Of a stretch of 64,000 bases of DNA, positions 1-64,000 are shown piece by piece. The stretch comes from Candidatus Puniceispirillum marinum IMCC1322 (lineage in GTDB: Bacteria; Pseudomonadota; Alphaproteobacteria; Puniceispirillales; Puniceispirillaceae). The stretch is from the NCBI RefSeq assembly GCF_000024465.1, contig NC_014010.1, positions 434,001-498,000 on the forward strand. Reading direction: 5' to 3'. Below the pieces are notes generated by a model. That model saw only the letters and a program-made list of their open reading frames with translations, was not told where the DNA came from and did no database searches. Numbering within the stretch: the first letter of the stretch is position 1; each line of letters opens with the position of its first letter. The translations under genes and the position numbers were made by a program.

Positions 1-152
1 TCCAAATTGGAAAGTGACCATGCCATTGTCATGCGTGGCAGAACTATTACATTTCCGGCGTATCTTGAACCGCTTATGCGAAATCCGTTATCACCATAGC
101 CATGAATAAGCTGTAAGTCGCCTTTTTCAGAAAAGGTGCTTATATCGACCAT
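1..152 (-). CDS. Mth938-like domain protein (DUF498), 5' part only
   Basis: An ATG on the minus strand lies 2 bases after the secF stop codon and opens a frame that runs off the left edge, so about 50 residues are visible. They contain the pattern IHGYGDNGFRISG followed by a glycine-rich turn and VLPRMTMAW, the N-terminal hallmark of the Mth938/NDUFAF3-like family. In many alphaproteobacteria a gene of this family follows secF, which supports the call. Family members in eukaryotes assist complex I assembly; the bacterial role is not settled. The 2-base spacing suggests translation coupled to secF. The gene is cut by the window edge, not broken. Confidence 0.75.
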   Translation of the reverse strand, partial: MVDISTFSEKGDLQLIHGYGDNGFRISGSRYAGNVIVLPRMTMAWSLSNL

Positions 153-154
153 GC

Positions 155-1090
155 CTAACGCTCATACTCCGGCACCTCAATGCCATTTTCATCATCATCA
201 ACACGCTTCAGATCAAAGCGTGACAGCATACCAACGGCAATAAACACTGACGAATAGGTGCCAATGATAACACCCCATATCATAGCCAGCGCAAAGTCTC
301 GTAAAACAGCGCCACCAAAAATCACAATCGCGGTCAATGCAAGCAATGTTGTGACCGACGTCATAACAGTCCGTGACAAGGTCTCATTTAGTGACCGGTT
401 CAAGATATCACGCTGTTCATAGGATTTGTAGCGCCGTAGATTTTCGCGGACGCGGTCAAATACAACAACCGTGTCATTGATCGAATATCCGGCAATTGTC
501 AAAATCGCCGCCACTGTTGCTAGATTAAATTCAAAAGATGTTAATGAAAACAGGCCAATCGTTGACAATACGTCATGTGCCAGTGCCACAATCGCCGCGA
601 TGGAAAACTGCCATTCAAAGCGGAACCAGATATAAACAAGAATGGCCATCAGCGCGCACATGACAGCCAGAATACCTTTTTCTGCCAACTCGGCACCAAC
701 CGTCGGGCCAACAAATTCTGTGCGGCGGATATCGTAATCGCTACCAAGCATGTCAGTTACTGCTTTAATGGCAGCAATTTGGGCTTTTTCGTCACCTTCT
801 TGACGCTGAATACGGATCAGAACATCCGTCTCAGTGCCAAAACCTTGCAAGCTGACATCGCCCAAATTCAAAGTGCCAAGGTCATTACGGACTTTGGATA
901 TGTCCGCAGGGCCGGTCATATTGCGTGCTTCCAGCAAGATACCACCTTTGAAATCAATGCCCAGATTAAGACCAACCGTTGCAAACATCCCAATTGATGC
1001 CAGAACTAGAAATGTTGACAAAACCATGGTGATTTTTTGCAATTTCAGAAAATCAAAATTGGTATCGCTTGGTACTAGTTTTAAACGCAT
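155..1090 (-). CDS. secF: Protein translocase subunit SecF
   Basis: Inner-membrane partner of SecD; the pair uses the proton gradient to help pull preproteins out of the SecYEG channel on the periplasmic side. The 311-residue protein has TM1 around residues 20-40, the signature GIDFKGG at 44-50, a periplasmic loop to about 130, and five further membrane segments. The conserved segment GYSINDTVVVFDRVREN lies at about 201-217. Length is normal for the family. GGGA precedes the ATG. It is the second translocase gene of yajC-secD-secF, 51 bases after secD. Family assignment is secure. Confidence 0.97.
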   Translation of the reverse strand: MRLKLVPSDTNFDFLKLQKITMVLSTFLVLASIGMFATVGLNLGIDFKGGILLEARNMTGPADISKVRNDLGTLNLGDVSLQGFGTETDVLIRIQRQEGDEKAQIAAIKAVTDMLGSDYDIRRTEFVGPTVGAELAEKGILAVMCALMAILVYIWFRFEWQFSIAAIVALAHDVLSTIGLFSLTSFEFNLATVAAILTIAGYSINDTVVVFDRVRENLRRYKSYEQRDILNRSLNETLSRTVMTSVTTLLALTAIVIFGGAVLRDFALAMIWGVIIGTYSSVFIAVGMLSRFDLKRVDDDENGIEVPEYER

Positions 1091-1141
1091 TTTATATTTC
1101 CCTGATAGTCTTTATGGGGGGCATAACAACTGGATATAACG

Positions 1142-2725
1142 TTAAAGCACCAGTTCGTTTGGTTTCTTACGCTCAAGCCACAGCACAATGAACAGGCGCG
1201 TGACCATTACGGCGGTGAACATGGATGTGGCAATGCCAATACCAAGCGTTACAGCAAACCCCTTAATGGGCCCTGAACCAAAAATATACAGGAACGAGGC
1301 AGCAAATAATGTGGTCAGATTCGAATCAACAATCGTCGAGATGGCACGCTGATAGCCCCCATCAATGGCGGCCATTACTGACCGACCACGTTTTAATTCT
1401 TCCCGTATTCGTTCAAATATCAACACATTGGCGTCCACTGCCATACCCATGGTCAGAACAATACCAGCAATGCCGGGCAAGGTCAGCGTAGCCTGCAAGG
1501 CAGACAAAGCGGCAACAATCAAAATGACATTCACCAGTAACGCCATGTCAGCAAGGATGCCAAATGTGCCGTAGCTAAGGAACATATAGACTATAACAAG
1601 GCATAGCCCAACGATAGCGGCTATTTTACCAGCCTCAATAGAGTCCGCACCAAGGCCTGGGCCGATTGAGCGTTCTTCCATCACAATCAAAGGCGCTGGC
1701 AAGGCACCTGCCCGCAGAACAAGCGATAATTCGTTGGTTTCTGCAACTGTGAAATTACCAGTAATCTGGCCACTGCCAAAAATCTGGCTTTGTATCGTTG
1801 GCGCGGATACGACCTTACCATCCAAAACAATGGCAAAAGGCCGACCGATATTGGCACCTGTTACACGGCCAAAACGTTTGGCGCCCGCGGAATCAAGCTG
1901 AAAACTGACAGCTGGCTGATTATTCTGATCAAAGCTGGCTGTTGCATTTTCCAGCATTTCACCACTGACCATCACACGTTTTTCGATCACAAAATTGCGA
2001 CCATCTTCGCTATCACTTGGCAATAAAATACTGCCAGGTGGTACACGACCGCGCTCAACCGCTTCTTGTGGTGTAATCCGCATATCGACAAGCTGGAAGG
2101 TCAGCTTGGCAGTACGGCCTAGCAAGCGTTTTACCGCTTCAGGGTCGTCAACGCCAGGCAGTTGAACAAGAACCCGATCCAAACCCTGTCTTTGAATGAC
2201 AGGCTCTTTTGTACCTTCGGGATCCAGCCGTCGGCGGATGATTTCGATAGATTGCGCAATTGTGTTTGATTGTAATTCCGTCAGTCCGGTTTCGGAAAAT
2301 GAAATGACATAGACTAACGCGTTGCTGGCAACATTTAAGCCCGTTGCAAGTTCATTAAGTATCGCCTCGGCTTTGTCAGCATCATCAGCATCCCGAATGG
2401 TGACGTGTACAGCTTTGCCATCAACCTTCAGGTCAGCAAAGCGGATCTTATCATTGCGGAACTCCTGACGTATGGTCTCACCAATACTGTCCAAGCGTTC
2501 TTGTTCAACAATATCCATATCAACACGTAACAACAGATGGGATCCGCCTTGAAGGTCAAGACCCAGATTGATGTGCTTGCCAGGAAGAAAACCAAAGACA
2601 GACTCAACTGTACTGTCTGACTGATTGTCATTTTGCGTAGGCGCCAGATTAGGCAACGCAAAAAAGACGCCTAACAAAATGACAAAAAGAACGAGTAATT
2701 TTTTCCAGCCTTCAAATTGCAACAT
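1142..2725 (-). CDS. secD: Protein translocase subunit SecD
   Basis: Large inner-membrane subunit of the SecDF accessory complex. An N-terminal membrane segment (about residues 8-27) is followed by the conserved GLDLQGGSHLLL motif at about 55-66, a long periplasmic P1 region, and a C-terminal block of membrane helices containing MGMAVDANVLIFERIREELK. Length (527 aa) is typical. The frame can open at a TTG at 2734, but the ATG at 2725 is preferred because AAAAGG lies upstream and ATG is the stronger start. It sits between yajC and secF on the same strand and is probably co-transcribed with both. Confidence 0.97.
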   Translation of the reverse strand: MLQFEGWKKLLVLFVILLGVFFALPNLAPTQNDNQSDSTVESVFGFLPGKHINLGLDLQGGSHLLLRVDMDIVEQERLDSIGETIRQEFRNDKIRFADLKVDGKAVHVTIRDADDADKAEAILNELATGLNVASNALVYVISFSETGLTELQSNTIAQSIEIIRRRLDPEGTKEPVIQRQGLDRVLVQLPGVDDPEAVKRLLGRTAKLTFQLVDMRITPQEAVERGRVPPGSILLPSDSEDGRNFVIEKRVMVSGEMLENATASFDQNNQPAVSFQLDSAGAKRFGRVTGANIGRPFAIVLDGKVVSAPTIQSQIFGSGQITGNFTVAETNELSLVLRAGALPAPLIVMEERSIGPGLGADSIEAGKIAAIVGLCLVIVYMFLSYGTFGILADMALLVNVILIVAALSALQATLTLPGIAGIVLTMGMAVDANVLIFERIREELKRGRSVMAAIDGGYQRAISTIVDSNLTTLFAASFLYIFGSGPIKGFAVTLGIGIATSMFTAVMVTRLFIVLWLERKKPNELVL

Positions 2726-2799
2726 TCGGTGCAAACCTTTTTATAAAACAGTCAGTATAAAGTTTCCGTTATATGATTAGATTTATCAGATAACGAACA

Positions 2800-3129
2800 T
2801 TACTTCTTTTTGACCGGCTCGGTTTTGTTCTGGATATCAGCAATCATAGAGCGGACAATATGAACCTTTACGTCTTTGGCGATTTCCACCTCGACAGTCT
2901 CACTATCATCAACGACTTTAACGATTGATCCGGTTAATCCGCCTGATGTGATGATCTTATCACCACGCCGAAGTGCACCAAGCATTTCTTTATGCTGCTT
3001 AGCACGTTTTTGCTGAGGGCGGATCAACAGAAAATAAAATATCACCATTACAAAAATGATTGGTAACAGGCCAAAACCACCTTCGGCTAGGCCGCCAGAC
3101 GCTTGTGCAAATGCAGGTGAAATAAACAT
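2800..3129 (-). CDS. yajC: Preprotein translocase subunit YajC
   Basis: Small membrane component associated with SecDF. The 109-residue protein has a single membrane segment (about residues 20-39) followed by LLIRPQQKRAKQHKEML, the diagnostic YajC stretch, and a short cytoplasmic beta-rich domain with GDKIITSGGLTGSIVKV. GGAG precedes the ATG at a good distance. It is the first gene of yajC-secD-secF; the 138-base gap to the divergent ATPase gene must hold the promoters of both. Confidence 0.96.
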   Translation of the reverse strand: MFISPAFAQASGGLAEGGFGLLPIIFVMVIFYFLLIRPQQKRAKQHKEMLGALRRGDKIITSGGLTGSIVKVVDDSETVEVEIAKDVKVHIVRSMIADIQNKTEPVKKK

Positions 3130-3267
3130 GTTAAGAATGCTCCGTTATATTAATTAAATCTGGCAAGAACATAGCGACACTAGCCAAAACCTGCAATGAC
3201 CCATATTAAACTAAGTGGTTTAATTTTTTGGATGTTTAAATCAATCAAGACAGGATATAGGTAACGA

Positions 3268-4134
3268 ATGACCGATAATGACTCAAAATTTGTTTTAATT
3301 GAACAGGTGATCCGGATTGCTGAGGCTCTTGAGCGCATGTCTCCGCCTGCCCCAAAGCCCGATAATCTTGAATATGCCAACGCTTATGTATGGCATGCAG
3401 CTATGCGCCGTCTTGATCCTGTTCATGCCATTAATTGCGTCAGGCTTGATCTTTTACGTGGTATCGATCATCAACGTGACAATTTACTTGCCAATTCGAT
3501 TGCCTTTGGACGTGGTCTGCCAGCAAATAACGCTTTGTTATGGGGCGCACGCGGTACCGGCAAATCGTCTTTGGTAAAAGCCGTACATGCAAGCATGATG
3601 GAAAGTGGTTTGGACTGTGCGCTTGTTGAGATTCACCGTGAAGATATTGTCGATTTGCCTTTTTTGATGAGCTTTCTTGCGCAAATACCTCGTCAATTTA
3701 TCTTGTTTTGTGACGATCTGGCGTTTGATTCGGGGGAAACCAGCTATAAATCTTTGAAAGCTGCTTTGGAAGGCGGTATCGAAGGCCGGCCAAAGAACAT
3801 CGTATTTTACGCCACATCAAACCGACGCCATCTCATGCCACGTCAAATGATGGAAAATGAACGCTCAACGATGATCAACCCATCTGAAACGACTGAAGAA
3901 TCTGTTTCGCTGTCTGATCGCTTTGGTTTGTGGATCGGATTTCATTCAATCGATCAAGATGCATATCTAGAGATGATCGAAGGCTATATTTCACATTTTG
4001 GGATTAATGCCCAAAATATTGATGTCCGGCATGAAGCGCTAAGCTGGTCTGTGGGTCGGGGCGCCCGTTCTGGACGTGTTGCCTGGCAATTCATAGTTGA
4101 CTTGGCCGCTAGAACTGAAACAAATATTTATTAA
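3268..4134 (+). CDS. DUF815-family AAA ATPase
   Basis: Predicted cytoplasmic ATPase of 288 residues. Walker A GARGTGKS is at residues 93-100 and the Walker B-like strand FILFCDD at 144-150; a sensor-like segment FYATSNRRHLMP follows near 185. This layout and the N-terminal helical region match the DUF815 family (AAA-like, no firmly established function). It is divergent from yajC and convergent with the NlpD-like gene. Genes of this family commonly neighbour yajC in alphaproteobacteria, so an envelope-linked role is possible but only inferred. AGGT lies just upstream of the ATG. Confidence 0.88.
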   Translation: MTDNDSKFVLIEQVIRIAEALERMSPPAPKPDNLEYANAYVWHAAMRRLDPVHAINCVRLDLLRGIDHQRDNLLANSIAFGRGLPANNALLWGARGTGKSSLVKAVHASMMESGLDCALVEIHREDIVDLPFLMSFLAQIPRQFILFCDDLAFDSGETSYKSLKAALEGGIEGRPKNIVFYATSNRRHLMPRQMMENERSTMINPSETTEESVSLSDRFGLWIGFHSIDQDAYLEMIEGYISHFGINAQNIDVRHEALSWSVGRGARSGRVAWQFIVDLAARTETNIY

Positions 4135-4161
4135 ACAAATAGTTAAGGTGTTTTTTTAAAC

Positions 4162-5148
4162 TTAAATTATAACCAACCTTGGGTCGATAGGTTGCCGGGC
4201 TTTACGAATTTCAAAATGCAATTGCGGTGAATCAACGCGACCAGTTTGTCCCACAGTACCAATCGACTGTCCGGTCTCGACAATATCGCCTTCCTTGACA
4301 GTGACTGAGTCAAGATGCGCATAGGCTGAAATCATCCCACCATCATGTTTGACCAGAACCAAAGTCCCGAAACTCTTTACCTCGGTGCCAACAAAGGCAA
4401 CGCGCCCTTTTGAGGCCGCCGACACAATATCACCCTGCGCGGCGGCGATATTAACACCATCATTGCGAACGCCGCGCGCCGCGGGGCCAAACTCGGCAAT
4501 AACCTCGCCTTTGACCGGCCAGATAAAAGCGCCATCACCTGTTGGTGCAACAAATTTCTTACGTGGCGCCGATGCAACCGCCGTTTGTGTCGTATTTTCT
4601 GGTGCTGGGCTGGCGGCAGGTTGTGATGCGCCGGTGGATGCTATTCCCTTAGGAAGCCCCGTATCCAGAATGGAAAAATCCTGACTAAAGGGAAGCTGTA
4701 ACCTTTGTCCAATCGTCAGGCTATAGGGTTCCTGCAAATTATTGAGTTCTGCGAGCTGAAATTGGCCAACAGCATAGCGTTGTGAAATCGTTAATAGTGA
4801 GTCACCTGGCTTTACAATGTGAAATCGTGTTGGGTTAAGCTTTAATTGTTGTCCGGGACGTAACGTAAATGGCGCTATTAAATTATTTTGCAATATTATA
4901 GAGCGCGGCGTCACACGATAGCGCGTTGCAATGGTATAAAGATTGTCATTGTCACGCACTGTAATAACGCCACTTGCAGGCAGGATTTCAACAGCCACAC
5001 GCAATGGGGCTGTCACTACAGGTGCTGGTTCTGCGCGGCTTAGTGACAGATTAGGTTTTTTACAACCACTCAACATAGCAAAGGACATGATGCCGATAAT
5101 TAAGGCTGTCATAGTTGTGCGTGTAATGTTTTGATCTGCTTTATTCAT
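4162..5148 (-). CDS. nlpD: NlpD-like lipoprotein, LysM + degenerate LytM (M23)
   Basis: Likely outer-membrane lipoprotein that activates cell-wall amidases during division. From the ATG at 5148 the 328-residue product starts with a membrane segment ending in a LSGC lipobox, then two LysM modules (NLYTIATRYRVTPRSI and SLLTISQRYAVGQFQL), a low-complexity linker, and a C-terminal M23/LytM fold. The first two zinc ligands are replaced: the usual H-x3-D region reads NDGVNIA, while AYAHLD and LHFEI remain. The same loss marks E. coli NlpD/EnvC, which activate rather than cut. The ATG overlaps the pcm stop by 8 bases with GAGGG upstream; the longer TTG start at 5163 is less likely. Confidence 0.88.
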   Translation of the reverse strand: MNKADQNITRTTMTALIIGIMSFAMLSGCKKPNLSLSRAEPAPVVTAPLRVAVEILPASGVITVRDNDNLYTIATRYRVTPRSIILQNNLIAPFTLRPGQQLKLNPTRFHIVKPGDSLLTISQRYAVGQFQLAELNNLQEPYSLTIGQRLQLPFSQDFSILDTGLPKGIASTGASQPAASPAPENTTQTAVASAPRKKFVAPTGDGAFIWPVKGEVIAEFGPAARGVRNDGVNIAAAQGDIVSAASKGRVAFVGTEVKSFGTLVLVKHDGGMISAYAHLDSVTVKEGDIVETGQSIGTVGQTGRVDSPQLHFEIRKARQPIDPRLVII

Positions 5149-5779
5149 CCTGTTTGCCCTCAATCAGTGGTACAAAGGTCACAGCCATGAGATGTTTCCG
5201 TTCAAAACCAGCCTCTTGACGTTTCACCACCACGAGTTGTTGATTTTTTCCTAACCCCTCAGGTGCCACCATGATGCCGCCAATTTTTAATTGGTTCAAC
5301 AGTTTGTCGGGAATTTTATGGCAACCGCATGTAAGAATGATGCGGTCAAAGGGTGCTGCTTCAGGCCAACCCAGACTTCCATCACCTAATCTGAAGCTGA
5401 TGTTAGAAATGCGCAAGCTTCGCAATTTATTCTCAGCAGTCACCAAAAGCGGCTTAAGACGTTCCAGTGTATAAACGCGACGACATAATAAGGTTAAGAT
5501 TGCCGCCTGATATCCACTTCCTGTTCCTATTTCGAGCACGCGTTCGCGTCCCGTCAATTCAAGTGCCTCGGTCATGCGAGCGACCACATAAGGCTGGCTT
5601 ATTGTCTGATCAAGCGCTATCGGCAAAGATGCATTTTCATAGGCATGCTGATGAAGTGATTCGGGGACAAAAAGTTCCCGCGGTATATTTTCCAGAGCTG
5701 ATAATACAGTTGCGCTAAGAATCCCCTGCCCTCGCAGTGCCATAATTAACTGCGCCTTATGTTGGGTGAAATCCTCCAA
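5141..5779 (-). CDS. pcm: Protein-L-isoaspartate O-methyltransferase
   Basis: SAM-dependent methyltransferase that methylates isoaspartyl residues in aged proteins so they can revert to aspartate. The 212-residue protein has the SAM motif LEIGTGSGYQA at 82-92, the upstream PIALDQTISQPYVVARM segment typical of Pcm, and FDRIILTCGC at motif III. Length is normal. It lies in the conserved surE-pcm-nlpD order, 15 bases after surE, and its last codons overlap the nlpD-like start. A second, more divergent PCMT-family gene occurs at 24258. Confidence 0.94.
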   Translation of the reverse strand: MEDFTQHKAQLIMALRGQGILSATVLSALENIPRELFVPESLHQHAYENASLPIALDQTISQPYVVARMTEALELTGRERVLEIGTGSGYQAAILTLLCRRVYTLERLKPLLVTAENKLRSLRISNISFRLGDGSLGWPEAAPFDRIILTCGCHKIPDKLLNQLKIGGIMVAPEGLGKNQQLVVVKRQEAGFERKHLMAVTFVPLIEGKQDE

Positions 5780-5794
5780 TGTTCGCGACTCCTG

Positions 5795-6583
5795 CTAAAA
5801 ACTTAGCGGCTCAAATTCAAAAATTTGTTGATGGGCTGTTAAATCCATTCCCAATGGTGTCATCGCAATCCATCCATCCCTGATTGCCGCGCGGTCACTT
5901 CCCGGACTAGCATCAGGCTTGGAAATGAGTGGGCCAAGGCGGAAATGACCAGCTTTGGCACCATCTTCGATTATATCACCAAATTTGTGCTGATCGGTTG
6001 TGGATACCATCATCCCCTTGATTGTATCCGGATCACCTTTAGGAAAATTCACATTCGGAACTAGGCGATCCGGCCAGCCACTATTCCATAGATGCTGGAC
6101 AAGGCTTGCGCCATGCGCTTCGGCTACCTGATATTCTTCCCGGTTTTCGCGGCCTCCTTGCTGCGACAGGGCAATGGCAGGAATGCCAGCAAGTGTGGCT
6201 TCCATGGCTGCCGCCACAGTCCCAGAATACAGCACGTCATCGCCAACATTCATACCATGATTCACACCGCTCAAAACCAGATCGGGACGTTTATCAAGGA
6301 TCTTATTCACGGCAAAGATAATGCAATCGGCAGGCGTGCCCGAAACGGAAAATTCCTGATGCGCCACGTCTTTGATTTCCACATCACGACGCAAGGTAAT
6401 TGACCGTGATGCGCCAGAATGATTTTGCACGGGAGCAACTACCCATACATCATCGCTTAAACTATGGGCAATGGCGCGCAAAACCCGAAGGCCAACAGCA
6501 TCAATACCATCATCATTACATAATAATATGCGACCAAAAGATCGGTTTACGCCAGAATTGACGTCACGTTGATTTTTGGTCAT
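5795..6583 (-). CDS. surE: 5'/3'-nucleotidase SurE
   Basis: Metal-dependent nucleoside monophosphate phosphatase. The family's metal-binding aspartates appear as [11 protein letters not shown] (NDD at 23-25); GTPADC and [25 protein letters not shown] are also conserved. The 262-residue protein carries about 15 extra residues before the usual start of the fold. The ATG overlaps the serS stop by 4 bases (ATGA), so translation is probably coupled. surE-pcm adjacency is widespread in proteobacteria. Confidence 0.95.
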
Positions 6584-7866
6584 GCGCTTTGCTTAATCAG
6601 GCGATCAGTCCCCATATATGGATGCAAGGCCGCCGGCAGACATACTGTGCCATCTTCTTGTTGCCCATTTTCCAGAATGGCAATCATTGTACGACCAACC
6701 GCAAGACCCGACCCATTGAGCGTATGCAAGAATTGTGTTTCACCAGTGTCCTTGTCACGATAGCGGGCTTTCATGCGGCGCGCCTGAAATGGTCCACAAT
6801 TTGAACAAGATGAAATTTCGCGATACATACCGCGCCCCTCATCCTGACCTGGAAGCCATACTTCAAGATCATAGGTTTGTTCAGCTGAAAAGCCAGTATC
6901 ACCGCTACATAATTTAAGTACACGGTATGGCAATTCTAATTTTTGCAAAATAGCTTCAGCACATCCGGTCATGCGCTCCAGCTCAGCTGCCGAGTCATCG
7001 GGGTGACTGATCGATACCATTTCAACTTTTGAAAACTGGTGTTGACGGATCATGCCGCGCGTATCACGCCCAGCTGACCCCGCTTCGGAACGGAAACAAT
7101 TAGTATAAGCTGTCATCCGTATTGGCAGAATATCAGGCGTCAGAATGTCACCAGCAACAATGTTTGTAAGCGGCACTTCAGCCGTTGGTATCAACCATTT
7201 ATCATCGGTTTTATAAAGATCTTCTGCAAATTTTGGCAGTTGTCCAGTACCTGTCATCGTCTGGCTATTTACCAAAGATGGGGGCACTGTCTCAATATAG
7301 CCAAATTCGCTTGTGTGTGTATCAAGCATTAATGCAGCAAGTGCCCGTTCAAGGCGTGCTAACTGGCCTTGTAATACCACAAAGCGTGCGCCAGCAAGCT
7401 TAGCACCAAGGGCAAAATCCATTTGCCCCAGACCTTCGCCAAGTGCCACATGGTCAATCGGCGTAAAGCTAAAGGACGGAATGTCACCATATGAATGTAT
7501 TAGCTCATTATCATGTTCATCATCACCATCTGGTACTGATACATCCAGAATATTTGGAATTTCCATTAAAACGGAATCTAATTTATGCGCCAGATCAGCT
7601 TCGCGGGTCTCAATATCGGGCAGTGCCGTTTTGATATCATTGACCTCGGCAATAAGCGCATCGGCATCGCCACCATTGGCTTTAAGCTTTCCAATCTCCT
7701 TGGACGCAATATTCCTGCGTGACTGCATGTCCTGAAGTTCGCTTTGCAAGGCACGGCGGGCGCTGTCTATTTCCAGAATGGAAGACGCCGACATATCAAC
7801 CTTACGCCGTTTCATGGCAGCGTCAAATTGATCGGGATGTTCACGGATGAAACGGATATCATGCAT
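6580..7866 (-). CDS. serS: Seryl-tRNA synthetase
   Basis: Class II synthetase that charges tRNA-Ser (and tRNA-Sec where present). The N-terminal third (about residues 25-100) is the coiled-coil arm that grips the tRNA long variable loop; motif 2 is visible in [21 protein letters not shown] and motif 3 in [17 protein letters not shown]. At 428 residues it has the usual length. It sits between tatC and surE in the conserved block. Confidence 0.97.
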
Positions 7867-7966
7867 TGGTCAGGCTCAGTCTTGCATCAATGGTAACAAT
7901 TTAACAATTCGTGTTTCGAATATATCAACTTTGGGTGTTTATACCATCGAATGGTGTCATCACAAC

Positions 7967-8917
7967 CTAATCATCAAATTCGTCATATTGGCGTTTATTC
8001 ATAATCTTTGCGCCAAATATTGATAATTCATACAGTATAATAATAGGAGTCGCCAGCAACACTTGTGAAATTATATCAGGTGGTGTCAGAATTGCCGCGG
8101 CCACAAAAGCGATAACAATCGCTATTTTACGTTTTTCCGCCAGCCCTTCAGGCGTCACAAGTCCTGCACGTGCCAGCAAAAGCAACACAACTGGTAATTC
8201 GAAAGCCAATCCGAATGCAAAGATCAAACGCATTACAAGTGAAAGATATTCGCTGATCCGCGGCTCAACTTCAATCGCCAACGCGCCTTCAGAAGCAGCC
8301 ATTTCAAAAGAGATGAAAAAGTTCCAGGCCAGCGGTGTCACGACGTAATAAACCATGGCTGCACCCATCAAAAACAGAACGGGCGTGGCAATGAGAAACG
8401 GCAAAAACGCCTGTTTTTCGTTTTTATACAGGCCGGGGGCTATGAACCGCCAGATTTGCATACTCATAATAGGAAACGTCACACATAAAGCGGTGAAAAA
8501 ACCGACCTTGATTTGGGTAAAGAATCCTTCATGAAGGGCGGTAAATATCATCCGCCCTCCGCCTCTGGCTTCCATAACATCAGCAAGCGGCGCTTGCAGG
8601 AAAATGAAAACATGATAGGCGATCGAGCTATTATCGGTACCGGGAATGGGCGCGACACAGATCAGGAACAGAATAATAAAGGCAGCAATCGCGATGCCAA
8701 GACGGTTTCGCAATTCGGTAAGATGTGCGACCAGTGACATCTTTACCTCACCATCATCATATGTCTGTGTGTCGTCATCGATGTTGGTTTCATAATCATC
8801 ATGTGATGATGCGTCGTCATTTTGCACATCGTCATCCATTTCGACATCTGCGGTTGTTTCGTCGATTATTTCAGGCTTTTGATTATCTGCCTTATTTTTT
8901 TTAGGAGGCTTAGCCAT
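7967..8917 (-). CDS. tatC: Twin-arginine translocase subunit TatC, acidic N-terminal extension
   Basis: Six-helix membrane core of the Tat pathway, which binds twin-arginine signal peptides and exports folded proteins. The canonical start MSLVAHLTELRNRL appears at residue 60; later SMQIWRFIAPGLYKNEK and LTPPDIISQVLLA are conserved. The first 59 residues are a low-complexity segment with about 20 Asp/Glu, cytoplasmic by topology. The start at 8917 fits the 3-base gap to tatB, but initiation at M60 cannot be excluded. The acidic extension contrasts with the lysine-rich tails of TatA and TatB here. Confidence 0.94.
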   Translation of the reverse strand: MAKPPKKNKADNQKPEIIDETTADVEMDDDVQNDDASSHDDYETNIDDDTQTYDDGEVKMSLVAHLTELRNRLGIAIAAFIILFLICVAPIPGTDNSSIAYHVFIFLQAPLADVMEARGGGRMIFTALHEGFFTQIKVGFFTALCVTFPIMSMQIWRFIAPGLYKNEKQAFLPFLIATPVLFLMGAAMVYYVVTPLAWNFFISFEMAASEGALAIEVEPRISEYLSLVMRLIFAFGLAFELPVVLLLLARAGLVTPEGLAEKRKIAIVIAFVAAAILTPPDIISQVLLATPIIILYELSIFGAKIMNKRQYDEFDD

Positions 8918-8920
8918 TAT

Positions 8921-9415
8921 TTACCCAGCAGATTTCTTCGACTTTTTGGTAGCCGAGGGACGCGTTGTTTTCTTTGGCGCCGGTTTCTTAACCACAGTTT
9001 TCTTTGGGGTCGTTTTCTTTGCGGCAGGTGACTTTGTGCCAGCTTGTTGCAGGTCATCACCGATCATGGCTTTAGCATCACCCACAAGTGATTTTACTTC
9101 TTCCAGATCAGTATTCCCAGCGATTGAACGTTTGGTTTCATCAACCGTATCTGCAAGATCACCAGAGGGGTCAATCGTATCCACAAGGTTTGAATAATCA
9201 CCCTGTTTGATATCGGCTATGGTGTTTTTCAGATCGCTAACCTCGGATTGCGAGGCAATATCTTCCATACCACGCGTAAATTCGCTAGCCATGGCGCGCA
9301 TCTGCCTCGTGAAGCGGGTAAATCCGCGTAACATCTTTGGCAGTTCCTTTGGGCCAACCACCATGAGTAGCACAAAAGCAACGACCAAAAATTCCCAGCC
9401 ACCAATATCAAGCAT
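8921..9415 (-). CDS. tatB: Twin-arginine translocase subunit TatB
   Basis: Tat receptor partner of TatC. It opens with MLDIGGWEFLVV, a single membrane helix and GPKELPKMLRGFTRFTRQMR, the TatB hinge and amphipathic helix. The C-terminal 40 or so residues are rich in lysine, proline and threonine (PKKTVVKKPAPKK). Length 164 aa is within the family range. It lies between tatA (16-base gap) and tatC (3-base gap). Confidence 0.94.
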   Translation of the reverse strand: MLDIGGWEFLVVAFVLLMVVGPKELPKMLRGFTRFTRQMRAMASEFTRGMEDIASQSEVSDLKNTIADIKQGDYSNLVDTIDPSGDLADTVDETKRSIAGNTDLEEVKSLVGDAKAMIGDDLQQAGTKSPAAKKTTPKKTVVKKPAPKKTTRPSATKKSKKSAG

Positions 9416-9431
9416 AGCTTCGACCTACCAC

Positions 9432-9797
9432 CTATGTCTTGGCGGCAGATTTTTTAGTCGCTTTTTTCTTTACTGCGGCTTTTTTCGGCGCGGCTTTCTT
9501 GGTGGCCTTTTTAGCGACTTTCTTTTTCGGCGCGGCTTTCTTGGCAGCCTTTTTCGGGGCGGCCTTCTTTACCGCTGGCTTTTTCGCGGCCTTGCGTGCA
9601 GGCGCAACCTCTATGACTTCGGCTTCATCCGTTTCGTCTGCATCAGCGTTATCTTCGGGGCCTTTTAGACCAGATTTGAAATTACGAAGACCTTTACCGA
9701 AATCGCCCATAAGAGATGAAACTTTGCCTCTGCCACCAAAAAGCAACAAAACCACAGCCAGAACAACAAGCCAATGCCATATGCTAGTGAAACCCAT
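9432..9797 (-). CDS. tatA: Twin-arginine translocase subunit TatA with histone H1-like tail
   Basis: Pore-forming Tat subunit. The 121-residue protein starts [16 protein letters not shown], then [21 protein letters not shown], the TatA helix and amphipathic segment. The last 50 or so residues are almost only Lys, Ala, Pro and Val in [11 protein letters not shown]-like repeats, recalling bacterial histone H1-like tails; the DNA is correspondingly repetitive (9440-9600). Most TatA proteins are about 70-90 aa, so the tail accounts for the extra length. It is first of tatABC, and the 140-base upstream gap can hold a promoter. Confidence 0.94.
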
Positions 9798-9937
9798 GAT
9801 TTATCCTTACCTAAATTATTGTCATCGGAGTTTCCGAATATTGCGACACTATAGACAGGGTGTCTATACGGCACAAGAATTCCTTGTTCCGAAACTTATG
9901 AAATTAACGATTAGAATTGATATTCAAAATAGTGATT

Positions 9938-11029
9938 TCAGATAGTTGACCCTTGTTTGGTTGCAAAAACAAAAGCCTGTGATGGATCTACCTGAACACG
10001 CACTTGACTTCCCGCTTCAAACGAATTCAATCCGGGAATGCGCGCATGTAAATGCACTTCGTCGCGTCCCGTTGGCACTGATAGATGTATCAATGACGCC
10101 CTACCCAGCAAACGAGCTTCCATAACCTCGGCGGCGGCACCATTTTCATTTGATAGGATCTGCGTTTGCTGTAGGGCATGATCACTGTCAGGAACGATCT
10201 GAAGTGCTTCATGCCGTATGACAACACTAGCGGCCTGTCCGTCATCCATAGTATCGGACGCATCAAACACACCCAATGGCGTTTGAATTTTACGATCTTT
10301 GACTACACCTTCAAGCCTGTTCACCTCACCAAAGAACTCTGCCACAAAGGCACTTTTGGGTTGGCAATATAGATTAACGGGACGACCAGCTTGTTCAATC
10401 TCGCCTTCCCGAAGCACAACGATACGGTCAGACATAAACATGGCTTCTTCGGCGTCATGCGTAACCATGAGCGCGGCTGTCCCGGCTGCTTTCAACACAT
10501 GCAGCATCTGATCACGAATACGCTCTCGCAAGCGGCTATCAAGACCTGCATAGGGTTCATCAAGCAATATGACTTTTGGATTGGGTGCCAATGCCCGCGC
10601 TAATGCAACGCGCTGTTGCTGTCCCCCTGATAATTCATGCGGGTAAACGTCAGCCAGGTCTTCGATGCCTGTTTGTGCCAACGTATCCATGGCACGGGCG
10701 ATCGCCGCACTACCTCGGGTTTTCAACCCAAACAGAACATTCTGAATGACTGATAAATGCGGAAATAATGCGTAATCCTGAAACATGAAGCCAATACCAC
10801 GTTTTTCGGGGGGAAGGCTGTGGTCTGGCGATGAGACGATCTGATTTTGTAATAGGATTTGGCCTTTACTGGGGGTTTCCAGTCCGGCTGCTAGACGCAA
10901 TAAAGTGGTCTTGCCACACCCAGATGGGCCTAACAGGGACACCACCTCCCCCTCGTCAACTGTAAAGCTTACATCGCTAACTGATGGGGTGCCATTATAG
11001 GCATGACCGACATTTCGGAAATCAAGCAT
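9938..11029 (-). CDS. ABC transporter ATP-binding protein (Fe3+/CUT1-like)
   Basis: Nucleotide-binding subunit of an import ABC transporter. Walker A GPSGCGKTT, the Q-loop in MFQDYALFPH, the signature LSGGQQQR and Walker B LLDEPYAGLD are all present, followed by a C-terminal TOBE-like region. The best matches by eye are FbpC-type ferric-iron and related sugar-importer ATPases. No permease or binding-protein gene is adjacent, so it is an orphan ATPase. The start at 11029 has GGAG upstream and overlaps the scpB stop by 8 bases; a longer start at 11044 exists. It sits between scpB and tatA, which are otherwise adjacent in the conserved order. Confidence 0.88.
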   Translation of the reverse strand: MLDFRNVGHAYNGTPSVSDVSFTVDEGEVVSLLGPSGCGKTTLLRLAAGLETPSKGQILLQNQIVSSPDHSLPPEKRGIGFMFQDYALFPHLSVIQNVLFGLKTRGSAAIARAMDTLAQTGIEDLADVYPHELSGGQQQRVALARALAPNPKVILLDEPYAGLDSRLRERIRDQMLHVLKAAGTAALMVTHDAEEAMFMSDRIVVLREGEIEQAGRPVNLYCQPKSAFVAEFFGEVNRLEGVVKDRKIQTPLGVFDASDTMDDGQAASVVIRHEALQIVPDSDHALQQTQILSNENGAAAEVMEARLLGRASLIHLSVPTGRDEVHLHARIPGLNSFEAGSQVRVQVDPSQAFVFATKQGSTI

Positions 11030-11738
11030 CTTGCTCTCCAGCATCGCTTATCTTGTCTTCGACTGCATCTTCATTTTCAGCAAAATCATTATCTAGCCAT
11101 GCTTCGGCAAGCAGATCATCATTGTCAATATCATCATCTTCGGCATCGTCATCACCATTGTCCATAAGATGACCTAGAACTTGTCCCTTACGCAATAATC
11201 CGGCCGCTTTAAGATCCGCCATTCCGGGCAAATCAGACGTATCACCAAGGCCAAAATGATCGAGAAATCCGGGACTGGTGCCCCAGGTTAATGGACGACC
11301 AGGCGTGCGCCGCCGCCCTCTTGGCTTAATCCAGCTCAATTCAAGCAGAATATCCATCGTGCCTTTGGATAGTGAAATGCCCCTGATTTCCTCGATTTCA
11401 GCACGGGTAATCGGCTGATGATAGGCAATAATAGCCAGCACTTCTAGGGCGGCGCGTGACAAGGGGCGCTCAACAGCTTTATGCTGACTTAAGCGTTCGG
11501 CAATTTCCGGTCTTGTGCGAAATGCCCACGCGTCACCAACTTTGCATAACTCGATACCACTTGTTGCATCATAGCGTTTGGCAACAACCGCCATAACATC
11601 GGCAATTTCAACGCCCTCAGGTATATGCGCGGCCAGATCGCGCACACGCACAGGCTTATCAGACGCAAAAACAAGTGCTTCCAGCGTTGCCGCCCAAGTT
11701 TTGGGATCATTATCAGTTAATGTGGTTGCGTCGGTCAC
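11022..11738 (-). CDS. scpB: Segregation and condensation protein B
   Basis: Winged-helix kleisin-associated subunit of the SMC-ScpAB condensin. Conserved stretches include LEALVFASDKPV near the N-terminus, AALEVLAIIAYHQPITRAEIEEIRG in the second winged helix and GRPLTWGTSPGFLDHFGL. The start codon is GTG, overlapping the scpA stop as GTGA with AAAGGA upstream, so translation is probably coupled. The last 45 residues are strongly acidic and predicted to be disordered. Confidence 0.95.
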   Translation of the reverse strand: MTDATTLTDNDPKTWAATLEALVFASDKPVRVRDLAAHIPEGVEIADVMAVVAKRYDATSGIELCKVGDAWAFRTRPEIAERLSQHKAVERPLSRAALEVLAIIAYHQPITRAEIEEIRGISLSKGTMDILLELSWIKPRGRRRTPGRPLTWGTSPGFLDHFGLGDTSDLPGMADLKAAGLLRKGQVLGHLMDNGDDDAEDDDIDNDDLLAEAWLDNDFAENEDAVEDKISDAGEQDA

Positions 11739-12538
11739 GATACATCCTTTGATTTAAGATAAAGTGGCGCATAGTTTGAGTCTTGGCGGAGTCTTATCAG
11801 CCCGTCACGTGCCAGCTCAAGCGACGCAACAAAATGGGAAGCGGTTGCAGACCGTCTATCCATAGGCTTTTCAAGGCCGGGTGGCAAAAATTGCTGTAAT
11901 ACTGTCCATTCTGGGCTACGACCAATCAGATTGCGCAACCGCTTGGCAGCTTCCTGAACTGAATAAAGATAGGTGGCAGCGATCGTCAGGGTTTCACTCT
12001 CACCTTGTGAACGAATATCACCGTAACAAGCCAGCAGATCGTATAGGCTGGCAGTCCAGATAGCCTCTGTGGTCGTGCTAAAGCTTTCAGACTGGCCACG
12101 AACAAACCTTTGGTGCCCTAGTCGGGGTAAAGAGATAAGACGCTTGGATGCTTGTTGCATCGATTCAAGCCGCATCAGCTGATATTTTAGGGCATCAGCC
12201 ATATCAACAATTTCTTCATGTTGTTCCGGCTCGGGTTCGGGCAGTAAAAGCCGCGATTTTAGATATGCCAGCCACGCCGCCATAACCAGATAGTCAGCAG
12301 CAATTTCAAGATCTAGCGTGCGGGCGTTATTGATGAATTCAAGATATTGTTCGGCAAGTGGCAAAATCGATATACGCGTTAGATCAACCTTTTGTTCACG
12401 CGATAATGACAGCAACAGGTCGATTGGGCCTTCAAAACCGTCAAGATTGACAAACAGTGATAATTGATCTGCCCCGGCACTGTTTTCCTCTAACGGTTCT
12501 GCATTTGCATTTTTATCTTCAAAGGTTGTTTCCGACAT
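11735..12538 (-). CDS. scpA: Segregation and condensation protein A
   Basis: Kleisin subunit that bridges SMC heads. After a short acidic leader the kleisin signature reads FEGPIDLLLSLSREQKVDLTRISILPLAEQYLEFI, with AADYLVMAAWLAYLKSRLLLP behind it. The C-terminal winged helix (AASHFVASLELARDGLIRLRQD) is also visible. Length 267 aa is normal. The ATG follows the SPOR-gene stop with no gap and the stop overlaps scpB. Confidence 0.96.
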   Translation of the reverse strand: MSETTFEDKNANAEPLEENSAGADQLSLFVNLDGFEGPIDLLLSLSREQKVDLTRISILPLAEQYLEFINNARTLDLEIAADYLVMAAWLAYLKSRLLLPEPEPEQHEEIVDMADALKYQLMRLESMQQASKRLISLPRLGHQRFVRGQSESFSTTTEAIWTASLYDLLACYGDIRSQGESETLTIAATYLYSVQEAAKRLRNLIGRSPEWTVLQQFLPPGLEKPMDRRSATASHFVASLELARDGLIRLRQDSNYAPLYLKSKDVS

Positions 12539-13381
12539 CTACTGACCTGCCGTTTTAACTTTGCGTAAAATACAATCTTGTCCGGCACGCTTTAATAACG
12601 TGCATAGATTATCAGCTTCAACGCGAACCAATGCTTCCGTTACAATGCGCCAGAAAACCCCATTATCCTTGGTTTCGATTTTTGTTGTTTCCAGAATAAC
12701 ATCATTTAATCTTGTTCTGTGCTTTTGTGTCAAAAGACTGGCAACTTCTGCCGCTTTATCGTCATTGCGAAAGGCCGCAAGCTGAACGCGATAAAGTGGT
12801 TCATCGGTCTTGGGGGTTTTCGTCTGTCTAGTTATGGCAGGTTTTTGCGGTTTTCCTGCGGGCTTGGCTTTTGGTATCAGTGATTTTGGTGCCTTTTCGG
12901 CCTCTGGGCTTTCATTTGATACTGTTTCATTATCTGATGTTAAGGGGGGGCTTGTTTCCTCTGTATCAGATGGTTTTACATTCGCCGCCGCAACTTCCAT
13001 TGTTGTTTCATTGTCGGTTTCGATTTGCGTATCTGGCTCTGCTTCGGCTTCTTTTGTTTCTTCTGTCAATGTCACGGGGGGTAGTTCGGGATCACTGGAC
13101 AAAGGACGCAGATTTTCCACATCGACATCAGATTTACTGTTATTGGCAATCATGCTCATAACCGCCGAATCCTGATTTTTAATGGCTTTTCCACCAACAT
13201 CATCAGGCTTGACCTTTATGGGGCCATCTGGGGCAGAGATGATCTGGACGTCATTCTGATCGGCTGGCAGAAAAATAGGCATCAAAAAATAGGTAACAAC
13301 GCCGGCCGCTAGAGTGATGAACACCAGCACCAAAAGACTGCGCCATTTTTTCTCGCTATTTGTGTCACCTTTTACTGCCAT
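12539..13381 (-). CDS. SPOR-domain membrane protein
   Basis: Bitopic inner-membrane protein with a cytoplasmic start, one membrane helix (about residues 15-33), a long Thr/Glu/Pro/Lys-rich periplasmic linker, and a C-terminal SPOR domain starting near YRVQLAAFRNDDKAAEVASLL (about 197-270). SPOR domains bind denuded septal peptidoglycan, so a division-site role is likely. It lies directly after argS and before scpA, a common alphaproteobacterial arrangement in which nagZ usually intervenes; here nagZ is absent. Confidence 0.88.
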   Translation of the reverse strand: MAVKGDTNSEKKWRSLLVLVFITLAAGVVTYFLMPIFLPADQNDVQIISAPDGPIKVKPDDVGGKAIKNQDSAVMSMIANNSKSDVDVENLRPLSSDPELPPVTLTEETKEAEAEPDTQIETDNETTMEVAAANVKPSDTEETSPPLTSDNETVSNESPEAEKAPKSLIPKAKPAGKPQKPAITRQTKTPKTDEPLYRVQLAAFRNDDKAAEVASLLTQKHRTRLNDVILETTKIETKDNGVFWRIVTEALVRVEADNLCTLLKRAGQDCILRKVKTAGQ

Positions 13382-13391
13382 TACGACTCCA

Positions 13392-15110
13392 TTACATTTC
13401 GTCTAAAGCTTTAATGGATAACACATTTAGGCCTGTTGCAATAACTAAACTTGTGGCTTTGACAAGCTGCAAACGCGCGGCTGTGATAGTCTGGTTATCA
13501 TCAAGAATAAAGCGTAATTCTGGGTTTTCACGGCCAGCATTCCATAATGAATGAAATGAGCTTGCCAGATCGACAAGGAAGAAAGCGATTCGATGTGCTT
13601 CATGCGCACGGGCGGCTGACTCGACAAGTTTAGGCCAACTTGCCAGCATTTTAAGAACCGCTAATTCGGCCGGATCTTTAAGAACAGATAAATCAGCTTC
13701 ATGTGGCACTTTCCCAATCTGACGCAAAACCGAACAAGCCCTTGCATGGGCGTATTGCACATAGAAAACCGGATTGTCACGTGATTGTTCTGTCACCTTG
13801 GCATAATCAAAATCAAGCGTTTGATCATTACGGCGGGTTAACATGATAAAGCGGATAACATCGGATCCTACAGCATCAATCACATCACGCACGGTAACAA
13901 AATTTCCGGCGCGTTTTGACATTTTAACCGGCTTGCCATTTTCCATCAGATTGACCAGCTGGCAGAACCGGATATCAAGCATATTTTTCTGCCCAGATAT
14001 AGCTTCGACAGCAGCAGTCATCCGTTTTAAATAGCCGCCATGGTCAACGCCCAAAATGTCAATTAACGGCCCTTTGGTGCGTTCCAGCTTATCAAAGTGA
14101 TAAGACACATCCGAGGCAAAATACGTCCAGCTTCCATTGGATTTCTGTAATGGGCGATCAGTGTCATCACCAAATTCTGTGGATCTGAACAAAAGCTGTT
14201 CACGTGGTTCCCAATCCTCTGGCTCTTTGCCCTTTGGTGGTTGCAATACGCCCGTATAAACATGCCCGTTGGCTTTTAATTTATCGATCGCCTTTTGCAC
14301 AGCGCCACTTTCAACAAGTTCACGCTCGGATGAAAAGCGATCCATCTGAATGCCAAGTGCCTGTAAATCGTCTTTGATGCCTTCCATAATGTCACTGACC
14401 GAAAACAGACGAAAGGTAGATAACCATTCTGCTTCAGGGCGCTTGTGAAATTTATCACCATATTTGGCGGCAAGTTTGGTTCCAACATCCTTTAGATATG
14501 CCCCCGGATACAGACCAGCTTCAATTTCGATGGTATCGCCTAAGGCCTCGCAATAGCGCAGATATACAGACCGTGCCAGAATATCAACCTGACCACCGGC
14601 ATCATTAACGTAATATTCCTTTGTCACCTGCCACCCGCTAAACGCCATTAACCCCGCAAGCGCATCGCCAATGACGGCACCGCGTGCATGCGCTGCATGT
14701 AAAGGTCCTGTTGGATTAGCTGATACATATTCGATATTCACATTGGCACCCTGCCCGGCATTATTGCGTCCATAATCATAACCAGCTGTCAGAATGTCAC
14801 TGATTTCGCGCGCCCACAGCAATGGGTTGATCTGTAAATTAATAAAGCCGGGTCCGGCAATTTCAACAGCGTCAACACCATCAATTTTCTTGAGTTCTTC
14901 AGATAACAGAACAGCAAGCTCACGCGGTTTCATGGCGGCAGATTTAGCCAAAACCATAGCTGCATTAGTGGCAAGATCACCATGATCAGGATCACGCGGC
15001 AGTTCGAATACGACCCGGCTTATATCCAGTTCTTTTGTGATATGCCCCGACGCACCTAATTGTGTAATCAACGCGGCAAACTGGGTCTCGAAATAGGTAA
15101 AAATATTCAT
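13392..15110 (-). CDS. argS: Arginyl-tRNA synthetase
   Basis: Class I synthetase that charges tRNA-Arg. ANPTGPLH introduces the ATP site and VKMSKRAGNFVT is the KMSKS loop; the C-terminal anticodon-binding domain ends in IATGLNVLSIKALDEM. Length 572 aa is normal. The HIGH-equivalent reads HAAH instead of the usual HVGH/HIGH, an alanine in place of glycine, confirmed by the codons on the minus strand. It follows dgt by 44 bases. Confidence 0.96.
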   Translation of the reverse strand: MNIFTYFETQFAALITQLGASGHITKELDISRVVFELPRDPDHGDLATNAAMVLAKSAAMKPRELAVLLSEELKKIDGVDAVEIAGPGFINLQINPLLWAREISDILTAGYDYGRNNAGQGANVNIEYVSANPTGPLHAAHARGAVIGDALAGLMAFSGWQVTKEYYVNDAGGQVDILARSVYLRYCEALGDTIEIEAGLYPGAYLKDVGTKLAAKYGDKFHKRPEAEWLSTFRLFSVSDIMEGIKDDLQALGIQMDRFSSERELVESGAVQKAIDKLKANGHVYTGVLQPPKGKEPEDWEPREQLLFRSTEFGDDTDRPLQKSNGSWTYFASDVSYHFDKLERTKGPLIDILGVDHGGYLKRMTAAVEAISGQKNMLDIRFCQLVNLMENGKPVKMSKRAGNFVTVRDVIDAVGSDVIRFIMLTRRNDQTLDFDYAKVTEQSRDNPVFYVQYAHARACSVLRQIGKVPHEADLSVLKDPAELAVLKMLASWPKLVESAARAHEAHRIAFFLVDLASSFHSLWNAGRENPELRFILDDNQTITAARLQLVKATSLVIATGLNVLSIKALDEM

Positions 15111-15154
15111 CTAATGTGGCTTCGCTTATGTTCGATGGGATTGGATATTAAAAT

Positions 15155-16366
15155 CTAGCGCAGAATTGGGCCAAGATCGAAAAGGCGCTCATGCTCCAAA
15201 ATAGCATAACGATCAGTCATCGAGGCAATGTAATCTGCAATCACACGCGCAATAATTTCGGGTTTCTGATCGGTTAACGCCCCTTGTTTGGTTTCCTGCC
15301 ATTCATTCGGTAATGTGTTAGGCTCCGACATAAACAGATTAAACAGATCTGTCACCACCCGTTTTGCTTTGCTGGTCATACGATTGACCTTGTAATGTCG
15401 CCACATATTGGTGAACAGAAAGTCGCGTAAAATTTCAAGGTCGCGTGCCATTGGTTCGGAAAAGGCAATAACAGCAGATGAGGCGGTTCTGATATCGTCT
15501 GAATGTTTGGCATCGATAGCGGCTAGATTGACAGATGATGTCGCCAGCAAGTCTTCGACAAAAACAGATATCAGTCGTCTGACTAATTCATGTGTTGTGC
15601 GTGTCATATCAAGCTGGCCATGTTTGAAATCAATATCACGCAAGGCTTTACCGACCTGAGGCAAATCGCGAATGGCATCAAGTCGGAATAAATCAGCGCG
15701 AAGCGCATCATCAAAATCATGCGACAGATAGGCAATGTCATCTGATAGATTGGCAAGCTGGGCTTCGGCTGACGGATAGCTGGTCAGATCAAGCGACATA
15801 TTGGCATCAAGCTCTTTGAAATTATCCGGAATGTTATCATTTTTTGTCAGTGGCCCGTTATGCTTAACAACCCCTTCCAAAGTTTCCCATGTCAGGTTTA
15901 ATCCATTAAAACCGGCATAACGTCTTTCAAGGCTGGTCAGTACGCGAACGGTTTGTTCATTATGATCAAAGCCACCAAACGGCTGCATTAATCGGTCAAG
16001 TGCGTCTTCGCCAGCATGGCCGAAAGGTGTATGACCTAAATCATGCGCCAGCGCGACAGCTTCAGCCAGATCGTCATTCAATCTGAGGCTTCTGGACATT
16101 GAACGGGCAATTTGCGCGACCTCAAGCGAATGTGTAAGGCGGGTGCGGAAATAATCACCTTCATGATAGACAAAAACCTGTGTTTTATGTTTCAGACGTC
16201 GAAAGGCACCTGAATGCAAAATCCGGTCTCGGTCACGTTGATAGGCCGTGCGTGCGCCCCATGAGGTTGTGCCTTCGGATAATGCGGCGTCACCCTCATC
16301 CACAAACCGGCCACGACTTTGCGGCGCGTGACAGGCATAACACGCCAAAGCGCGATCTTCAGTCAT
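15155..16366 (-). CDS. dgt: Deoxyguanosinetriphosphate triphosphohydrolase-like HD protein
   Basis: HD-superfamily hydrolase, type-2 dGTPase group, expected to release tripolyphosphate from dGTP or related dNTPs. The HD residues are visible in RTRLTHSLEVAQIAR and VALAHDLGHTPFGHAGE, with GGFDHNEQTVRVL behind them. Start 16366 (403 aa) is preferred to the GTG at 16375 because AGG lies 8 bases before the ATG. The gene is divergent from erpA, an arrangement conserved in many alphaproteobacteria. Confidence 0.92.
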   Translation of the reverse strand: MTEDRALACYACHAPQSRGRFVDEGDAALSEGTTSWGARTAYQRDRDRILHSGAFRRLKHKTQVFVYHEGDYFRTRLTHSLEVAQIARSMSRSLRLNDDLAEAVALAHDLGHTPFGHAGEDALDRLMQPFGGFDHNEQTVRVLTSLERRYAGFNGLNLTWETLEGVVKHNGPLTKNDNIPDNFKELDANMSLDLTSYPSAEAQLANLSDDIAYLSHDFDDALRADLFRLDAIRDLPQVGKALRDIDFKHGQLDMTRTTHELVRRLISVFVEDLLATSSVNLAAIDAKHSDDIRTASSAVIAFSEPMARDLEILRDFLFTNMWRHYKVNRMTSKAKRVVTDLFNLFMSEPNTLPNEWQETKQGALTDQKPEIIARVIADYIASMTDRYAILEHERLFDLGPILR

Positions 16367-16518
16367 CTTTGTCACCTGATAAAACCTGACAGCTTGTTTA
16401 ATTATGAGGTTTTCACTTTACGCTCAATCAATTCAAACCGCAAATGTTGGGTGGCTTGATTTAACCGTTGCAAACGCCCATATTCATATCAATCCTATAT
16501 AGCATGGTATTGAACAAA

Positions 16519-16902
16519 ATGTCCGAGATTATAAGCAAAACAGCAAATAGTGAGACAGTCACCCCCTCCTCAATGGCTGGTATTTTTAGCCTGACTGAAG
16601 CTGCGGCTGACAGGATCACCTCCATGCTTGCCGCCGAACCTGATGGCAGTTTTTTCCGTGTTGCCGTTCTAGGTGGCGGTTGTTCAGGTTTTCAATATCA
16701 ATTCAGCATAGACACTAACCGCGATGATGAAGATCAAGTTTTCACCAGCCATAATGTTGACGTTATTATTGATGAAATGTCACTTGAACTCGTTGATCAT
16801 GCCGAACTTGATTATGTTCAGGATCTAATGGGATCATATTTTGCCGTAAACAATCCCAATGCAACCGCTTCTTGCGGCTGCGGCACTTCATTTTCGGTCT
16901 GA
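16519..16902 (+). CDS. erpA: A-type iron-sulfur carrier ErpA/IscA
   Basis: Small carrier that delivers iron-sulfur clusters to target enzymes. The three ligand cysteines are present as GGGCSGFQY and SCGCGTSF near the C-terminus, with LTEAAADRI opening the fold. Start is uncertain: ATGs at 16504, 16519 and 16573 are in frame and none has a clear ribosome-binding site; the fold itself begins just after the last. The stop is 2 bases before the xthA ATG. ErpA is preferred over IscA because no isc genes are nearby, but this is only context. Confidence 0.9.
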   Translation: MSEIISKTANSETVTPSSMAGIFSLTEAAADRITSMLAAEPDGSFFRVAVLGGGCSGFQYQFSIDTNRDDEDQVFTSHNVDVIIDEMSLELVDHAELDYVQDLMGSYFAVNNPNATASCGCGTSFSV

Positions 16903-16904
16903 CA

Positions 16905-17675
16905 ATGCGTATTGCAAGCTGGAACGTCAATTCTGCCAAGGCTCGGCTTGACCATATCACGGGCTGGCTAAAGGCTGATAATGCTGACATTTTAATGATG
17001 CAGGAAATCAAGTCTCAGGACGAAAACTTTCCGCATGATGCTTTTACCGATTTAGGTTGGCATATCGCTGTTCATGGGCAGAAAAGCTATAACGGCGTTG
17101 CCATTGCCAGCCGGTTCCCCATAGATGACGTGATGAATGGCTTGCCGGGTGATGATGCAGACGAACAGGCGCGCTATATTGAAGCCACCATTAACGGTGT
17201 TCGCATTGGCAATATATATCTGCCCAATGGTAATCCGGCACCAGGTCCTAAATTTGACTATAAATTATCATGGATGGCACGGCTTTATGATCGTGCGGTC
17301 GAATTGCTAGCTACCGAAATGCCTGTCGTTCTGGGCGGTGATTATAATGTTCTCCCACAGGATGTTGATTGTTATGATCCGGCAGCTTGGGTTGGTGATG
17401 CCCTCACACATGATGATAGCCGTGCCGCTTTCTTTAAAATCCTGCATGCTGGCTATATGGATGCTTTGCGAGCATTACATCCATCTGGCGTGCATTATAC
17501 CTATTGGGATTATCAGGCAGGTGCATGGCAACGCGACAATGGGTTACGGATTGACCATCTCCTGCTGTCACCAGAGGCTGGTGATCGGCTGACTGATGTC
17601 GGCATTGACCGGGCGCCCCGTGGGCTTGAAAAGCCATCGGATCATACACCGATCTGGTGTCAATTGCGTGACTGA
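16905..17675 (+). CDS. xthA: Exodeoxyribonuclease III / AP endonuclease
   Basis: Mg-dependent nuclease of base-excision repair. MRIASWNVNSAKARL opens the endonuclease/exonuclease/phosphatase fold; MMQEIK carries the metal-binding glutamate, GGDYNVLP the catalytic Asp-Asn pair and SDHTPIWCQL the catalytic histidine. Length is 256 aa from 16905. A longer frame opens inside erpA but lacks family residues. It is 2 bases downstream of erpA, so the two are probably one transcript. Confidence 0.95.
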   Translation: MRIASWNVNSAKARLDHITGWLKADNADILMMQEIKSQDENFPHDAFTDLGWHIAVHGQKSYNGVAIASRFPIDDVMNGLPGDDADEQARYIEATINGVRIGNIYLPNGNPAPGPKFDYKLSWMARLYDRAVELLATEMPVVLGGDYNVLPQDVDCYDPAAWVGDALTHDDSRAAFFKILHAGYMDALRALHPSGVHYTYWDYQAGAWQRDNGLRIDHLLLSPEAGDRLTDVGIDRAPRGLEKPSDHTPIWCQLRD

Positions 17676-17767
17676 CACTGTGTTTCAGACAAGTCTCACC
17701 TATATGTGATTTAACCAAAGCGATAATTATCTGTAATTTCAATATCTCCTGATTAAAGGAGAAAATC

Positions 17768-18211
17768 ATGACGATTGAATTACAGCATTTTTATGATGTG
17801 CCAGAGCACGTACTGAACCCGCTTAGAGATAAACTCAGAACCTTCAATGAAGCGGCCCTAAATTCGGGAATCAACAAGCAATTCTTCGTTACTGCGACCA
17901 ATGCAGACAATCTAGAGATAGGGTCAATTTATGCGCGTATCCGTTATGACTGGCTCTATATACACATGTTGTGGGTAGATGAAACCTGTCGCGGTCAAGG
18001 CGTGGGTACATTGCTTATAAATGCAGTAGAAGATGAAGCCCGCGCGCTCGGCATACGTCGAAGCAGGCTATCAACAGCTGATTTCAGTCCGGGTTTAACA
18101 TTATACCAGAAACTTGGTTATCAGATATTTGCCGAAATACCCATATCGTCATTTGATTGCATCGAAAGCGATAATCATTCCGAATATCTTATGTGGAAGC
18201 TGTCTTTGTGA
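17768..18211 (+). CDS. GNAT-family N-acetyltransferase
   Basis: Small acetyl-CoA-dependent acetyltransferase of 147 residues. The acetyl-CoA loop is VDETCRGQGVGTLLI, followed by the GNAT motif B helix and FSPGLTLYQKLGYQIF. The substrate cannot be read from the sequence. AAAGGAG precedes the ATG, and a strong hairpin terminator follows the stop. It stands alone between xthA and ilvD. Confidence 0.85.
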   Translation: MTIELQHFYDVPEHVLNPLRDKLRTFNEAALNSGINKQFFVTATNADNLEIGSIYARIRYDWLYIHMLWVDETCRGQGVGTLLINAVEDEARALGIRRSRLSTADFSPGLTLYQKLGYQIFAEIPISSFDCIESDNHSEYLMWKLSL

Positions 18212-18219
18212 CCCATAGA

Positions 18220-18246
18220 AAAAGGCAGAGAAACCCCTGCCTTTTA
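18220..18246. terminator. Bidirectional rho-independent terminator
   Basis: An 8-base perfect stem AAAGGCAG/CTGCCTTT with an 8-base loop, T-rich on the plus side (CCTTTTATT) and on the minus side (CCTTTTTCT). It lies between the GNAT gene (plus) and ilvD (minus), which converge on it, and can serve both. Confidence 0.8.
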
Positions 18247-18270
18247 TTCTAGGTAAACTAAAGACAAACA

Positions 18271-20001
18271 CTAGATATCGGCGTAAACGTGGCTTTCAGC
18301 CCGCGCGCCCGGATGCGTAAGCGCACCCTTTTCAGCCGAACCAACAGTCTGGGCGTATTTCCAAATGGCACCAGCGTTATAATCGGTCTCGCGAGGTGCC
18401 CATTTGGCTTTACGAGCGGCCAGCTCTTCATCACTCAGATCAACATCAATTGTTCCTGCTTCGGCATCAATCGTGATCTGGTCACCATCCTGCAAAAGAC
18501 CGATAGGGCCACCAACGGCGGCTTCGGGGCCAACATGACCAATGCAGAAACCACGGGTCGCGCCCGAAAAACGGCCATCAGTGATCAAAGCCACCTGATC
18601 ACCCGCGCCTTGTCCATAAAGCGCAGCCGTTGTGGCCAACATTTCACGCATACCCGGTCCACCTTTTGGCCCTTCATAGCGGATCACCAACACATCACCT
18701 GGCTTATAGTCACGGCGCTCTACCGCGGCAAAGGCGTCTTCTTCACAATCAAAACAACGTGCGGTGCCGGTAAATTTCAAAACAGACATGCCTGCGACTT
18801 TCACCAAGGCACCTTCAGGGGCAAGATTACCTGTCAAACCAACAACGCCGCCAGTTGGCGATAATGGTGCATCGGTTGTACGCACAATCACCTGATCAGT
18901 TGGAAATTTCATATCGCCAATATTCTCGGCGATAGTTTTTCCGGTTACCGTCATGCAGTCACCATGAATGAACCCACCATCAAGCAAAGCCTTGACCAAA
19001 ACAGGAACGCCGCCAATTTCATACATGTCACGTGCCACATATTTACCGCCAGGCTTCAAGTCAGCAATATAAGGCGTGCGCCGGAAGATTTCAGCCACAT
19101 CATGCAAATCAAATTCAATGCCGCATTCGGATGCCAAAGCTGGTAGATGCAGACCGGCATTTGTTGACCCGCCAGATGCCGCCACAACAGTCGCTGCATT
19201 TTCAAAAGCCTTACGCGTCAAAATATCACGTGGCCGCAGATTGGCTCGCACAAGGTCCATAACGATACGACCTGAATGATAGGCATATTCATCTCGTGAT
19301 TCATAAGGTGCAGGCGCCCCAGCTGACCCCGGAATAGCAAGGCCAATGGCCTCGGACACACAGGCCATCGTGTTGGCTGTAAACTGGCCACCACATGATC
19401 CGGCACTTGGACAGGCAACACATTCAAGCTCATGCAGATCTTCGTCTGACATATTGCCAGCCGCATGCGCGCCAACCGCTTCAAAAACATCCTGAACGGT
19501 AACGTCTCTATCCTTAAAACGGCCAGGCAAAATTGAACCCCCATACATGAAGACCGACGGCACATTGAGACGAGCCATGGCCATCATCACGCCAGGTAAA
19601 GATTTATCGCAACCTGCAAGGCCAACAATCGCGTCATAGCAATGACCCCGAACCGTCAGTTCGATCGAGTCGGCAATCACCTCACGGCTTACCAAAGATG
19701 ATTTCATGCCAGCATGACCCATGGCGATACCATCAGTAACAGTGATCGTGGTGAATTCACGGGGCGTACCCGCATGTTCACGAACGCCGCGTTTGGCTGC
19801 CTGGGCTTGGCGTGCCAGCGCGATATTGCATGGCGCTGCTTCATTCCATGTCGAAACCACACCGACCAGGGGTTGTGCGATTTCTTCTTCAGTCAAGCCC
19901 ATCGCGTAATAATATGAACGATGCGGTGCCTTTTCGGGGCCAACCGATACATGACGACTTGGCAAATTCGACTTGTCGATTGGCTTTACACTATCTGGCA
20001 T
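18271..20001 (-). CDS. ilvD: Dihydroxy-acid dehydratase
   Basis: Iron-sulfur enzyme that dehydrates dihydroxy-acids in valine, isoleucine and pantothenate synthesis. Cluster cysteines appear in AGCDKSLPG and in [36 protein letters not shown] near the C-terminus is the second family signature. Length 576 aa is normal. AAGGAG precedes the ATG. It follows valS at a 34-base gap, so a valine-linked pair may share a transcript. Confidence 0.97.
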
Positions 20002-20035
20002 TATCTCACTCCTTGGTCTTGTTTTTGACTGCCGG

Positions 20036-22714
20036 TTAACCCAACCGGCTAAGCGCTACATGTAAACCGTCACGCTTTACATTTTCTTCTTCTAGACGTC
20101 GTCTGTTTTCGACAATTACATCATCGGGTGCTTTGGCAATAAAGCCAGGATTGTCGAGTTTACGGGCAATCTTTTCAATTTCTGCGCTAACAGCGGTTAT
20201 TTCCTTATTTAGACGCGCGGCTTCAGCATCCAGATCAAGAATATCTGCCAATGGTAGCGCAATATCCAGCCCGTCAACAAGCCCCTGCGCGCACCCACTG
20301 CCGAATTCTGCAGTTTCTGTAACTGTTTCAAGCCGGGCAATCCGCAGTAACGCGGCTTGTTGATTCGTAATGGCACGCGATTGCAGCTCTGTTGCACCAT
20401 TAATCAGCAACGCTGGCTTGGCTGACAACGGTACGTTCATTTCGGTGCGTATATAACGAATTTCACTAATCAGAGATGTGATAAAACGCACTTCTTCAAC
20501 GGCATCATCTGCGGCAATATCAAACGCTTTCGGCCATGAAGCACCAATCAGCATATCATTGCTGTTGAAGATCTTTTCATTCAACTCTTCGGTCAGATAC
20601 GGCATAAATGGATGCAACAGACGTAATGTGCCAGCCAGAATGGCGCTGGCAGTGGCTTTGGTTTCCAAAGTCGCCTGATCATCTCCAGCGTCAGCATTAT
20701 CTTTACTGTTCATCAAAGTCGGTTTGATAAGTTCAACATACCAATCGCAATATGAATGCCACATGAACTGATACAGAACATCCGCCGCTTCATTGAAGCG
20801 GTAAGCCTCAATCGCCTTAGATGTTTTTTCTATCGTATTATTAAATTCGCTTATTATCCATTTATTTATGGATTGTTTTGCATCTTCAACTTTAATGTCT
20901 TTATCAATGATACAGCCATTCATTTCAAGAAAACGACAGGCATTCCATATCTTGGTGGCAAAGTTGCGATAGCCTTCCAGACGCGGTATCGACATCTTTA
21001 TATCACGGCCCTGCGCGGCCATGGCTGCCAAGGTGAAACGAAGTGGATCAGCACCATATTGATCGATAATGCCAAGAGGGTCGATGACGTTACCCTTTGA
21101 CTTTGACATTTTCTGGCCTTTTTCATCACGCACAAGGGCATGAATATAGACCTCGCGGAATGGCACTTCACCATCCATGAAATGCATCGACATCATCATC
21201 ATGCGGGCAACCCAGAAAAAGATAATATCAAAACCGGTGACCAGAACATCACCCGGATAATAACGTTTCACCAGATCATTATCTTCAGGCCAGCCAAGCG
21301 TTGAAAATGGCCATAATCCACTGGAAAACCAGGTATCAAGCACATCTTCATCACGGTTGAGTTCAACATCCTTGCCATAATGCGCTTTTGCAGACGCAAA
21401 GGCATCAGCTTCATTTTCCTCGACAAATGGATGCCCGTCTGGCCCATACCATGCTGGAATACGATGCCCCCACCATAATTGCCGCGAAATACACCATGGC
21501 TGGATATTGCGCATCCATTCAAAATAGGTTTTGTCCCAGCGTTCAGGTACAAATTTGGTGCGTCCCTCTTCCACAGCCTTGATCGCGGGTTTAGCTAATT
21601 CTTCGGCGTTCACATACCATTGATCCATCAGCCATGGCTCTATAACAACGCCAGATCTATCGCCATGGGGTACTGAATTAGCTACGGTTTCAACGCCAAC
21701 AACCATGCCTTCAGCATCCAGATCGGCGAGAATTTGTTTACGGGCATCATAGCGGTCTAAACCATGATATTTTTCAGGAATTTCTGGAATACTTTCCATC
21801 TTGGCTTCGGCGGTCATTAGATTGATCAATGGCAGATCATGACGTCGTCCAACTTCAAAGTCATTAAAGTCATGTGCTGGTGTTATTTTGACCGCGCCAG
21901 AGCCTTTTTCCATGTCCGGATATTCATCGGCGATGATAGGTATCGGTCGATTGGATAAAGGCAGTATGCACATTTTTCCGACCAGATGCCTATAACGTTC
22001 ATCATCCGGATGAACAGCAACAGCACCGTCACCAAGCATGGTTTCGGGACGTGTTGTGGCAATTGAAATATACTCGTCCTCGGTACCTTCAATGCGGTAT
22101 CGGAGATGCCACATCGGGTTTTCGCCATCACGCTGTTCAACTTCAAGATCCGAAATTGCCGTCATCAGCTTTGGATCCCAATTGACCAACCGCTTGTCAC
22201 GATAGATCAATCCATCACGATGAAGGCTGACAAAGGTTTTGATGACAGCTTCCGATAAGCCATCATCCATTGTAAACCGTTCACGCGACCAGTCGGGCGA
22301 CGCCCCAAGACGCTTTAACTGGTTCTGGATCATGCCTCCGGATTCGGCTTTCCATTCCCAAACCTTTTCAATGAACGCATCACGTCCCAGATCACGGCGG
22401 TTAACATTTTCGGCAGCCAGTTTGCGCTCAACAACCATCTGCGTGGCAATACCGGCATGATCTGTTCCCGGTTGCCATAATGTATCGCGGCCAATCATGC
22501 GATGATAGCGGATCAGCAAATCCTGCAACGTGAATGTCAGTGCATGCCCCATATGCAAACTGCCTGTCACATTTGGCGGTGGCATCATGATTGTATATGG
22601 CGTACTAGATGAAGATGGATCACAGGCAAAATGATTGCTTTGATCCCACATGTCATACCAGCGCTCTTCGATAGCCTGAGGGTTATAATTTTTTGGAAGT
22701 GTGGGTTCAGTCAT
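20036..22714 (-). CDS. valS: Valyl-tRNA synthetase
   Basis: Class I synthetase for valine with an editing domain. HIGH region [15 protein letters not shown] at about 44-58 and [12 protein letters not shown] in the KMSKS loop are canonical; the C-terminal coiled coil ([26 protein letters not shown]) is present. Length 892 aa is normal for an alphaproteobacterium. The 139 bases upstream, toward the TolC-type gene, can hold a promoter. Confidence 0.97.
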
Positions 22715-22853
22715 GACACGTATGTAAGTTGTGAAAACAATCGAGAAATAAATATATACGGTGTTCTAAATGAGCCGCAAAAAAATTGCTATCTTTTTGA
22801 TATGAGACCGCAGGTTAGCAAGCCCCACTCATTTCATATTTATAGCTGAACAC

Positions 22854-24224
22854 CTATTTTGTGATAGGAATCGTGCCGGTAAACATGTCATCAGGTGACG
22901 GCAAATTGGTCAAAGATGGCAAAACATCGCCAAGTCCTAGATTAACCGCAGATAACCGACCCATAGCCGCCTTAAATCTATAGGAAGCTAGGATGATATC
23001 ATGTTCTGCATTGACAAGTCGTAACTCAGCGGCATTTACATCCTGCTCGGCATCAAGCTGATCAAGGATTGTTTTCTGTCCAAAGGTTACTTCGCTGACA
23101 ATACCACGCGCAACCAGCCTCGTAGCTTCTAATTCGCTGGTTACAGCATCAAGGCGTATTTTCGTTGTGTTCATATTACGAAACGCACTTCGTAAATCTA
23201 CATCTACAGCACGAATGGCTTCATCGCGGGCAAATTTGCTTTGGGCATGGCTTGCAGACACACTACGAGACTTTGCCCGTGTCGCATTCGTCGTCAGAAA
23301 CGGTGAAGAAAATACAATCTGGGCTGACATATCATCTAGATCACCTGCAGTGCCGGTCTTATCTTTTGAACTGGCTGACAAAGAAAGACTCACTGTTGGT
23401 TTAACCGCCGCCGCCAATGTATTGAATTGCTGACTTGCACTCAATTCATTCGCAATGGCTTTGCGGATATTTGGATGTTCAGCGCGGGCGATATTCTCGG
23501 CTTCAATCAATGTGGCCGGTAGCGAAGATAACGCCGCAGGCAGAGACAGATCGCGTAATTCGATACCCGTTAATGAATGGAGTTTATCATCTGCATTTTG
23601 CAAATCTGCGGCAGCTGCGATAGCATCTGATTGTGCGCGTGCATAGCGTGCTTTTGACTCAGCTATACGTGTTGGAGTGGCGGCGCCTGCTCTAACACGG
23701 GCTTCTGCGGCTTTTACATGAGACTCGAGTCGCGCCAGATTATCTGCATGTAAAGACACTTCGCGTTGTGCCTTTACAACATCAAGATATGCCTCGATTG
23801 TTTTCAATATCAAAGCTTGTTCGGAATTGCTGTAGCTGGCGGTAGCCGCATCTAGTTTGTATTCCGCTAGCTTTGCGTTTTCGGCCGATTGCCCCCCATC
23901 ATAGAGATTCTTACTCAAGGTAATGGCTGCTGACGCATATTGTGATTGTTTAAAACCACTCGTAGTGCTGGAATCGCTATGTGATTGATTGCCAGTGATT
24001 TTGACAGTACCTGTTAGATCACTTGTGGATGTAGATACCCCAATTTGTTCGCGCGCCGACACCCAGCTTTGCCGCGCGGCGGCCAGTTCAGCACTATTGA
24101 CAAGACTAGCGCGCAATGCCTCGTCAAGCGTAGCTGAAAACGTGGTTGTTGGTCCCAGCATAACAGTGGCAAAAAGCGCAACGGCATAAGCGAATGATCG
24201 GGAAACATAAGTCATCAATTTCAT
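22854..24224 (-). CDS. TolC-family outer membrane efflux protein
   Basis: Outer-membrane channel of type I secretion or multidrug efflux. A signal peptide (first 35 or so residues, ending near FSA) is followed by two TolC repeats of alpha-helical coiled coil and beta strands; LSKNLYDGG and FGQKTILDQLDAEQDVNAAELRLVNAEHD are typical of the two halves. Length is usual for the family. ATG codons at 24233, 24224 and 24215 are in frame; GGAG just before 24224 favours that one weakly. It is 24 bases after a PCMT-family gene, a pairing common in alphaproteobacteria. Confidence 0.9.
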   Translation of the reverse strand: MKLMTYVSRSFAYAVALFATVMLGPTTTFSATLDEALRASLVNSAELAAARQSWVSAREQIGVSTSTSDLTGTVKITGNQSHSDSSTTSGFKQSQYASAAITLSKNLYDGGQSAENAKLAEYKLDAATASYSNSEQALILKTIEAYLDVVKAQREVSLHADNLARLESHVKAAEARVRAGAATPTRIAESKARYARAQSDAIAAAADLQNADDKLHSLTGIELRDLSLPAALSSLPATLIEAENIARAEHPNIRKAIANELSASQQFNTLAAAVKPTVSLSLSASSKDKTGTAGDLDDMSAQIVFSSPFLTTNATRAKSRSVSASHAQSKFARDEAIRAVDVDLRSAFRNMNTTKIRLDAVTSELEATRLVARGIVSEVTFGQKTILDQLDAEQDVNAAELRLVNAEHDIILASYRFKAAMGRLSAVNLGLGDVLPSLTNLPSPDDMFTGTIPITK

Positions 24225-24257
24225 AGTCTCCATAATGCAGTGGCATCATCAAACAAA

Positions 24258-24932
24258 TTAAAAGACAAACTCAACTTTAGTGTTGAACTCGTCTAGGTTG
24301 GGCACCTGAGCGTTAAAAAGGGGCGTATATGAAAAGTTATCTCCAGCCCGCGTCCACAGGCAGGCTACACCAACAGCTTCATTTTTAGCCCGTTTAACTG
24401 CCACTAGACGCCCCTTTGGGGTCAGTTGCTTGAGTAAACTATCAGGTACTGTTTCAACACCCCCCTCAATGATGATACGGTCATAAGGACCTTCTTCAGG
24501 ATAACCATCAGCGAGGCGAGACTTAATAAAGGCCGCATTATCAATACCAATGTTAGCCAGCGTTTCTTGGGCTTTATCTACAAGTTGCGTGCGGGTTTCA
24601 ATGGCAATGACCGAACCCGCTATTTGTGCCATTATAGCCGTGCCATAGCCCGAACCAGCACCAACAACCAGAACATTATCATCGCTCCGGATTTCAAGAG
24701 CTTGAGTCAGCCGTGAAAGAACCATTGGTTCCATCAAACATCTACCATTCGTCAGCATTAGATCTTCGTCAATATAGGCAATTGAGCGCTGGTGCTTCGC
24801 CACAAAGGCTTCACGGGGTATCGTCGAAAAGGCGTCAAGCACACGTTCATCGGTAACCTTGTTTGGCCTAATTTGGCAATTAACCATCATTTCACGGGCA
24901 TTTGCAAACTGCGTGTCATTCATTTCAGGCAT
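24258..24932 (-). CDS. PCMT-family methyltransferase (second copy)
   Basis: Member of the protein-L-isoaspartate methyltransferase family, more divergent than the gene at 5141. The SAM motif reads LVVGAGSGYGTAIM and the N-terminal MMVNCQIRPNKVTDERVLDAF is characteristic of the alphaproteobacterial subgroup found next to tolC. The Pcm substrate segment is altered (LTNGRCLMEPMVLSRL in place of a DQTISQPYVV-type motif), so isoaspartate repair activity is not assured. Length 224 aa. Confidence 0.87.
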   Translation of the reverse strand: MPEMNDTQFANAREMMVNCQIRPNKVTDERVLDAFSTIPREAFVAKHQRSIAYIDEDLMLTNGRCLMEPMVLSRLTQALEIRSDDNVLVVGAGSGYGTAIMAQIAGSVIAIETRTQLVDKAQETLANIGIDNAAFIKSRLADGYPEEGPYDRIIIEGGVETVPDSLLKQLTPKGRLVAVKRAKNEAVGVACLWTRAGDNFSYTPLFNAQVPNLDEFNTKVEFVF

Positions 24933-25025
24933 CTCATCATCAAGATATTAAGCTAATCATGAACTTATAGGCTTTGTGTCAGACAACTTCAATGCTGGTG
25001 AACCAAACAGGTCAAAAAAATCAGA

Positions 25026-27458
25026 CTAGGGTGTTGCCTTGCAATACTTATTATGAATTTCCATGTCGATGGTGACGCTGTTCGCCGATTGAATATTTGG
25101 ATCTGTTGCCATGCCACCCCATTCACGATAATGACCACATATTCTCTCAAGATCGGGTGTCGGCGTTTGACAATATGCTGCATTCGCAGGCGCTGAGCGC
25201 CACAACCCAGCCCCTCTTGAACTGCGATTAATGATCAAGTGCTTAGCAGGGCTTGTGGAATATGAAACGCTTCTCTTGGGTTGAAACTCGTTTACATTTT
25301 TCCCCGTTTGCCCAAGTGAAAAATTTGAAAATCGTATTTTCCGCGTATCGGTATTCTTTATCCACAAAGGTGCCAGGTCATTATCAAAAACGCTTAGCAT
25401 ATTATCCACTGGATTTCGGTACATAAGTAAATTGGTTGCCACCCCATTATCTGTGCTGTCATCGATAATCGGAATACCGCTACCATGCCCTGACCAAAAC
25501 CTTGTGCCATTATCGGGGCCATTGATCCAACGCCAGTTGCCTGGTTCGGTTTCACTGGCCCCAATCCAACCATGATAGGGTCTGCCCATAAACGTTTGAT
25601 CTATAAAATAGCTTTCTTCGGGGCTTGTTATTGTCATCAAATAGGGCTGAAGACCACACATCTTTGGTTCAATTTGATGCGCTCTGGCTAAAGCTGTATT
25701 AAAACTATAAGGTTGCCCATTGTGATATACAAAATCATAAAAATGGAATTTTCCATTAATTTCCATGGCGTGTTCACCCAAACTAAAAACAATTTTCTTT
25801 TCTATGCTGTAATTTGTTGCCAATGACTCAAGTCTTACAGACCGCATTGCCCGATTCCATATTTGTGTGGGCAGATTTTTATTGTCATTCGAGTAAAAGC
25901 GCAAAATACCATCTAACTGATTCCACGTTGCGTTCACCGATGGTGGTAAATTATTAATGCCAGAATATTGCGTAAACATTGCCATCGTTTGTTTCGATTG
26001 TGCAGGGACAGTTAAGACATCATGTTCTGGATCAAAACCTTCAACAATGGCCGCAAAGGCTTGATTAACACTGCACCCGGGCGCTATAAAAACATCACTA
26101 GGGGTAATTGAACATAACGCTTGTTCTGGCGCGATAATATTTTTGGAAAAGCTAGTGGTTACATTTTTTTGCGCCACGGTGACATTGGAACCAGAGGCTA
26201 GCCCTATGGCAAAATTTGCAGTAACGGTCTCCGGACTTGTTCCAACATTGTTAAAAAATCCGTCATTACCCGGAACAAAAACATCTTTACTTTTCGCCGC
26301 CCACCCATTCTGACCAGTTGGGTTTTGGGGGGTATCGCCTTCACCTTGCCAGAGTTCGTAAAAGCTATCTGCATCAAGATCAAAAAAACAGAATTTCTGT
26401 GAGTTAACGTTTTTCATATTACCAAATGAAATTAAGTCACCACTATCAAAATTCTGCAACATTCCATGATTGTTGCGGCCACTGAAATCAGATATCTGCG
26501 ACTGTTGTGTTGAACCTAAGTCAAACATCGCCCAGTTCAAAATCTGTGCTGACGTTTTTACGGTATTCACACCAGCCTCTTCATTAAGTAGTCTAGATAT
26601 ATCTTGTACCTCAAGTTCATCGTCCCAAATCCGTAAGTCTGATATACCACCTTTAAAAGAATGAGTTCCTTTTTTATCACGGGCGCCAACCAGCAACTTT
26701 GACGCTGTTGTTCTCATCCGGTCGATGAACGGAACGCCGTATGTGCCTTCACGTCTATTTCCATTTTGTCGAACACCATCAACATATTGTTTGAGAATAC
26801 TCCCATTGATTACCGTACTGGTTGTCGAATGTGGAAAGGTTATGACAACGTGGTGCCATGAATTATCTAAAAAATTAATGCCCCCATAGGTCCCGAAAAG
26901 AGAACCTTCCAATTCGACAAACAGCTCACCGTTCCGCAACAAAATTGCAAATTGACGACCGCTTGTTTCTCCCCATCTCAGAATAACATTTTCTTGTACT
27001 TGTCCATTTTCAGCTTTAACCCAGAACGAAATACTTCTGGCCATGGCATCGGTAATATTGACTGTCTGCAGACTTTCAATGGTTCGTCCGGCACCATTGA
27101 ATTTTATTCCGACACGTTGAGACGAGACTTCATTATTTAGTTGCAGGCAAGCCGAGTCATTTAATTTAACATCACTTATACCAATGCTTTTGGCATTTCT
27201 TAGATTTACCCTTAGCAGTTTTTGCGCCAAATCCTTTTGGCCTTCATATTCTCCAAGTTGATTTACCTCAACATGATGTTTCTGTAGTGTTAAGAAAATT
27301 GACGATATGCCTATCGACGCCACGGCGAAAACTGTGATGTAAACCAACAATTCGACAAGTGAAAAACCAGATTTACTAGCATTACAGCGTCTCAAATTGG
27401 TTTTTTGACACACCAGATAATCAATTAATGAAACCAGCAAAATTGTCTCCAGATACAA
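25026..27458 (-). CDS. Giant prepilin-like protein with LamG and C-type lectin domains
   Basis: Predicted minor pseudopilin of up to 810 residues. A type III prepilin cleavage site is clear: G31/F32 in SKSGFSLVELLVY, with the conserved Glu at +5 and a hydrophobic helix to about residue 57. A LamG-like jelly roll follows (about 115-300; SISFWVKAENG, SWHHVVITF, ISDLRIWDDELEVQDISRL). A beta-rich middle module covers about 445-560, and a C-type lectin domain about 565-690 (HGWIGASETEPGNWRWING). No ATG lies upstream of the cleavage site: TTG at 27458 (AAAGG upstream) or TTG at 27440 (GGAG upstream) must start it. It probably caps or decorates a pilus; the assembly machinery is not in the window. 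Confidence 0.75.
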   Translation of the reverse strand: MYLETILLVSLIDYLVCQKTNLRRCNASKSGFSLVELLVYITVFAVASIGISSIFLTLQKHHVEVNQLGEYEGQKDLAQKLLRVNLRNAKSIGISDVKLNDSACLQLNNEVSSQRVGIKFNGAGRTIESLQTVNITDAMARSISFWVKAENGQVQENVILRWGETSGRQFAILLRNGELFVELEGSLFGTYGGINFLDNSWHHVVITFPHSTTSTVINGSILKQYVDGVRQNGNRREGTYGVPFIDRMRTTASKLLVGARDKKGTHSFKGGISDLRIWDDELEVQDISRLLNEEAGVNTVKTSAQILNWAMFDLGSTQQSQISDFSGRNNHGMLQNFDSGDLISFGNMKNVNSQKFCFFDLDADSFYELWQGEGDTPQNPTGQNGWAAKSKDVFVPGNDGFFNNVGTSPETVTANFAIGLASGSNVTVAQKNVTTSFSKNIIAPEQALCSITPSDVFIAPGCSVNQAFAAIVEGFDPEHDVLTVPAQSKQTMAMFTQYSGINNLPPSVNATWNQLDGILRFYSNDNKNLPTQIWNRAMRSVRLESLATNYSIEKKIVFSLGEHAMEINGKFHFYDFVYHNGQPYSFNTALARAHQIEPKMCGLQPYLMTITSPEESYFIDQTFMGRPYHGWIGASETEPGNWRWINGPDNGTRFWSGHGSGIPIIDDSTDNGVATNLLMYRNPVDNMLSVFDNDLAPLWIKNTDTRKIRFSNFSLGQTGKNVNEFQPKRSVSYSTSPAKHLIINRSSRGAGLWRSAPANAAYCQTPTPDLERICGHYREWGGMATDPNIQSANSVTIDMEIHNKYCKATP

Positions 27459-27683
27459 TATTAACCTTTCGTAAATTACTATCTGTTAACTTTTAAAATT
27501 TAGAAAAAACAAATATACGACAGATAAACAACATTAAAAATATTGTTCATATTACTGATTTTAAATAATTAAATATTAAATGTGAAATTGTGACGCATTA
27601 AATAAATCAGATAAATTGCAGCTATCTTTTTGCGTGACTATTATCGGCCGCATGGCCAAGGCGACCTGAATGGAACAGTAACT

Positions 27684-28280
27684 ATGATAAGATCTGTAAA
27701 AATTGATCAGCACAATATGTCAGCTCACCCCGAACATCATCATGGTCAAATCATGAGAGAGCCGCAAGCTGGTTTTGCAATTATATCCGTTCTTGTCATT
27801 GTCACGCTTCTTGGCGCCATTGCTGTTCCCTTACTAAACACAGTGCATAAAAGCCGGGAAAGCGCAGTCTCACTTCGCGTCACGTCTCATCTTGGGCATG
27901 AGGCGCGAGAGAATTTCGAACTTGGGTTTCATATGACAAAACTTGATGGTGGCATTCCCAGCTTTTTCAAAACGGGCATATCACCATCGGTTATCCCCAT
28001 TGGTACAGCTTGTTTCAAACGCATTAATGCAGTCGATAATGAATATCTTGGTGGCTTTGACATTTTTGACCCAAATATTCACCATTCACCAATGACAGTA
28101 TCAAACAACCGATCTGTAGTTACATTTGCATATGATAATGGGCGCAAAACGGGTGCGGTATTTGAGGAGCTTGTTATTGTATCCTGCGCCATGTCAGAAA
28201 CGGGTGAAATTGGTGTCTATGCGGGTAAATTGGGTGTTATTGATGGCTCCTTCTATCCGATAAATTACGGACAATTTTAG
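27684..28280 (+). CDS. PilX/GspK-like minor prepilin
   Basis: Small prepilin-like protein (198 aa from this start). The segment QAGFAIISVLVIVTLLGAIAVPLL is a prepilin cleavage site and helix, but the usual Glu at +5 is replaced by serine, as in GspK/PilX-type minor pilins that sit at the fibre tip. The remaining 150 residues are not recognised. In-frame ATGs exist at 27684, 27717 and 27753; 27753 would give a typical 7-residue leader, 27684 has the better GGA upstream. It is divergent from the lectin-bearing pilin and converges with the PilW-like gene, stops 4 bases apart. Confidence 0.6.
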   Translation: MIRSVKIDQHNMSAHPEHHHGQIMREPQAGFAIISVLVIVTLLGAIAVPLLNTVHKSRESAVSLRVTSHLGHEARENFELGFHMTKLDGGIPSFFKTGISPSVIPIGTACFKRINAVDNEYLGGFDIFDPNIHHSPMTVSNNRSVVTFAYDNGRKTGAVFEELVIVSCAMSETGEIGVYAGKLGVIDGSFYPINYGQF

Positions 28281-28284
28281 AGCA

Positions 28285-30210
28285 TCATGGCGTTGGACAT
28301 CTTTGGGACTCGCTAATACGCAACTGAATGTCCGGTTTGTCGCGTATAGTAAATTGCCGATAGCTAACGCCAATACCTGAATCATTGACGGCGCGAATAT
28401 TCCATTTTGTGATGTTGTCAGTTAAAAGCATTTCGAGTCGAGGGTTAACATCGCCATCGCCATCTGGATCCTGATTATAGAATTCCAATTCATATGTGCC
28501 ATTACGTTTACCATTACTGGGAAGTCGAAGGGGAAGCACAACGCCATCATGTGATTTATCCCACCCCGGGGTTATCCTAAGCTTTCCAGATGAGTGAATC
28601 GTGGATGGTCTATATTCATGGGGATCATCAGCAAATGTAAATTTATCGGCAAAAGATGTTAAATCGCGGTTAGGTTCTATATTGTTTAGATTAAAATATG
28701 CTTTGCCGCCAGTTTTATCATTATCATCAAAAACAAAAAACAAGCTGAAGCGGTCAACCGTATTGAGATTATGTTGTTCATGTAAGAAAACGGTGACGCT
28801 ATCTGGAACTTCATCGCGGTTTTTTGGTGAATAGTTGATATATTTACCAGGTAAATTTGCATCGGCAGCATGTGGCCTCGTACATGGAAAAGGATCACCT
28901 TGTTCTTTTATGTATTGATAATAGCTTGGCACGCCGTCTGTGCGATCAAACCTAACATACTGTTTGGGTTGATTTTTTAAGGGACCGCAATATCCATAAT
29001 AATCTTGCGGATAGAGATTACTCCATACGGATACAGTCGTCACAAATTCACGTACTTCAAATGTTTTCGAAGAAGCATTATAGCGGCCAAGGTCAAAACG
29101 CGTGGCCGTGCCATTTGCAACACCACCGCAATTTGCCGTTACCTTTATGGTGGAAGATGCTGTGCGGCTGATTATTCCTGCTCGGGCATTGAGGGTTAAA
29201 ATATCATCACCAAAAAACCCGTTATCCGATTGGTATTGAAGATTTGAAAGAAGGCTTGCTACTTGTGTTGGTGAGCCCTGAAACATCACATTTGAACTAT
29301 TATCACCCGTAATCGTCATTCCGGACGGAATTGACGAAAAACGAAGCCGGTTTGTTGGGTGCGACGTGTTAATTTCCAGACTGAGCTGCGCTGCTGTATC
29401 CAGCGCATAAACGCCAATATCTTTAAGCGCCGTTAAAACGCTACTTATGCTGGTGAATATTGCAGGCATTTCTATGGTCAGGCCCGGGGCGCTTTTGTCA
29501 ATTGGCTCGATCATGGATGTATAAAAACTGCCAGGGTTATCTCGGCTATAAGCAACATAGCGGGGAAAGATAATTTGTTGCCCTGCTTTGACAGGTAATG
29601 ACTGGTTTGCGGCTTGCGTTAAACAGGTAGCGTCCTCAACGAATACTCTTAAAGACGGATTGCTTGATGATGCGTTCTGAATTGGCAATGATACAGTACA
29701 TCGGCCACCGCCGCCTTCCAGTGCAAATGCGATCTTGCCGCCACGCGACAGAATTGCATTTATATTTTCAGCGATGTTATGACCAGCCGCATCCTTGCAA
29801 TTTTTTTCAATACTGAAAGTGCTGAAACGAATAATGGCGTCGGAACTGAGTTTGCACTTTGGCACAGTGCCGTTATAGCGACTTCCATTGCCAAAAACAG
29901 TGCCCACAACAAGCGGGGGGGCGTCTTGAAGGTCCTGCGGCATTGTGCTGTTTATATACACAGGTGATTGCAATGTATCGCTCAGCTGGTCACGCCTGAA
30001 ATCATCATAAATAAAAGCCGCTATGGCTTCGTTCTTTTGTTGTGTCGTTAGTTCGTTTCGTCCTTGAAGTAAACTTATCTTATTCTGCGAAACAAATTGA
30101 ATGGCGGCAACACTGACCACGGCAAACAATGAAAGTGCGACAAGAAGCTCAATCGTTGAAAAACCTGAATGTGGTTTTTTAAACCTAACATCTATGTTTG
30201 TCGAACGCAT
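28285..30210 (-). CDS. Large PilW/GspJ-like prepilin with beta-sandwich modules
   Basis: Predicted minor pseudopilin of 641 residues. The cleavage site is G16/F17 in HSGFSTIELLVALSLFAVVS with Glu at +5. After a helical and GspJ-like portion, residues 240-360 resemble bacterial cadherin/Ig-like adhesion repeats (LSNLQYQSDNGFFGDDILTL). The last 250 residues are beta-rich with an Asp-rich stretch (DPDGDGDVN) that could bind calcium; I do not recognise that domain. Typical PilW/GspJ proteins are 200-350 aa, so two thirds is extra cargo. It lies between tRNA-Cys and the PilX-like gene. Confidence 0.7.
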   Translation of the reverse strand: MRSTNIDVRFKKPHSGFSTIELLVALSLFAVVSVAAIQFVSQNKISLLQGRNELTTQQKNEAIAAFIYDDFRRDQLSDTLQSPVYINSTMPQDLQDAPPLVVGTVFGNGSRYNGTVPKCKLSSDAIIRFSTFSIEKNCKDAAGHNIAENINAILSRGGKIAFALEGGGGRCTVSLPIQNASSSNPSLRVFVEDATCLTQAANQSLPVKAGQQIIFPRYVAYSRDNPGSFYTSMIEPIDKSAPGLTIEMPAIFTSISSVLTALKDIGVYALDTAAQLSLEINTSHPTNRLRFSSIPSGMTITGDNSSNVMFQGSPTQVASLLSNLQYQSDNGFFGDDILTLNARAGIISRTASSTIKVTANCGGVANGTATRFDLGRYNASSKTFEVREFVTTVSVWSNLYPQDYYGYCGPLKNQPKQYVRFDRTDGVPSYYQYIKEQGDPFPCTRPHAADANLPGKYINYSPKNRDEVPDSVTVFLHEQHNLNTVDRFSLFFVFDDNDKTGGKAYFNLNNIEPNRDLTSFADKFTFADDPHEYRPSTIHSSGKLRITPGWDKSHDGVVLPLRLPSNGKRNGTYELEFYNQDPDGDGDVNPRLEMLLTDNITKWNIRAVNDSGIGVSYRQFTIRDKPDIQLRISESQRCPTP

Positions 30211-30355
30211 AAAATCTCTATTGGCAATATTTAGGAAGCCAAAAGATAAAGTAATTAATAATTTTTTAGCATTTTCTATTTAAGTTTATTTAATATCTGC
30301 ATGGCATCATTGACGCGCCCTGCCGCATTCGGTATTACCTGACCAATATCACGCA

Positions 30356-30429
30356 GGCCCGGTGGCAGAGTGGTTATGCAGCGGTTTGCAAAACCGTGTA
30401 CATCGGTTCAATTCCGGTCCGGGCCTCCA
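30356..30429 (+). tRNA. tRNA-Cys (GCA)
   Basis: A 74-base cloverleaf. Acceptor arms GGCCCGG and CCGGGCC pair fully, the anticodon loop TTGCAAA gives GCA, the T loop contains GGTTCAATTCC, the discriminator is U and CCA is encoded. Confidence 0.96.
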
Positions 30430-30638
30430 TAACTTTGGGCATTATGCCTTAAAAACGCTCATTTTTGGGGCACTCACCCAATCAATCATAATTTCCAAGC
30501 ATAATCAGTGCTGTTTTTATGTCATTGATTGGTGCGGAAAAAATTATGTTTTCTGCCAGCTTTTCCAATATTTCCATTGCTGTTCGGGTGCCAGTGACTA
30601 TGTTGGTTTTATTATGATTGAATAAATAGGGGTATAAG

Positions 30639-31142
30639 ATGGCCATCGTAACGGAAAACAATTCTACTATCGTAGAACCTTTAGAAATGCGCAATGCAAT
30701 GGGCAAGTTTCTGACAGGTGTGACCATTGTCACGATCATACAAACTGATGGCACCCCCTATGGTCTTACTGTTAATTCTTTCAATTCCGTGTCTTTAGAT
30801 CCGCCTTTGGTCTTATGGTCGCTTGATAACCGTAATGGTAATTTACAGGCCTTTCGTGATGCGGATGGTTTTGTTGTCAATGTGATGGCGTCGGCACAGG
30901 CTGATTTATGTGGACGTTTTGCAAGTCAAACACCGAACCGTTTTGATGGTGTTGACTGGGAAAGAGGCGTTTCTGGTCACCCGGTTCTAAATGGTTGCTT
31001 GGCAAGTTTTGATTGCCGGCATTGGACCGAATATGAAGGTGGTGATCACACAATCTTTATTGGTGAGGTTGTGTCAATCAAACAACAGGAAGGCACACCA
31101 GCAGCCTATTTCAGCGGCAAGCTTGGTCACTATAACCGTTAA
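30639..31142 (+). CDS. Flavin reductase family protein
   Basis: FMN-binding split-barrel protein of 167 residues, of the type that supplies reduced flavin. Diagnostic stretches are MGKFLTGVTIVT, YGLTVNSFNSVSLDPPLVLWSL and FVVNVMASAQADLCGRFA, ending with GKLGHYNR. AGGGG precedes the ATG. Its stop shares one base with the next start (TAATG), so it is translationally tied to the SelD fusion; a role in selenium handling is inferred from this context only. Confidence 0.9.
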   Translation: MAIVTENNSTIVEPLEMRNAMGKFLTGVTIVTIIQTDGTPYGLTVNSFNSVSLDPPLVLWSLDNRNGNLQAFRDADGFVVNVMASAQADLCGRFASQTPNRFDGVDWERGVSGHPVLNGCLASFDCRHWTEYEGGDHTIFIGEVVSIKQQEGTPAAYFSGKLGHYNR

Positions 31143-33385
31143 TGGATAAATCCAGCTCTTCAATTCTGGGTGATGTGGTGCTTCTTGGCGGTGGCCATGC
31201 CCAGATCGCCGTTTTGAAGATGTTTGCGATGAAACCGATAGCGGGCATTCGGTTAACCCTTGTAACCAACGATATGCGAACGCCCTATTCAGGGATGTTA
31301 CCTGGCTTTGTTGAAGGGGTGTGGGACGATGATGATCTGCATATCGATCTTGCCACATTAGCGCAATTTGCTGGCGCACGTATCATTCACGCGTCATGTA
31401 CAGGCATTGATGCCGACCATAAACGACTTTTGTTTGATCATCGCCCTACCCTTCGGTTTGATGTGCTTTCTGTCAATATAGGCGGTCAGCCTGCCTTAGA
31501 CGCAATTGATGGTGCAATGGAACATGCTATTCCCGTCAAACCGATTGCACAATTTCAACATCGGCTAAATGACGTGCTTTCAGCTGACAAAAAACATAAG
31601 TTGAGTGTTATTGGCGGTGGGGCGGCAGGGTGCGAATTAGCGCTCGCTTTATCCAAACGATGGTTGACTGAGACGGGAAAAAGACCTGAATTGCGCCTGT
31701 TCAGTCGCTCGAACCGTCTTATGCCATATATGGCAGCACGAGCCGGAAAATTGATCGAAGCTGATTTGAACGCTATTGGTGCTCATATCCATAAGGGTGC
31801 AGAAGTCACTAGCATTCACGCTAATGGCCTTTCATGTCGTGATGGCCAGACATATGATTTTGACGCCTGTTTTCTGGTATCTGCGGTGAAACCACCTGCA
31901 TGGTTAGCCTCATCTACAATTGAACGTGATGAAAACGGTTTTATTCGAGTTGGACAAAATTTACAGTCATTGAGCCACCCCTATATTTTTGCAAGTGGTG
32001 ATATCGCGTCTTTACATCCATATAGCAGACCTAAAGCAGGCGTTTTTGCGGTTCGTGCAGGACGAATCCTTGCCCAGAACCTGCAACGCTATATCAAGCA
32101 GCAATCACTCCGCCCATGGAATCCACAATCACGTTATCTGGCGCTTATCGGTACAGCCGACGGGGCCGCAATCGCCGCGCATGGGTCGTTTGGGTTTAAA
32201 GCGCACTATCTGTGGCGACTCAAAGTCTGGATCGATCAACGCTTTATGGGTAAGTATAAATCTCTTGCTATGCCCCCCACCCCAAAAACAGACACTTTAG
32301 ACGCGATCAATTCCGATGAAGGCAAACACAGTGATCCAGCTTTTGCGGCAATGCGTTGTCTTGGTTGCGGTGCCAAAACAGGCCATGAAACGCTACAAAA
32401 TGCGATGCGTGAAGCGGTGTCTATAGCCATAGGGATGGGGGCTGATCCCGATCTGATGCCAGATGACAGCCTTGCAGAAGACGCCGCATCACTGCCCTCA
32501 CCGGCACCCAATATGCGGATATTGCAGTCTGTCGATATGCTGTCCGAAATTGTGTCAGACCCATTTAAGCTTGGTCAAATAGCTTCGGTTCACGCTTTTA
32601 GTGATATATACGCAATGCTTGGAAAGCCATTATATTCATTGGCTATTATTAATTTGAATGAAGCAAAAATATCGATTCAAACTGACCAGCTCACGCACAT
32701 TCTTGCAGGGACTTTACTGGCTCATAGCAAGGCAGGTGTAAAGCTGGTTGGCGGCCATACCAGCGAAGGCGGGTCCTTGTCGGTTGGCTTTTCTGTAACA
32801 GGCACGCGTCCCGAACATGGCGCATATACACCAGCCCCCAAAGATGCGGTGATTATTCTGTCAAAACCGATTGGCACTGGCCTCGTCATGGCGGGACATA
32901 TGCAATTGAAAGCTCGTGGGAACTGGATCACATCCACAATCGATACTATGTGCATGAGCAATCATCAGGCCACCAAGATAGCCATGGAACATGGTATCGA
33001 ATGGGTAACTGACATAACTGGGTTCGGTCTGGCGCGGCATGTGCTTAATCTGGCTAATCGTGCGGGGGCAACAGGATGCTATCTTTATCCGGATGCCATC
33101 ATCTCTTTACCTGGTGCCCAGTTCATGGCCGATAATGGCATTGTTTCCAGCCTTGCTGGCCAAAATCAGGCGGCGGTTCGACTCGATCATAATGGCTGTG
33201 ATCAACATAGAACGCCATTATTATTTGACCCGCAAACAAGTGGTGGTCTGGCGATGCTGGCAAAACCTGAACAGGCTGACCACATCCTTGCGGCATTGGT
33301 TGCGACAGGTCATCACCCCGCAATTGTCGGGCGTATAACGCATAGTAAGAGTGGCATAACCCTGTCAGCAAAGGATGCTGGCTAA
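31142..33385 (+). CDS. selD: Flavoprotein (NDH-2-like)-SelD fusion, selenide water dikinase
   Basis: Two-domain protein of 747 residues. Residues 1-370 are a pyridine-nucleotide-disulfide oxidoreductase of the NDH-2/sulfide-quinone-reductase kind: FAD motif LGGGHAQ at 15-21, NAD motif VIGGGAAGCE at 157-166, and IFASGDIAS near 282. Residues 400-747 are SelD, which makes selenophosphate from selenide and ATP. Its catalytic Cys and Lys are kept in LGCGAKTG (C409, K412), and later LVGGHTSEGG is canonical. This fusion type is known in bacteria and some algae. The stop overlaps mnmH by one base. The flavoprotein half may feed reduced selenium to SelD; that is inference. Confidence 0.93.
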   Translation: MDKSSSSILGDVVLLGGGHAQIAVLKMFAMKPIAGIRLTLVTNDMRTPYSGMLPGFVEGVWDDDDLHIDLATLAQFAGARIIHASCTGIDADHKRLLFDHRPTLRFDVLSVNIGGQPALDAIDGAMEHAIPVKPIAQFQHRLNDVLSADKKHKLSVIGGGAAGCELALALSKRWLTETGKRPELRLFSRSNRLMPYMAARAGKLIEADLNAIGAHIHKGAEVTSIHANGLSCRDGQTYDFDACFLVSAVKPPAWLASSTIERDENGFIRVGQNLQSLSHPYIFASGDIASLHPYSRPKAGVFAVRAGRILAQNLQRYIKQQSLRPWNPQSRYLALIGTADGAAIAAHGSFGFKAHYLWRLKVWIDQRFMGKYKSLAMPPTPKTDTLDAINSDEGKHSDPAFAAMRCLGCGAKTGHETLQNAMREAVSIAIGMGADPDLMPDDSLAEDAASLPSPAPNMRILQSVDMLSEIVSDPFKLGQIASVHAFSDIYAMLGKPLYSLAIINLNEAKISIQTDQLTHILAGTLLAHSKAGVKLVGGHTSEGGSLSVGFSVTGTRPEHGAYTPAPKDAVIILSKPIGTGLVMAGHMQLKARGNWITSTIDTMCMSNHQATKIAMEHGIEWVTDITGFGLARHVLNLANRAGATGCYLYPDAIISLPGAQFMADNGIVSSLAGQNQAAVRLDHNGCDQHRTPLLFDPQTSGGLAMLAKPEQADHILAALVATGHHPAIVGRITHSKSGITLSAKDAG

Positions 33386-34434
33386 TGGGTGCACCCATAA
33401 AACGAATTACCGAATGGTGGCACAATGATGATGTTGATACGGTTATCGATGTGCGCACGCCAGCTGAATTTGCCGATGATCATATTATAGGGGCGATAAA
33501 TTTACCGGTCTTAAACAACCAGCAACGTATTGATATTGGCACCATGTATAAACAGACCGGCCCTTTTGAAGCCAAACTTGCAGGTGCGGCATTGGTCGCA
33601 CAGAATATTGCCTCACATTTACAGCAAAGTCTGGCTGACAAGCCGCGTAACTGGCGTCCTATGGTCTATTGCTGGCGGGGAGGACAACGTAGCGGTGCCA
33701 TGGCGCAAATCCTCAGCGATATTGGCTGGCATGTGAAATTGATCGATGGCGGTTATAAACGCTATCGGCGGGATATATTAACAAGACTGGATGAAATGCC
33801 GCCTAAATTGCGCTTTATCAAGCTTGGCGGCGTCACTGGCACTGCCAAAACGCATATTTTACGAGCCGCCCGCGCGCTAGGGGCACAGGTCATCGATCTT
33901 GAAGGGCTTGCCAGACATCGTGGTTCATTATTGGGCATTGAACCGGATGCGGATCAACCTGCGCAGCGTTTGTTTGAATCCGAAATTGCGCATTGTCTTG
34001 AACAATTCGATAGCACTCGTCCGGTTTTTGTCGAGGCAGAAAGCAATAAAATTGGTCAACTTCATATTCCGGCGGCATTATTCGCTTCAATGCGTTCAGC
34101 CAAGACAGTGCTTGTCACAGCAACATTAAAAGCCCGCGTTGCCTTTTTAAGGCATGATTACCAGCATATGACCAATCAACCAGAACGGCTGCTACCGCTA
34201 TTTGACGGGCTGGTAAAACGCTATGGTCATGACATTGTTGATGGTTGGAAAGTCCTGTCATCTGATGGTGACTGGGATGGTTTGGTAGCTGATTTACTGG
34301 AAACACATTACGACCCGGCTTATCGCCGTTCGGCGACAGCGCATGGCCATGAGGTTATATTAGAGATTGATGGTGGCGCACTTGATTCCACGGCAATCCA
34401 GAGGGCCGCTATGCAGATACTTACAATAACCTGA
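33385..34434 (+). CDS. mnmH: tRNA 2-selenouridine synthase
   Basis: Replaces sulfur by selenium at wobble 2-thiouridine of Lys, Glu and Gln tRNAs, using selenophosphate. The N-terminal rhodanese domain carries the catalytic cysteine in YCWRGGQRSGAM; the C-terminal P-loop is GGVTGTAKTHIL. Length 349 aa is typical of MnmH (SelU/YbbB). It follows selD with a one-base overlap. No selA or selB is in the window, so selenium use for tRNA modification is the only trait shown here. Confidence 0.94.
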   Translation: MGAPIKRITEWWHNDDVDTVIDVRTPAEFADDHIIGAINLPVLNNQQRIDIGTMYKQTGPFEAKLAGAALVAQNIASHLQQSLADKPRNWRPMVYCWRGGQRSGAMAQILSDIGWHVKLIDGGYKRYRRDILTRLDEMPPKLRFIKLGGVTGTAKTHILRAARALGAQVIDLEGLARHRGSLLGIEPDADQPAQRLFESEIAHCLEQFDSTRPVFVEAESNKIGQLHIPAALFASMRSAKTVLVTATLKARVAFLRHDYQHMTNQPERLLPLFDGLVKRYGHDIVDGWKVLSSDGDWDGLVADLLETHYDPAYRRSATAHGHEVILEIDGGALDSTAIQRAAMQILTIT

Positions 34435-34579
34435 TTTTTGCCATTCAGAATAAATGGCACGTAAAATGCAGTTTAATTTTGATGAAAACGCGCTTGCATC
34501 TGCGCGTTGGTGATGTATAACTCCTCACCAAGTCTTGTGATTTACCATTTATGGTGTGTCTTATAGGTTATGGCTCTAT

Positions 34580-34654
34580 TCCCCGGTAGCTCAGCGGTAG
34601 AGCAAGCGACTGTTAATCGCTTGGCCGGCGGTTCGAATCCGTCCCGGGGAGCCA
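34580..34654 (+). tRNA. tRNA-Asn (GTT)
   Basis: A 75-base cloverleaf. Acceptor arms TCCCCGG/CCGGGGA pair fully, the anticodon loop CTGTTAA gives GTT, the T loop has GGTTCGAATCC and CCA is encoded. Confidence 0.96.
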
Positions 34655-34718
34655 ATCTTCTCACTATCCCAGAAAATATTCCGTTGAAACGGTTGTCAAC
34701 GCAAAGGTGGCTTCATCG

Positions 34719-34943
34719 ATGAAAAAACCTGCCAATATGCCCGTGCTTGCCGTGGAGGATATAAGCGAGATTGTGCAGATGGCACTTTCGGATCATGATA
34801 GTTTCGCCCAGATTGAAATGCTTTATGGCTTATCCGATAGTCAGGTAAAAACATTGATGCGCAAGACCCTCAAACGCGGTAGCTATGAAGCATGGCGGAA
34901 AAGAGTGCGGCAGTTTGGTGATCGGCGTGCGCATTACAAATAA
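34719..34943 (+). CDS. DUF2805 (TIGR03643) family small protein
   Basis: Basic 74-residue protein of unknown function. The family pattern is clear: DISEIVQMALSDHDSF, then EMLYGLSDSQVKTLMRKTLKRGSYEAWRKRV. It looks like a small helix-turn-helix fold, but no DNA-binding role has been shown to my knowledge. A GTG at 34707 is in frame; the ATG at 34719 is preferred because AAAGGTGG lies upstream of it. It follows tRNA-Asn by 64 bases. Confidence 0.85.
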   Translation: MKKPANMPVLAVEDISEIVQMALSDHDSFAQIEMLYGLSDSQVKTLMRKTLKRGSYEAWRKRVRQFGDRRAHYK

Positions 34944-34975
34944 AGCATCCGTTGCCAGGCGGACACTAACAAAAT

Positions 34976-35281
34976 TTATGCGGTCTTTTTTTCTATCTCG
35001 ATAAAGCTGAACGGGCTATCGCTGTCATTTATCACATTATGATCGACACCAGCATAGCGCGCATAAGAAACACCATTGGTAAGGGGGCTTTGCGTGATCT
35101 GGCCATCAGCCGCCTCGATAGTCAGTGTCCCTGTCGTAAGGGGAACAACCACATAATCCATCTCATGCACATGTCGGCCTGTTTCAGCACCCGGGGCAAA
35201 GTCCCAGCGTGTAACGACAAAAGCATCATTTTCGGCCTGTTTGGTGGGTATGGCGCGTGGCCGATCAGAATTATTCTGCAT
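34976..35281 (-). CDS. Cupin-domain protein
   Basis: Single-domain cupin of about 101 residues. Cupin motif 1 is visible as GAETGRHVHEMDYVVVPLTTG, keeping two His and a Glu/Asp-type metal site; motif 2 reads GVDHNVIND with one His. Substrate unknown. The ATG at 35281 has AAAAGGA upstream; the frame extends to a TTG at 35305 without signals. It is on the same strand as and 44-70 bases downstream of the his operon. Confidence 0.8.
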   Translation of the reverse strand: MQNNSDRPRAIPTKQAENDAFVVTRWDFAPGAETGRHVHEMDYVVVPLTTGTLTIEAADGQITQSPLTNGVSYARYAGVDHNVINDSDSPFSFIEIEKKTA

Positions 35282-35349
35282 TATATCATTCCTTTTCACT
35301 GTCAAAGATCAAAGTTAACTGTCATAGAGCAGACATAATATAATTAAAC

Positions 35350-35976
35350 TTATTTATGACGGTCTTGCAAAACAGAAATCGCATCGGCCAGTGATAAATC
35401 AGCATCTTCCAGCAATACCATCATATGGAATAGCAAATCTGCCGACTCATTGGCCATTTCGGCCTTATCATCCTTCATACGGGCCAGAGCAAGTTCAACC
35501 CCCTCTTCACCAACCTTTTGTGCGATACGCGCTTTCCCAGCTTCAAACAGACTGGTTGTATAGCTACCTGCTGGCATAGCGGCATGACGTTGCTTTATCA
35601 CAATCCCAAGGCGGTCAAGAAACGTCGTGTTTGATGCTGTTTTCTCACCAAAGCATGAATGCGCACCAGTATGGCAAGTGGGGCCAGCCGGTGATGCCAA
35701 AACCAACAAACTATCATTGTCACAATCAAGTTTGACCTCAATAAGTGTCAATATATTACCCGAGCTTTCACCTTTCATCCAGAGGCGTTGCTTGGAACGG
35801 CTATAAAAGGTTACCTTGCCGCTATCATAGCTTGCCGCCAGAGCGTCACGGTTCATATAGCCAAGCATCAACACTTCGCGCGTATCTACATGCTGGATAA
35901 TCGCTGGTAATAAACCGCTTTCACCATCTTTGTTCCAGTCTGGGGCATCCAGATTGATCATGACCGCATCAGACAT
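35350..35976 (-). CDS. hisI: Bifunctional PRA-CH / PRA-PH, HisIE
   Basis: Catalyses steps 2 and 3 of histidine synthesis: pyrophosphohydrolysis of PR-ATP (HisE part) and ring opening of PR-AMP (HisI part). The HisI domain fills residues 1-120 with the metal ligands in GPTCHTGAHSCF; the HisE domain follows, with KVGEEGVELALA and NESADLLFHMMVLL. Length 208 aa matches fused enterobacterial HisI. In most alphaproteobacteria hisI and hisE are separate genes, so the fusion is notable. Last gene of the his operon, 2 bases after hisF. Confidence 0.95.
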   Translation of the reverse strand: MSDAVMINLDAPDWNKDGESGLLPAIIQHVDTREVLMLGYMNRDALAASYDSGKVTFYSRSKQRLWMKGESSGNILTLIEVKLDCDNDSLLVLASPAGPTCHTGAHSCFGEKTASNTTFLDRLGIVIKQRHAAMPAGSYTTSLFEAGKARIAQKVGEEGVELALARMKDDKAEMANESADLLFHMMVLLEDADLSLADAISVLQDRHK

Positions 35977-35978
35977 TG

Positions 35979-36746
35979 CTAAATTCTCACTTCAATTTGT
36001 TTCGATTTTAGATAGGCTTTAAGATCGGGAATCGGTATCTGTCCACTATGAAAAATGGACGCTGCCAACCCGCCATCAATATTGGTTTGTGTGAACAGTT
36101 CAACAAAATGCTCGTAATCACCAGCACCACCCGATGCAATGACCGGCACTGAGACAGCATCACGCACCATCTTTAGCTGCGCCAGATCATAACCTTGTTT
36201 CACGCCATCATTATTCATACAGTTCAACACAATCTCGCCCGCACCATGTGCCACAGCTTCTTGTGCCCACGCCACTGTATCACGCTTGGATTTAACCGTT
36301 TTTTCAACGTCACCAGTATATTGATAGACCTGAAAACCATCATTTTCACGGCGCGAATCAATACCAACAACAACGCATTGCGTACCAAAGGCCGCGGCCA
36401 GTTCACTTATAAACTCTGGTCGTTCAAGCGCCGGTGAGTTAACTGAAATCTTGTCAGCACCATCATTCAGCAAAATTTTGGCATCTTCGATAGAGCGTAT
36501 GCCACCAGCCACACAAAAGGGAATATTGATGCGGCGCGCCACAGCATTGACCCAGCTTTTATCAACCACGCGGCCATCAGCACTAGCGGTGATATCATAA
36601 AACACCAGTTCATCAACCCCTTCATCGGCATAACGCTGGCTTAGCTCCAGAATATCCCCCATATCACGGTGGTTGCGGAATTGTACGCCTTTCACAACAC
36701 GGCCATCTTTGACATCTAGGCAAGCGATAATCCGTTTTGTCAGCAT
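35979..36746 (-). CDS. hisF: Imidazole glycerol phosphate synthase, cyclase subunit
   Basis: TIM-barrel cyclase that, with HisH, converts PRFAR to imidazole glycerol phosphate and AICAR. The catalytic aspartates sit in [16 protein letters not shown] (Asp11) and in the [13 protein letters not shown] segment (Asp130 equivalent). Phosphate sites CVAGGIRS and [12 protein letters not shown] are present. Length 255 aa is normal. The start overlaps the hisA stop by 7 bases. Confidence 0.97.
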
Positions 36747-37480
36747 GCTACAACCTCCAGAGCTTCCCTGACACTAAACACCCCTTCATACAGGGCTTTA
36801 CCAATGATCACCCCATCTGTAGGCAAGCCTTCAAGATCATTCAGCGCGCTCACGCCGCCTGATGCCTGTAGCTTGATGTTGGGAAATGCAGACTTAACCG
36901 AAGCGTAAAGATCACGGTTACAGCCGGTCATCATCCCATCACGCGCAATATCTGTGCATAAAGCATGTAGCAATCCATGATTGGCGTAATGCCCCAGAAA
37001 CTCAAACAATGTCAGTTTGCTGGTTTCTTGCCATCCCGACATCGCAATATTATAGCTGACATCACCTGATGTGTCGGCTACCGGCATAACATCTGCAGCA
37101 AGGCATATGGTTTCGCCGCCATATCTGGAAAACAAGGCTTCCCCGGCTGCGTAATCACGCACAGCCAGACTGCCAACAACAACACGGCTAGCCCCGGCAT
37201 TAACCAAGTCCGCAACGTCATCCAAACTGCGGATACCACCGCCGGTTTGTACTTTCAGACCGGTTGCGTCAATAATTCGGGTAATCAGATCAAGCTGGCG
37301 GTTTGCTGGGTCTTTCGCCCCATCCAGATCAACAAGATGTAACCAGCTTGCCCCCGCATCGGCATATGATTTGGCAACAGATACGGGATCAGTGCCATAG
37401 GTGGTCTGCTGATCAAAATCCCCTTTATTAAGGCGGACAACAGCTCCCCCAATCAAATCAATCGCGGGATAGATAATCAT
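36740..37480 (-). CDS. hisA: Phosphoribosylformimino-AICAR-P isomerase
   Basis: TIM-barrel isomerase of step 4. [17 protein letters not shown] opens the barrel with the first catalytic Asp; [14 protein letters not shown] holds the second, and [10 protein letters not shown] and [10 protein letters not shown] are the phosphate sites. The frame opens earlier, at 37552, but those 24 residues lie inside hisH and match nothing; the ATG at 37480 overlaps the hisH stop by 4 bases (ATGA). Confidence 0.96.
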
Positions 37481-38088
37481 GCGGGCATCTCCAGAAAATT
37501 CTGTAAAATTCGCGCCCCTACTGGACCCGAGCGTTCGGGGTGAAACTGGCATCCCATAAAATTACGATCCGCTACTATGGCCGTAAATCTATCACCATAA
37601 TTACAACTGGCAATCGTAGCTTTGGTAACAGGCGCAAAAAATGTATGCACAAAATAGACATGCGCACCTTGCTCGATTCCTCTTAGCAAAGGGTGTGCGC
37701 TGGCAAAATCCAGACTGTTCCATCCCATATGCGGTACAGAGCGATCACTAGCGGGGGTAAAGGCCGCACAATTACCTGGCGTAATACAAAGCAAATTTGT
37801 ATTGGCGACAGTGCTATCAGCCTTTTCTGGCGACTGCTCAAACAAAAGCTGCATCCCCAGACACACCCCCAGCACAGGTTGCGTCAAGCCGCGAATAACA
37901 TCAACAAGCCCGGCCTTGGTCAGGATATCCATCGCAACGGGGGCTGTCCCCACGCCTGGCAGTATCACACGTTCGGCGTCGCGAATAACATCTGCATCAG
38001 TGGTTAAAATGCTGGTCACGTCCAAACGTTCAAGAGCAAATTGTACAGATGCAATATTGGCACCACCGCTATCTATAATCGCGATCAT
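37477..38088 (-). CDS. hisH: Imidazole glycerol phosphate synthase, glutaminase subunit
   Basis: Class I amidotransferase that supplies ammonia to HisF. The nucleophile is in [11 protein letters not shown], and the His-Glu of the triad in CQFHPERSG. Length 203 aa is normal. Its ATG overlaps the hisCB stop by 4 bases and its stop overlaps hisA, so the whole run is tightly coupled. Confidence 0.97.
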
Positions 38089-39764
38089 AATACGCCTTTT
38101 GTACTTGGCAATTCACTGCCTTCACGACGCACAGCCTGACGCATGGTCCGGCCAAACCCCTTAAAACAGGCTTCAACCATATGATGGGCATTTTCACCTG
38201 TTACTGAAATATGCAGATTGGCCTGCATATGTTCGGCGAGCGAATAAAAGAAATGGGGCACCATATCGGTTGGCAAATCACCAACATGCGTCGCCGGAAA
38301 ATCAGCTTTAAAATCAAGATAGAAACGACCACTCAGATCAAGCGCAACATTCACCAGCGTCTCATCCATTGGCAACATAAAGCCGTAACGATTTATGCCG
38401 CGCTTATCGCCAAGCGCCATCCTTATGGCCTGGCCCAATGCAATGGCGCAATCTTCAACTGTGTGATGCGCATCAATATGCAGATCACCGTCACATTCGA
38501 CCTCCAGCGAAAACCCGCCATGTTTGGCAATCTGATCAAGCATATGATCATAAAAACCAATGCCGGTATTAATATTGACGGGAAATGCCCGATCGAGATT
38601 TACCGAAACCGAAATAGCCGTTTCACTGGTTGTGCGAATGACCTTGCCCGTTCTGGCTGGATCAGTCGCTATCTCTATGCTGTCACCGTTTAGCGCCGCC
38701 ATAAGCGCATTCATCTCGTCCTCAGTTCCAATTGAAATACGAATGCTATTGGCCAGCCGCGGCTGGTGCGATTGGTTACGTACGACAATCCCGGCTTGCA
38801 GACAGGTTGCATAGAATTTATCGGCATCCTGCACCCGCACCAAAATGAAATTGGCGTCACTTGGCAAAATCTCGTCAACCATTGGCAAGGCGGCCAGACG
38901 CGGAATAAAGCGGTCACGGCGCTCAATGAGCGCATCCCGTTTTGCGGCAAGCGCGCGATGATTTTTTGACGTTAGAATAGCAAGAGCTGCATCAACAACA
39001 GGGCTTGCCAATGGATATGGGGCCAGAACCTTTTGCAAAAGCTGGGTAACCTCCCCGCGCGCGATCGCTGCCCCACACCGCAAACCTGCCGCCGCGTGCG
39101 ATTTGGATAAGGTGCGCAAAATGACAAGATTGGGCGTCGATTCAATCATCGGAACCAAGCTGCTGGCCTCGGCATATTGGATATAGGTTTCATCCAGAAC
39201 AATCAGTGCCTGATCCGCATAGGCATCACAAAGGCTCATTATGTCATCGCGTGCCATGACATTGCCTGTAGGATTATTGGGCGAACAGATGAATATCATC
39301 TTGGTATTTTCATCCGTTGCCTTGTCAATGGCTACAATATCAAGACCGAAGTTATCATTCAAAGGCGCTTCGCGCGTTTCGACAGCATGTAGAATGGCTG
39401 ACTGACGATACATGGCAAATGTTGGGGGACAAATGACAATATTATCGATGTTTGGTACACAAAAGGCGCGCATTAGACATTCAATCGCTTCATCCGCACC
39501 ACGGGTAACCGTCAGATTACGTGTTGATATATCAAGCCAGTCACAGATAGCGACCGCCAGTCTTACAGGTTGCTGGCTTGGATAGCGCGCCAGATTATGC
39601 GCACCTACAAACGGCTCAAAGGGACATTCATTAGCATCCAGAAAAATAGATGTATCCGCACCAGTTTGTAACGATCGTGCTGATGAATAGCCTTTCATTG
39701 CTAAAATCTCAGGACGAGCTCGATTGACAATGGGCGTGGTAGATTGATTTTTTTGGGTCTCCAT
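38085..39764 (-). CDS. Histidinol-P aminotransferase / IGP dehydratase fusion
   Basis: One 559-residue frame encodes two consecutive enzymes of histidine synthesis. Residues 1-358 are HisC, a fold-type I aminotransferase: SPNNPTGNV at 161-169, [11 protein letters not shown] near 189-199, PLP lysine at 221 in [13 protein letters not shown]. After a linker of about 12 residues, 372-559 are the dehydratase domain of His[35 protein letters not shown], metal ligands in HHTVED (433-438) and HHMVEA (527-532). The histidinol-phosphate phosphatase domain of E. coli HisB is absent. Both active sites look intact. No internal stop or frameshift signal; a separate hisB start is not obvious. It follows hisG by 9 bases. 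Confidence 0.94.
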
Positions 39765-39773
39765 AATTTGCCT

Positions 39774-40673
39774 CTAATCCAGCATTTTTTCGATGGGCAC
39801 AACGAGAATGGAATTGGCCCCTTTTGCTTTCAATGCTTCCATTGTGTTCCAGAACACCCCCTCTTCGCAGACGGCATGGACAGCAACCATGTCATCACGA
39901 CCTTGCAGAGGCATAACGGTGGGTGATTGCGAACCGGGTAAAACCGCTTTAATCGCATCGAGCGAATCTATGGGGCTGTTCAACATGATATAGCGGCTGT
40001 TTTCTGCACGTAAAACGGCACGCAATCGCGCGATCAGCTTTTCACAAATCGAATTGATCTCGACGTCCTTTATTTCATTTTTGATAACGACAGCCTGCGA
40101 TTGCATCACGATGTCAGTTTCGCGCAAACCATTGGATTTTAGCGTGTTACCGGTTGAAACAAGGTCACAGATCACATCGGCAAGATGCGTGCGAGGGGCG
40201 ACTTCGACTGCGCCCTGCATGGTGACAATATCGGCTGAAACATTCTTCTCGGCCAGATATTTGGCAAGCAACCCTCGGTATGATGTGGCAATCGTCTTGC
40301 CGGACAATGACGTGATATCTTTGTAATCAAAATCATTTGGCACGGCGATAGATAGACGGCATTTACCATAACCAAGCGCCATAACCTCTTTTAATTCGGC
40401 ATATTTACCATTTTCGTTAGCCTGCTGTTCAAGCAATGCATTCTGCCCCAGAATACCCAACTGGCATACATTTGTAGCCAGAAAAGCCGGAATGTCATCA
40501 TCTCGTACCAGAAAAACATCTAACGGAAAATTATCTGCCATACATAAAAGTTGGTCGCGGCTTTTAGCCAGCGAAATACCGCATTTTTCAAGCAATTTTA
40601 GCGACATATCCGCCAGGCGCCCTGACTTCTGAATGGCAATTTTCAACCTGCCGTTATCACGCATTGTATTCAT
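39774..40673 (-). CDS. hisG: ATP phosphoribosyltransferase, long form
   Basis: First enzyme of histidine synthesis, joining ATP and PRPP. GRLKIAIQKSGRLAD opens the catalytic domain; VDVICDLVSTGNTLKSNGL-like residues near 170 form the PRPP loop. At 299 residues it is the long form with a C-terminal regulatory ACT-like domain (about 225-299), which gives feedback inhibition by histidine without HisZ. Many alphaproteobacteria use the short form plus HisZ, so this is a sign of a different origin. Starts at 40673 or three codons later. Confidence 0.95.
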   Translation of the reverse strand: MNTMRDNGRLKIAIQKSGRLADMSLKLLEKCGISLAKSRDQLLCMADNFPLDVFLVRDDDIPAFLATNVCQLGILGQNALLEQQANENGKYAELKEVMALGYGKCRLSIAVPNDFDYKDITSLSGKTIATSYRGLLAKYLAEKNVSADIVTMQGAVEVAPRTHLADVICDLVSTGNTLKSNGLRETDIVMQSQAVVIKNEIKDVEINSICEKLIARLRAVLRAENSRYIMLNSPIDSLDAIKAVLPGSQSPTVMPLQGRDDMVAVHAVCEEGVFWNTMEALKAKGANSILVVPIEKMLD

Positions 40674-40691
40674 TGACTCACTATCCTTTAC

Positions 40692-40994
40692 CTAGAGCTT
40701 TCCCTGGCGTTGCATAATTGTTTTATAGCCATCAAAACCGTTATTCAGAAACCGGGCGACCCTGACAATCGTTGCGGTGCTTACACTGGTTTCTGCGGCA
40801 ATCTTGCGATATGGCACCTTTTGCACAAGCATTTGCGCCACCCGCCACCGATCAATCAACCCTTCAAGTTCGGCAGGCGTACATAGATCATAGAAAAAGC
40901 TTCGTGCTTCCCCATTATTCTCCAGCGTCAATATCGCGTCGAACAGATCCTGTTCATGCTTAGTTTGAATTTCGTTGCGCTTCATCTGAACCAT
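40692..40994 (-). CDS. TrpR/YerC-family repressor heading the his operon
   Basis: Small all-helical DNA-binding protein of 100 residues in the TrpR superfamily (YerC/YecD group). The helix-turn-helix is VPYRKIAAETSVSTATIVRVARFL at about 60-83, behind AELEGLIDRWRVAQMLVQ. It is 18 bases upstream of hisG on the same strand. A TrpR-family regulator named HisR controls histidine genes in some gammaproteobacteria (as I recall, Xanthomonadales), and this gene has the same position, so it is probably an autoregulated his repressor. A 28-base palindrome lies just upstream of its start. Confidence 0.85.
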   Translation of the reverse strand: MVQMKRNEIQTKHEQDLFDAILTLENNGEARSFFYDLCTPAELEGLIDRWRVAQMLVQKVPYRKIAAETSVSTATIVRVARFLNNGFDGYKTIMQRQGKL

Positions 40995-41007
40995 AAGTTA
41001 TGTGACT

Positions 41008-41035
41008 TGTTTCAGCGTTTTAATACGCTAAAACA
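41008..41035. promoter_or_regulatory. Palindromic candidate operator of the his operon
   Basis: Two 11-base arms TGTTTnAGCGT and ACGCTnAAACA form a symmetric site around a TTTAAT centre; ten of eleven positions pair. It sits 14 bases upstream of the regulator's ATG and directly after a consensus -35 box, covering the spacer and -10 positions. This is the classic place for repressor binding. The cognate protein is probably the TrpR-family product encoded next to it. Confidence 0.7.
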
Positions 41036-41039
41036 CATC

Positions 41040-41045
41040 TGTCAA
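41040..41045 (-). promoter_or_regulatory. -35 box of the his operon promoter
   Basis: A perfect TTGACA on the minus strand. A weak -10 (TATTAA at 14 or TTAAAA at 16 bases spacing) lies inside the palindrome, and transcription would start 15-20 bases before the regulator ATG. The -35 match is exact; the -10 is not convincing. Confidence 0.5.
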
Positions 41046-41112
41046 CACGCAGAAACCGCATAAAGTCATAAAATGATTAAGATGCTATAAAATGAATAAT
41101 GAAAATGAAGCT

Positions 41113-41628
41113 TTACAGCGCACGAGAATCTAAATCACGGGCGCGTACGATCGACAAAAGCCGACCATCTTCGGGATCAATATCGCGCACCCTATCGGCT
41201 TCAAAACCGATATCGGCAAGACAGCAAGTCGGAAAATACGATAAATTATTGTCAGTATGTGTTGAACCAACCATTCGATTAAGCAAAACGACAAGACTTG
41301 GATTATGGCCAATAACCATCATATTCTCGCAGTTATTTGCCTGTTCCTCGATCACATACATAAGTTGATTAGCTGTCGCTTCATAAAGACTATCAACAAA
41401 CAGCATAGCAATGTCAGGCCAGTTTTGTGAGACAATTTCATATGTCTGTTTGGTACGTATGGCTGGTGACACAAGCACAAAGTCAGGTAGCATTTTCTGT
41501 TGCACCATCATGTTACCGACATTTTCAGCATTCTGTTGACCACGCTTAATGAGCGCACGATCAAAATCAGAAATACCGACTCTAGGGGTTTCGCTTTTAC
41601 CATGTCGTAAAAGAGTGATACGAGCCAT
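41113..41628 (-). CDS. sixA: SixA-type phosphohistidine phosphatase
   Basis: Histidine-phosphatase-superfamily protein of 171 residues. The catalytic RHG appears in ITLLRHGKSE at the N-terminus, the second conserved Arg in VSPAIRTKQTYE and the C-terminal His in VIGHNPSLVVLL. E. coli SixA dephosphorylates phosphohistidine in signalling or phosphotransfer proteins; the substrate here is unknown. Start 41628 fits the family; the frame extends to an ATG at 41649. Divergent from cysK. Confidence 0.88.
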   Translation of the reverse strand: MARITLLRHGKSETPRVGISDFDRALIKRGQQNAENVGNMMVQQKMLPDFVLVSPAIRTKQTYEIVSQNWPDIAMLFVDSLYEATANQLMYVIEEQANNCENMMVIGHNPSLVVLLNRMVGSTHTDNNLSYFPTCCLADIGFEADRVRDIDPEDGRLLSIVRARDLDSRAL

Positions 41629-41806
41629 AAGCTGTCCAAACAAAGCCATTTGCTAACATTAACAAATCATAAAATTAAATTGGCATGATCTTGCTATTCT
41701 GCCAACCATCAATTTTTAAAAACTATTTTGCATCGAACGGCTTATACACCTATTGTCGGATAAACCGATATGTATCTTTCACCACGGAATAAAGAACAGC
41801 AATAAC

Positions 41807-42802
41807 ATGCAGAAAAATGATTTCCTGGCCGCCATTGGCAACACCCCTCTCATCAAGCTTCGTGCTGCATCTGAGATGACAAATTGCACGATTCTGGGCA
41901 AGGCAGAATTCATGAATCCTGGCGGGTCTGTCAAAGATCGTGCAGCTCTGGCTATCATTGAAGATGCAGAAGCCAAAGGCCTGCTTGGTCCCGGCGGTAT
42001 GATTGTAGAGGGTACGGCGGGCAATACAGGCATTGGTTTGACTATGGTGGGAAATGCCAAGGGTTATCAGTCGGTCATTGTTATGCCCGAAACGCAAAGT
42101 GAAGAAAAAAAACAAGTTTTGCGCGTTTTTGGCGCTGATTTACGCCTTGTTCCGGCAGTCCCTTATAAGAATCCAGACAATTACGTTCGCTATTCTGAAA
42201 GGCTCGCTCAAGAGCTAAGCGGGACACATAATGGCGGTGTGATCTGGGCGAACCAGTTTGACAATACCGCCAATCTTGACGGGCATTACAAAACCACTGG
42301 GCCTGAAATATGGGCACAGACCGATCAAAAGGTTGATGGGTTTATCTGTTCGGTTGGATCGGGCGGCACATTAGCCGGCGTCAGCCAGTTCCTGAAAGAA
42401 ATGAATCCTGATATCAAAATTGGCCTAGCTGACCCAGAAGGCTCAGCCTTATTCAATTATTACGCACATGGTGAATTAAAAGCCGAAGGCAATTCGATTT
42501 CAGAGGGTATTGGTCAGGGGCGCATAACCGCCAACCTGGAAAAAGCCTTTGTTGATATGCCTTTCTGCCTCAGTGATAAAGAGGCCTTGCCGATGATTTA
42601 CGCATTGATGCGGGATGAAGGCCTGTATCTGGGTGGTTCCTCTGCGATCAATATTGCAGGTGCTGTTGCGATGGCACAGGAAATGGGGCCAGGTCATACC
42701 ATTGTCACCATTCTATGTGACAGTGGTCAACGCTACCAATCAAAGGTCTGGAATCCGGAATTTCTGCGGGAAAAAGATTTGCCCATACCCGATTGGCTTT
42801 AA
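41807..42802 (+). CDS. cysK: Cysteine synthase A
   Basis: PLP enzyme that makes cysteine from O-acetylserine and sulfide. NPGGSVKDRAAL carries the PLP lysine, EGTAGNTGIGL the substrate loop, and SVGSGGTLAG the phosphate site. Length 331 aa from 41807. The frame extends upstream to a TTG at 41753 without family residues. It is 11 bases before sseA, which acts on a related sulfur pool. Confidence 0.95.
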   Translation: MQKNDFLAAIGNTPLIKLRAASEMTNCTILGKAEFMNPGGSVKDRAALAIIEDAEAKGLLGPGGMIVEGTAGNTGIGLTMVGNAKGYQSVIVMPETQSEEKKQVLRVFGADLRLVPAVPYKNPDNYVRYSERLAQELSGTHNGGVIWANQFDNTANLDGHYKTTGPEIWAQTDQKVDGFICSVGSGGTLAGVSQFLKEMNPDIKIGLADPEGSALFNYYAHGELKAEGNSISEGIGQGRITANLEKAFVDMPFCLSDKEALPMIYALMRDEGLYLGGSSAINIAGAVAMAQEMGPGHTIVTILCDSGQRYQSKVWNPEFLREKDLPIPDWL

Positions 42803-42813
42803 AGAGGAATACC

Positions 42814-43674
42814 ATGGCTCATAACAATAATATCGTTACAGCAGAATGGCTTAAAGCGCATATAGATGATAGTGATTTAAGAATATTTGATGCGACCTTT
42901 CACATTCCCGCAACTGGACGTGATGCCAATACCGAATTTGATGACGGGCATATCCCGGGTGCCCAGTGTTTTGATCTTGGGGTGATTGCTGATCCTGATG
43001 CGGCGCTACCGCACACCGTGCCTTCTGCCGAAATATTTCAAACGCATTTGCGCAGACTTGGTGTCAATCAGCATGATCATGTGATCGTCTATGATGATTC
43101 GGTTTTCATGTCTTCGGCGCGGGCATGGTGGTTATGCCGTTTGTTTGGTCATACCAAAGTCAGCTATCTTGATGGCGGCCTCACCGCATGGAAACAGGCT
43201 GGCGGCAATCTGGAAAAAGGCGCTTCAACAGCTGTTGCCTTGGGTAATTTTATCGCTGGTAAAGCACGCGATTCAGCCGTGGCCTATATGCCGGACCTCC
43301 GTGCGCAGGTCGAAGCTGGCACCGCCGGTCAAATCGTTGATGCCCGGGCTACAGGTCGCTTTACTGGCGAGGTTCCGGAACCCCGTGCGGGTATCCGTTC
43401 GGGGCATATTCCGGGGTCATTAAATGTGCCTGTTACGTCGTTGTTTGATCCGGATACAAAGCTCTTAAAGCCTACCAATGAATTAAAACAGATCATTGAA
43501 TCTGCTGGTGTTGATCTATCGCAAGACATCACGACAACATGTGGCACAGGCGTAACAGCATGTGCTTTGGCGCTAGCGCTTGAACTTGTTGGACATCGAC
43601 AGGTTGCAATGTTCGATGGATCATGGACTGAATGGGGTACATCAGATGCCCCAATCGAAACCGGTACAGCCTAG
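42814..43674 (+). CDS. sseA: 3-mercaptopyruvate sulfurtransferase
   Basis: Two-domain rhodanese-type sulfurtransferase of 286 residues. The catalytic loop in the second domain reads CGTGVTAC, the mercaptopyruvate type rather than the thiosulfate type (CRxGxx). The first domain (about 10-140) lacks a catalytic Cys. AAAGAGGA precedes the ATG at 42814. It overlaps nothing but follows cysK closely, so both are probably one sulfur-metabolism transcript, converging with aapP. Confidence 0.94.
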   Translation: MAHNNNIVTAEWLKAHIDDSDLRIFDATFHIPATGRDANTEFDDGHIPGAQCFDLGVIADPDAALPHTVPSAEIFQTHLRRLGVNQHDHVIVYDDSVFMSSARAWWLCRLFGHTKVSYLDGGLTAWKQAGGNLEKGASTAVALGNFIAGKARDSAVAYMPDLRAQVEAGTAGQIVDARATGRFTGEVPEPRAGIRSGHIPGSLNVPVTSLFDPDTKLLKPTNELKQIIESAGVDLSQDITTTCGTGVTACALALALELVGHRQVAMFDGSWTEWGTSDAPIETGTA

Positions 43675-43712
43675 CCCAATATTAGCATAAAGCCCTAGCT
43701 AACCCTTAGAGA

Positions 43713-44495
43713 TTAGTCATTCAGAATCTGGCTGAGGAATAGTTTTGTACGCTTACTTTTTGGCTTATTAAAGAATGTTTCCGGATCATTTTCTTCAACA
43801 ATTTCGCCTGCATCCATAAAGATGACCCGATTTGCAACTTTACGTGCAAAGCCCATTTCATGGGTCACAACAATCATCGTCATGCCATCTTCAGCAAGCG
43901 AGATCATAGTTTCCAGCACTTCCTTGATCATTTCAGGATCAAGCGCGGATGTTGGTTCGTCGAACAGCATGATCCGAGGGCGCATACACAAAGCACGGGC
44001 AATCGCCACACGCTGTTGCTGACCACCTGAAAGCTGGCCAGGATATTTGAGCGCTTGTTCTGGAATACGCACACGCTCCAGATATTGCATAGCAATCTCT
44101 TCGGCTTCCTTGCGCGGCATCTTGCGCACCCAGATCGGGGCAAGCACACAATTCTCGAGAATTGTCAGATGCGGGAACAGATTGAAACTCTGAAACACCA
44201 TACCGACTTCTGAACGGATCGTTTCGATATCCTTCAGATCACTTGTCAGATCAGTACCATGTACATTGATGACGCCTTTTTGATGTTCTTCAAGACGGTT
44301 GATACAACGAATCAGCGTTGATTTACCTGAGCCTGACGGGCCACAAATAACAATTTTTTCCCCAGACTTAACTGTCAGATCAATGTTTTTGAGCGCATGA
44401 AAATTACCGAACCATTTATGCATCGCCTCGATGCGGATAACAGTTTCACCTTGTGAAGATTTGTTTGGTTTCCCAGCCATTTTATTTCCAGCCAT
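43713..44495 (-). CDS. aapP: General amino-acid ABC transporter, ATPase AapP
   Basis: ATPase subunit of a polar amino-acid importer. Walker [38 protein letters not shown] and [13 protein letters not shown] are canonical for the GlnQ/AapP group. The N-terminus is odd: a 15-base tandem repeat gives three in-frame starts, TTG at 44510, ATG at 44495 and ATG at 44480, each unit bringing its own GGA. The chosen start is the middle one. Last gene of aapJQMP. Confidence 0.95.
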
Positions 44496-44510
44496 TTTGT
44501 TTCCAGCCAA

Positions 44511-45650
44511 TTATTTCTTCTGAAATTTGTTTTCAGTGTCCAGTTTACGCTCCAGATAGGCTGAGTAATAACTCATCCCGTAGCAGCATATGAAAAAGAA
44601 TATTGCAACAAAGATATATACCTCGCGTGCCAGACCATTCCAGTTCGGGTCCGCCAGCGATGAACGCCCCATACCAAGCACATCAAACATACCAATGATC
44701 AAAACCAGCGTCGTATCTTTGAATAGGCCGATAAAGGTATTCACGATACCTGGAATTGAAATTTTAAGAACCTGCGGCATGACAATCAGATATGTTGTCT
44801 TCCAATATGTAAGTCCGGACGCTTGCGCCGCTTCAATCTGACCTTTTGGAATACCTGCCAGACCACCACGGATCACCTCGGCCATATAGGCTGAGGCAAA
44901 AAAGGTGACCATAATCAGAACCCGAACCAGAAGATCAAACGTGGTACCTGGTGGCAGGAAGTAATTCAGCATGGTTGACGCAATGAACAGCAAAGCGATC
45001 AGCGGAACACCGCGAATGAACTCGATAAAGATAACCGAAAGCATCTTTAGCACAGGCAGTTTGGATGTCCGGCCTAGTGCCAGCATGATACCAATGGGCA
45101 ATGAAAAGGCGATTCCCGTAACTCCAATAAGAAGTGTCAGGGCAATACCACCGATTTTCTTGGTTTCAACGGGATCCAGCCCCAGACCGCCAAAAACCAA
45201 CCATGTTGCAATAAAGGGGAATAAGGCCGAATACAGCAAAGCCAACGGGCGGCGCGGCGTGTTATCCCATAATATAGGTACCAGCGCGATCAGGAACAGG
45301 ACAAAGGACAGATTGACCCGCCAGATATATTCTTCGGGGTAAAAACCATAAGTAAGCAGTTGCAGTCGTGTACTTACAAAAGCCCAACATGCAGCACTAT
45401 TGGGTTCTTCCATCTGCTCCCAGCAATCAACCCTGCCTGACGCCGACCAAACCGCATCAATGATGCCCCACTGAACCAGCCCCGGCACAAACAGATACAG
45501 AATATAAATACACACAAGGGTAAGCACAGTGTCGGCAGGCGTCGCAAACAGGTTCTTGCGTAGCCATAACACAATGCCTGTCTCACCGCGTGGCGGCAAC
45601 ATAACCTCGGAAGCATTTGACTGTTTTGTTGAGTCTGTAGAAGCTGTCAT
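44511..45650 (-). CDS. aapM: General amino-acid ABC transporter permease AapM
   Basis: Inner-membrane permease of 379 residues. About eight membrane segments; the HisMQ-type permease domain has the EAA-like loop FIEFIRGVPLIALLF and SAYMAEVIRGGLAGIPKGQIEAAQASGLTYW. The N-terminal periplasmic insertion with WEQMEEPNSAACW is typical of AapM. It starts 2 bases after aapQ ends and its stop abuts the aapP start. Confidence 0.95.
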   Translation of the reverse strand: MTASTDSTKQSNASEVMLPPRGETGIVLWLRKNLFATPADTVLTLVCIYILYLFVPGLVQWGIIDAVWSASGRVDCWEQMEEPNSAACWAFVSTRLQLLTYGFYPEEYIWRVNLSFVLFLIALVPILWDNTPRRPLALLYSALFPFIATWLVFGGLGLDPVETKKIGGIALTLLIGVTGIAFSLPIGIMLALGRTSKLPVLKMLSVIFIEFIRGVPLIALLFIASTMLNYFLPPGTTFDLLVRVLIMVTFFASAYMAEVIRGGLAGIPKGQIEAAQASGLTYWKTTYLIVMPQVLKISIPGIVNTFIGLFKDTTLVLIIGMFDVLGMGRSSLADPNWNGLAREVYIFVAIFFFICCYGMSYYSAYLERKLDTENKFQKK

Positions 45651-45652
45651 GA

Positions 45653-46840
45653 TTATCTAGCCTTCAATGCAACGCGGTGGTTAAGGTAATTCATGGCTCC
45701 TGAAATGATAAGCGACAGGCATAGATAAGTCAGAAGCACCAATGACATGGTCTCCACCTCTTTACCTGTCTGCATCAATGAAATACCACCCAACGTCGCT
45801 ACAATATCGAAATACCCAATGGCAATGGCCAGTGACGAGTTTTTGGTCAGGTTCAGATAATTACTGGCAATCGGCGGAATGATCAGTGGCAAGGCCTGTG
45901 GAATGATCACCAGGCGCAAGGTACGAGTAGGCGAAATACCAAGCGCATGCGCCGCTTCTTTTTGGCCTTTATGTATAGCCAGAATACCACCACGCACAAT
46001 CTCGGCAATAAAGCTGGCCGTGTAATATGATAATGCGAACCAAAGTGCCACATATTCAGGGCGCAGAATTAATCCGCCTTTGAAATTAAAGCCTTTGAGT
46101 TTTGGCACTTCAACACCAATAGCACCTCCAATCATCATGTTGGTCAGAACGGGTAAGGCAATAATCAAAGCCAAGCATGTCCAGAAAAGAGGAAAAATCT
46201 TACCGGTCTTCATTTGTCTGTTTTTTGCCCATTTTGCCAGAACAAAACAACCGGCAACGGCAATCAGAAAGGCACCAACGACGAACTCGTAACCTTGCTC
46301 TAATGTAGGCGCAGGGGCAAAAATACCCCGGTTCGTCATATAGAAAACACCGCTAATGGCTTCGGCTTTTTTAGGTACGGGCAACAGATTAATGATGACG
46401 CCATAGATAAAGAAGATATGAAGCAAAACCGGAACATTGCGCGTGAAATCAATAAATATCTGCGATAATTTACTGACCAGAAAATTATTTGACAGGCGCA
46501 TCACACCAAGTGTGAAGCCTAGAATTGTAGCCAGAATAATCCCGGTTACGGCGACAAGCAAAGTGTTGGACAAACCCACCAAAGCTGCACGGAAATGCGT
46601 ATCTGTGGGGCCATAATCGACGAACGGTTGAAAGGTGATATCATATCCGGCGGGTACCCAGAGGAAATTCATGCTGAGATCTTTGCCAATGGCGGCAAGG
46701 TTAACAAGCACATTCTGCCCAATGGAAAAAACAAGATAACATATTACCGCAAGTGTAATAATCTGGATCGCAACAGATCGCACTTCTTGATTGTAAAACA
46801 ACCGGCGTAAACTGAAATCCGTGGTGCTATTTTGATGCAT
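45653..46840 (-). CDS. aapQ: General amino-acid ABC transporter permease AapQ
   Basis: Partner permease of AapM, 395 residues. The permease loop reads IFIDFTRNVPVLLHIFF and ASFIAEIVRGGILAIHKGQKEAAHALGISP. NFLWVPAGYDITFQPF near residue 65 is an AapQ hallmark. ATG at 46840 is preferred (GGA 8 bases before); a TTG at 46852 is in frame. It is separated from aapJ by 74-87 bases that include a strong hairpin. Confidence 0.95.
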   Translation of the reverse strand: MHQNSTTDFSLRRLFYNQEVRSVAIQIITLAVICYLVFSIGQNVLVNLAAIGKDLSMNFLWVPAGYDITFQPFVDYGPTDTHFRAALVGLSNTLLVAVTGIILATILGFTLGVMRLSNNFLVSKLSQIFIDFTRNVPVLLHIFFIYGVIINLLPVPKKAEAISGVFYMTNRGIFAPAPTLEQGYEFVVGAFLIAVAGCFVLAKWAKNRQMKTGKIFPLFWTCLALIIALPVLTNMMIGGAIGVEVPKLKGFNFKGGLILRPEYVALWFALSYYTASFIAEIVRGGILAIHKGQKEAAHALGISPTRTLRLVIIPQALPLIIPPIASNYLNLTKNSSLAIAIGYFDIVATLGGISLMQTGKEVETMSLVLLTYLCLSLIISGAMNYLNHRVALKAR

Positions 46841-46885
46841 GCGGTTTTCCAAAATATTTAAAATAAATGTCTATTAATAATAAAA

Positions 46886-46907
46886 CACCGCGGGTTACCC
46901 CGCGGTG
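46886..46907 (-). terminator. Intra-operon hairpin between aapJ and aapQ
   Basis: A perfect 9-base GC-rich stem (CACCGCGGG/CCCGCGGTG) with a 4-base loop. Read in the direction of the operon it is followed by TTTTATTATT. This is terminator-like and probably lets the binding-protein transcript outnumber the permease transcript, or protects its 3' end. Confidence 0.75.
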
Positions 46908-46926
46908 CGTATTCTGTAACCGGATC

Positions 46927-47943
46927 CTAGCGGAACGGAGGTGAGTACTGCAGACCACCATCTGTCCATAGTGCGTTTACACCACGGCCAATACCCAGTG
47001 GTGTGTTCACACCGATGTTGCGCTCAAAGATCTCGCCATAGTTACCAACCTGAGCAATGATGTTCTTTGCCCAATCGTTGCTAAGACCAAGCTCTGGACC
47101 CAAATTGGCTTCAAGACCAAGAAAACGCTTGATTTCAGGGTTGTTGGTAGTAGCACCAATTGTGTTTACGTTAGCCTGTGTAATGCCCAGCTCTTCAGCT
47201 GTGATTGTTGCATACAGAACCCAACGAACAATATCGGCCCACTCATCATCACCCTGACGTACTGCTGGTCCAAGTGGCTCCTTAGAGATAATTTCAGGAA
47301 GAACCATGTGATCGTCTGGGTTTTCCATTGCAGCGCGCTGTGAAGACAGAGCAGACGCATCAGTTGTCAGAACGTCACCACGACCAGAATTGTAGCACTC
47401 GCGTGCTTCAGCTGAATCAGCAACTGGAACAGCTTCATAGGTCATGTTGTTTGAACGGAAATAGTCAGCGAGGTTCAGTTCGGTTGTTGTACCTGTCTGG
47501 ATACATACAGATGCACCATCAAGCTCAAGAGCAGAACTAATGCCCAGTGATTTTTTGGCCATAAAGCCCTGACCGTCATAGTAGTTCACACCCAGGAATG
47601 TAAGCTTAACGCCCACATCACGGCTGAAAGTGATTGTTGTGTTACGCCACAGAACGTCTGCTTCGCCAGCATTCAATACTGTAAAGCGGTTCTGAGTTGT
47701 TGCCGGTACAGGACCGATCTTTTGTGCGTCACCAAGAACAGCGGCAGCTGTGGCACGACAGAAATCTACGTCGAAACCAGTCCAGTTACCTTTGTCATCT
47801 GGAAAAGCAAAGCCAGCTAGGCCAGTACTAAATACACATTTTACTTCGCCACGAGACTTGACGTCTTCCAGCGTACTAGCCTGTGCTGTGCTAACAAGCG
47901 CAGCCGCAGCAAGACCAGCAAATGCAAAATAAACCTTTTTCAT
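46927..47943 (-). CDS. aapJ: General amino-acid ABC transporter binding protein AapJ
   Basis: Periplasmic amino-acid-binding protein of 338 residues with a signal peptide (first 22 residues, ending AQA). Conserved stretches include GEVKCVFSTGLAGFA, WTGFDVDFCRATAAAVLGDA and VCIQTGTTTELNLADYF. GGGA precedes the ATG. It is first of aapJQMP, and a 375-base divergent gap upstream holds its promoter. Confidence 0.96.
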   Translation of the reverse strand: MKKVYFAFAGLAAAALVSTAQASTLEDVKSRGEVKCVFSTGLAGFAFPDDKGNWTGFDVDFCRATAAAVLGDAQKIGPVPATTQNRFTVLNAGEADVLWRNTTITFSRDVGVKLTFLGVNYYDGQGFMAKKSLGISSALELDGASVCIQTGTTTELNLADYFRSNNMTYEAVPVADSAEARECYNSGRGDVLTTDASALSSQRAAMENPDDHMVLPEIISKEPLGPAVRQGDDEWADIVRWVLYATITAEELGITQANVNTIGATTNNPEIKRFLGLEANLGPELGLSNDWAKNIIAQVGNYGEIFERNIGVNTPLGIGRGVNALWTDGGLQYSPPFR

Positions 47944-48318
47944 GAGTTTGTTCCCTGCTTAGTTTATTGTTGTTTAAAACCGTTAAAGTTATTGAAACTT
48001 CAACACTATATTATCCTACCCAATCGACAGTATTAAAGAAAGTATAAAGTCAATTTTTGTAATAATTTGGAATAGTAAACTTTCATTTTGTTCAAAACTG
48101 AAATTATAGATGGCCTTGCATCAATCATTTTTGGAATGCGTTTTCTGTAAATTTAAAGATACTTAATTTAGAAAAGCAGTATTCAACTCGACTCTTCGAT
48201 GGCTTGAAATGCTCCCCCAAACAAACCTTGCACTTGCGTCAAAATTATGACTAGCTAGGGTCAAGTCAAAGGTAATTAAGACTGTTTTCTTCCGCAATTA
48301 ACTCGTTAGGAGAAATAA
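47944..48318. other. Divergent intergenic region between aapJ and the BCCT gene
   Basis: 375 AT-rich bases with no credible open frame. It must contain back-to-back promoters; a TTGACT hexamer on the minus strand near 48050 is a possible -35 for aapJ but no matching -10 stands out. AGGAG precedes the BCCT start. No riboswitch or clear palindrome was recognised. Confidence 0.6.
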
Positions 48319-49950
48319 ATGTCTATTAACCCTCCCCTGACTAATCTTCCAATTGAAAAAGCTGGTAGCGGTTTTTATCAAGGTTTCAATCGCGCTGTAA
48401 CGGTAGGATCCAAAGCCCTTATTGGGGCTTTGATTCTATGGGCCGCCGTCTTTTCCGATCAGGCTGGCGCGCTGTTAAGCCAGATCAACGGCTTTCTACT
48501 CGCGCATTTTGGCCACTGGTATATGTATGTAGTGGCTTTCTATGTTGTCGTCTGCTTCATTCTGGCATTATGGCCACGCACAGGCGCCATACATCTTGGC
48601 CAACCAGATGAAAAGCCCGAATTCTCGCGCTTTTCATGGTTTTCGATGATGTTTGGCGCGGGAATCGGTATCGGCATGCTGACCTATTCAACAGCCGAGC
48701 CGATCTATCACTTTTCCAATAACCCCGATATTATTCGCGGTACGGTCGCGGCTGTATCGGCTGAGAATGTGAGACCTGCTTTCCAATGGTCATTTTTGCA
48801 TTGGGGTTTATCGGCTTGGGCTTGTTATGCTTTGGTTGGCTTGGCGCTGGCCTTTTTCAGCTATTCACGGGGTCTGCCCTTGACCATACGTTCCGGATTG
48901 ACACCTTTACTAGGCAAAAGCCTATCTGGTCCGCTTGGCCATGCTGTGGACATCGTTTCGGTTATTGCAACAATATTGGGGGTGTCTGTCACAATCGGCT
49001 ATGGCGTGTCGCAATTTTCGTCTGGCATGTTCAACATCACCGGCGCAAACTGGATGATGGATGCTGAAGGTTTGCCAACCAAAACAGCCATGATTTTATC
49101 GCTACTTATTGTCATGGGCGCATCAACTATGTCTGCAATGTCGGGCGTTGGCCGCGGCATTAAATGGCTATCCAACTTGAATATGGGGCTGTCTTTGTTC
49201 ATTCTGACATTCTTCATATTGTTCGGGTCAACGCTGTTTGTGTTCAAATCCTTTTTTCTAGGCCTGTATGACTATCTGATTGCTTTTCCGCGCATGTCGC
49301 TGGAAGTCTGGAGTAATGATGGTAGCGAGGTAAGCCAAAAACTGGCTGACTGGCAAGGTGGATGGACTATCTTCTACTGGGCATGGTGGATTGCCTTTGC
49401 ACCTTTTGTCGGGCTGTTTTTGGCGCGTATATCCCGCGGCAGAAGTATTCGTGAATATGTACTTGGCGCCATGATTGTCCCTGCGACCATGTGTTTTGTA
49501 TGGTTTACCTTTGTTGGCGGTACGGCGATTGATCTGGAACTCAGAGGCATTGCTGGCGGTCAAATCATGGATGCAGGCATTTCATCGCAATTATTTGAAA
49601 TGATAAACATCATGCTGTCACCAGCCTTGGCAACAGCCATGTCAGTGGTGATTGTCATTCTGTTGCTGACCTTTCTTGTGACATCGGCCGACTCGGCAGT
49701 CTTGATCATTAACACAATCGCTGCAGGCGGTGACGCCTCACAAAAAGGGAATGTTCATATCATCACATGGGGGGCGGCATTAACGCTGGTTATCGCCGTT
49801 TTGCTGCTGGCTGGTGGCCTTTCGGCGATCAATACAGCGATGATTATCGGGGCATTGCCATTTTCCTTTGTGATGGCTTTGATGGGCATTTCCTTACTCA
49901 AAGCCCTTATTCGAGATGGCATGCGTGACAATTCAAAAACAAAGTCATAG
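48319..49950 (+). CDS. BCCT-family betaine/carnitine/choline transporter
   Basis: Secondary transporter with 12 membrane segments, 543 residues. The family signature GWTIFYWAWWIAFAPFVGLFLARIS is present (about 352-376), as is FGAGIGIGMLTYSTAEPIYHF. Substrate (betaine, choline, carnitine or a marine analogue such as DMSP) cannot be told from the sequence. AGGAG precedes the ATG, and a long hairpin follows the stop. Confidence 0.93.
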   Translation: MSINPPLTNLPIEKAGSGFYQGFNRAVTVGSKALIGALILWAAVFSDQAGALLSQINGFLLAHFGHWYMYVVAFYVVVCFILALWPRTGAIHLGQPDEKPEFSRFSWFSMMFGAGIGIGMLTYSTAEPIYHFSNNPDIIRGTVAAVSAENVRPAFQWSFLHWGLSAWACYALVGLALAFFSYSRGLPLTIRSGLTPLLGKSLSGPLGHAVDIVSVIATILGVSVTIGYGVSQFSSGMFNITGANWMMDAEGLPTKTAMILSLLIVMGASTMSAMSGVGRGIKWLSNLNMGLSLFILTFFILFGSTLFVFKSFFLGLYDYLIAFPRMSLEVWSNDGSEVSQKLADWQGGWTIFYWAWWIAFAPFVGLFLARISRGRSIREYVLGAMIVPATMCFVWFTFVGGTAIDLELRGIAGGQIMDAGISSQLFEMINIMLSPALATAMSVVIVILLLTFLVTSADSAVLIINTIAAGGDASQKGNVHIITWGAALTLVIAVLLLAGGLSAINTAMIIGALPFSFVMALMGISLLKALIRDGMRDNSKTKS

Positions 49951-49975
49951 CCCACTGACGTCACATTTTAACGAT

Positions 49976-50006
49976 CTGATCCCGATATGAATAATATTGG
50001 GATCAG
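49976..50006 (+). terminator. Hairpin terminator after the BCCT gene
   Basis: A 13-base stem (CTGATCCCGATAT with its complement, one G-T pair) and a 5-base loop, followed by TTTCACGTTT. It lies 26 bases past the stop and separates the transporter from the glutamate dehydrogenase gene. Confidence 0.65.
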
Positions 50007-50110
50007 TTTCACGTTTAGATTGATGAATTAGGTTCATAAATTTGATCATGTATCGGTGACAAGGGTCATAATTACCCTTAGCATGCAACATCATCTAAAA
50101 GGGGGAGGAT

Positions 50111-51514
50111 ATGATGAGCGAAAATGTGTTTTTAAAATCGATTGAAGAAAATTTTAAAAAGGCGGCATCCTTTCTGGATTTAGATGAGGGTCTGGCCAAT
50201 AAGATCATGGTCAATAATTCCACCTATGTTGTGCGCTTTGGTGTCCGTTTGCGAGGTGAGCTTCATACCTTTACGGGATACCGTTCGGTGCATTCCGAGC
50301 ATTTTGAACCGGTGAAAGGGGGCATTCGATTTAACGAACATGTGACGCTCGAAGAAGTCGAGGCGCTGGCCTCGCTAATGACTTATAAATGCGCCTTGAT
50401 GGAAATTCCGTTTGGTGGATCAAAAGGCGGTTTAATTATAAATCCGTCCGACTGGAATGAAACCGAACTTGAACGCATCACCCGGCGCTTCACCCAGGAA
50501 TTGGCCAAACGCGACCTTATTAATCCGTCCCAGAATGTCCCTGCCCCCGATGTTGGCACGGGCGAACGCGAAATGGCGTGGATGGCCGATGAATATAAAC
50601 GCCTGAATCCCACCGATTTACATGCCTGGGCATGCGTCACCGGCAAACCGGCTGGTAAAGGCGGCATAGCAGGCCGGACAGAGGCAACAGGACGCGGCAT
50701 TCAATATGGGCTACAAGAGTTTTTCCGTCACAAAATTGATGTCGAAAAGACCGGCCTTTCAGGCAATCTCAAAGGCAAACGCGTCATTGTTCAGGGGCTT
50801 GGCAATGTTGGCTATCATGCCGCTTTGTTCCTCAGCACAGAAGACGGTGCGCTGATTACCCATGTTTTGGAACGTGGCGGTGCCGTCGTCAATGAAAACG
50901 GTATCGATATTGTATCTTTGCACGCGCATATCATGGAACATGGCACTGTTAAGGGGTTTGACGGCTTTGTCAAAAGTGGCAGTGAAATGCTCGAATCCGA
51001 TGCTGACATTCTGATCCCCGCGGCAATGGAACTTGTGATCACCAAAGATAATGCCTCTAACATCAAAACCCCGCTGATTATCGAAGCTGCGAATGGCCCC
51101 ATTTCAGCCGAAGGTGATGCTATCCTGTGCGACCGTGGTATTGTGGTTATCCCTGATCTCTATGCAAATGCTGGCGGGGTAACGGTTAGCTATTTTGAAT
51201 GGATCAAAAATCTAACCCGCATACGGTTTGGCCGCTTGCAACGACGGCAAAGTGAAAACCATTTTGATGCCATTATCAGCGGTGTTGAAATGATGACAGG
51301 CAAGACCTTTCCCACCGATTTACGTGATCGCGCCCTAACCGGTGCGACCGAGCTTGATCTGGTGCGTTCGGGATTGGAAGATACCATGCGACAGGCCTAT
51401 ATCGATATCAGCGCGGCATGGAATGCGAATCCAGACATACCAGACCTGCGCACAGCCGCCATGAAAATTGCTGTACAGCGGGTATCATCCAGCTACAGTT
51501 CACTTGGCATTTAA
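50111..51514 (+). CDS. gdhA: Glu/Leu/Phe/Val dehydrogenase (glutamate dehydrogenase)
   Basis: NAD(P)-dependent amino-acid dehydrogenase, 467 residues. PVKGGIRF, CALMEIPFGGSKGGL with the catalytic lysine, VPAPDVGTGEREM with the catalytic aspartate and the nucleotide motif GLGNVG are all present. The length and residues fit glutamate dehydrogenase best, but a leucine or phenylalanine enzyme cannot be strictly excluded. GGGGGAGG precedes the ATGATG start. It converges with the HDAC-family gene, stops 9 bases apart. Confidence 0.92.
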   Translation: MMSENVFLKSIEENFKKAASFLDLDEGLANKIMVNNSTYVVRFGVRLRGELHTFTGYRSVHSEHFEPVKGGIRFNEHVTLEEVEALASLMTYKCALMEIPFGGSKGGLIINPSDWNETELERITRRFTQELAKRDLINPSQNVPAPDVGTGEREMAWMADEYKRLNPTDLHAWACVTGKPAGKGGIAGRTEATGRGIQYGLQEFFRHKIDVEKTGLSGNLKGKRVIVQGLGNVGYHAALFLSTEDGALITHVLERGGAVVNENGIDIVSLHAHIMEHGTVKGFDGFVKSGSEMLESDADILIPAAMELVITKDNASNIKTPLIIEAANGPISAEGDAILCDRGIVVIPDLYANAGGVTVSYFEWIKNLTRIRFGRLQRRQSENHFDAIISGVEMMTGKTFPTDLRDRALTGATELDLVRSGLEDTMRQAYIDISAAWNANPDIPDLRTAAMKIAVQRVSSSYSSLGI

Positions 51515-51523
51515 CCCAATTCA

Positions 51524-52438
51524 CTAGCGGCAGTAATGTGCATAGGCGTCGGCACTGGCTTTGAAAATATGCGCATGGCGGCTTATTAATGCGGCTACAT
51601 CCTTGTCATATCCGCCACCTATCACCGTGGCCACAGGAATATCGCGTGCCAGAAAATGCGCCAGAACCATATCATCGCGCGCCCGTAACCCTTGATCGGT
51701 AACATTTAGATAGCCAAGCCGGTCATCAATATGAATGTCAACGCCAGCATCATAAATGACAATATCTGGACGCATCACACCTGCCAGTTTTGATAAAGTA
51801 TCGGCAAGAATGGCAAGATAGCCTTCATTATCAAGCCCTCGATCAAGTTCGATATCAAAATCACTGATCGCCTTGCGTGCAGGATAATTCGTAGCACAAT
51901 GCAATGACACGGTAACAGCTCTATCCTCATCCATGAGCATCCGTGCAGTGCCATCCCCCTGATGCACATCACAATCGAGTATCAATACCTGATCTATGCC
52001 CGGGTCACGCAGCAGATTGATCGCGGTGAAGGCAATATCATTAAACACGCAGAAACCCGCACCATGGCCGTAATGCGCGTGATGTGTTCCACCTGCTGCA
52101 TGACAGGCAAGCCCGTGTTCACGCGCTAGCCGCGCTGTCATCAAAGTACCATTCGGGGCCAGAAAAGAACGTCTTGCCAAAGCCTCGCTCCACTCAAACC
52201 CCAGCACACGCAATGCCTCTGTTGTAATGCTACCATCATGGATAGAGGCCACATAATTGGGGTCATGTATTTGTGAAAGCGCCTCAATCGTGGCTGGTAT
52301 GGGGGTAGCATGGGTGAATTCAGCCAATATGCCCTCAGCGTCAAGATGGCTGATCAGGCGGGTAAATTTACGAGATGGAAAGCGGTGCCCGTCGGCAAGC
52401 GGAATATCATAATCTGGATGCGATACGATATGAAGCAT
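51524..52438 (-). CDS. Histone deacetylase family protein
   Basis: Zinc-dependent deacetylase of the class II HDAC/acetylpolyamine amidohydrolase superfamily, 304 residues. The active-site His pair and pocket are in GGTHHAHYGHGAGFCVFND, the zinc Asp-His in LDCDVHQGDGTA, and the second zinc Asp in YDAGVDIH. The likely bacterial substrates are acetylated polyamines or lysines; not decided here. ATG at 52438 is preferred over a TTG at 52459. Confidence 0.93.
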   Translation of the reverse strand: MLHIVSHPDYDIPLADGHRFPSRKFTRLISHLDAEGILAEFTHATPIPATIEALSQIHDPNYVASIHDGSITTEALRVLGFEWSEALARRSFLAPNGTLMTARLAREHGLACHAAGGTHHAHYGHGAGFCVFNDIAFTAINLLRDPGIDQVLILDCDVHQGDGTARMLMDEDRAVTVSLHCATNYPARKAISDFDIELDRGLDNEGYLAILADTLSKLAGVMRPDIVIYDAGVDIHIDDRLGYLNVTDQGLRARDDMVLAHFLARDIPVATVIGGGYDKDVAALISRHAHIFKASADAYAHYCR

Positions 52439-52501
52439 GAATAAACTAACCGCACACAAGTAATTACAGCGTCATATATGGGCGCATATGAACCCAAACA
52501 A

Positions 52502-52578
52502 TGGCGATTCCGGGAGGACTCGAACCCCCAACCTGCTCATTAGAAGTGAGCTGCTCTATCCAGTTGAGCTACGGAACC
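52502..52578 (-). tRNA. tRNA-Arg (TCT)
   Basis: A 77-base cloverleaf on the minus strand. Acceptor arms GGTTCCG/CGGAATC pair with one G-U, the anticodon loop CTTCTAA gives TCT, the T loop has GGTTCGAGTCC and CCA is encoded. Confidence 0.95.
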
Positions 52579-52634
52579 GATGACGTTGTCATAGCCATCT
52601 TTACCGCCTCTTGTCCAGTATATATGATGAACTT

Positions 52635-53183
52635 ATGACTGATAAATCTGCAATTTGCCGCCTTCCAAACCATAGCGGTATCATTCGCGCGTTAACTGAT
52701 GATGATATAGTGGCGGCAACGGCTATTTATGCCCATCATGTCGAAACTGGCACTGGTAGCTTTGAAACCGTTGCCCCCTCTGTTAAGGATATGGCCGCGC
52801 GCTTTGCAGAATTACGCAATGCCCATTATCCGACGCTGGTCGCTGTCAATGCTGATGAACTTGTCATGGGTTTTGCCTATGCAGGGCCTTATAAACCTCG
52901 CGCGGCTTATAAACATACTGTTGAGGACAGTATCTATATACATCCGGATCATATGGGCATGGGAATAGGCCGGGCTTTGCTGATCTCAATAATTGATCAG
53001 GCAAGGCTACAAGGCTATAAACAAATGATGGCGGTAATTGGTGGGTCGGATAATCACGGCTCCATTAAACTGCATGCGTCACTTGGTTTCACGCTTATTG
53101 GCACCGCACAAAATATTGGCTTTAAATTCAATGATATGGTTGACGTTGTTTTCATGCAACGTGATTTGGAAACAGACGAATGA
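52635..53183 (+). CDS. GNAT acetyltransferase, phosphinothricin-acetyltransferase-like
   Basis: Acetyltransferase of 182 residues resembling PAT/MnaT enzymes that acetylate amino-acid analogues. IRALTDDDIVAATAIYAHHVETGTGSFE opens it, IYIHPDHMGMGIGRALL is the acetyl-CoA loop and IGGSDNHGSIKLHASLGF is motif B. The natural substrate is unknown. Start is the ATG at 52635; the frame reaches back to a TTG at 52611 that lies close to tRNA-Arg. Confidence 0.88.
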   Translation: MTDKSAICRLPNHSGIIRALTDDDIVAATAIYAHHVETGTGSFETVAPSVKDMAARFAELRNAHYPTLVAVNADELVMGFAYAGPYKPRAAYKHTVEDSIYIHPDHMGMGIGRALLISIIDQARLQGYKQMMAVIGGSDNHGSIKLHASLGFTLIGTAQNIGFKFNDMVDVVFMQRDLETDE

Positions 53184-53194
53184 CGAAGCCGGAT

Positions 53195-53512
53195 TTAATG
53201 CGTCCAGGCGCCTTTGCGGTTAAAGGCAAAATTATCGGCATATGCCCGTGGCTTGACCTTGCGTGATGTTGGTTCACGCACGTCAAAATCGATCCCATGC
53301 GCCTCGGCATAGGCAATGGCTGCCTCTTTGCTGGGAAAGCGCATACGTACCTGACGGGCTGTATCGGACGAAGATTGCCAGCCCATCAATGAGTCCGGAC
53401 GCGCACCTTCGGAACGGGGAAAGGAAAGAACCCACACATTGCCACGGCTCACATTACCATTGCGACCCGATTGCATAGCTGTTTTGCTTGGTTTGTGGAT
53501 AATTGCACGCAT
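53195..53512 (-). CDS. NDUFS4-like complex I accessory subunit
   Basis: Homologue of the mitochondrial NDUFS4 (18 kDa, AQDQ) subunit, 105 residues. AIIHKPSKTAMQSG, LMGWQSSSDTARQVRMRF, EAAIAYAEAHG and YADNFAFNRKGAWTH match the family. In alphaproteobacteria it stabilises the NADH-oxidising arm of complex I. Start is the ATG at 53512. It lies alone, between a GNAT gene and tRNA-Pro, away from any nuo operon in the window. Confidence 0.9.
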   Translation of the reverse strand: MRAIIHKPSKTAMQSGRNGNVSRGNVWVLSFPRSEGARPDSLMGWQSSSDTARQVRMRFPSKEAAIAYAEAHGIDFDVREPTSRKVKPRAYADNFAFNRKGAWTH

Positions 53513-53600
53513 AGATAACATCTCCAGATAAAAGCGATATTTCCGGGCGCAGCCCTGTTCCGATCAGCCCTCAAGGAAAAACATGCAAGACAGAAGGGAT

Positions 53601-53677
<77 letters not shown>

Positions 53678-53759
53678 ACGGGTTTTTAATATCGCTACTG
53701 TCAGGTTTTTTCAAGCCTAGATCACTGCAAAAACGATATTAATTAGAATTTGATGAATT

Positions 53760-54218
53760 TCAAGGCGTTGCCAGTGGTAGTTTCAGATGAATTTCACCTC
53801 CCAAATCCCATGTCTCGCTGGTTTTGCCTGCAACCTCAAGAACATAAATCGCTGGACTCAATGACACACGGTTAGTCAGGGTTAACGGCGGCACATTGAC
53901 AAATTTATTAATAAAGCGCCCATCCTTGTCAAAAAACAGAATATCCAGAGGTATAATTGTGTCTTTCATCCAGAATCTGAGTATCTCTTCAGCTGGAAAA
54001 ATGAATAACATGCCGCTATCAGCCGCCAGCTTGTCCCGAAACATCAAGCCTTCTTGACGTTCGTCCCTGGTCACAGCCAGTTCCACATGAATTATTTTGT
54101 GCGCCTTAGCCCCCGCCACAACAAGCTCAATCCGCTTTGTGTCAGCCCAGACAGGAAACGATATATAAAGACTTAATGATATTAAAAGCCCTATGACTAT
54201 TCTAGCTGGCGATCGCAT
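53760..54218 (-). CDS. DUF192-family secreted protein
   Basis: Small beta-rich protein of 152 residues with a signal peptide (residues 1-26, ending VWA). The family pattern is ERQEGLMFRDKLAADSGMLFIF followed by FWMKDTIIPLDILFFD and AIYVLEVAG. Function unknown. It overlaps the end of the last antiporter gene by 17 bases and is last in that operon. Confidence 0.88.
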   Translation of the reverse strand: MRSPARIVIGLLISLSLYISFPVWADTKRIELVVAGAKAHKIIHVELAVTRDERQEGLMFRDKLAADSGMLFIFPAEEILRFWMKDTIIPLDILFFDKDGRFINKFVNVPPLTLTNRVSLSPAIYVLEVAGKTSETWDLGGEIHLKLPLATP

Positions 54219-55893
54219 AGCCAAAAATCAGGATAATTGTCAGAAGAATAGCCTGTACCATAACCGCCCGACCCGGGATGGTGGGACCCGAAATGGGCTT
54301 ATCCATAACCAAGTCAACAGCATCCCAGATCATTGTCTTTGCCTGTGCCAGAATGCCAATCAGCCAGTGCCATAGCGTCATGACGCCCCGTAATATGGGC
54401 ATGCCCACCATAGGCGCGAGCCGACGGTAGAACCAATCTGAATTAAGCACAACGGACGGGATTTCTGGCGGATATAATTTCATCCGAATCAACAACACAA
54501 ATGCCAGCATGGCAAAGATCAATAATTGTAACTGGCCAGTTACATGACTTGCATCATAGGGATGATAATCGATTGAATAGGGCAGAATACTGTAAAGGGC
54601 GGCAGGATAGACACCGATCGCGACACATAAAACCGCGGCAATTCCCATAGCAATTCGCATATTAAGAGGGGCTTCGGTGGTTTTTAGCCCTGAATCATGC
54701 GCAAAGAAAGCAAAATACGGTATTTTGATTCCCGAATGTTCAAGCACACCTGCCGAGGCGAACAACAACACAAAATAAGCCCAGACAATGCCCGTATCGC
54801 CAAGCGCGGACATGGTCAGCGATTTTGCGACAAATCCACTAAAAAGCGGAAATGCCGAAATCGACATGGCACCGATCACACAGCAAATCATGGTAAATGG
54901 CATCTGCCGGTAAAGACCACCAAGCGCCGAGGCTTTGATTGTACCCACCTGATGCAGAACCGCGCCCATGCTCATGAACAACAGGGCTTTGTAAATAATA
55001 TGCACAAACGCATGAGCGACCGCGCCATTGATTGCCAATTCACTGCCAACACCAACCGCCACAACCATAAATCCAAGCTGGTTATTGAGGCTAAAGGCCA
55101 GCACCCGACGCAGGTCATTTTCAATCACCGCAAAGAATACCGGTAAAGCCGTCATCGAAGCGCCAATCCAGATAAGATATTCTGTGCCCGGAAACGCCCG
55201 CGCCAAGGCATAAATCGCCAGTTTGGTCGTAAAGGCGGATAATGCAACCGTGCCTGTTGGTGTGGCTTCGGGATAGGCATCCTGAAGCCAGCCATTAAGA
55301 AACGGAAAGGCAGCTTTGATCCCCAGCGCAAGGAAAATAAACCAGCTTGCCAGACTGCCCAGTTCCATTTTTTCAAACAGAATTGACTGACCATTAGCGG
55401 CCAGAACCGCCGCCCCGCATAAAAGCAGAACTCCGCTTGTTACCTGAAAGATCAAATAACGCATCGATGCCTTGCGGGCACGTTCGGTATTTGACGCCAG
55501 AATAAGGAAAACCGACGTAATGGCCGTTGCTTCCCACCAGATGAACAATGTAATCAGATCACCCGCATGCACAGCCGCAATTGCCGCACCGGCATAGGAT
55601 AAAGACGCCGTATGCTCCTGCCATTTCTGATCATGCCAGCTATAGATAACGTTTAAGGCAGCCGCCAGATGGAAAATAATGGCAAACGGCATGGTCAGCG
55701 CATCAGCGCGATACAGAACCAGATCATAGCCCATGACATGCCATATGGCATGGATACCATCGCCAGTGGTTAATCCCCACGCTGACAGGCCAATCATCAC
55801 CAACATCCATATCTGGCGTGATATATGCGGAATGAATGGCACTGCACAAGCGCCAAGCAACATGATAATGCCAGGAGGCAGACTAGCGAACAT
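54202..55893 (-). CDS. Mrp/complex I-type antiporter subunit (third MrpD-like)
   Basis: Polytopic proton-pumping-type subunit of 563 residues in the NuoL/M/N-MrpD family, with about 14 membrane segments. FIWWEATAITSVFLILAS holds the TM5 glutamate, ALGIKAAFPFLNGWLQDAYPEATPTGTVALSAFTTK the TM7-8 lysines. ATG at 55893 is chosen since GGAGG lies 7 bases upstream; the frame extends to 55938. It overlaps the preceding small gene by 11 bases. The C-terminal 90 residues carry extra membrane helices. Confidence 0.88.
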   Translation of the reverse strand: MFASLPPGIIMLLGACAVPFIPHISRQIWMLVMIGLSAWGLTTGDGIHAIWHVMGYDLVLYRADALTMPFAIIFHLAAALNVIYSWHDQKWQEHTASLSYAGAAIAAVHAGDLITLFIWWEATAITSVFLILASNTERARKASMRYLIFQVTSGVLLLCGAAVLAANGQSILFEKMELGSLASWFIFLALGIKAAFPFLNGWLQDAYPEATPTGTVALSAFTTKLAIYALARAFPGTEYLIWIGASMTALPVFFAVIENDLRRVLAFSLNNQLGFMVVAVGVGSELAINGAVAHAFVHIIYKALLFMSMGAVLHQVGTIKASALGGLYRQMPFTMICCVIGAMSISAFPLFSGFVAKSLTMSALGDTGIVWAYFVLLFASAGVLEHSGIKIPYFAFFAHDSGLKTTEAPLNMRIAMGIAAVLCVAIGVYPAALYSILPYSIDYHPYDASHVTGQLQLLIFAMLAFVLLIRMKLYPPEIPSVVLNSDWFYRRLAPMVGMPILRGVMTLWHWLIGILAQAKTMIWDAVDLVMDKPISGPTIPGRAVMVQAILLTIILIFGYAIAS

Positions 55894-56167
55894 GGCTGTC
55901 CTCCCCGGTATCCTGCTTATCATCATAATAGCTTTCATCGCGCATGATCAGGCGGCGCAGAATCTTACCTACTTCGACGATAAAGATAAAAGCTATGAAT
56001 CCATAAATGGCTGGAAACATGAAACTGTCTTCGATAAGCGTTTCACCATGGCGATGCACAACAAATTCCAGCGCTATAAGAATAACAGCGATGACCAGCA
56101 AAAAGCGAGTGAACCGACTGCCTAGCCGTGCCAGATCAAGCTGGGTTTTTGAAGGCGATTTACTCAT
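55883..56167 (-). CDS. Small two-helix membrane protein of the antiporter operon
   Basis: A 94-residue protein with two membrane segments (about residues 20-37 and 48-66) and charged ends; the C-terminus is acidic. I recognise no family. Its ATG overlaps the preceding stop by 4 bases (ATGA) and its end overlaps the next start, so it is a fixed part of the operon and probably an extra subunit or assembly factor. Confidence 0.8.
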   Translation of the reverse strand: MSKSPSKTQLDLARLGSRFTRFLLVIAVILIALEFVVHRHGETLIEDSFMFPAIYGFIAFIFIVEVGKILRRLIMRDESYYDDKQDTGEDSHVR

Positions 56168-57621
56168 GGCGACACCATCATGGACGCAAGATTTGCAAAA
56201 GGATCAACAAAGAAAAACAATAACAAGGATAAAGCCGCCGTCACAACTGGTGGGATAATCACCAGAGGGTGCAGGGTGATTTTAAGGTCTTTGACCTTGG
56301 GTCTGAAAAAGCCCCGCGAAACAGGTTCTAGCAGATAATAAATATTCAAAAGCGACGACAAGCCCAGCACGCCCAGAACAAACAACATGCCGCTGTCAAC
56401 CGCGCCAACCATCAGATAGAATTTCGACCAGCTTCCCCCCAAAGGCGGGATACCGATAATCGATAATGCACCCAGAAAGAAAGCCCCAAACACCCATTTC
56501 AATTCAGGTCCCTGCCCGTCAAGATCCGAAACTTTCGTAACATGGGCGCATACATAAATAGCCCCCGCACAGAAGAATAGCGTGATTTTACCAGCGGCGT
56601 GCATGACGATATGCAAAGCTGCGCCCTGGATCGCAATGGCCGATGCTAATGCTGCCCCCAACACAATATAAGAAAGCTGGCTGATCGTCGAATAGGCCAG
56701 ACGCGCCTTGATATCATCCTTGGTGATGGCCACAAAGCTTGACGCCAGAATGGTAAAGGACGCAATCCATACAAGCCATTGTGATGCGCCGCTTGCGGAT
56801 AGAAAGCCTGTTCCAAAAATATAGACAACCACCGTCAACATGGTGAATACACCCGCCTTGACCACCGCCACCGCATGCAGCAAGGCTGAAACGGGTGTCG
56901 GTGCCACCATAGCGGCAGGAAGCCAGCGATGAAACGGCATCAATGCGGCTTTACCAATCCCAAAGGCAAATAGCGCCAGCAGAAACGGCGCCGCTTGTGG
57001 GCTGATATAGCCTTCCAGAATACCGCCTTGCTGAAAATCTAATGTTCCAGTCGCCAACCAGACCCAGATGACTGCAGGTAATAACAGCACCACCGAGGTA
57101 CCAACCAGAATGCCCATATATAAACGGCCAGCATTCCGCGCGACCTTAGACTCCTTATGTGTCACCAGTGGATAAGTTGAAAAGGTCAGTATTTCATAAA
57201 AAATAAACAGCACCAGCAAATTGCCCGACCATGCAATGGCCAGGGCGGCATGCACGGCAACAGCATAAAAGGCGGCAAAACGTGTTTGCTGTTTTTCATG
57301 ATTGCCACGCATATAGCCAACGGAAAATATCGCCGCCAAAATCCACAAGCCTGAGGCAACAAGACCAAAAATAGCGCCTAACGGGGTAACAGCAAATGTC
57401 AGCGAAATACCATCGGCGAAATTGGCAACAACCAGCGTTGGCACATTGCCAGCAAGTACATCCATGGCCACATGAATGGCAGCAAACAGTGTAACAACCG
57501 CGCCTATCGGGCCAGCCGCATCACGCCATGTGGCACGCACTGCCAGAAATGGCGTCAATAGCGCAACAACCAAAGGTGCCAAAAGACCAAGGATTATGGC
57601 TGAATCTGCTGACATCATCAT
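56164..57621 (-). CDS. Mrp/complex I-type antiporter subunit (second MrpD-like)
   Basis: Polytopic NuoM/MrpD-family subunit of 485 residues. LFIFYEILTFSTYPLVTH carries the TM5 glutamate, and GKAALMPFHRWLPAAMVAPTPVSALLHAVAVVKAGVF the TM7-8 lysine and histidine. The ATGATG start overlaps the previous stop (ATGA). It is one of three such subunits here and differs clearly from the other two, so they are old paralogues rather than recent copies. Confidence 0.9.
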   Translation of the reverse strand: MMMSADSAIILGLLAPLVVALLTPFLAVRATWRDAAGPIGAVVTLFAAIHVAMDVLAGNVPTLVVANFADGISLTFAVTPLGAIFGLVASGLWILAAIFSVGYMRGNHEKQQTRFAAFYAVAVHAALAIAWSGNLLVLFIFYEILTFSTYPLVTHKESKVARNAGRLYMGILVGTSVVLLLPAVIWVWLATGTLDFQQGGILEGYISPQAAPFLLALFAFGIGKAALMPFHRWLPAAMVAPTPVSALLHAVAVVKAGVFTMLTVVVYIFGTGFLSASGASQWLVWIASFTILASSFVAITKDDIKARLAYSTISQLSYIVLGAALASAIAIQGAALHIVMHAAGKITLFFCAGAIYVCAHVTKVSDLDGQGPELKWVFGAFFLGALSIIGIPPLGGSWSKFYLMVGAVDSGMLFVLGVLGLSSLLNIYYLLEPVSRGFFRPKVKDLKITLHPLVIIPPVVTAALSLLLFFFVDPFANLASMMVSP

Positions 57622-59117
57622 AATCCGGCTCCGATCAACGCCTTGGCAGCAAATTCTGCGCTTGCCACCATCCAGCTGGCATCAATACCAAACCATAAAT
57701 TCAGCCCAGCCAACATCCAAAGCGGCATATAAACTGCCGGATTTTCATTAAGCTTCGGCGCGTCATGGGCGGCTGGCTGCATCCACATCACTTCGATAAT
57801 TTTCCATATATAGATCAAAGATAGCGCACTACTGGCCAGCACGATGCCAACTAGCAGGTAACTATCCATTTCAAGCATCGCCCTCACCAGATACAATTTT
57901 GAGATAAAGCCAGCGGTCAATGGCAACCCGATCAAAGACAAGCCACAAATAACAAATGCGGTGGCCGTAATCGGCATGCGATGCCCCATGCCTGTCAGGC
58001 TATTAAGATCAACACGGTTGCGCATGGCCGTGAAAAAACCGGCAACCGCCATAAACAGGCCACCCTTTATAAGCGCATGATTACCAATATGGATGAAACC
58101 GGCGGCAACGCCTGATTTTGACGCAAGTCCGAAACCAAGGGTGATATAGCCAATCTGGGCAATCGATGATTGGGCTAGCAATTTTTTTATGTCGGACTCA
58201 TATATCGCCATGATCGTACCGACAAAAATACCCATCACCGACAACGGAACAATCACCATCGTCAAGGCTGATCCAATCATCTCGGGGAAACCACCAAAGA
58301 CAGTGAATATCAGCCGTGCCAGCACATAAATCGATGCTTTGGTCGCAATCGCCGCCAACAAGATAGACACTGCCGACGGGGCATAACTATAGGCGGCAGG
58401 CAACCAGACATGCACCGGAAATACAGCCGCTTTGACCAGAATGCCGGCAATCATAAAGCCAAACCCGACAAAGATAACAATACTCTGCTCTATTTCGGGC
58501 AATCGCAGTGCCAAATCGGCCATGTTCAATGTGCCCGTAACAGCATAGACAAAGCCAATACCGATCACATAGAAAGTGGCACCAACCGCACCGATAATCA
58601 GATAATTAAACGCCGCAATCAGGCTGCGTCGGTCTGTGCCTGCACCCATGGCAATCAAAATTACCGAAGACAAAGCCGAGATTTCCAGAAACACAAACAG
58701 GTTAAAGGCGTCCGCTGTCATGACCAGGCCAGATAGCCCCCCACAAACAAGCAACCAGGCGGCATAGGTTTTTCCACAATCAGCTAACGCGATTTCAGCC
58801 GCAATCAGATGTCGTGCGGCCAAAGTCGTGATAAAAGCCAGCCCCATCATAATCACCAGCGTCATGCTGGTCGCCGAATCAACGACAAATTCGATGCCCC
58901 ATGGCGGTTCCCAATTGCCTAGATAATAGGATATTTCAACACCAGTCATGGTGACGCTATGCAGCAACAGAGCGATGACAAAACTGGCACCAACTGCAGC
59001 TAGGCTGATAACCCACGCAAACGCAGGTATCGGCACCAACGTGACAACAGCCGCCAATATCAGCGGAATGGCCACCAGCAAGGCAGGCAAATTCTGAATC
59101 AGCGAGCTAGCTGTCAT
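57618..59117 (-). CDS. mrpD: Mrp antiporter subunit D (first MrpD-like)
   Basis: Polytopic MrpD-type subunit of 499 residues. AFNLFVFLEISALSSVILIA bears the TM5 glutamate and GILVKAAVFPVHVWLPAAYSYAPSAVSILLAAIATK the TM7-8 lysines. Of the three paralogues it is closest by eye to genuine MrpD and directly follows mrpC. ATG at 59117 overlaps the mrpC stop by 11 bases, with GGATGG upstream; the longer frame to 59165 lies inside mrpC. Confidence 0.91.
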   Translation of the reverse strand: MTASSLIQNLPALLVAIPLILAAVVTLVPIPAFAWVISLAAVGASFVIALLLHSVTMTGVEISYYLGNWEPPWGIEFVVDSATSMTLVIMMGLAFITTLAARHLIAAEIALADCGKTYAAWLLVCGGLSGLVMTADAFNLFVFLEISALSSVILIAMGAGTDRRSLIAAFNYLIIGAVGATFYVIGIGFVYAVTGTLNMADLALRLPEIEQSIVIFVGFGFMIAGILVKAAVFPVHVWLPAAYSYAPSAVSILLAAIATKASIYVLARLIFTVFGGFPEMIGSALTMVIVPLSVMGIFVGTIMAIYESDIKKLLAQSSIAQIGYITLGFGLASKSGVAAGFIHIGNHALIKGGLFMAVAGFFTAMRNRVDLNSLTGMGHRMPITATAFVICGLSLIGLPLTAGFISKLYLVRAMLEMDSYLLVGIVLASSALSLIYIWKIIEVMWMQPAAHDAPKLNENPAVYMPLWMLAGLNLWFGIDASWMVASAEFAAKALIGAGL

Positions 59118-59532
59118 GATGTTTACCATCCTTGACCGCTGTCCGCCGTCTGTTTGGGCGCGCAAGCGCCGCTTCTGCCTTTGCCGCTAGAAGCTCATCT
59201 TCTTCGATTGATCCAAAAGCTTCATTGATACGTAGAACCAGCGCCAGCCCCAATGCCGTTGTCGAAACACCTACAACAATTGCCGTCAGGATCAGCACAT
59301 GCGGAAGCGGGTTAGAATACACCACAGACGGATCATCAACCAAAATAGGTGCCGTACCGCCCGCCATTTTGCCCAGCGTGATATAGAATAAGAATACGGA
59401 GGTCTGGAAAATGGACAGGCCTACCAGCTTTTTGACCAGATTCTGTCTCGATATCACCATAAACAGACCAGCCATCATCAAGAAAATGACAACGTAATAG
59501 TTCCACAGATCTGCGATAGCCAGCATTGTCAT
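59107..59532 (-). CDS. mrpC: Mrp antiporter subunit C
   Basis: NuoK-like three-helix subunit of 141 residues. LVKKLVGLSIFQTSVFLFYI and DPSVVYSNPLPHVLILTAIVVGVSTTALGLALVLRI are the MrpC/NuoK hallmarks. The C-terminal 35 residues are hydrophilic with acid and arginine clusters. The start overlaps the mrpB stop (ATGA). Confidence 0.93.
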   Translation of the reverse strand: MTMLAIADLWNYYVVIFLMMAGLFMVISRQNLVKKLVGLSIFQTSVFLFYITLGKMAGGTAPILVDDPSVVYSNPLPHVLILTAIVVGVSTTALGLALVLRINEAFGSIEEDELLAAKAEAALARPNRRRTAVKDGKHHDS

Positions 59533-59954
59533 GACTTATCCTCAACAAAACCTGCAAATGCATGAAACAGAGCCAGCATGACACTGGTAACTGTCAGCCC
59601 GACACCCAGCTCAACCAGCAGAATACCCATATGCTGGCCGCTAGCCACATCACCTGTTAAGGCGGTGTAATCAAGGAAATAACCGCCATTCATCACGCTC
59701 ACTACACCAACAGAACCGTAGAGCAGAACCCCCGAACACATCAGCACGACATTGACCTTGGTTGAAACCAGCTTGCGCCCTGCATCAAGACCAAAGACAA
59801 GTCCATGCAAAATGAACGCCGCGGCAATAATCACGCCCGCCTGAAACCCACCACCTGGGCCGTAATCACCATGGAATTGGACATACAAACCAAACATGAT
59901 GATAGGTGCAAACAAAATTTTGGCGGCCAGACGGAAAACAGGATTATTCTGCAT
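59529..59954 (-). CDS. mrpB: Mrp antiporter subunit B (MnhB domain)
   Basis: Four-helix membrane protein of 141 residues. ILFAPIIMFGLYVQFHGDYGPGGGFQAGVIIAAAFIL is the MnhB signature, and LLVELGVGLTVTSVMLALF closes the domain. It lies 2 bases after the DUF4040 gene and overlaps mrpC. Confidence 0.93.
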   Translation of the reverse strand: MQNNPVFRLAAKILFAPIIMFGLYVQFHGDYGPGGGFQAGVIIAAAFILHGLVFGLDAGRKLVSTKVNVVLMCSGVLLYGSVGVVSVMNGGYFLDYTALTGDVASGQHMGILLVELGVGLTVTSVMLALFHAFAGFVEDKS

Positions 59955-59956
59955 AT

Positions 59957-60520
59957 CTAGCCCTCATCCTTGGAACGTGATTTATGCTTGCGCGTGCGCG
60001 TATACCCACTCAACAGCAACAAAACGCCCAGACCTGCGGTAAACACAACAATCGTCTCTCCCAGCGTATCGAAGCCACGATAACTGGCCAGCACGGTGGT
60101 TACTACATTCGGAATATGCAGAACATCGCCACTTTCTGCCAGATAACGCGGGGCAACATGGGTATGGGCAGGTGCCGTCGGGTCACCAATTGCAGGTAAA
60201 TGCGCCGTCGCCGCGACCAGAAGCAAGCCAGCAATACCACAAATCATAAAGGCGGCCAGATTGTTATGCGTTGCCGGTTTTTCTTCGGCAGGCAGATAAG
60301 CCATCGCAGCAAGAAACAAGACCGATGACACACCAGCTCCGACAGCCGCTTCGGTAAAGGCCACGTCAACGGCATCAAGATTGACAAAAAACGCCGCCGA
60401 AATCAGCGAATAGGCACCCGACATAACAATCACGGCAAAAAGCCGTCCTGTTCGCACCACCATGACGGCAATCACCAGCAAAATGCACATCAGGAATATG
60501 TTGATAATAAGACCTGTCAT
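59957..60520 (-). CDS. DUF4040 (MbhD/MbhE-like) antiporter subunit
   Basis: Membrane protein of 187 residues matching the C-terminal part of MrpA, carried here as a separate gene. FAVIVMSGAYSLISAAFFVNLDAVDVAFTEAAVGAGVSSVLFLAA is the MbhD (DUF4040) region; GFDTLGETIVVFTAGLGVLLLL is the MbhE region. Separate MbhD/E proteins occur in Mbh hydrogenases and in Mrp-like operons without a large MrpA. The start overlaps mrpG (ATGA). Confidence 0.9.
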   Translation of the reverse strand: MTGLIINIFLMCILLVIAVMVVRTGRLFAVIVMSGAYSLISAAFFVNLDAVDVAFTEAAVGAGVSSVLFLAAMAYLPAEEKPATHNNLAAFMICGIAGLLLVAATAHLPAIGDPTAPAHTHVAPRYLAESGDVLHIPNVVTTVLASYRGFDTLGETIVVFTAGLGVLLLLSGYTRTRKHKSRSKDEG

Positions 60521-60927
60521 GTCGCCGTACTCTTTTTGGCAGCGCCCTTTTTGGCAGCGCCCTTTTTAGCCGCACTCTTTTTAGCCGCACCCTTAGATGA
60601 CGGTGTCTTGGCTGAAAGTGTGCTGATTCCTTCGGGCTTCACGCCATGCTTATAAGCAGCCTGCACGACTGCATGTCCAGCAATAGGACTTGTGAAAAAC
60701 AGAAAAATACCAATAAAGGCCAGCTTCACCGTTATCAATGTAAAACCGGCATGCAGCATCATCCCAAGTATCAGAAAGCCTAGACCCGCCGTATCCATCA
60801 TACCCACAGCATGCATGCGGCTATAAACGTCAGGAAGGCGCAACAGGCCAAGACTACCTATCAGCAGGGCGACAATGCCGATAAACAGACAAAGTGACGA
60901 CAATATGGAAACAATCATTTCGATCAC
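60517..60927 (-). CDS. mrpG: Mrp antiporter subunit G with lysine-alanine tail
   Basis: Three-helix subunit of 136 residues. GLLRLPDVYSRMHAVGMMDTAGLGFLILGMML and FTSPIAGHAVVQAAY are the MnhG signatures. The last 32 residues are GAAKKGAAKK-type repeats, encoded by tandem DNA repeats (60530-60600), an unusual addition also seen on TatA and TatB in this window. The start overlaps the mrpF stop (ATGA). Confidence 0.92.
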   Translation of the reverse strand: MIEMIVSILSSLCLFIGIVALLIGSLGLLRLPDVYSRMHAVGMMDTAGLGFLILGMMLHAGFTLITVKLAFIGIFLFFTSPIAGHAVVQAAYKHGVKPEGISTLSAKTPSSKGAAKKSAAKKGAAKKGAAKKSTAT

Positions 60928-61205
60928 TTATTATCCCCACGCTTTGCATCACCAAGGCTACCTGTACTGAAAAGTTTCAGAACCGCAAAGGTGCCGATGA
61001 AGTTAATCACCGCATAAAGAATGGATATATCGATAAATTCCGGCCGTCCCATCACAAAGCCATGCAAGGCGATCGCCAGAATGATAACAGTACCAATGGC
61101 ATTAACAGCCAGAATACGATCAAAAGCTGTTGGCCCCAAACCCGTTCGGATCAAAGCCAGTACGATAGAGACCGCACATGCGGCCAAGGCTGCTACCATC
61201 ATCAT
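60924..61205 (-). CDS. mrpF: Mrp antiporter subunit F
   Basis: Three-helix protein of 93 residues. LIRTGLGPTAFDRILAVNAIGT and YAVINFIGTFAVLKLF match MnhF. It overlaps both neighbours by 4 bases, showing tight translational coupling. Confidence 0.92.
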   Translation of the reverse strand: MMMVAALAACAVSIVLALIRTGLGPTAFDRILAVNAIGTVIILAIALHGFVMGRPEFIDISILYAVINFIGTFAVLKLFSTGSLGDAKRGDNK

Positions 61206-61702
61206 GACTTGGCCAGCTCCGCATCTGTTATGTCTTCTAGAGCCGAAACACGGCGATCCATATCGCCACTACGCACATCATCACCAAAATCCGAATGCAG
61301 TGCATGCACAATAAATGTCGATGATTTACTTTCATTGATATCAATGGTTACGGTGCCAGGCGTCAAGGTAATCGAATTGGCATAGGTGGCCACACCTGCC
61401 GCAGTGCGTTGGGTGGCGGGAACCTCAAATATTTCTGGCTTGGCACCCCCAAACAGAATGATTTTTGAGGTGGCAATATTCGACATGATGATTTCACGCA
61501 AAAGCCACAACAGGAAAGCTGGCAGTCTGGCAAATAAATGCGTCGGCAAGCCTTCAAGATCACTAGCACCAATGCGCCAGGACAGCCACGCACAGAGCGC
61601 ACAACTCAAGACGCCGAATGATGTGATTAGGGGCGTATAATGCCCAGACATCAATAGCCATCCACAAAACAGGATCACGAATAGAAGAACAACACGCATC
61701 AT
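61202..61702 (-). CDS. mrpE: Mrp antiporter subunit E
   Basis: Membrane protein of 166 residues. WLLREIIMSNIATSKIIL and ANSITLTPGTVTIDINESKSSTFIVHAL are the MnhE hallmarks. It is the first gene of the antiporter operon, whose promoter must lie in the 190 bases upstream. Confidence 0.92.
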   Translation of the reverse strand: MMRVVLLFVILFCGWLLMSGHYTPLITSFGVLSCALCAWLSWRIGASDLEGLPTHLFARLPAFLLWLLREIIMSNIATSKIILFGGAKPEIFEVPATQRTAAGVATYANSITLTPGTVTIDINESKSSTFIVHALHSDFGDDVRSGDMDRRVSALEDITDAELAKS

Positions 61703-61892
61703 AGACTAGGCATACCTCAAAACAGGAATCTTCATAATAGAGATATTTGTGAGAGTATCAATGCTTGCTCGGTTGTTTTGGTTTGAAAAAATGTTATTTT
61801 TTTCATCCCTATCGACCTTGCAAATTTAATGGCTTCACGATAATTTAAGATCACAAAGTAACTAGGCATCATGCGTCTTAAAGGAATTGAAA

Positions 61893-62039
61893 ATGGCCAC
61901 CAAATCTGCATCAAATGCGAAACCACGTCCGGATCATGTGCCGGAGGAAAATGTATATGAGAAAATGCATTGGATGGTGATTGTTACCTACCTTTGCGCT
62001 GCCGTTGCTGTGGCTGCCATGGTTATTAACGCTGGCTAA
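61893..62039 (+). CDS. Small single-helix membrane protein (48 aa)
   Basis: A 48-residue frame with AAAGGA 8 bases before the ATG. The first 24 residues are charged and polar (KPRPDHVPEENVYEK), the rest one hydrophobic helix (WMVIVTYLCAAVAVAAMVI). The charged-head, single-helix plan recalls small respiratory-complex subunits, but I cannot assign a family. Confidence 0.6.
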   Translation: MATKSASNAKPRPDHVPEENVYEKMHWMVIVTYLCAAVAVAAMVINAG

Positions 62040-62091
62040 TTGAAAAGTCGTAGAAGCAACGATTCACTGTAACTTTATTATGGGAGCGTTA

Positions 62092-62550
62092 GTGGACGCT
62101 TTATACCAAAAGCAGATACTGTCACTAGCGCATAGCGCCCGCGCCAGCACCCTTGATTTTACGCCCGCTTATACAGCCAGCTGTAACAATCCTGTTTGTG
62201 GTGACCGGGTAACCGTATCGATTGCCATCAAGGCAGAACACATTTCCGATATAAATGTTGCTGTCAAAGGGTGTGCTCTTTGTGAGGCAGGGGCTGGTCT
62301 TTTGCTTGAATCTGCTCGGCATGAACATCTAGACAGAATCAACGCACTTGGCACAAGCCTTCGCGCGTTTCTAGATACCGGTAATGAAGATGAAAAACAG
62401 CCAGGCGACGAAACAAGCACTCAAATTCAGGTGTTCGCACCAGTCAAACCCATAAGCAACAGACACAAATGTGTCACGCTTGCCTTTGACGCCTTTGACG
62501 AGGCCATCGGCCTATTCAGGGCGGACAGAGACCTTGTCAAAAGCCCATAA
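62092..62550 (+). CDS. IscU/SufU-type iron-sulfur scaffold protein
   Basis: Scaffold-type protein of about 152 residues. The three ligand cysteines are in NNPVCGDRV, VKGCALCEAGAGLL and HKCVTLAFDAF. Two further Cys (SCNNP and the second in GCALC) are extra. Start is uncertain: ATG at 62080 has no ribosome site, while GTG at 62092 has GGGAG 5 bases upstream and is preferred. No isc or suf genes adjoin it, so its partner system is unknown. Confidence 0.8.
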   Translation: MDALYQKQILSLAHSARASTLDFTPAYTASCNNPVCGDRVTVSIAIKAEHISDINVAVKGCALCEAGAGLLLESARHEHLDRINALGTSLRAFLDTGNEDEKQPGDETSTQIQVFAPVKPISNRHKCVTLAFDAFDEAIGLFRADRDLVKSP

Positions 62551-62610
62551 GGCCACGCACAAAGCAAGCGGGAATCCGATAACAAGGATCAAGCCGATAT
62601 TCGCGTTCAT
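62512..62610 (-). CDS. Possible 32-residue membrane protein
   Basis: A short frame with GGAGA 6 bases before an ATG. It encodes one hydrophobic helix (NIGLILVIGFPLALCVALWAF) and a short charged tail. It overlaps the 3' end of the scaffold gene on the opposite strand by 39 bases. The good ribosome site and helix favour a real gene, but the length is near noise level. Confidence 0.4.
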   Translation of the reverse strand: MNANIGLILVIGFPLALCVALWAFDKVSVRPE

Positions 62611-62690
62611 AATTATCTCCACGACAAAGTTATGCCTGTTTCTACGATGACCCGTCATCTCTTGGCAAGGGACAAAACGACGCGATTTCC

Positions 62691-62876
62691 CTAATCATCC
62701 AAAAGCAGGCAAGCATATTGAGGTAAAACAAGATCAGGCCCCTGCTCCCATGCCGCCGCTCTATAGGCATCTGCCACTATTTTGCCTGTTTCGGTCATAC
62801 AATCGTCAACCGAGTCAAATGTAAGATCGGTTGTTATCACCCCCGATGTCATAATGGCTACCGCTACCCACTCCAT
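62691..62876 (-). CDS. Small two-cysteine protein, tandem paralogue A
   Basis: A 61-residue protein from the ATG at 62876, which lines up with the start of its neighbour and lies 1 base after that gene's stop. It has a short hydrophobic N-terminus (EWVAVAIMTSGV), then TDLTFDSVDDC and a C-terminal YACLLLDD. It is clearly a paralogue of the gene at 62878-63072. The pair of cysteines suggests a disulfide and a periplasmic location. Family not recognised. Confidence 0.65.
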   Translation of the reverse strand: MEWVAVAIMTSGVITTDLTFDSVDDCMTETGKIVADAYRAAAWEQGPDLVLPQYACLLLDD

Positions 62877-62877
62877 C

Positions 62878-63072
62878 TTAATCATCCATCAACACACAAG
62901 CATATTTGTTGAGTTCGATATCCTGCGCTTTTGCTTCAACGATATCGGCTTTGGCTGTCCGCGCCATCAAGGCGGCCTCGGCAGCTTGTTTATAGCAATC
63001 ATCAACAGTTCGGTAGGTAATATCAGTTGGCACAATGCCCTGTGATAGCACCGCCACTAAAAGCCATTTCAT
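62878..63072 (-). CDS. Small two-cysteine protein, tandem paralogue B
   Basis: A 64-residue protein: hydrophobic start (KWLLVAVLSQGI), TDITYRTVDDC, an Ala-rich helical middle, and KYACVLMDD at the end. Both cysteines and the flanking VDDC and YAC-L-DD patterns are shared with paralogue A. GGGG lies 7 bases before the ATG. Function unknown; first of the two-gene unit. Confidence 0.68.
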   Translation of the reverse strand: MKWLLVAVLSQGIVPTDITYRTVDDCYKQAAEAALMARTAKADIVEAKAQDIELNKYACVLMDD

Positions 63073-63169
63073 TCCTAAACCCCGCCATATGATTAACTAT
63101 GGGGCTAGAATAAAAGCGTTATTAATTGCAAACAAGAGCGCAAAATATCTAATTTAATATTTTGTAAAA

Positions 63170-64000
63170 CTAGATTTTTAGATTATTTTTCAATCTACTA
63201 AAAGATTCTTGTGAACCATCATGAAAGGTGCCGAACCACCGATCAAGTGGAAAGTCAACACTGCCATAATTACACTCAAAATAACGATGATGCAGTTGAT
63301 GATGAAAATGACCCAACGCAAAGCGGTCTTTATTGCCAATAAACAAGCTATGAAACCCGCTATGCCCAATAATCGCTGAAAGACCCAGCATATACATATG
63401 GAAACAGATATGTATCGGGTGCGACGGTATGAATAAATGAATAAAAACTGACGAGAAATATATGGCATGTTCAACTGGATGCATTGAAATGCCTGACCAT
63501 GGACCAACATTCACATTGCGATGGTGCAAGGCATGAACCCATTTATAAACGACGCCCATATGCAGAAAACGATGTCCCCAGTAAAAGTGAAACGCGATCC
63601 ACGGCCCGGTAAGGAATATAATCAGACTGAACAGAACCGGACTATCACCCCACTCAATAGCACTTGCAGCACCACTATTGAGGCGCCATAGCATAATCGC
63701 CTGATAGAATGTCCAGAATCCAACGCCGCTGACTAAGGTCCAGAATATATTGTCATGCACTTGATTCCCAAAGCTGAAACGACCGCCCCCTTTATGGCCG
63801 AACGCGCTGATATATTTACGTTCGATGCCTTGCCCTTTATGTATATACAAAAACCAGTGCAAGCCTCCAGCAACAGCACAAACCAGTCCCAGATTGACGC
63901 CATAAAGAACCCCCACCCATGTCATGCTGCCGCTATCACCATCAACAGGCATAACAGGCTGCATCAGATAGAATGTGGCAATAGCCAAAATCAGAACAAA
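63170..64000 (-). CDS. Sterol desaturase / fatty acid hydroxylase family protein, 5' end missing
   Basis: Integral-membrane di-iron oxygenase. The histidine boxes are visible: HRFLHMG, WVHALHHRNVN and HFHHQLHHRYFECNYG, with PLDRWFGTFHDG at the end. The visible 276 or so codons are open to the window edge; the first internal start-like codon is a TTG at 63988 inside a membrane helix, so the true start probably lies beyond 64000. Substrate could be a sterol, hopanoid, carotenoid or fatty acid. Confidence 0.88.
   Translation of the reverse strand, partial: FVLILAIATFYLMQPVMPVDGDSGSMTWVGVLYGVNLGLVCAVAGGLHWFLYIHKGQGIERKYISAFGHKGGGRFSFGNQVHDNIFWTLVSGVGFWTFYQAIMLWRLNSGAASAIEWGDSPVLFSLIIFLTGPWIAFHFYWGHRFLHMGVVYKWVHALHHRNVNVGPWSGISMHPVEHAIYFSSVFIHLFIPSHPIHICFHMYMLGLSAIIGHSGFHSLFIGNKDRFALGHFHHQLHHRYFECNYGSVDFPLDRWFGTFHDGSQESFSRLKNNLKI

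Follow-up and report, generated by a model that had tools for sequence, protein, structure and literature searches.

Genes A, B and C, which lie together in the window (the whole stretch of 64,000 nucleotides of Candidatus Puniceispirillum marinum IMCC1322 that was analysed), probably encode the minor-pilin complex that forms the tip, and initiates assembly, of a SAR116-type type IV pilus (T4P), with A as its adhesin. The reading draws on the sequences of the three N-termini and of the domains behind them, on the conservation of the trio, on the set of pilus machinery in the genome, and on the tie between an intact gene C and that machinery. A had earlier been described as a prepilin fused to LamG and C-type lectin domains and a probable pilus-displayed adhesin; the adhesin role is retained, and A is now placed within a conserved three-pilin unit. 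The features of the locus are listed below by window position, strand and the evidence for each.

25026..27440, (-): gene A, a modular minor pilin of ~804 aa if translated from the likely TTG; the open frame reaches 27458
27306..27386, (-): class III signal peptide running into the hydrophobic helix, S-K-S-G/F-S-L-V-E (N_methyl; G-1/E5 conservation)
26559..27125, (-): LamG/pentraxin-type jelly roll, residues ~112-300 (Pfam and fold match)
26139..26558, (-): middle region 1, residues 301-440, beta-rich and without a family assignment (profile)
25761..26126, (-): middle region 2, residues 445-566, a beta-rich module (two secreted-looking proteins have it ahead of a CTLD as well)
25035..25760, (-): C-type-lectin-like domain (CTLD) with a long insertion, residues 567-808 (Pfam near-miss and family profile)
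27630..28280, (+): gene B, short pilin-like protein that lacks Glu5, G/FAIIS (N-terminus; weak GspK match)
28285..30210, (-): gene C, the other large modular pilin (641 aa), G/FSTIE (TIGR02532, N_methyl)
29134..29499, (-): gene C beta-sandwich, preprotein residues 238-359 (AlphaFold model)
30356..30429, (+): tRNA-Cys flanking the trio

Domain architecture of gene A

The frame at 25026-27458 on the reverse strand is present in the window and spans 810 aa counted from its first TTG. Translation probably starts at the TTG at 27440, chosen because GGAG stands six bases before it, which would leave a 25-residue leader. Near this start A reads ..SKSG followed by FSLVELLVYITVFAVAS, with the predicted cleavage point between 27366 and 27365. 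The Pfam model N_methyl matched residues 28-51 at 22.6 bits, above its cut-off of 21.2, and the motif was found in 11/11 A genes, in agreement with the class III prepilin start (GFSLVE) recognised by the sequence-only reading. The NCBIfam prepilin model TIGR02532 reached 12.9 bits on gene A, below its cut-off of 16.3.

The LamG jelly roll was readily recovered. Laminin_G_3 matched residues 134-288 at 55.8 bits, twice its cut-off of 27.6, and the LamG part of an A-family profile matched pentraxins in the PDB (6ype, 2e-5). An AlphaFold model of A had a mean pLDDT of 59.6, with the LamG part mostly at ~70-85 and dips to ~50. Comparison of this part with pentraxin/LamG folds gave Z 14-18 (best 50 matches), and the alignments covered 157-203 residues in all but one of those 50. 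For the CTLD, Lectin_C (PF00059) matched residues 606-655 at 20.3 bits, just below the Pfam cut-off of 22.6, which the corresponding domain of at least one relative (G044) exceeds at 23.7 bits. The best PDB matches of the family profile were solved C-type lectin domains (6jjj, E 4e-7, profile positions 563-636). The CTLD half of the model was largely below pLDDT 50, and the best 50 fold matches were taken up by LamG, with no C-type lectin among them. Across seven A proteins, that of the window included, Laminin_G_3 was found in 7/7, Lectin_C in 4/7 at E <= 1, and N_methyl in six, the seventh being cut by a contig end before that part. Given the Pfam matches, the family profile and the LamG fold matches, the domains first proposed for A are real, the CTLD at the level of sequence only.

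The middle module that had been proposed between the two is indeed beta-rich, and it splits into two regions (~300-440 and 445-566), neither of which has a Pfam name. Middle region 1 is present in six SAR116 A proteins scanned, the same six that had built the profile; at E 0.01 it gave no match in G124, G125 or a paralogue in G052, and the G126 protein ends before the region. Middle region 2, at first taken for a cadherin-like repeat, an assignment that is unproven, had no sequence match in the PDB, and hhalign gave no support for kinship with the gene C beta-sandwich. In G059 and G052, secreted-looking proteins encoded beside the gene of a major-type pilin also have this region followed by a CTLD.

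In canonical C-type lectins, calcium and sugar are bound through EPN (or QPD) together with WND. The window CTLD has FQP and LWRS at the places where some relatives carry EPN and WND. Among 14 SAR116 CTLDs of the A or fusion type, both motifs are kept in five (G044, G046, G059, G048 and G009) and absent in nine (the window, G010, G052, G056, G054, G019, G024, G051 and G058). This count combines 11 domains from a first alignment with those of G009, G051 and G058. It takes G018 and G019 once, as the same protein, and omits G001, G006, G034 and the G052 paralogue (other proteins), G020 and G026 (both motifs not covered), G016 (row in the wrong frame) and G125 (family f4). Since the more distant A of G125 has QPN and WND, it seems more probable that the motifs were lost on the branch that leads to the window. 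The absence of EPN and WND from the window CTLD leaves the proposal of two carbohydrate-binding folds half supported. The LamG part has a fold of the glycan-binding type found in Streptococcus sanguinis PilC, a likeness that is no proof of ligand; the CTLD is better named lectin-like and may bind something else. We infer that A may bind algal or particle polysaccharide.

Conservation of the three-pilin unit

As judged from their sequences, A, B and C form a conserved three-pilin unit, with B less sure in family f4. Gene B likely starts at ATG 27753, which would give a 7-residue leader, and had no Pfam match. Its match to the GspK equivalog profile (15.3 bits against a cut-off of 130) covered the first 34 positions only; B fell below every family cut-off and was therefore not classed as GspK. 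Gene C scored 17.0 bits on TIGR02532 (cut-off 16.3), and its N_methyl match reached 23.2 bits in a genome search and 18.1 bits, under the cut-off of 21.2, in a protein scan. The AlphaFold model of C had a mean pLDDT of 68, and within the beta-sandwich the 10-residue means lay mainly at 84-92, falling to 50 and 74 in places. At Z 16 this domain matched an N-terminal domain of human B4GALNT1, and at Z 9 the CLIPPER domain of a bacterial fibrillar adhesin; C may thus carry a second head or stalk.

Matches to A were found in 20/61 and to C in 16/61 family genomes (own genome included), several of the A matches being other CTLD proteins. A search for the same architecture in related genomes had been proposed as a check, and full-length or nearly full-length A is present in G059, G010, G052, G056, G044 and G046, at 25-31% identity. 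The first 93 residues of the G010 protein lie off its contig, with the corresponding gene part at the end of another. The trio stands together in G059, G052, G056, G044 and G046, in the order C-A-B in the last two, and is spread over two contigs in G010. A second, diverged trio occurs in G052, its C seen only by profile (E 3e-4) and N-terminus. The A frame of G059 continues into a domain resembling that of C, up to the contig end.

At 1e-10 the A profile matched 26/136 genomes of the order, three of them (G124, G125 and G126) in another family, f4. There the arrangement is C-B-A and C is shorter (368-393 aa); B was recognised by place and N-terminus, with only that of G126 matching window B by BLAST (E 0.003). 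A profile scan of genome contigs (A alignment plus one pattern) returned eight loci, seemingly the same records as the family genomes, and a scan of these contigs with the single A protein returned nothing. The CTLD can be missing: the A of G124 (569 aa) consists of a pilin part and LamG, middle region 2 being only weakly traceable, and had no CTLD match at E 0.01. A CTLD joined directly to a C-type pilin start (341 aa) was found in G018 and G019. A plasmid or viral origin was rejected, since gene C had no tblastn match in 72,556 plasmid records and the A profile found nothing in viral contigs (one short pattern scanned).

Both G-1 and E5 are kept in 11/11 A and 12/12 C genes read over the start. 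B has G-1 in 11/11 and Glu5 in 0/11, with S, A, G or M instead. These motifs were located by patterns, of which those for A and C contain E5, and every gene tried matched; the C count leaves out the remains in G018, G019, G021, G023, G024 and G051 and the contig-cut C of G055.

Co-occurrence with the pilus machinery

The window genome is a single contig of 2,753,527 bases, 100% complete. Its pilus machinery lies at ~2,721,900-2,735,400 and comprises a T2SSF protein (PilC), an MshE-type T2SSE ATPase (PilB), a secretin, a 196-aa major-type pilin, an A24 prepilin peptidase (PilD) with the bacterial N-terminal domain, one protein that matches PilN and also, though below cut-off, PilM, and another, PilT-sized T2SSE ATPase, which we read as PilT from its size and place. 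Pfam families for PilB, PilC, PilD, secretin, major pilin and retraction ATPase were all above cut-off. The trio is on the chromosome at ~459,026-464,210, ~480 kb from the T4P locus if the chromosome is circular. At E 0.001, N_methyl matched three places in the genome: A, C and the 196-aa pilin. As the machinery locus has no N_methyl match besides that pilin, the trio is the natural minor-pilin candidate; B was itself missed by N_methyl, so other odd minor pilins could escape too.

Among the 61 family genomes, PilD was found in seven, PilC (T2SSF) in seven and either in nine, and C is intact in eight. An intact C was present in 6/9 genomes with PilC or PilD versus 2/52 without (p 4e-5 by Fisher's test, which ignores kinship, with 'intact' defined after the data were seen). 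In the 28 good genomes (>= 90% complete, <= 5% contaminated) the figures were 4/5 with machinery versus 1/23 without (p 0.001). Machinery occurs without intact C in G034, which has another pilin cluster, and in G055, where C reaches the contig end; G043 (91% complete) has machinery, yet no C or A match. G046 (83% complete) has an intact C and no PilC or PilD match.

The locus is damaged in seven of the 52 machinery-less genomes. C and A persist as pieces in three frames in G024, C is split or truncated in G021, G023 and G051, and a stop interrupts A in G054. G018 and G019 share a C::A fusion of 341 aa whose frame is open and differs between them at two synonymous positions and nowhere else, so the fusion might be in use. 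Part of the damage may be draft assembly error; in G051 the contig stops shortly past the C frameshift, and another contig carries the end of A intact. Most machinery-less genomes gave no match at all to A or C, and the damage series therefore rests on seven.

The main exception is G056 (99% complete, 20 contigs), in which A, B and C are intact, with G-1 kept throughout and E5 in A and C. PilC, PilD and secretin were not matched there at E 0.001, and the one ATPase match, below cut-off, lies in an 894-aa frame resembling one in G000 and G019. The machinery of the window genome is one ~13 kb block, so that a single missing assembly stretch could possibly explain G056. Eight machinery-less genomes were also searched for prepilin peptidase at E up to 10, which gave weak matches in three and none above cut-off: G051 at 16.9, G010 at 11.6 and G056 at 10.2 bits. 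The G056 and G010 frames were rejected as a hidden peptidase, looking by eye like ion-channel proteins.

The intact G056 trio with no machinery above cut-off, and the open fusion of G018 and G019 with its GFSLVE where PilC and PilD are absent, would suit a lectin complex at the surface or in the periplasm that needs no pilus and uses the prepilin start as a membrane anchor. We consider such a complex unlikely. All the trio genes read have G-1, and all the A and C genes read have E5, which a mere anchor could do without; among nine classed loci from machinery-less genomes seven are broken or fused (G018, G019, G021, G023, G024, G051 and G054; the others are G046 and G056), and an intact C tracks the machinery. 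A narrower version is suggested by G056, where the trio is intact with its processing motif and peptidase, platform protein and secretin were undetected: in part of the SAR116 clade, the trio may have been freed from the T4P as a self-standing lectin complex of the surface or periplasm, matured by an unknown route. To this we assign a low probability.

The pilus could instead serve chiefly for DNA uptake, the trio being a competence tip whose cargo binds DNA or sugars incidentally. A PilT-sized ATPase with a single major-type pilin would fit, and the N-terminus of A is weakly ComGF-like (15 bits against a cut-off of 80). This role appears improbable, given that LamG and CTLD are adhesion-type folds and that Pfam gave no DNA-binding module in A or C. 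It is quite improbable that the trio belongs to a type II secretion system, as a GspI/J/K-like pseudopilus tip, and not to a T4P. Weak N-terminal matches (A to GspJ, C to GspI and B to GspK) point that way, but all are below cut-off. The locus has a PilT-sized second ATPase, an MshE-type ATPase and a PilN/PilM-like protein, and large lectin-type cargo would better suit an emerging pilus. Finally, that the A frame joins two separate genes through an assembly error can be dismissed, since A is present, complete or nearly so, in six other genomes and five of those contigs are also present as named records of separate bins or isolates; A is one continuous gene.

Relation to known pilins and proposed role

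The sequence-only reading knew of no common family with this architecture, a statement to be corrected: modular pilins are a described class of over 1,200 proteins in 264 architectures, with PF13385 among the frequent modules (PMC8179133), and the LamG-type modular minor pilin PilC of S. sanguinis, with Ig-like and ConA-type lectin modules, has been solved and binds glycans (PMC9934059). Besides 'a variety of lectin domains', the accessible part of PMC8179133 names modules of the ConA/LamG, PA14 and vWA types; C-type lectin is unnamed in that part, and LamG with CTLD may be in its Dataset S1. Pilins with grafted modules, LamG included, are on this account already known (PMC8179133). In the part of PMC9934059 available, S. 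sanguinis PilC has in common with A a class III start with Glu5, a LamG/ConA-fold module and cooperation with another minor pilin in what is proposed to be a tip complex. A adds a CTLD and two beta-rich regions after the LamG part, and its host is diderm. Unlike the partners of S. sanguinis PilC as described there, B and C gave no match to models of the PilA or PilB type in the libraries searched.

The accessible text of PMC5207764 gives most systems just one minor pilin without Glu5, the suggested signature of the filament-starting subunit. The GspHIJK-type core minor pilins described there resemble the trio in having one such member and a proposed initiating tip complex (PMC5207764). Compared with that published set, as far as it was accessible, three genes were seen here, B is on the opposite strand, A and C are several times larger, and no full-length profile was above cut-off. 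The CofB head is of lectin nature. Like A, the CofB and TcpB proteins of type IVb pili are large minor pilins with a beta-rich head proposed to sit at the tip; they differ from the trio as single minor pilins, and the accessible portions of the sources mention neither LamG nor CTLD for them (PMC5207764, PMC8179133). In the part of the literature covered, judged by titles and the openings of abstracts, no description of this protein or trio appeared. What appears to be new is the order of LamG, two beta-rich regions and CTLD, and a conserved trio with one member lacking Glu5 that lies distant from the pilus locus and is damaged where the pilus is absent.

For the favoured reading, a tip and initiation complex of the T4P, we infer processing, tip position, subunit order and binding of polysaccharide or glycoprotein as follows. 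PilD, encoded ~480 kb away, would trim A, B and C, which would meet in the inner membrane as a small complex that starts pilus assembly. By analogy, B may behave like a filament-starting subunit without Glu5; as the sole member without it, B would take the first, outermost place, with A and C directly below carrying the cargo. Major pilin would then be added beneath, and the pilus would exit through the secretin with the complex at its tip. The LamG jelly roll and CTLD of A would be exposed outward as an adhesive head, and C would present a further beta-sandwich.

A B-type pilin without Glu5 beside two cargo pilins offers a testable marker for minor-pilin sets outside the pilus operon. Because some heads differ at EPN/WND and resemble each other in the rest, they allow a direct test of ligand switching at a pilus tip. 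SAR116 bacteria abound in surface oceans. If the trio does serve a dedicated lectin-tipped pilus, this would be a SAR116 means of holding particles or algae, and the lineages able to attach would be marked by the pilus, which is patchily distributed across the group.

Gene C remnants and fusions with gene A

A tRNA-Cys gene (window 30356-30429) flanks the trio of pilin-like genes A, B and C. A similar tRNA was seen by eye near the gene C remnants of the related genomes G021 and G023, which suggests that gene C decayed in place there. Two further genomes carry an open frame in which the start of gene C is fused to the C-type-lectin-like domain (CTLD) of the modular pilin gene A:

L035:8355-9380 (G018), C start with A CTLD
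L036:8503-9528 (G019), C start with A CTLD

The two frames differ at two positions, both synonymous, and pilus machinery was not detected in either genome. In G009, a frame cut by the contig end (L038:5245-6120) has a C-like stretch followed by a CTLD with EPN and WND, the calcium-sugar motif, intact. By eye the frame appeared to be another C::A fusion with a different breakpoint from that in G018 and G019; its C part drew no support from BLAST or profile matches. The gene A frame of G059 (L027:15488-18548; L131) extends beyond the CTLD up to the contig end, and includes a domain resembling gene C residues 230-430. A piece resembling the end of gene C opens a separate contig, C34.

The pilus locus of the organism's own genome

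This locus encodes a 536-aa protein (L100:13180-14787) matching PilN at 37.7 bits and PilM below cut-off, possibly a PilM-PilN fusion.

CTLDs outside the trio

Two secreted-looking proteins combine the CTLD with middle region 2, the beta-rich module preceding it in gene A:

L167:5034-6917 (G059)
L168:3398-5464 (G052)

In both, EPN/WND is intact and the gene adjoins a major-type pilin gene. The G059 protein also contains an EF-hand-like stretch scoring slightly below the Pfam cut-off. The same kind of CTLD occurs in large secreted-looking proteins of G001 (L040), G004 (L022), G006 (L046), G016 (L042) and G056 (L041), some of them perhaps autotransporter-like. A four-pilin cluster unlike the trio was found in G034 (locus L107):

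Pilin 1, 196 aa, GspH-type match below cut-off
Pilin 2, 700 aa
Pilin 3, 617 aa, weak CTLD match
Pilin 4, 216 aa, weak PilX C-terminal match, lacking Glu5 of the mature pilin

This quartet suggests that a CTLD was grafted onto a second kind of minor pilin set.
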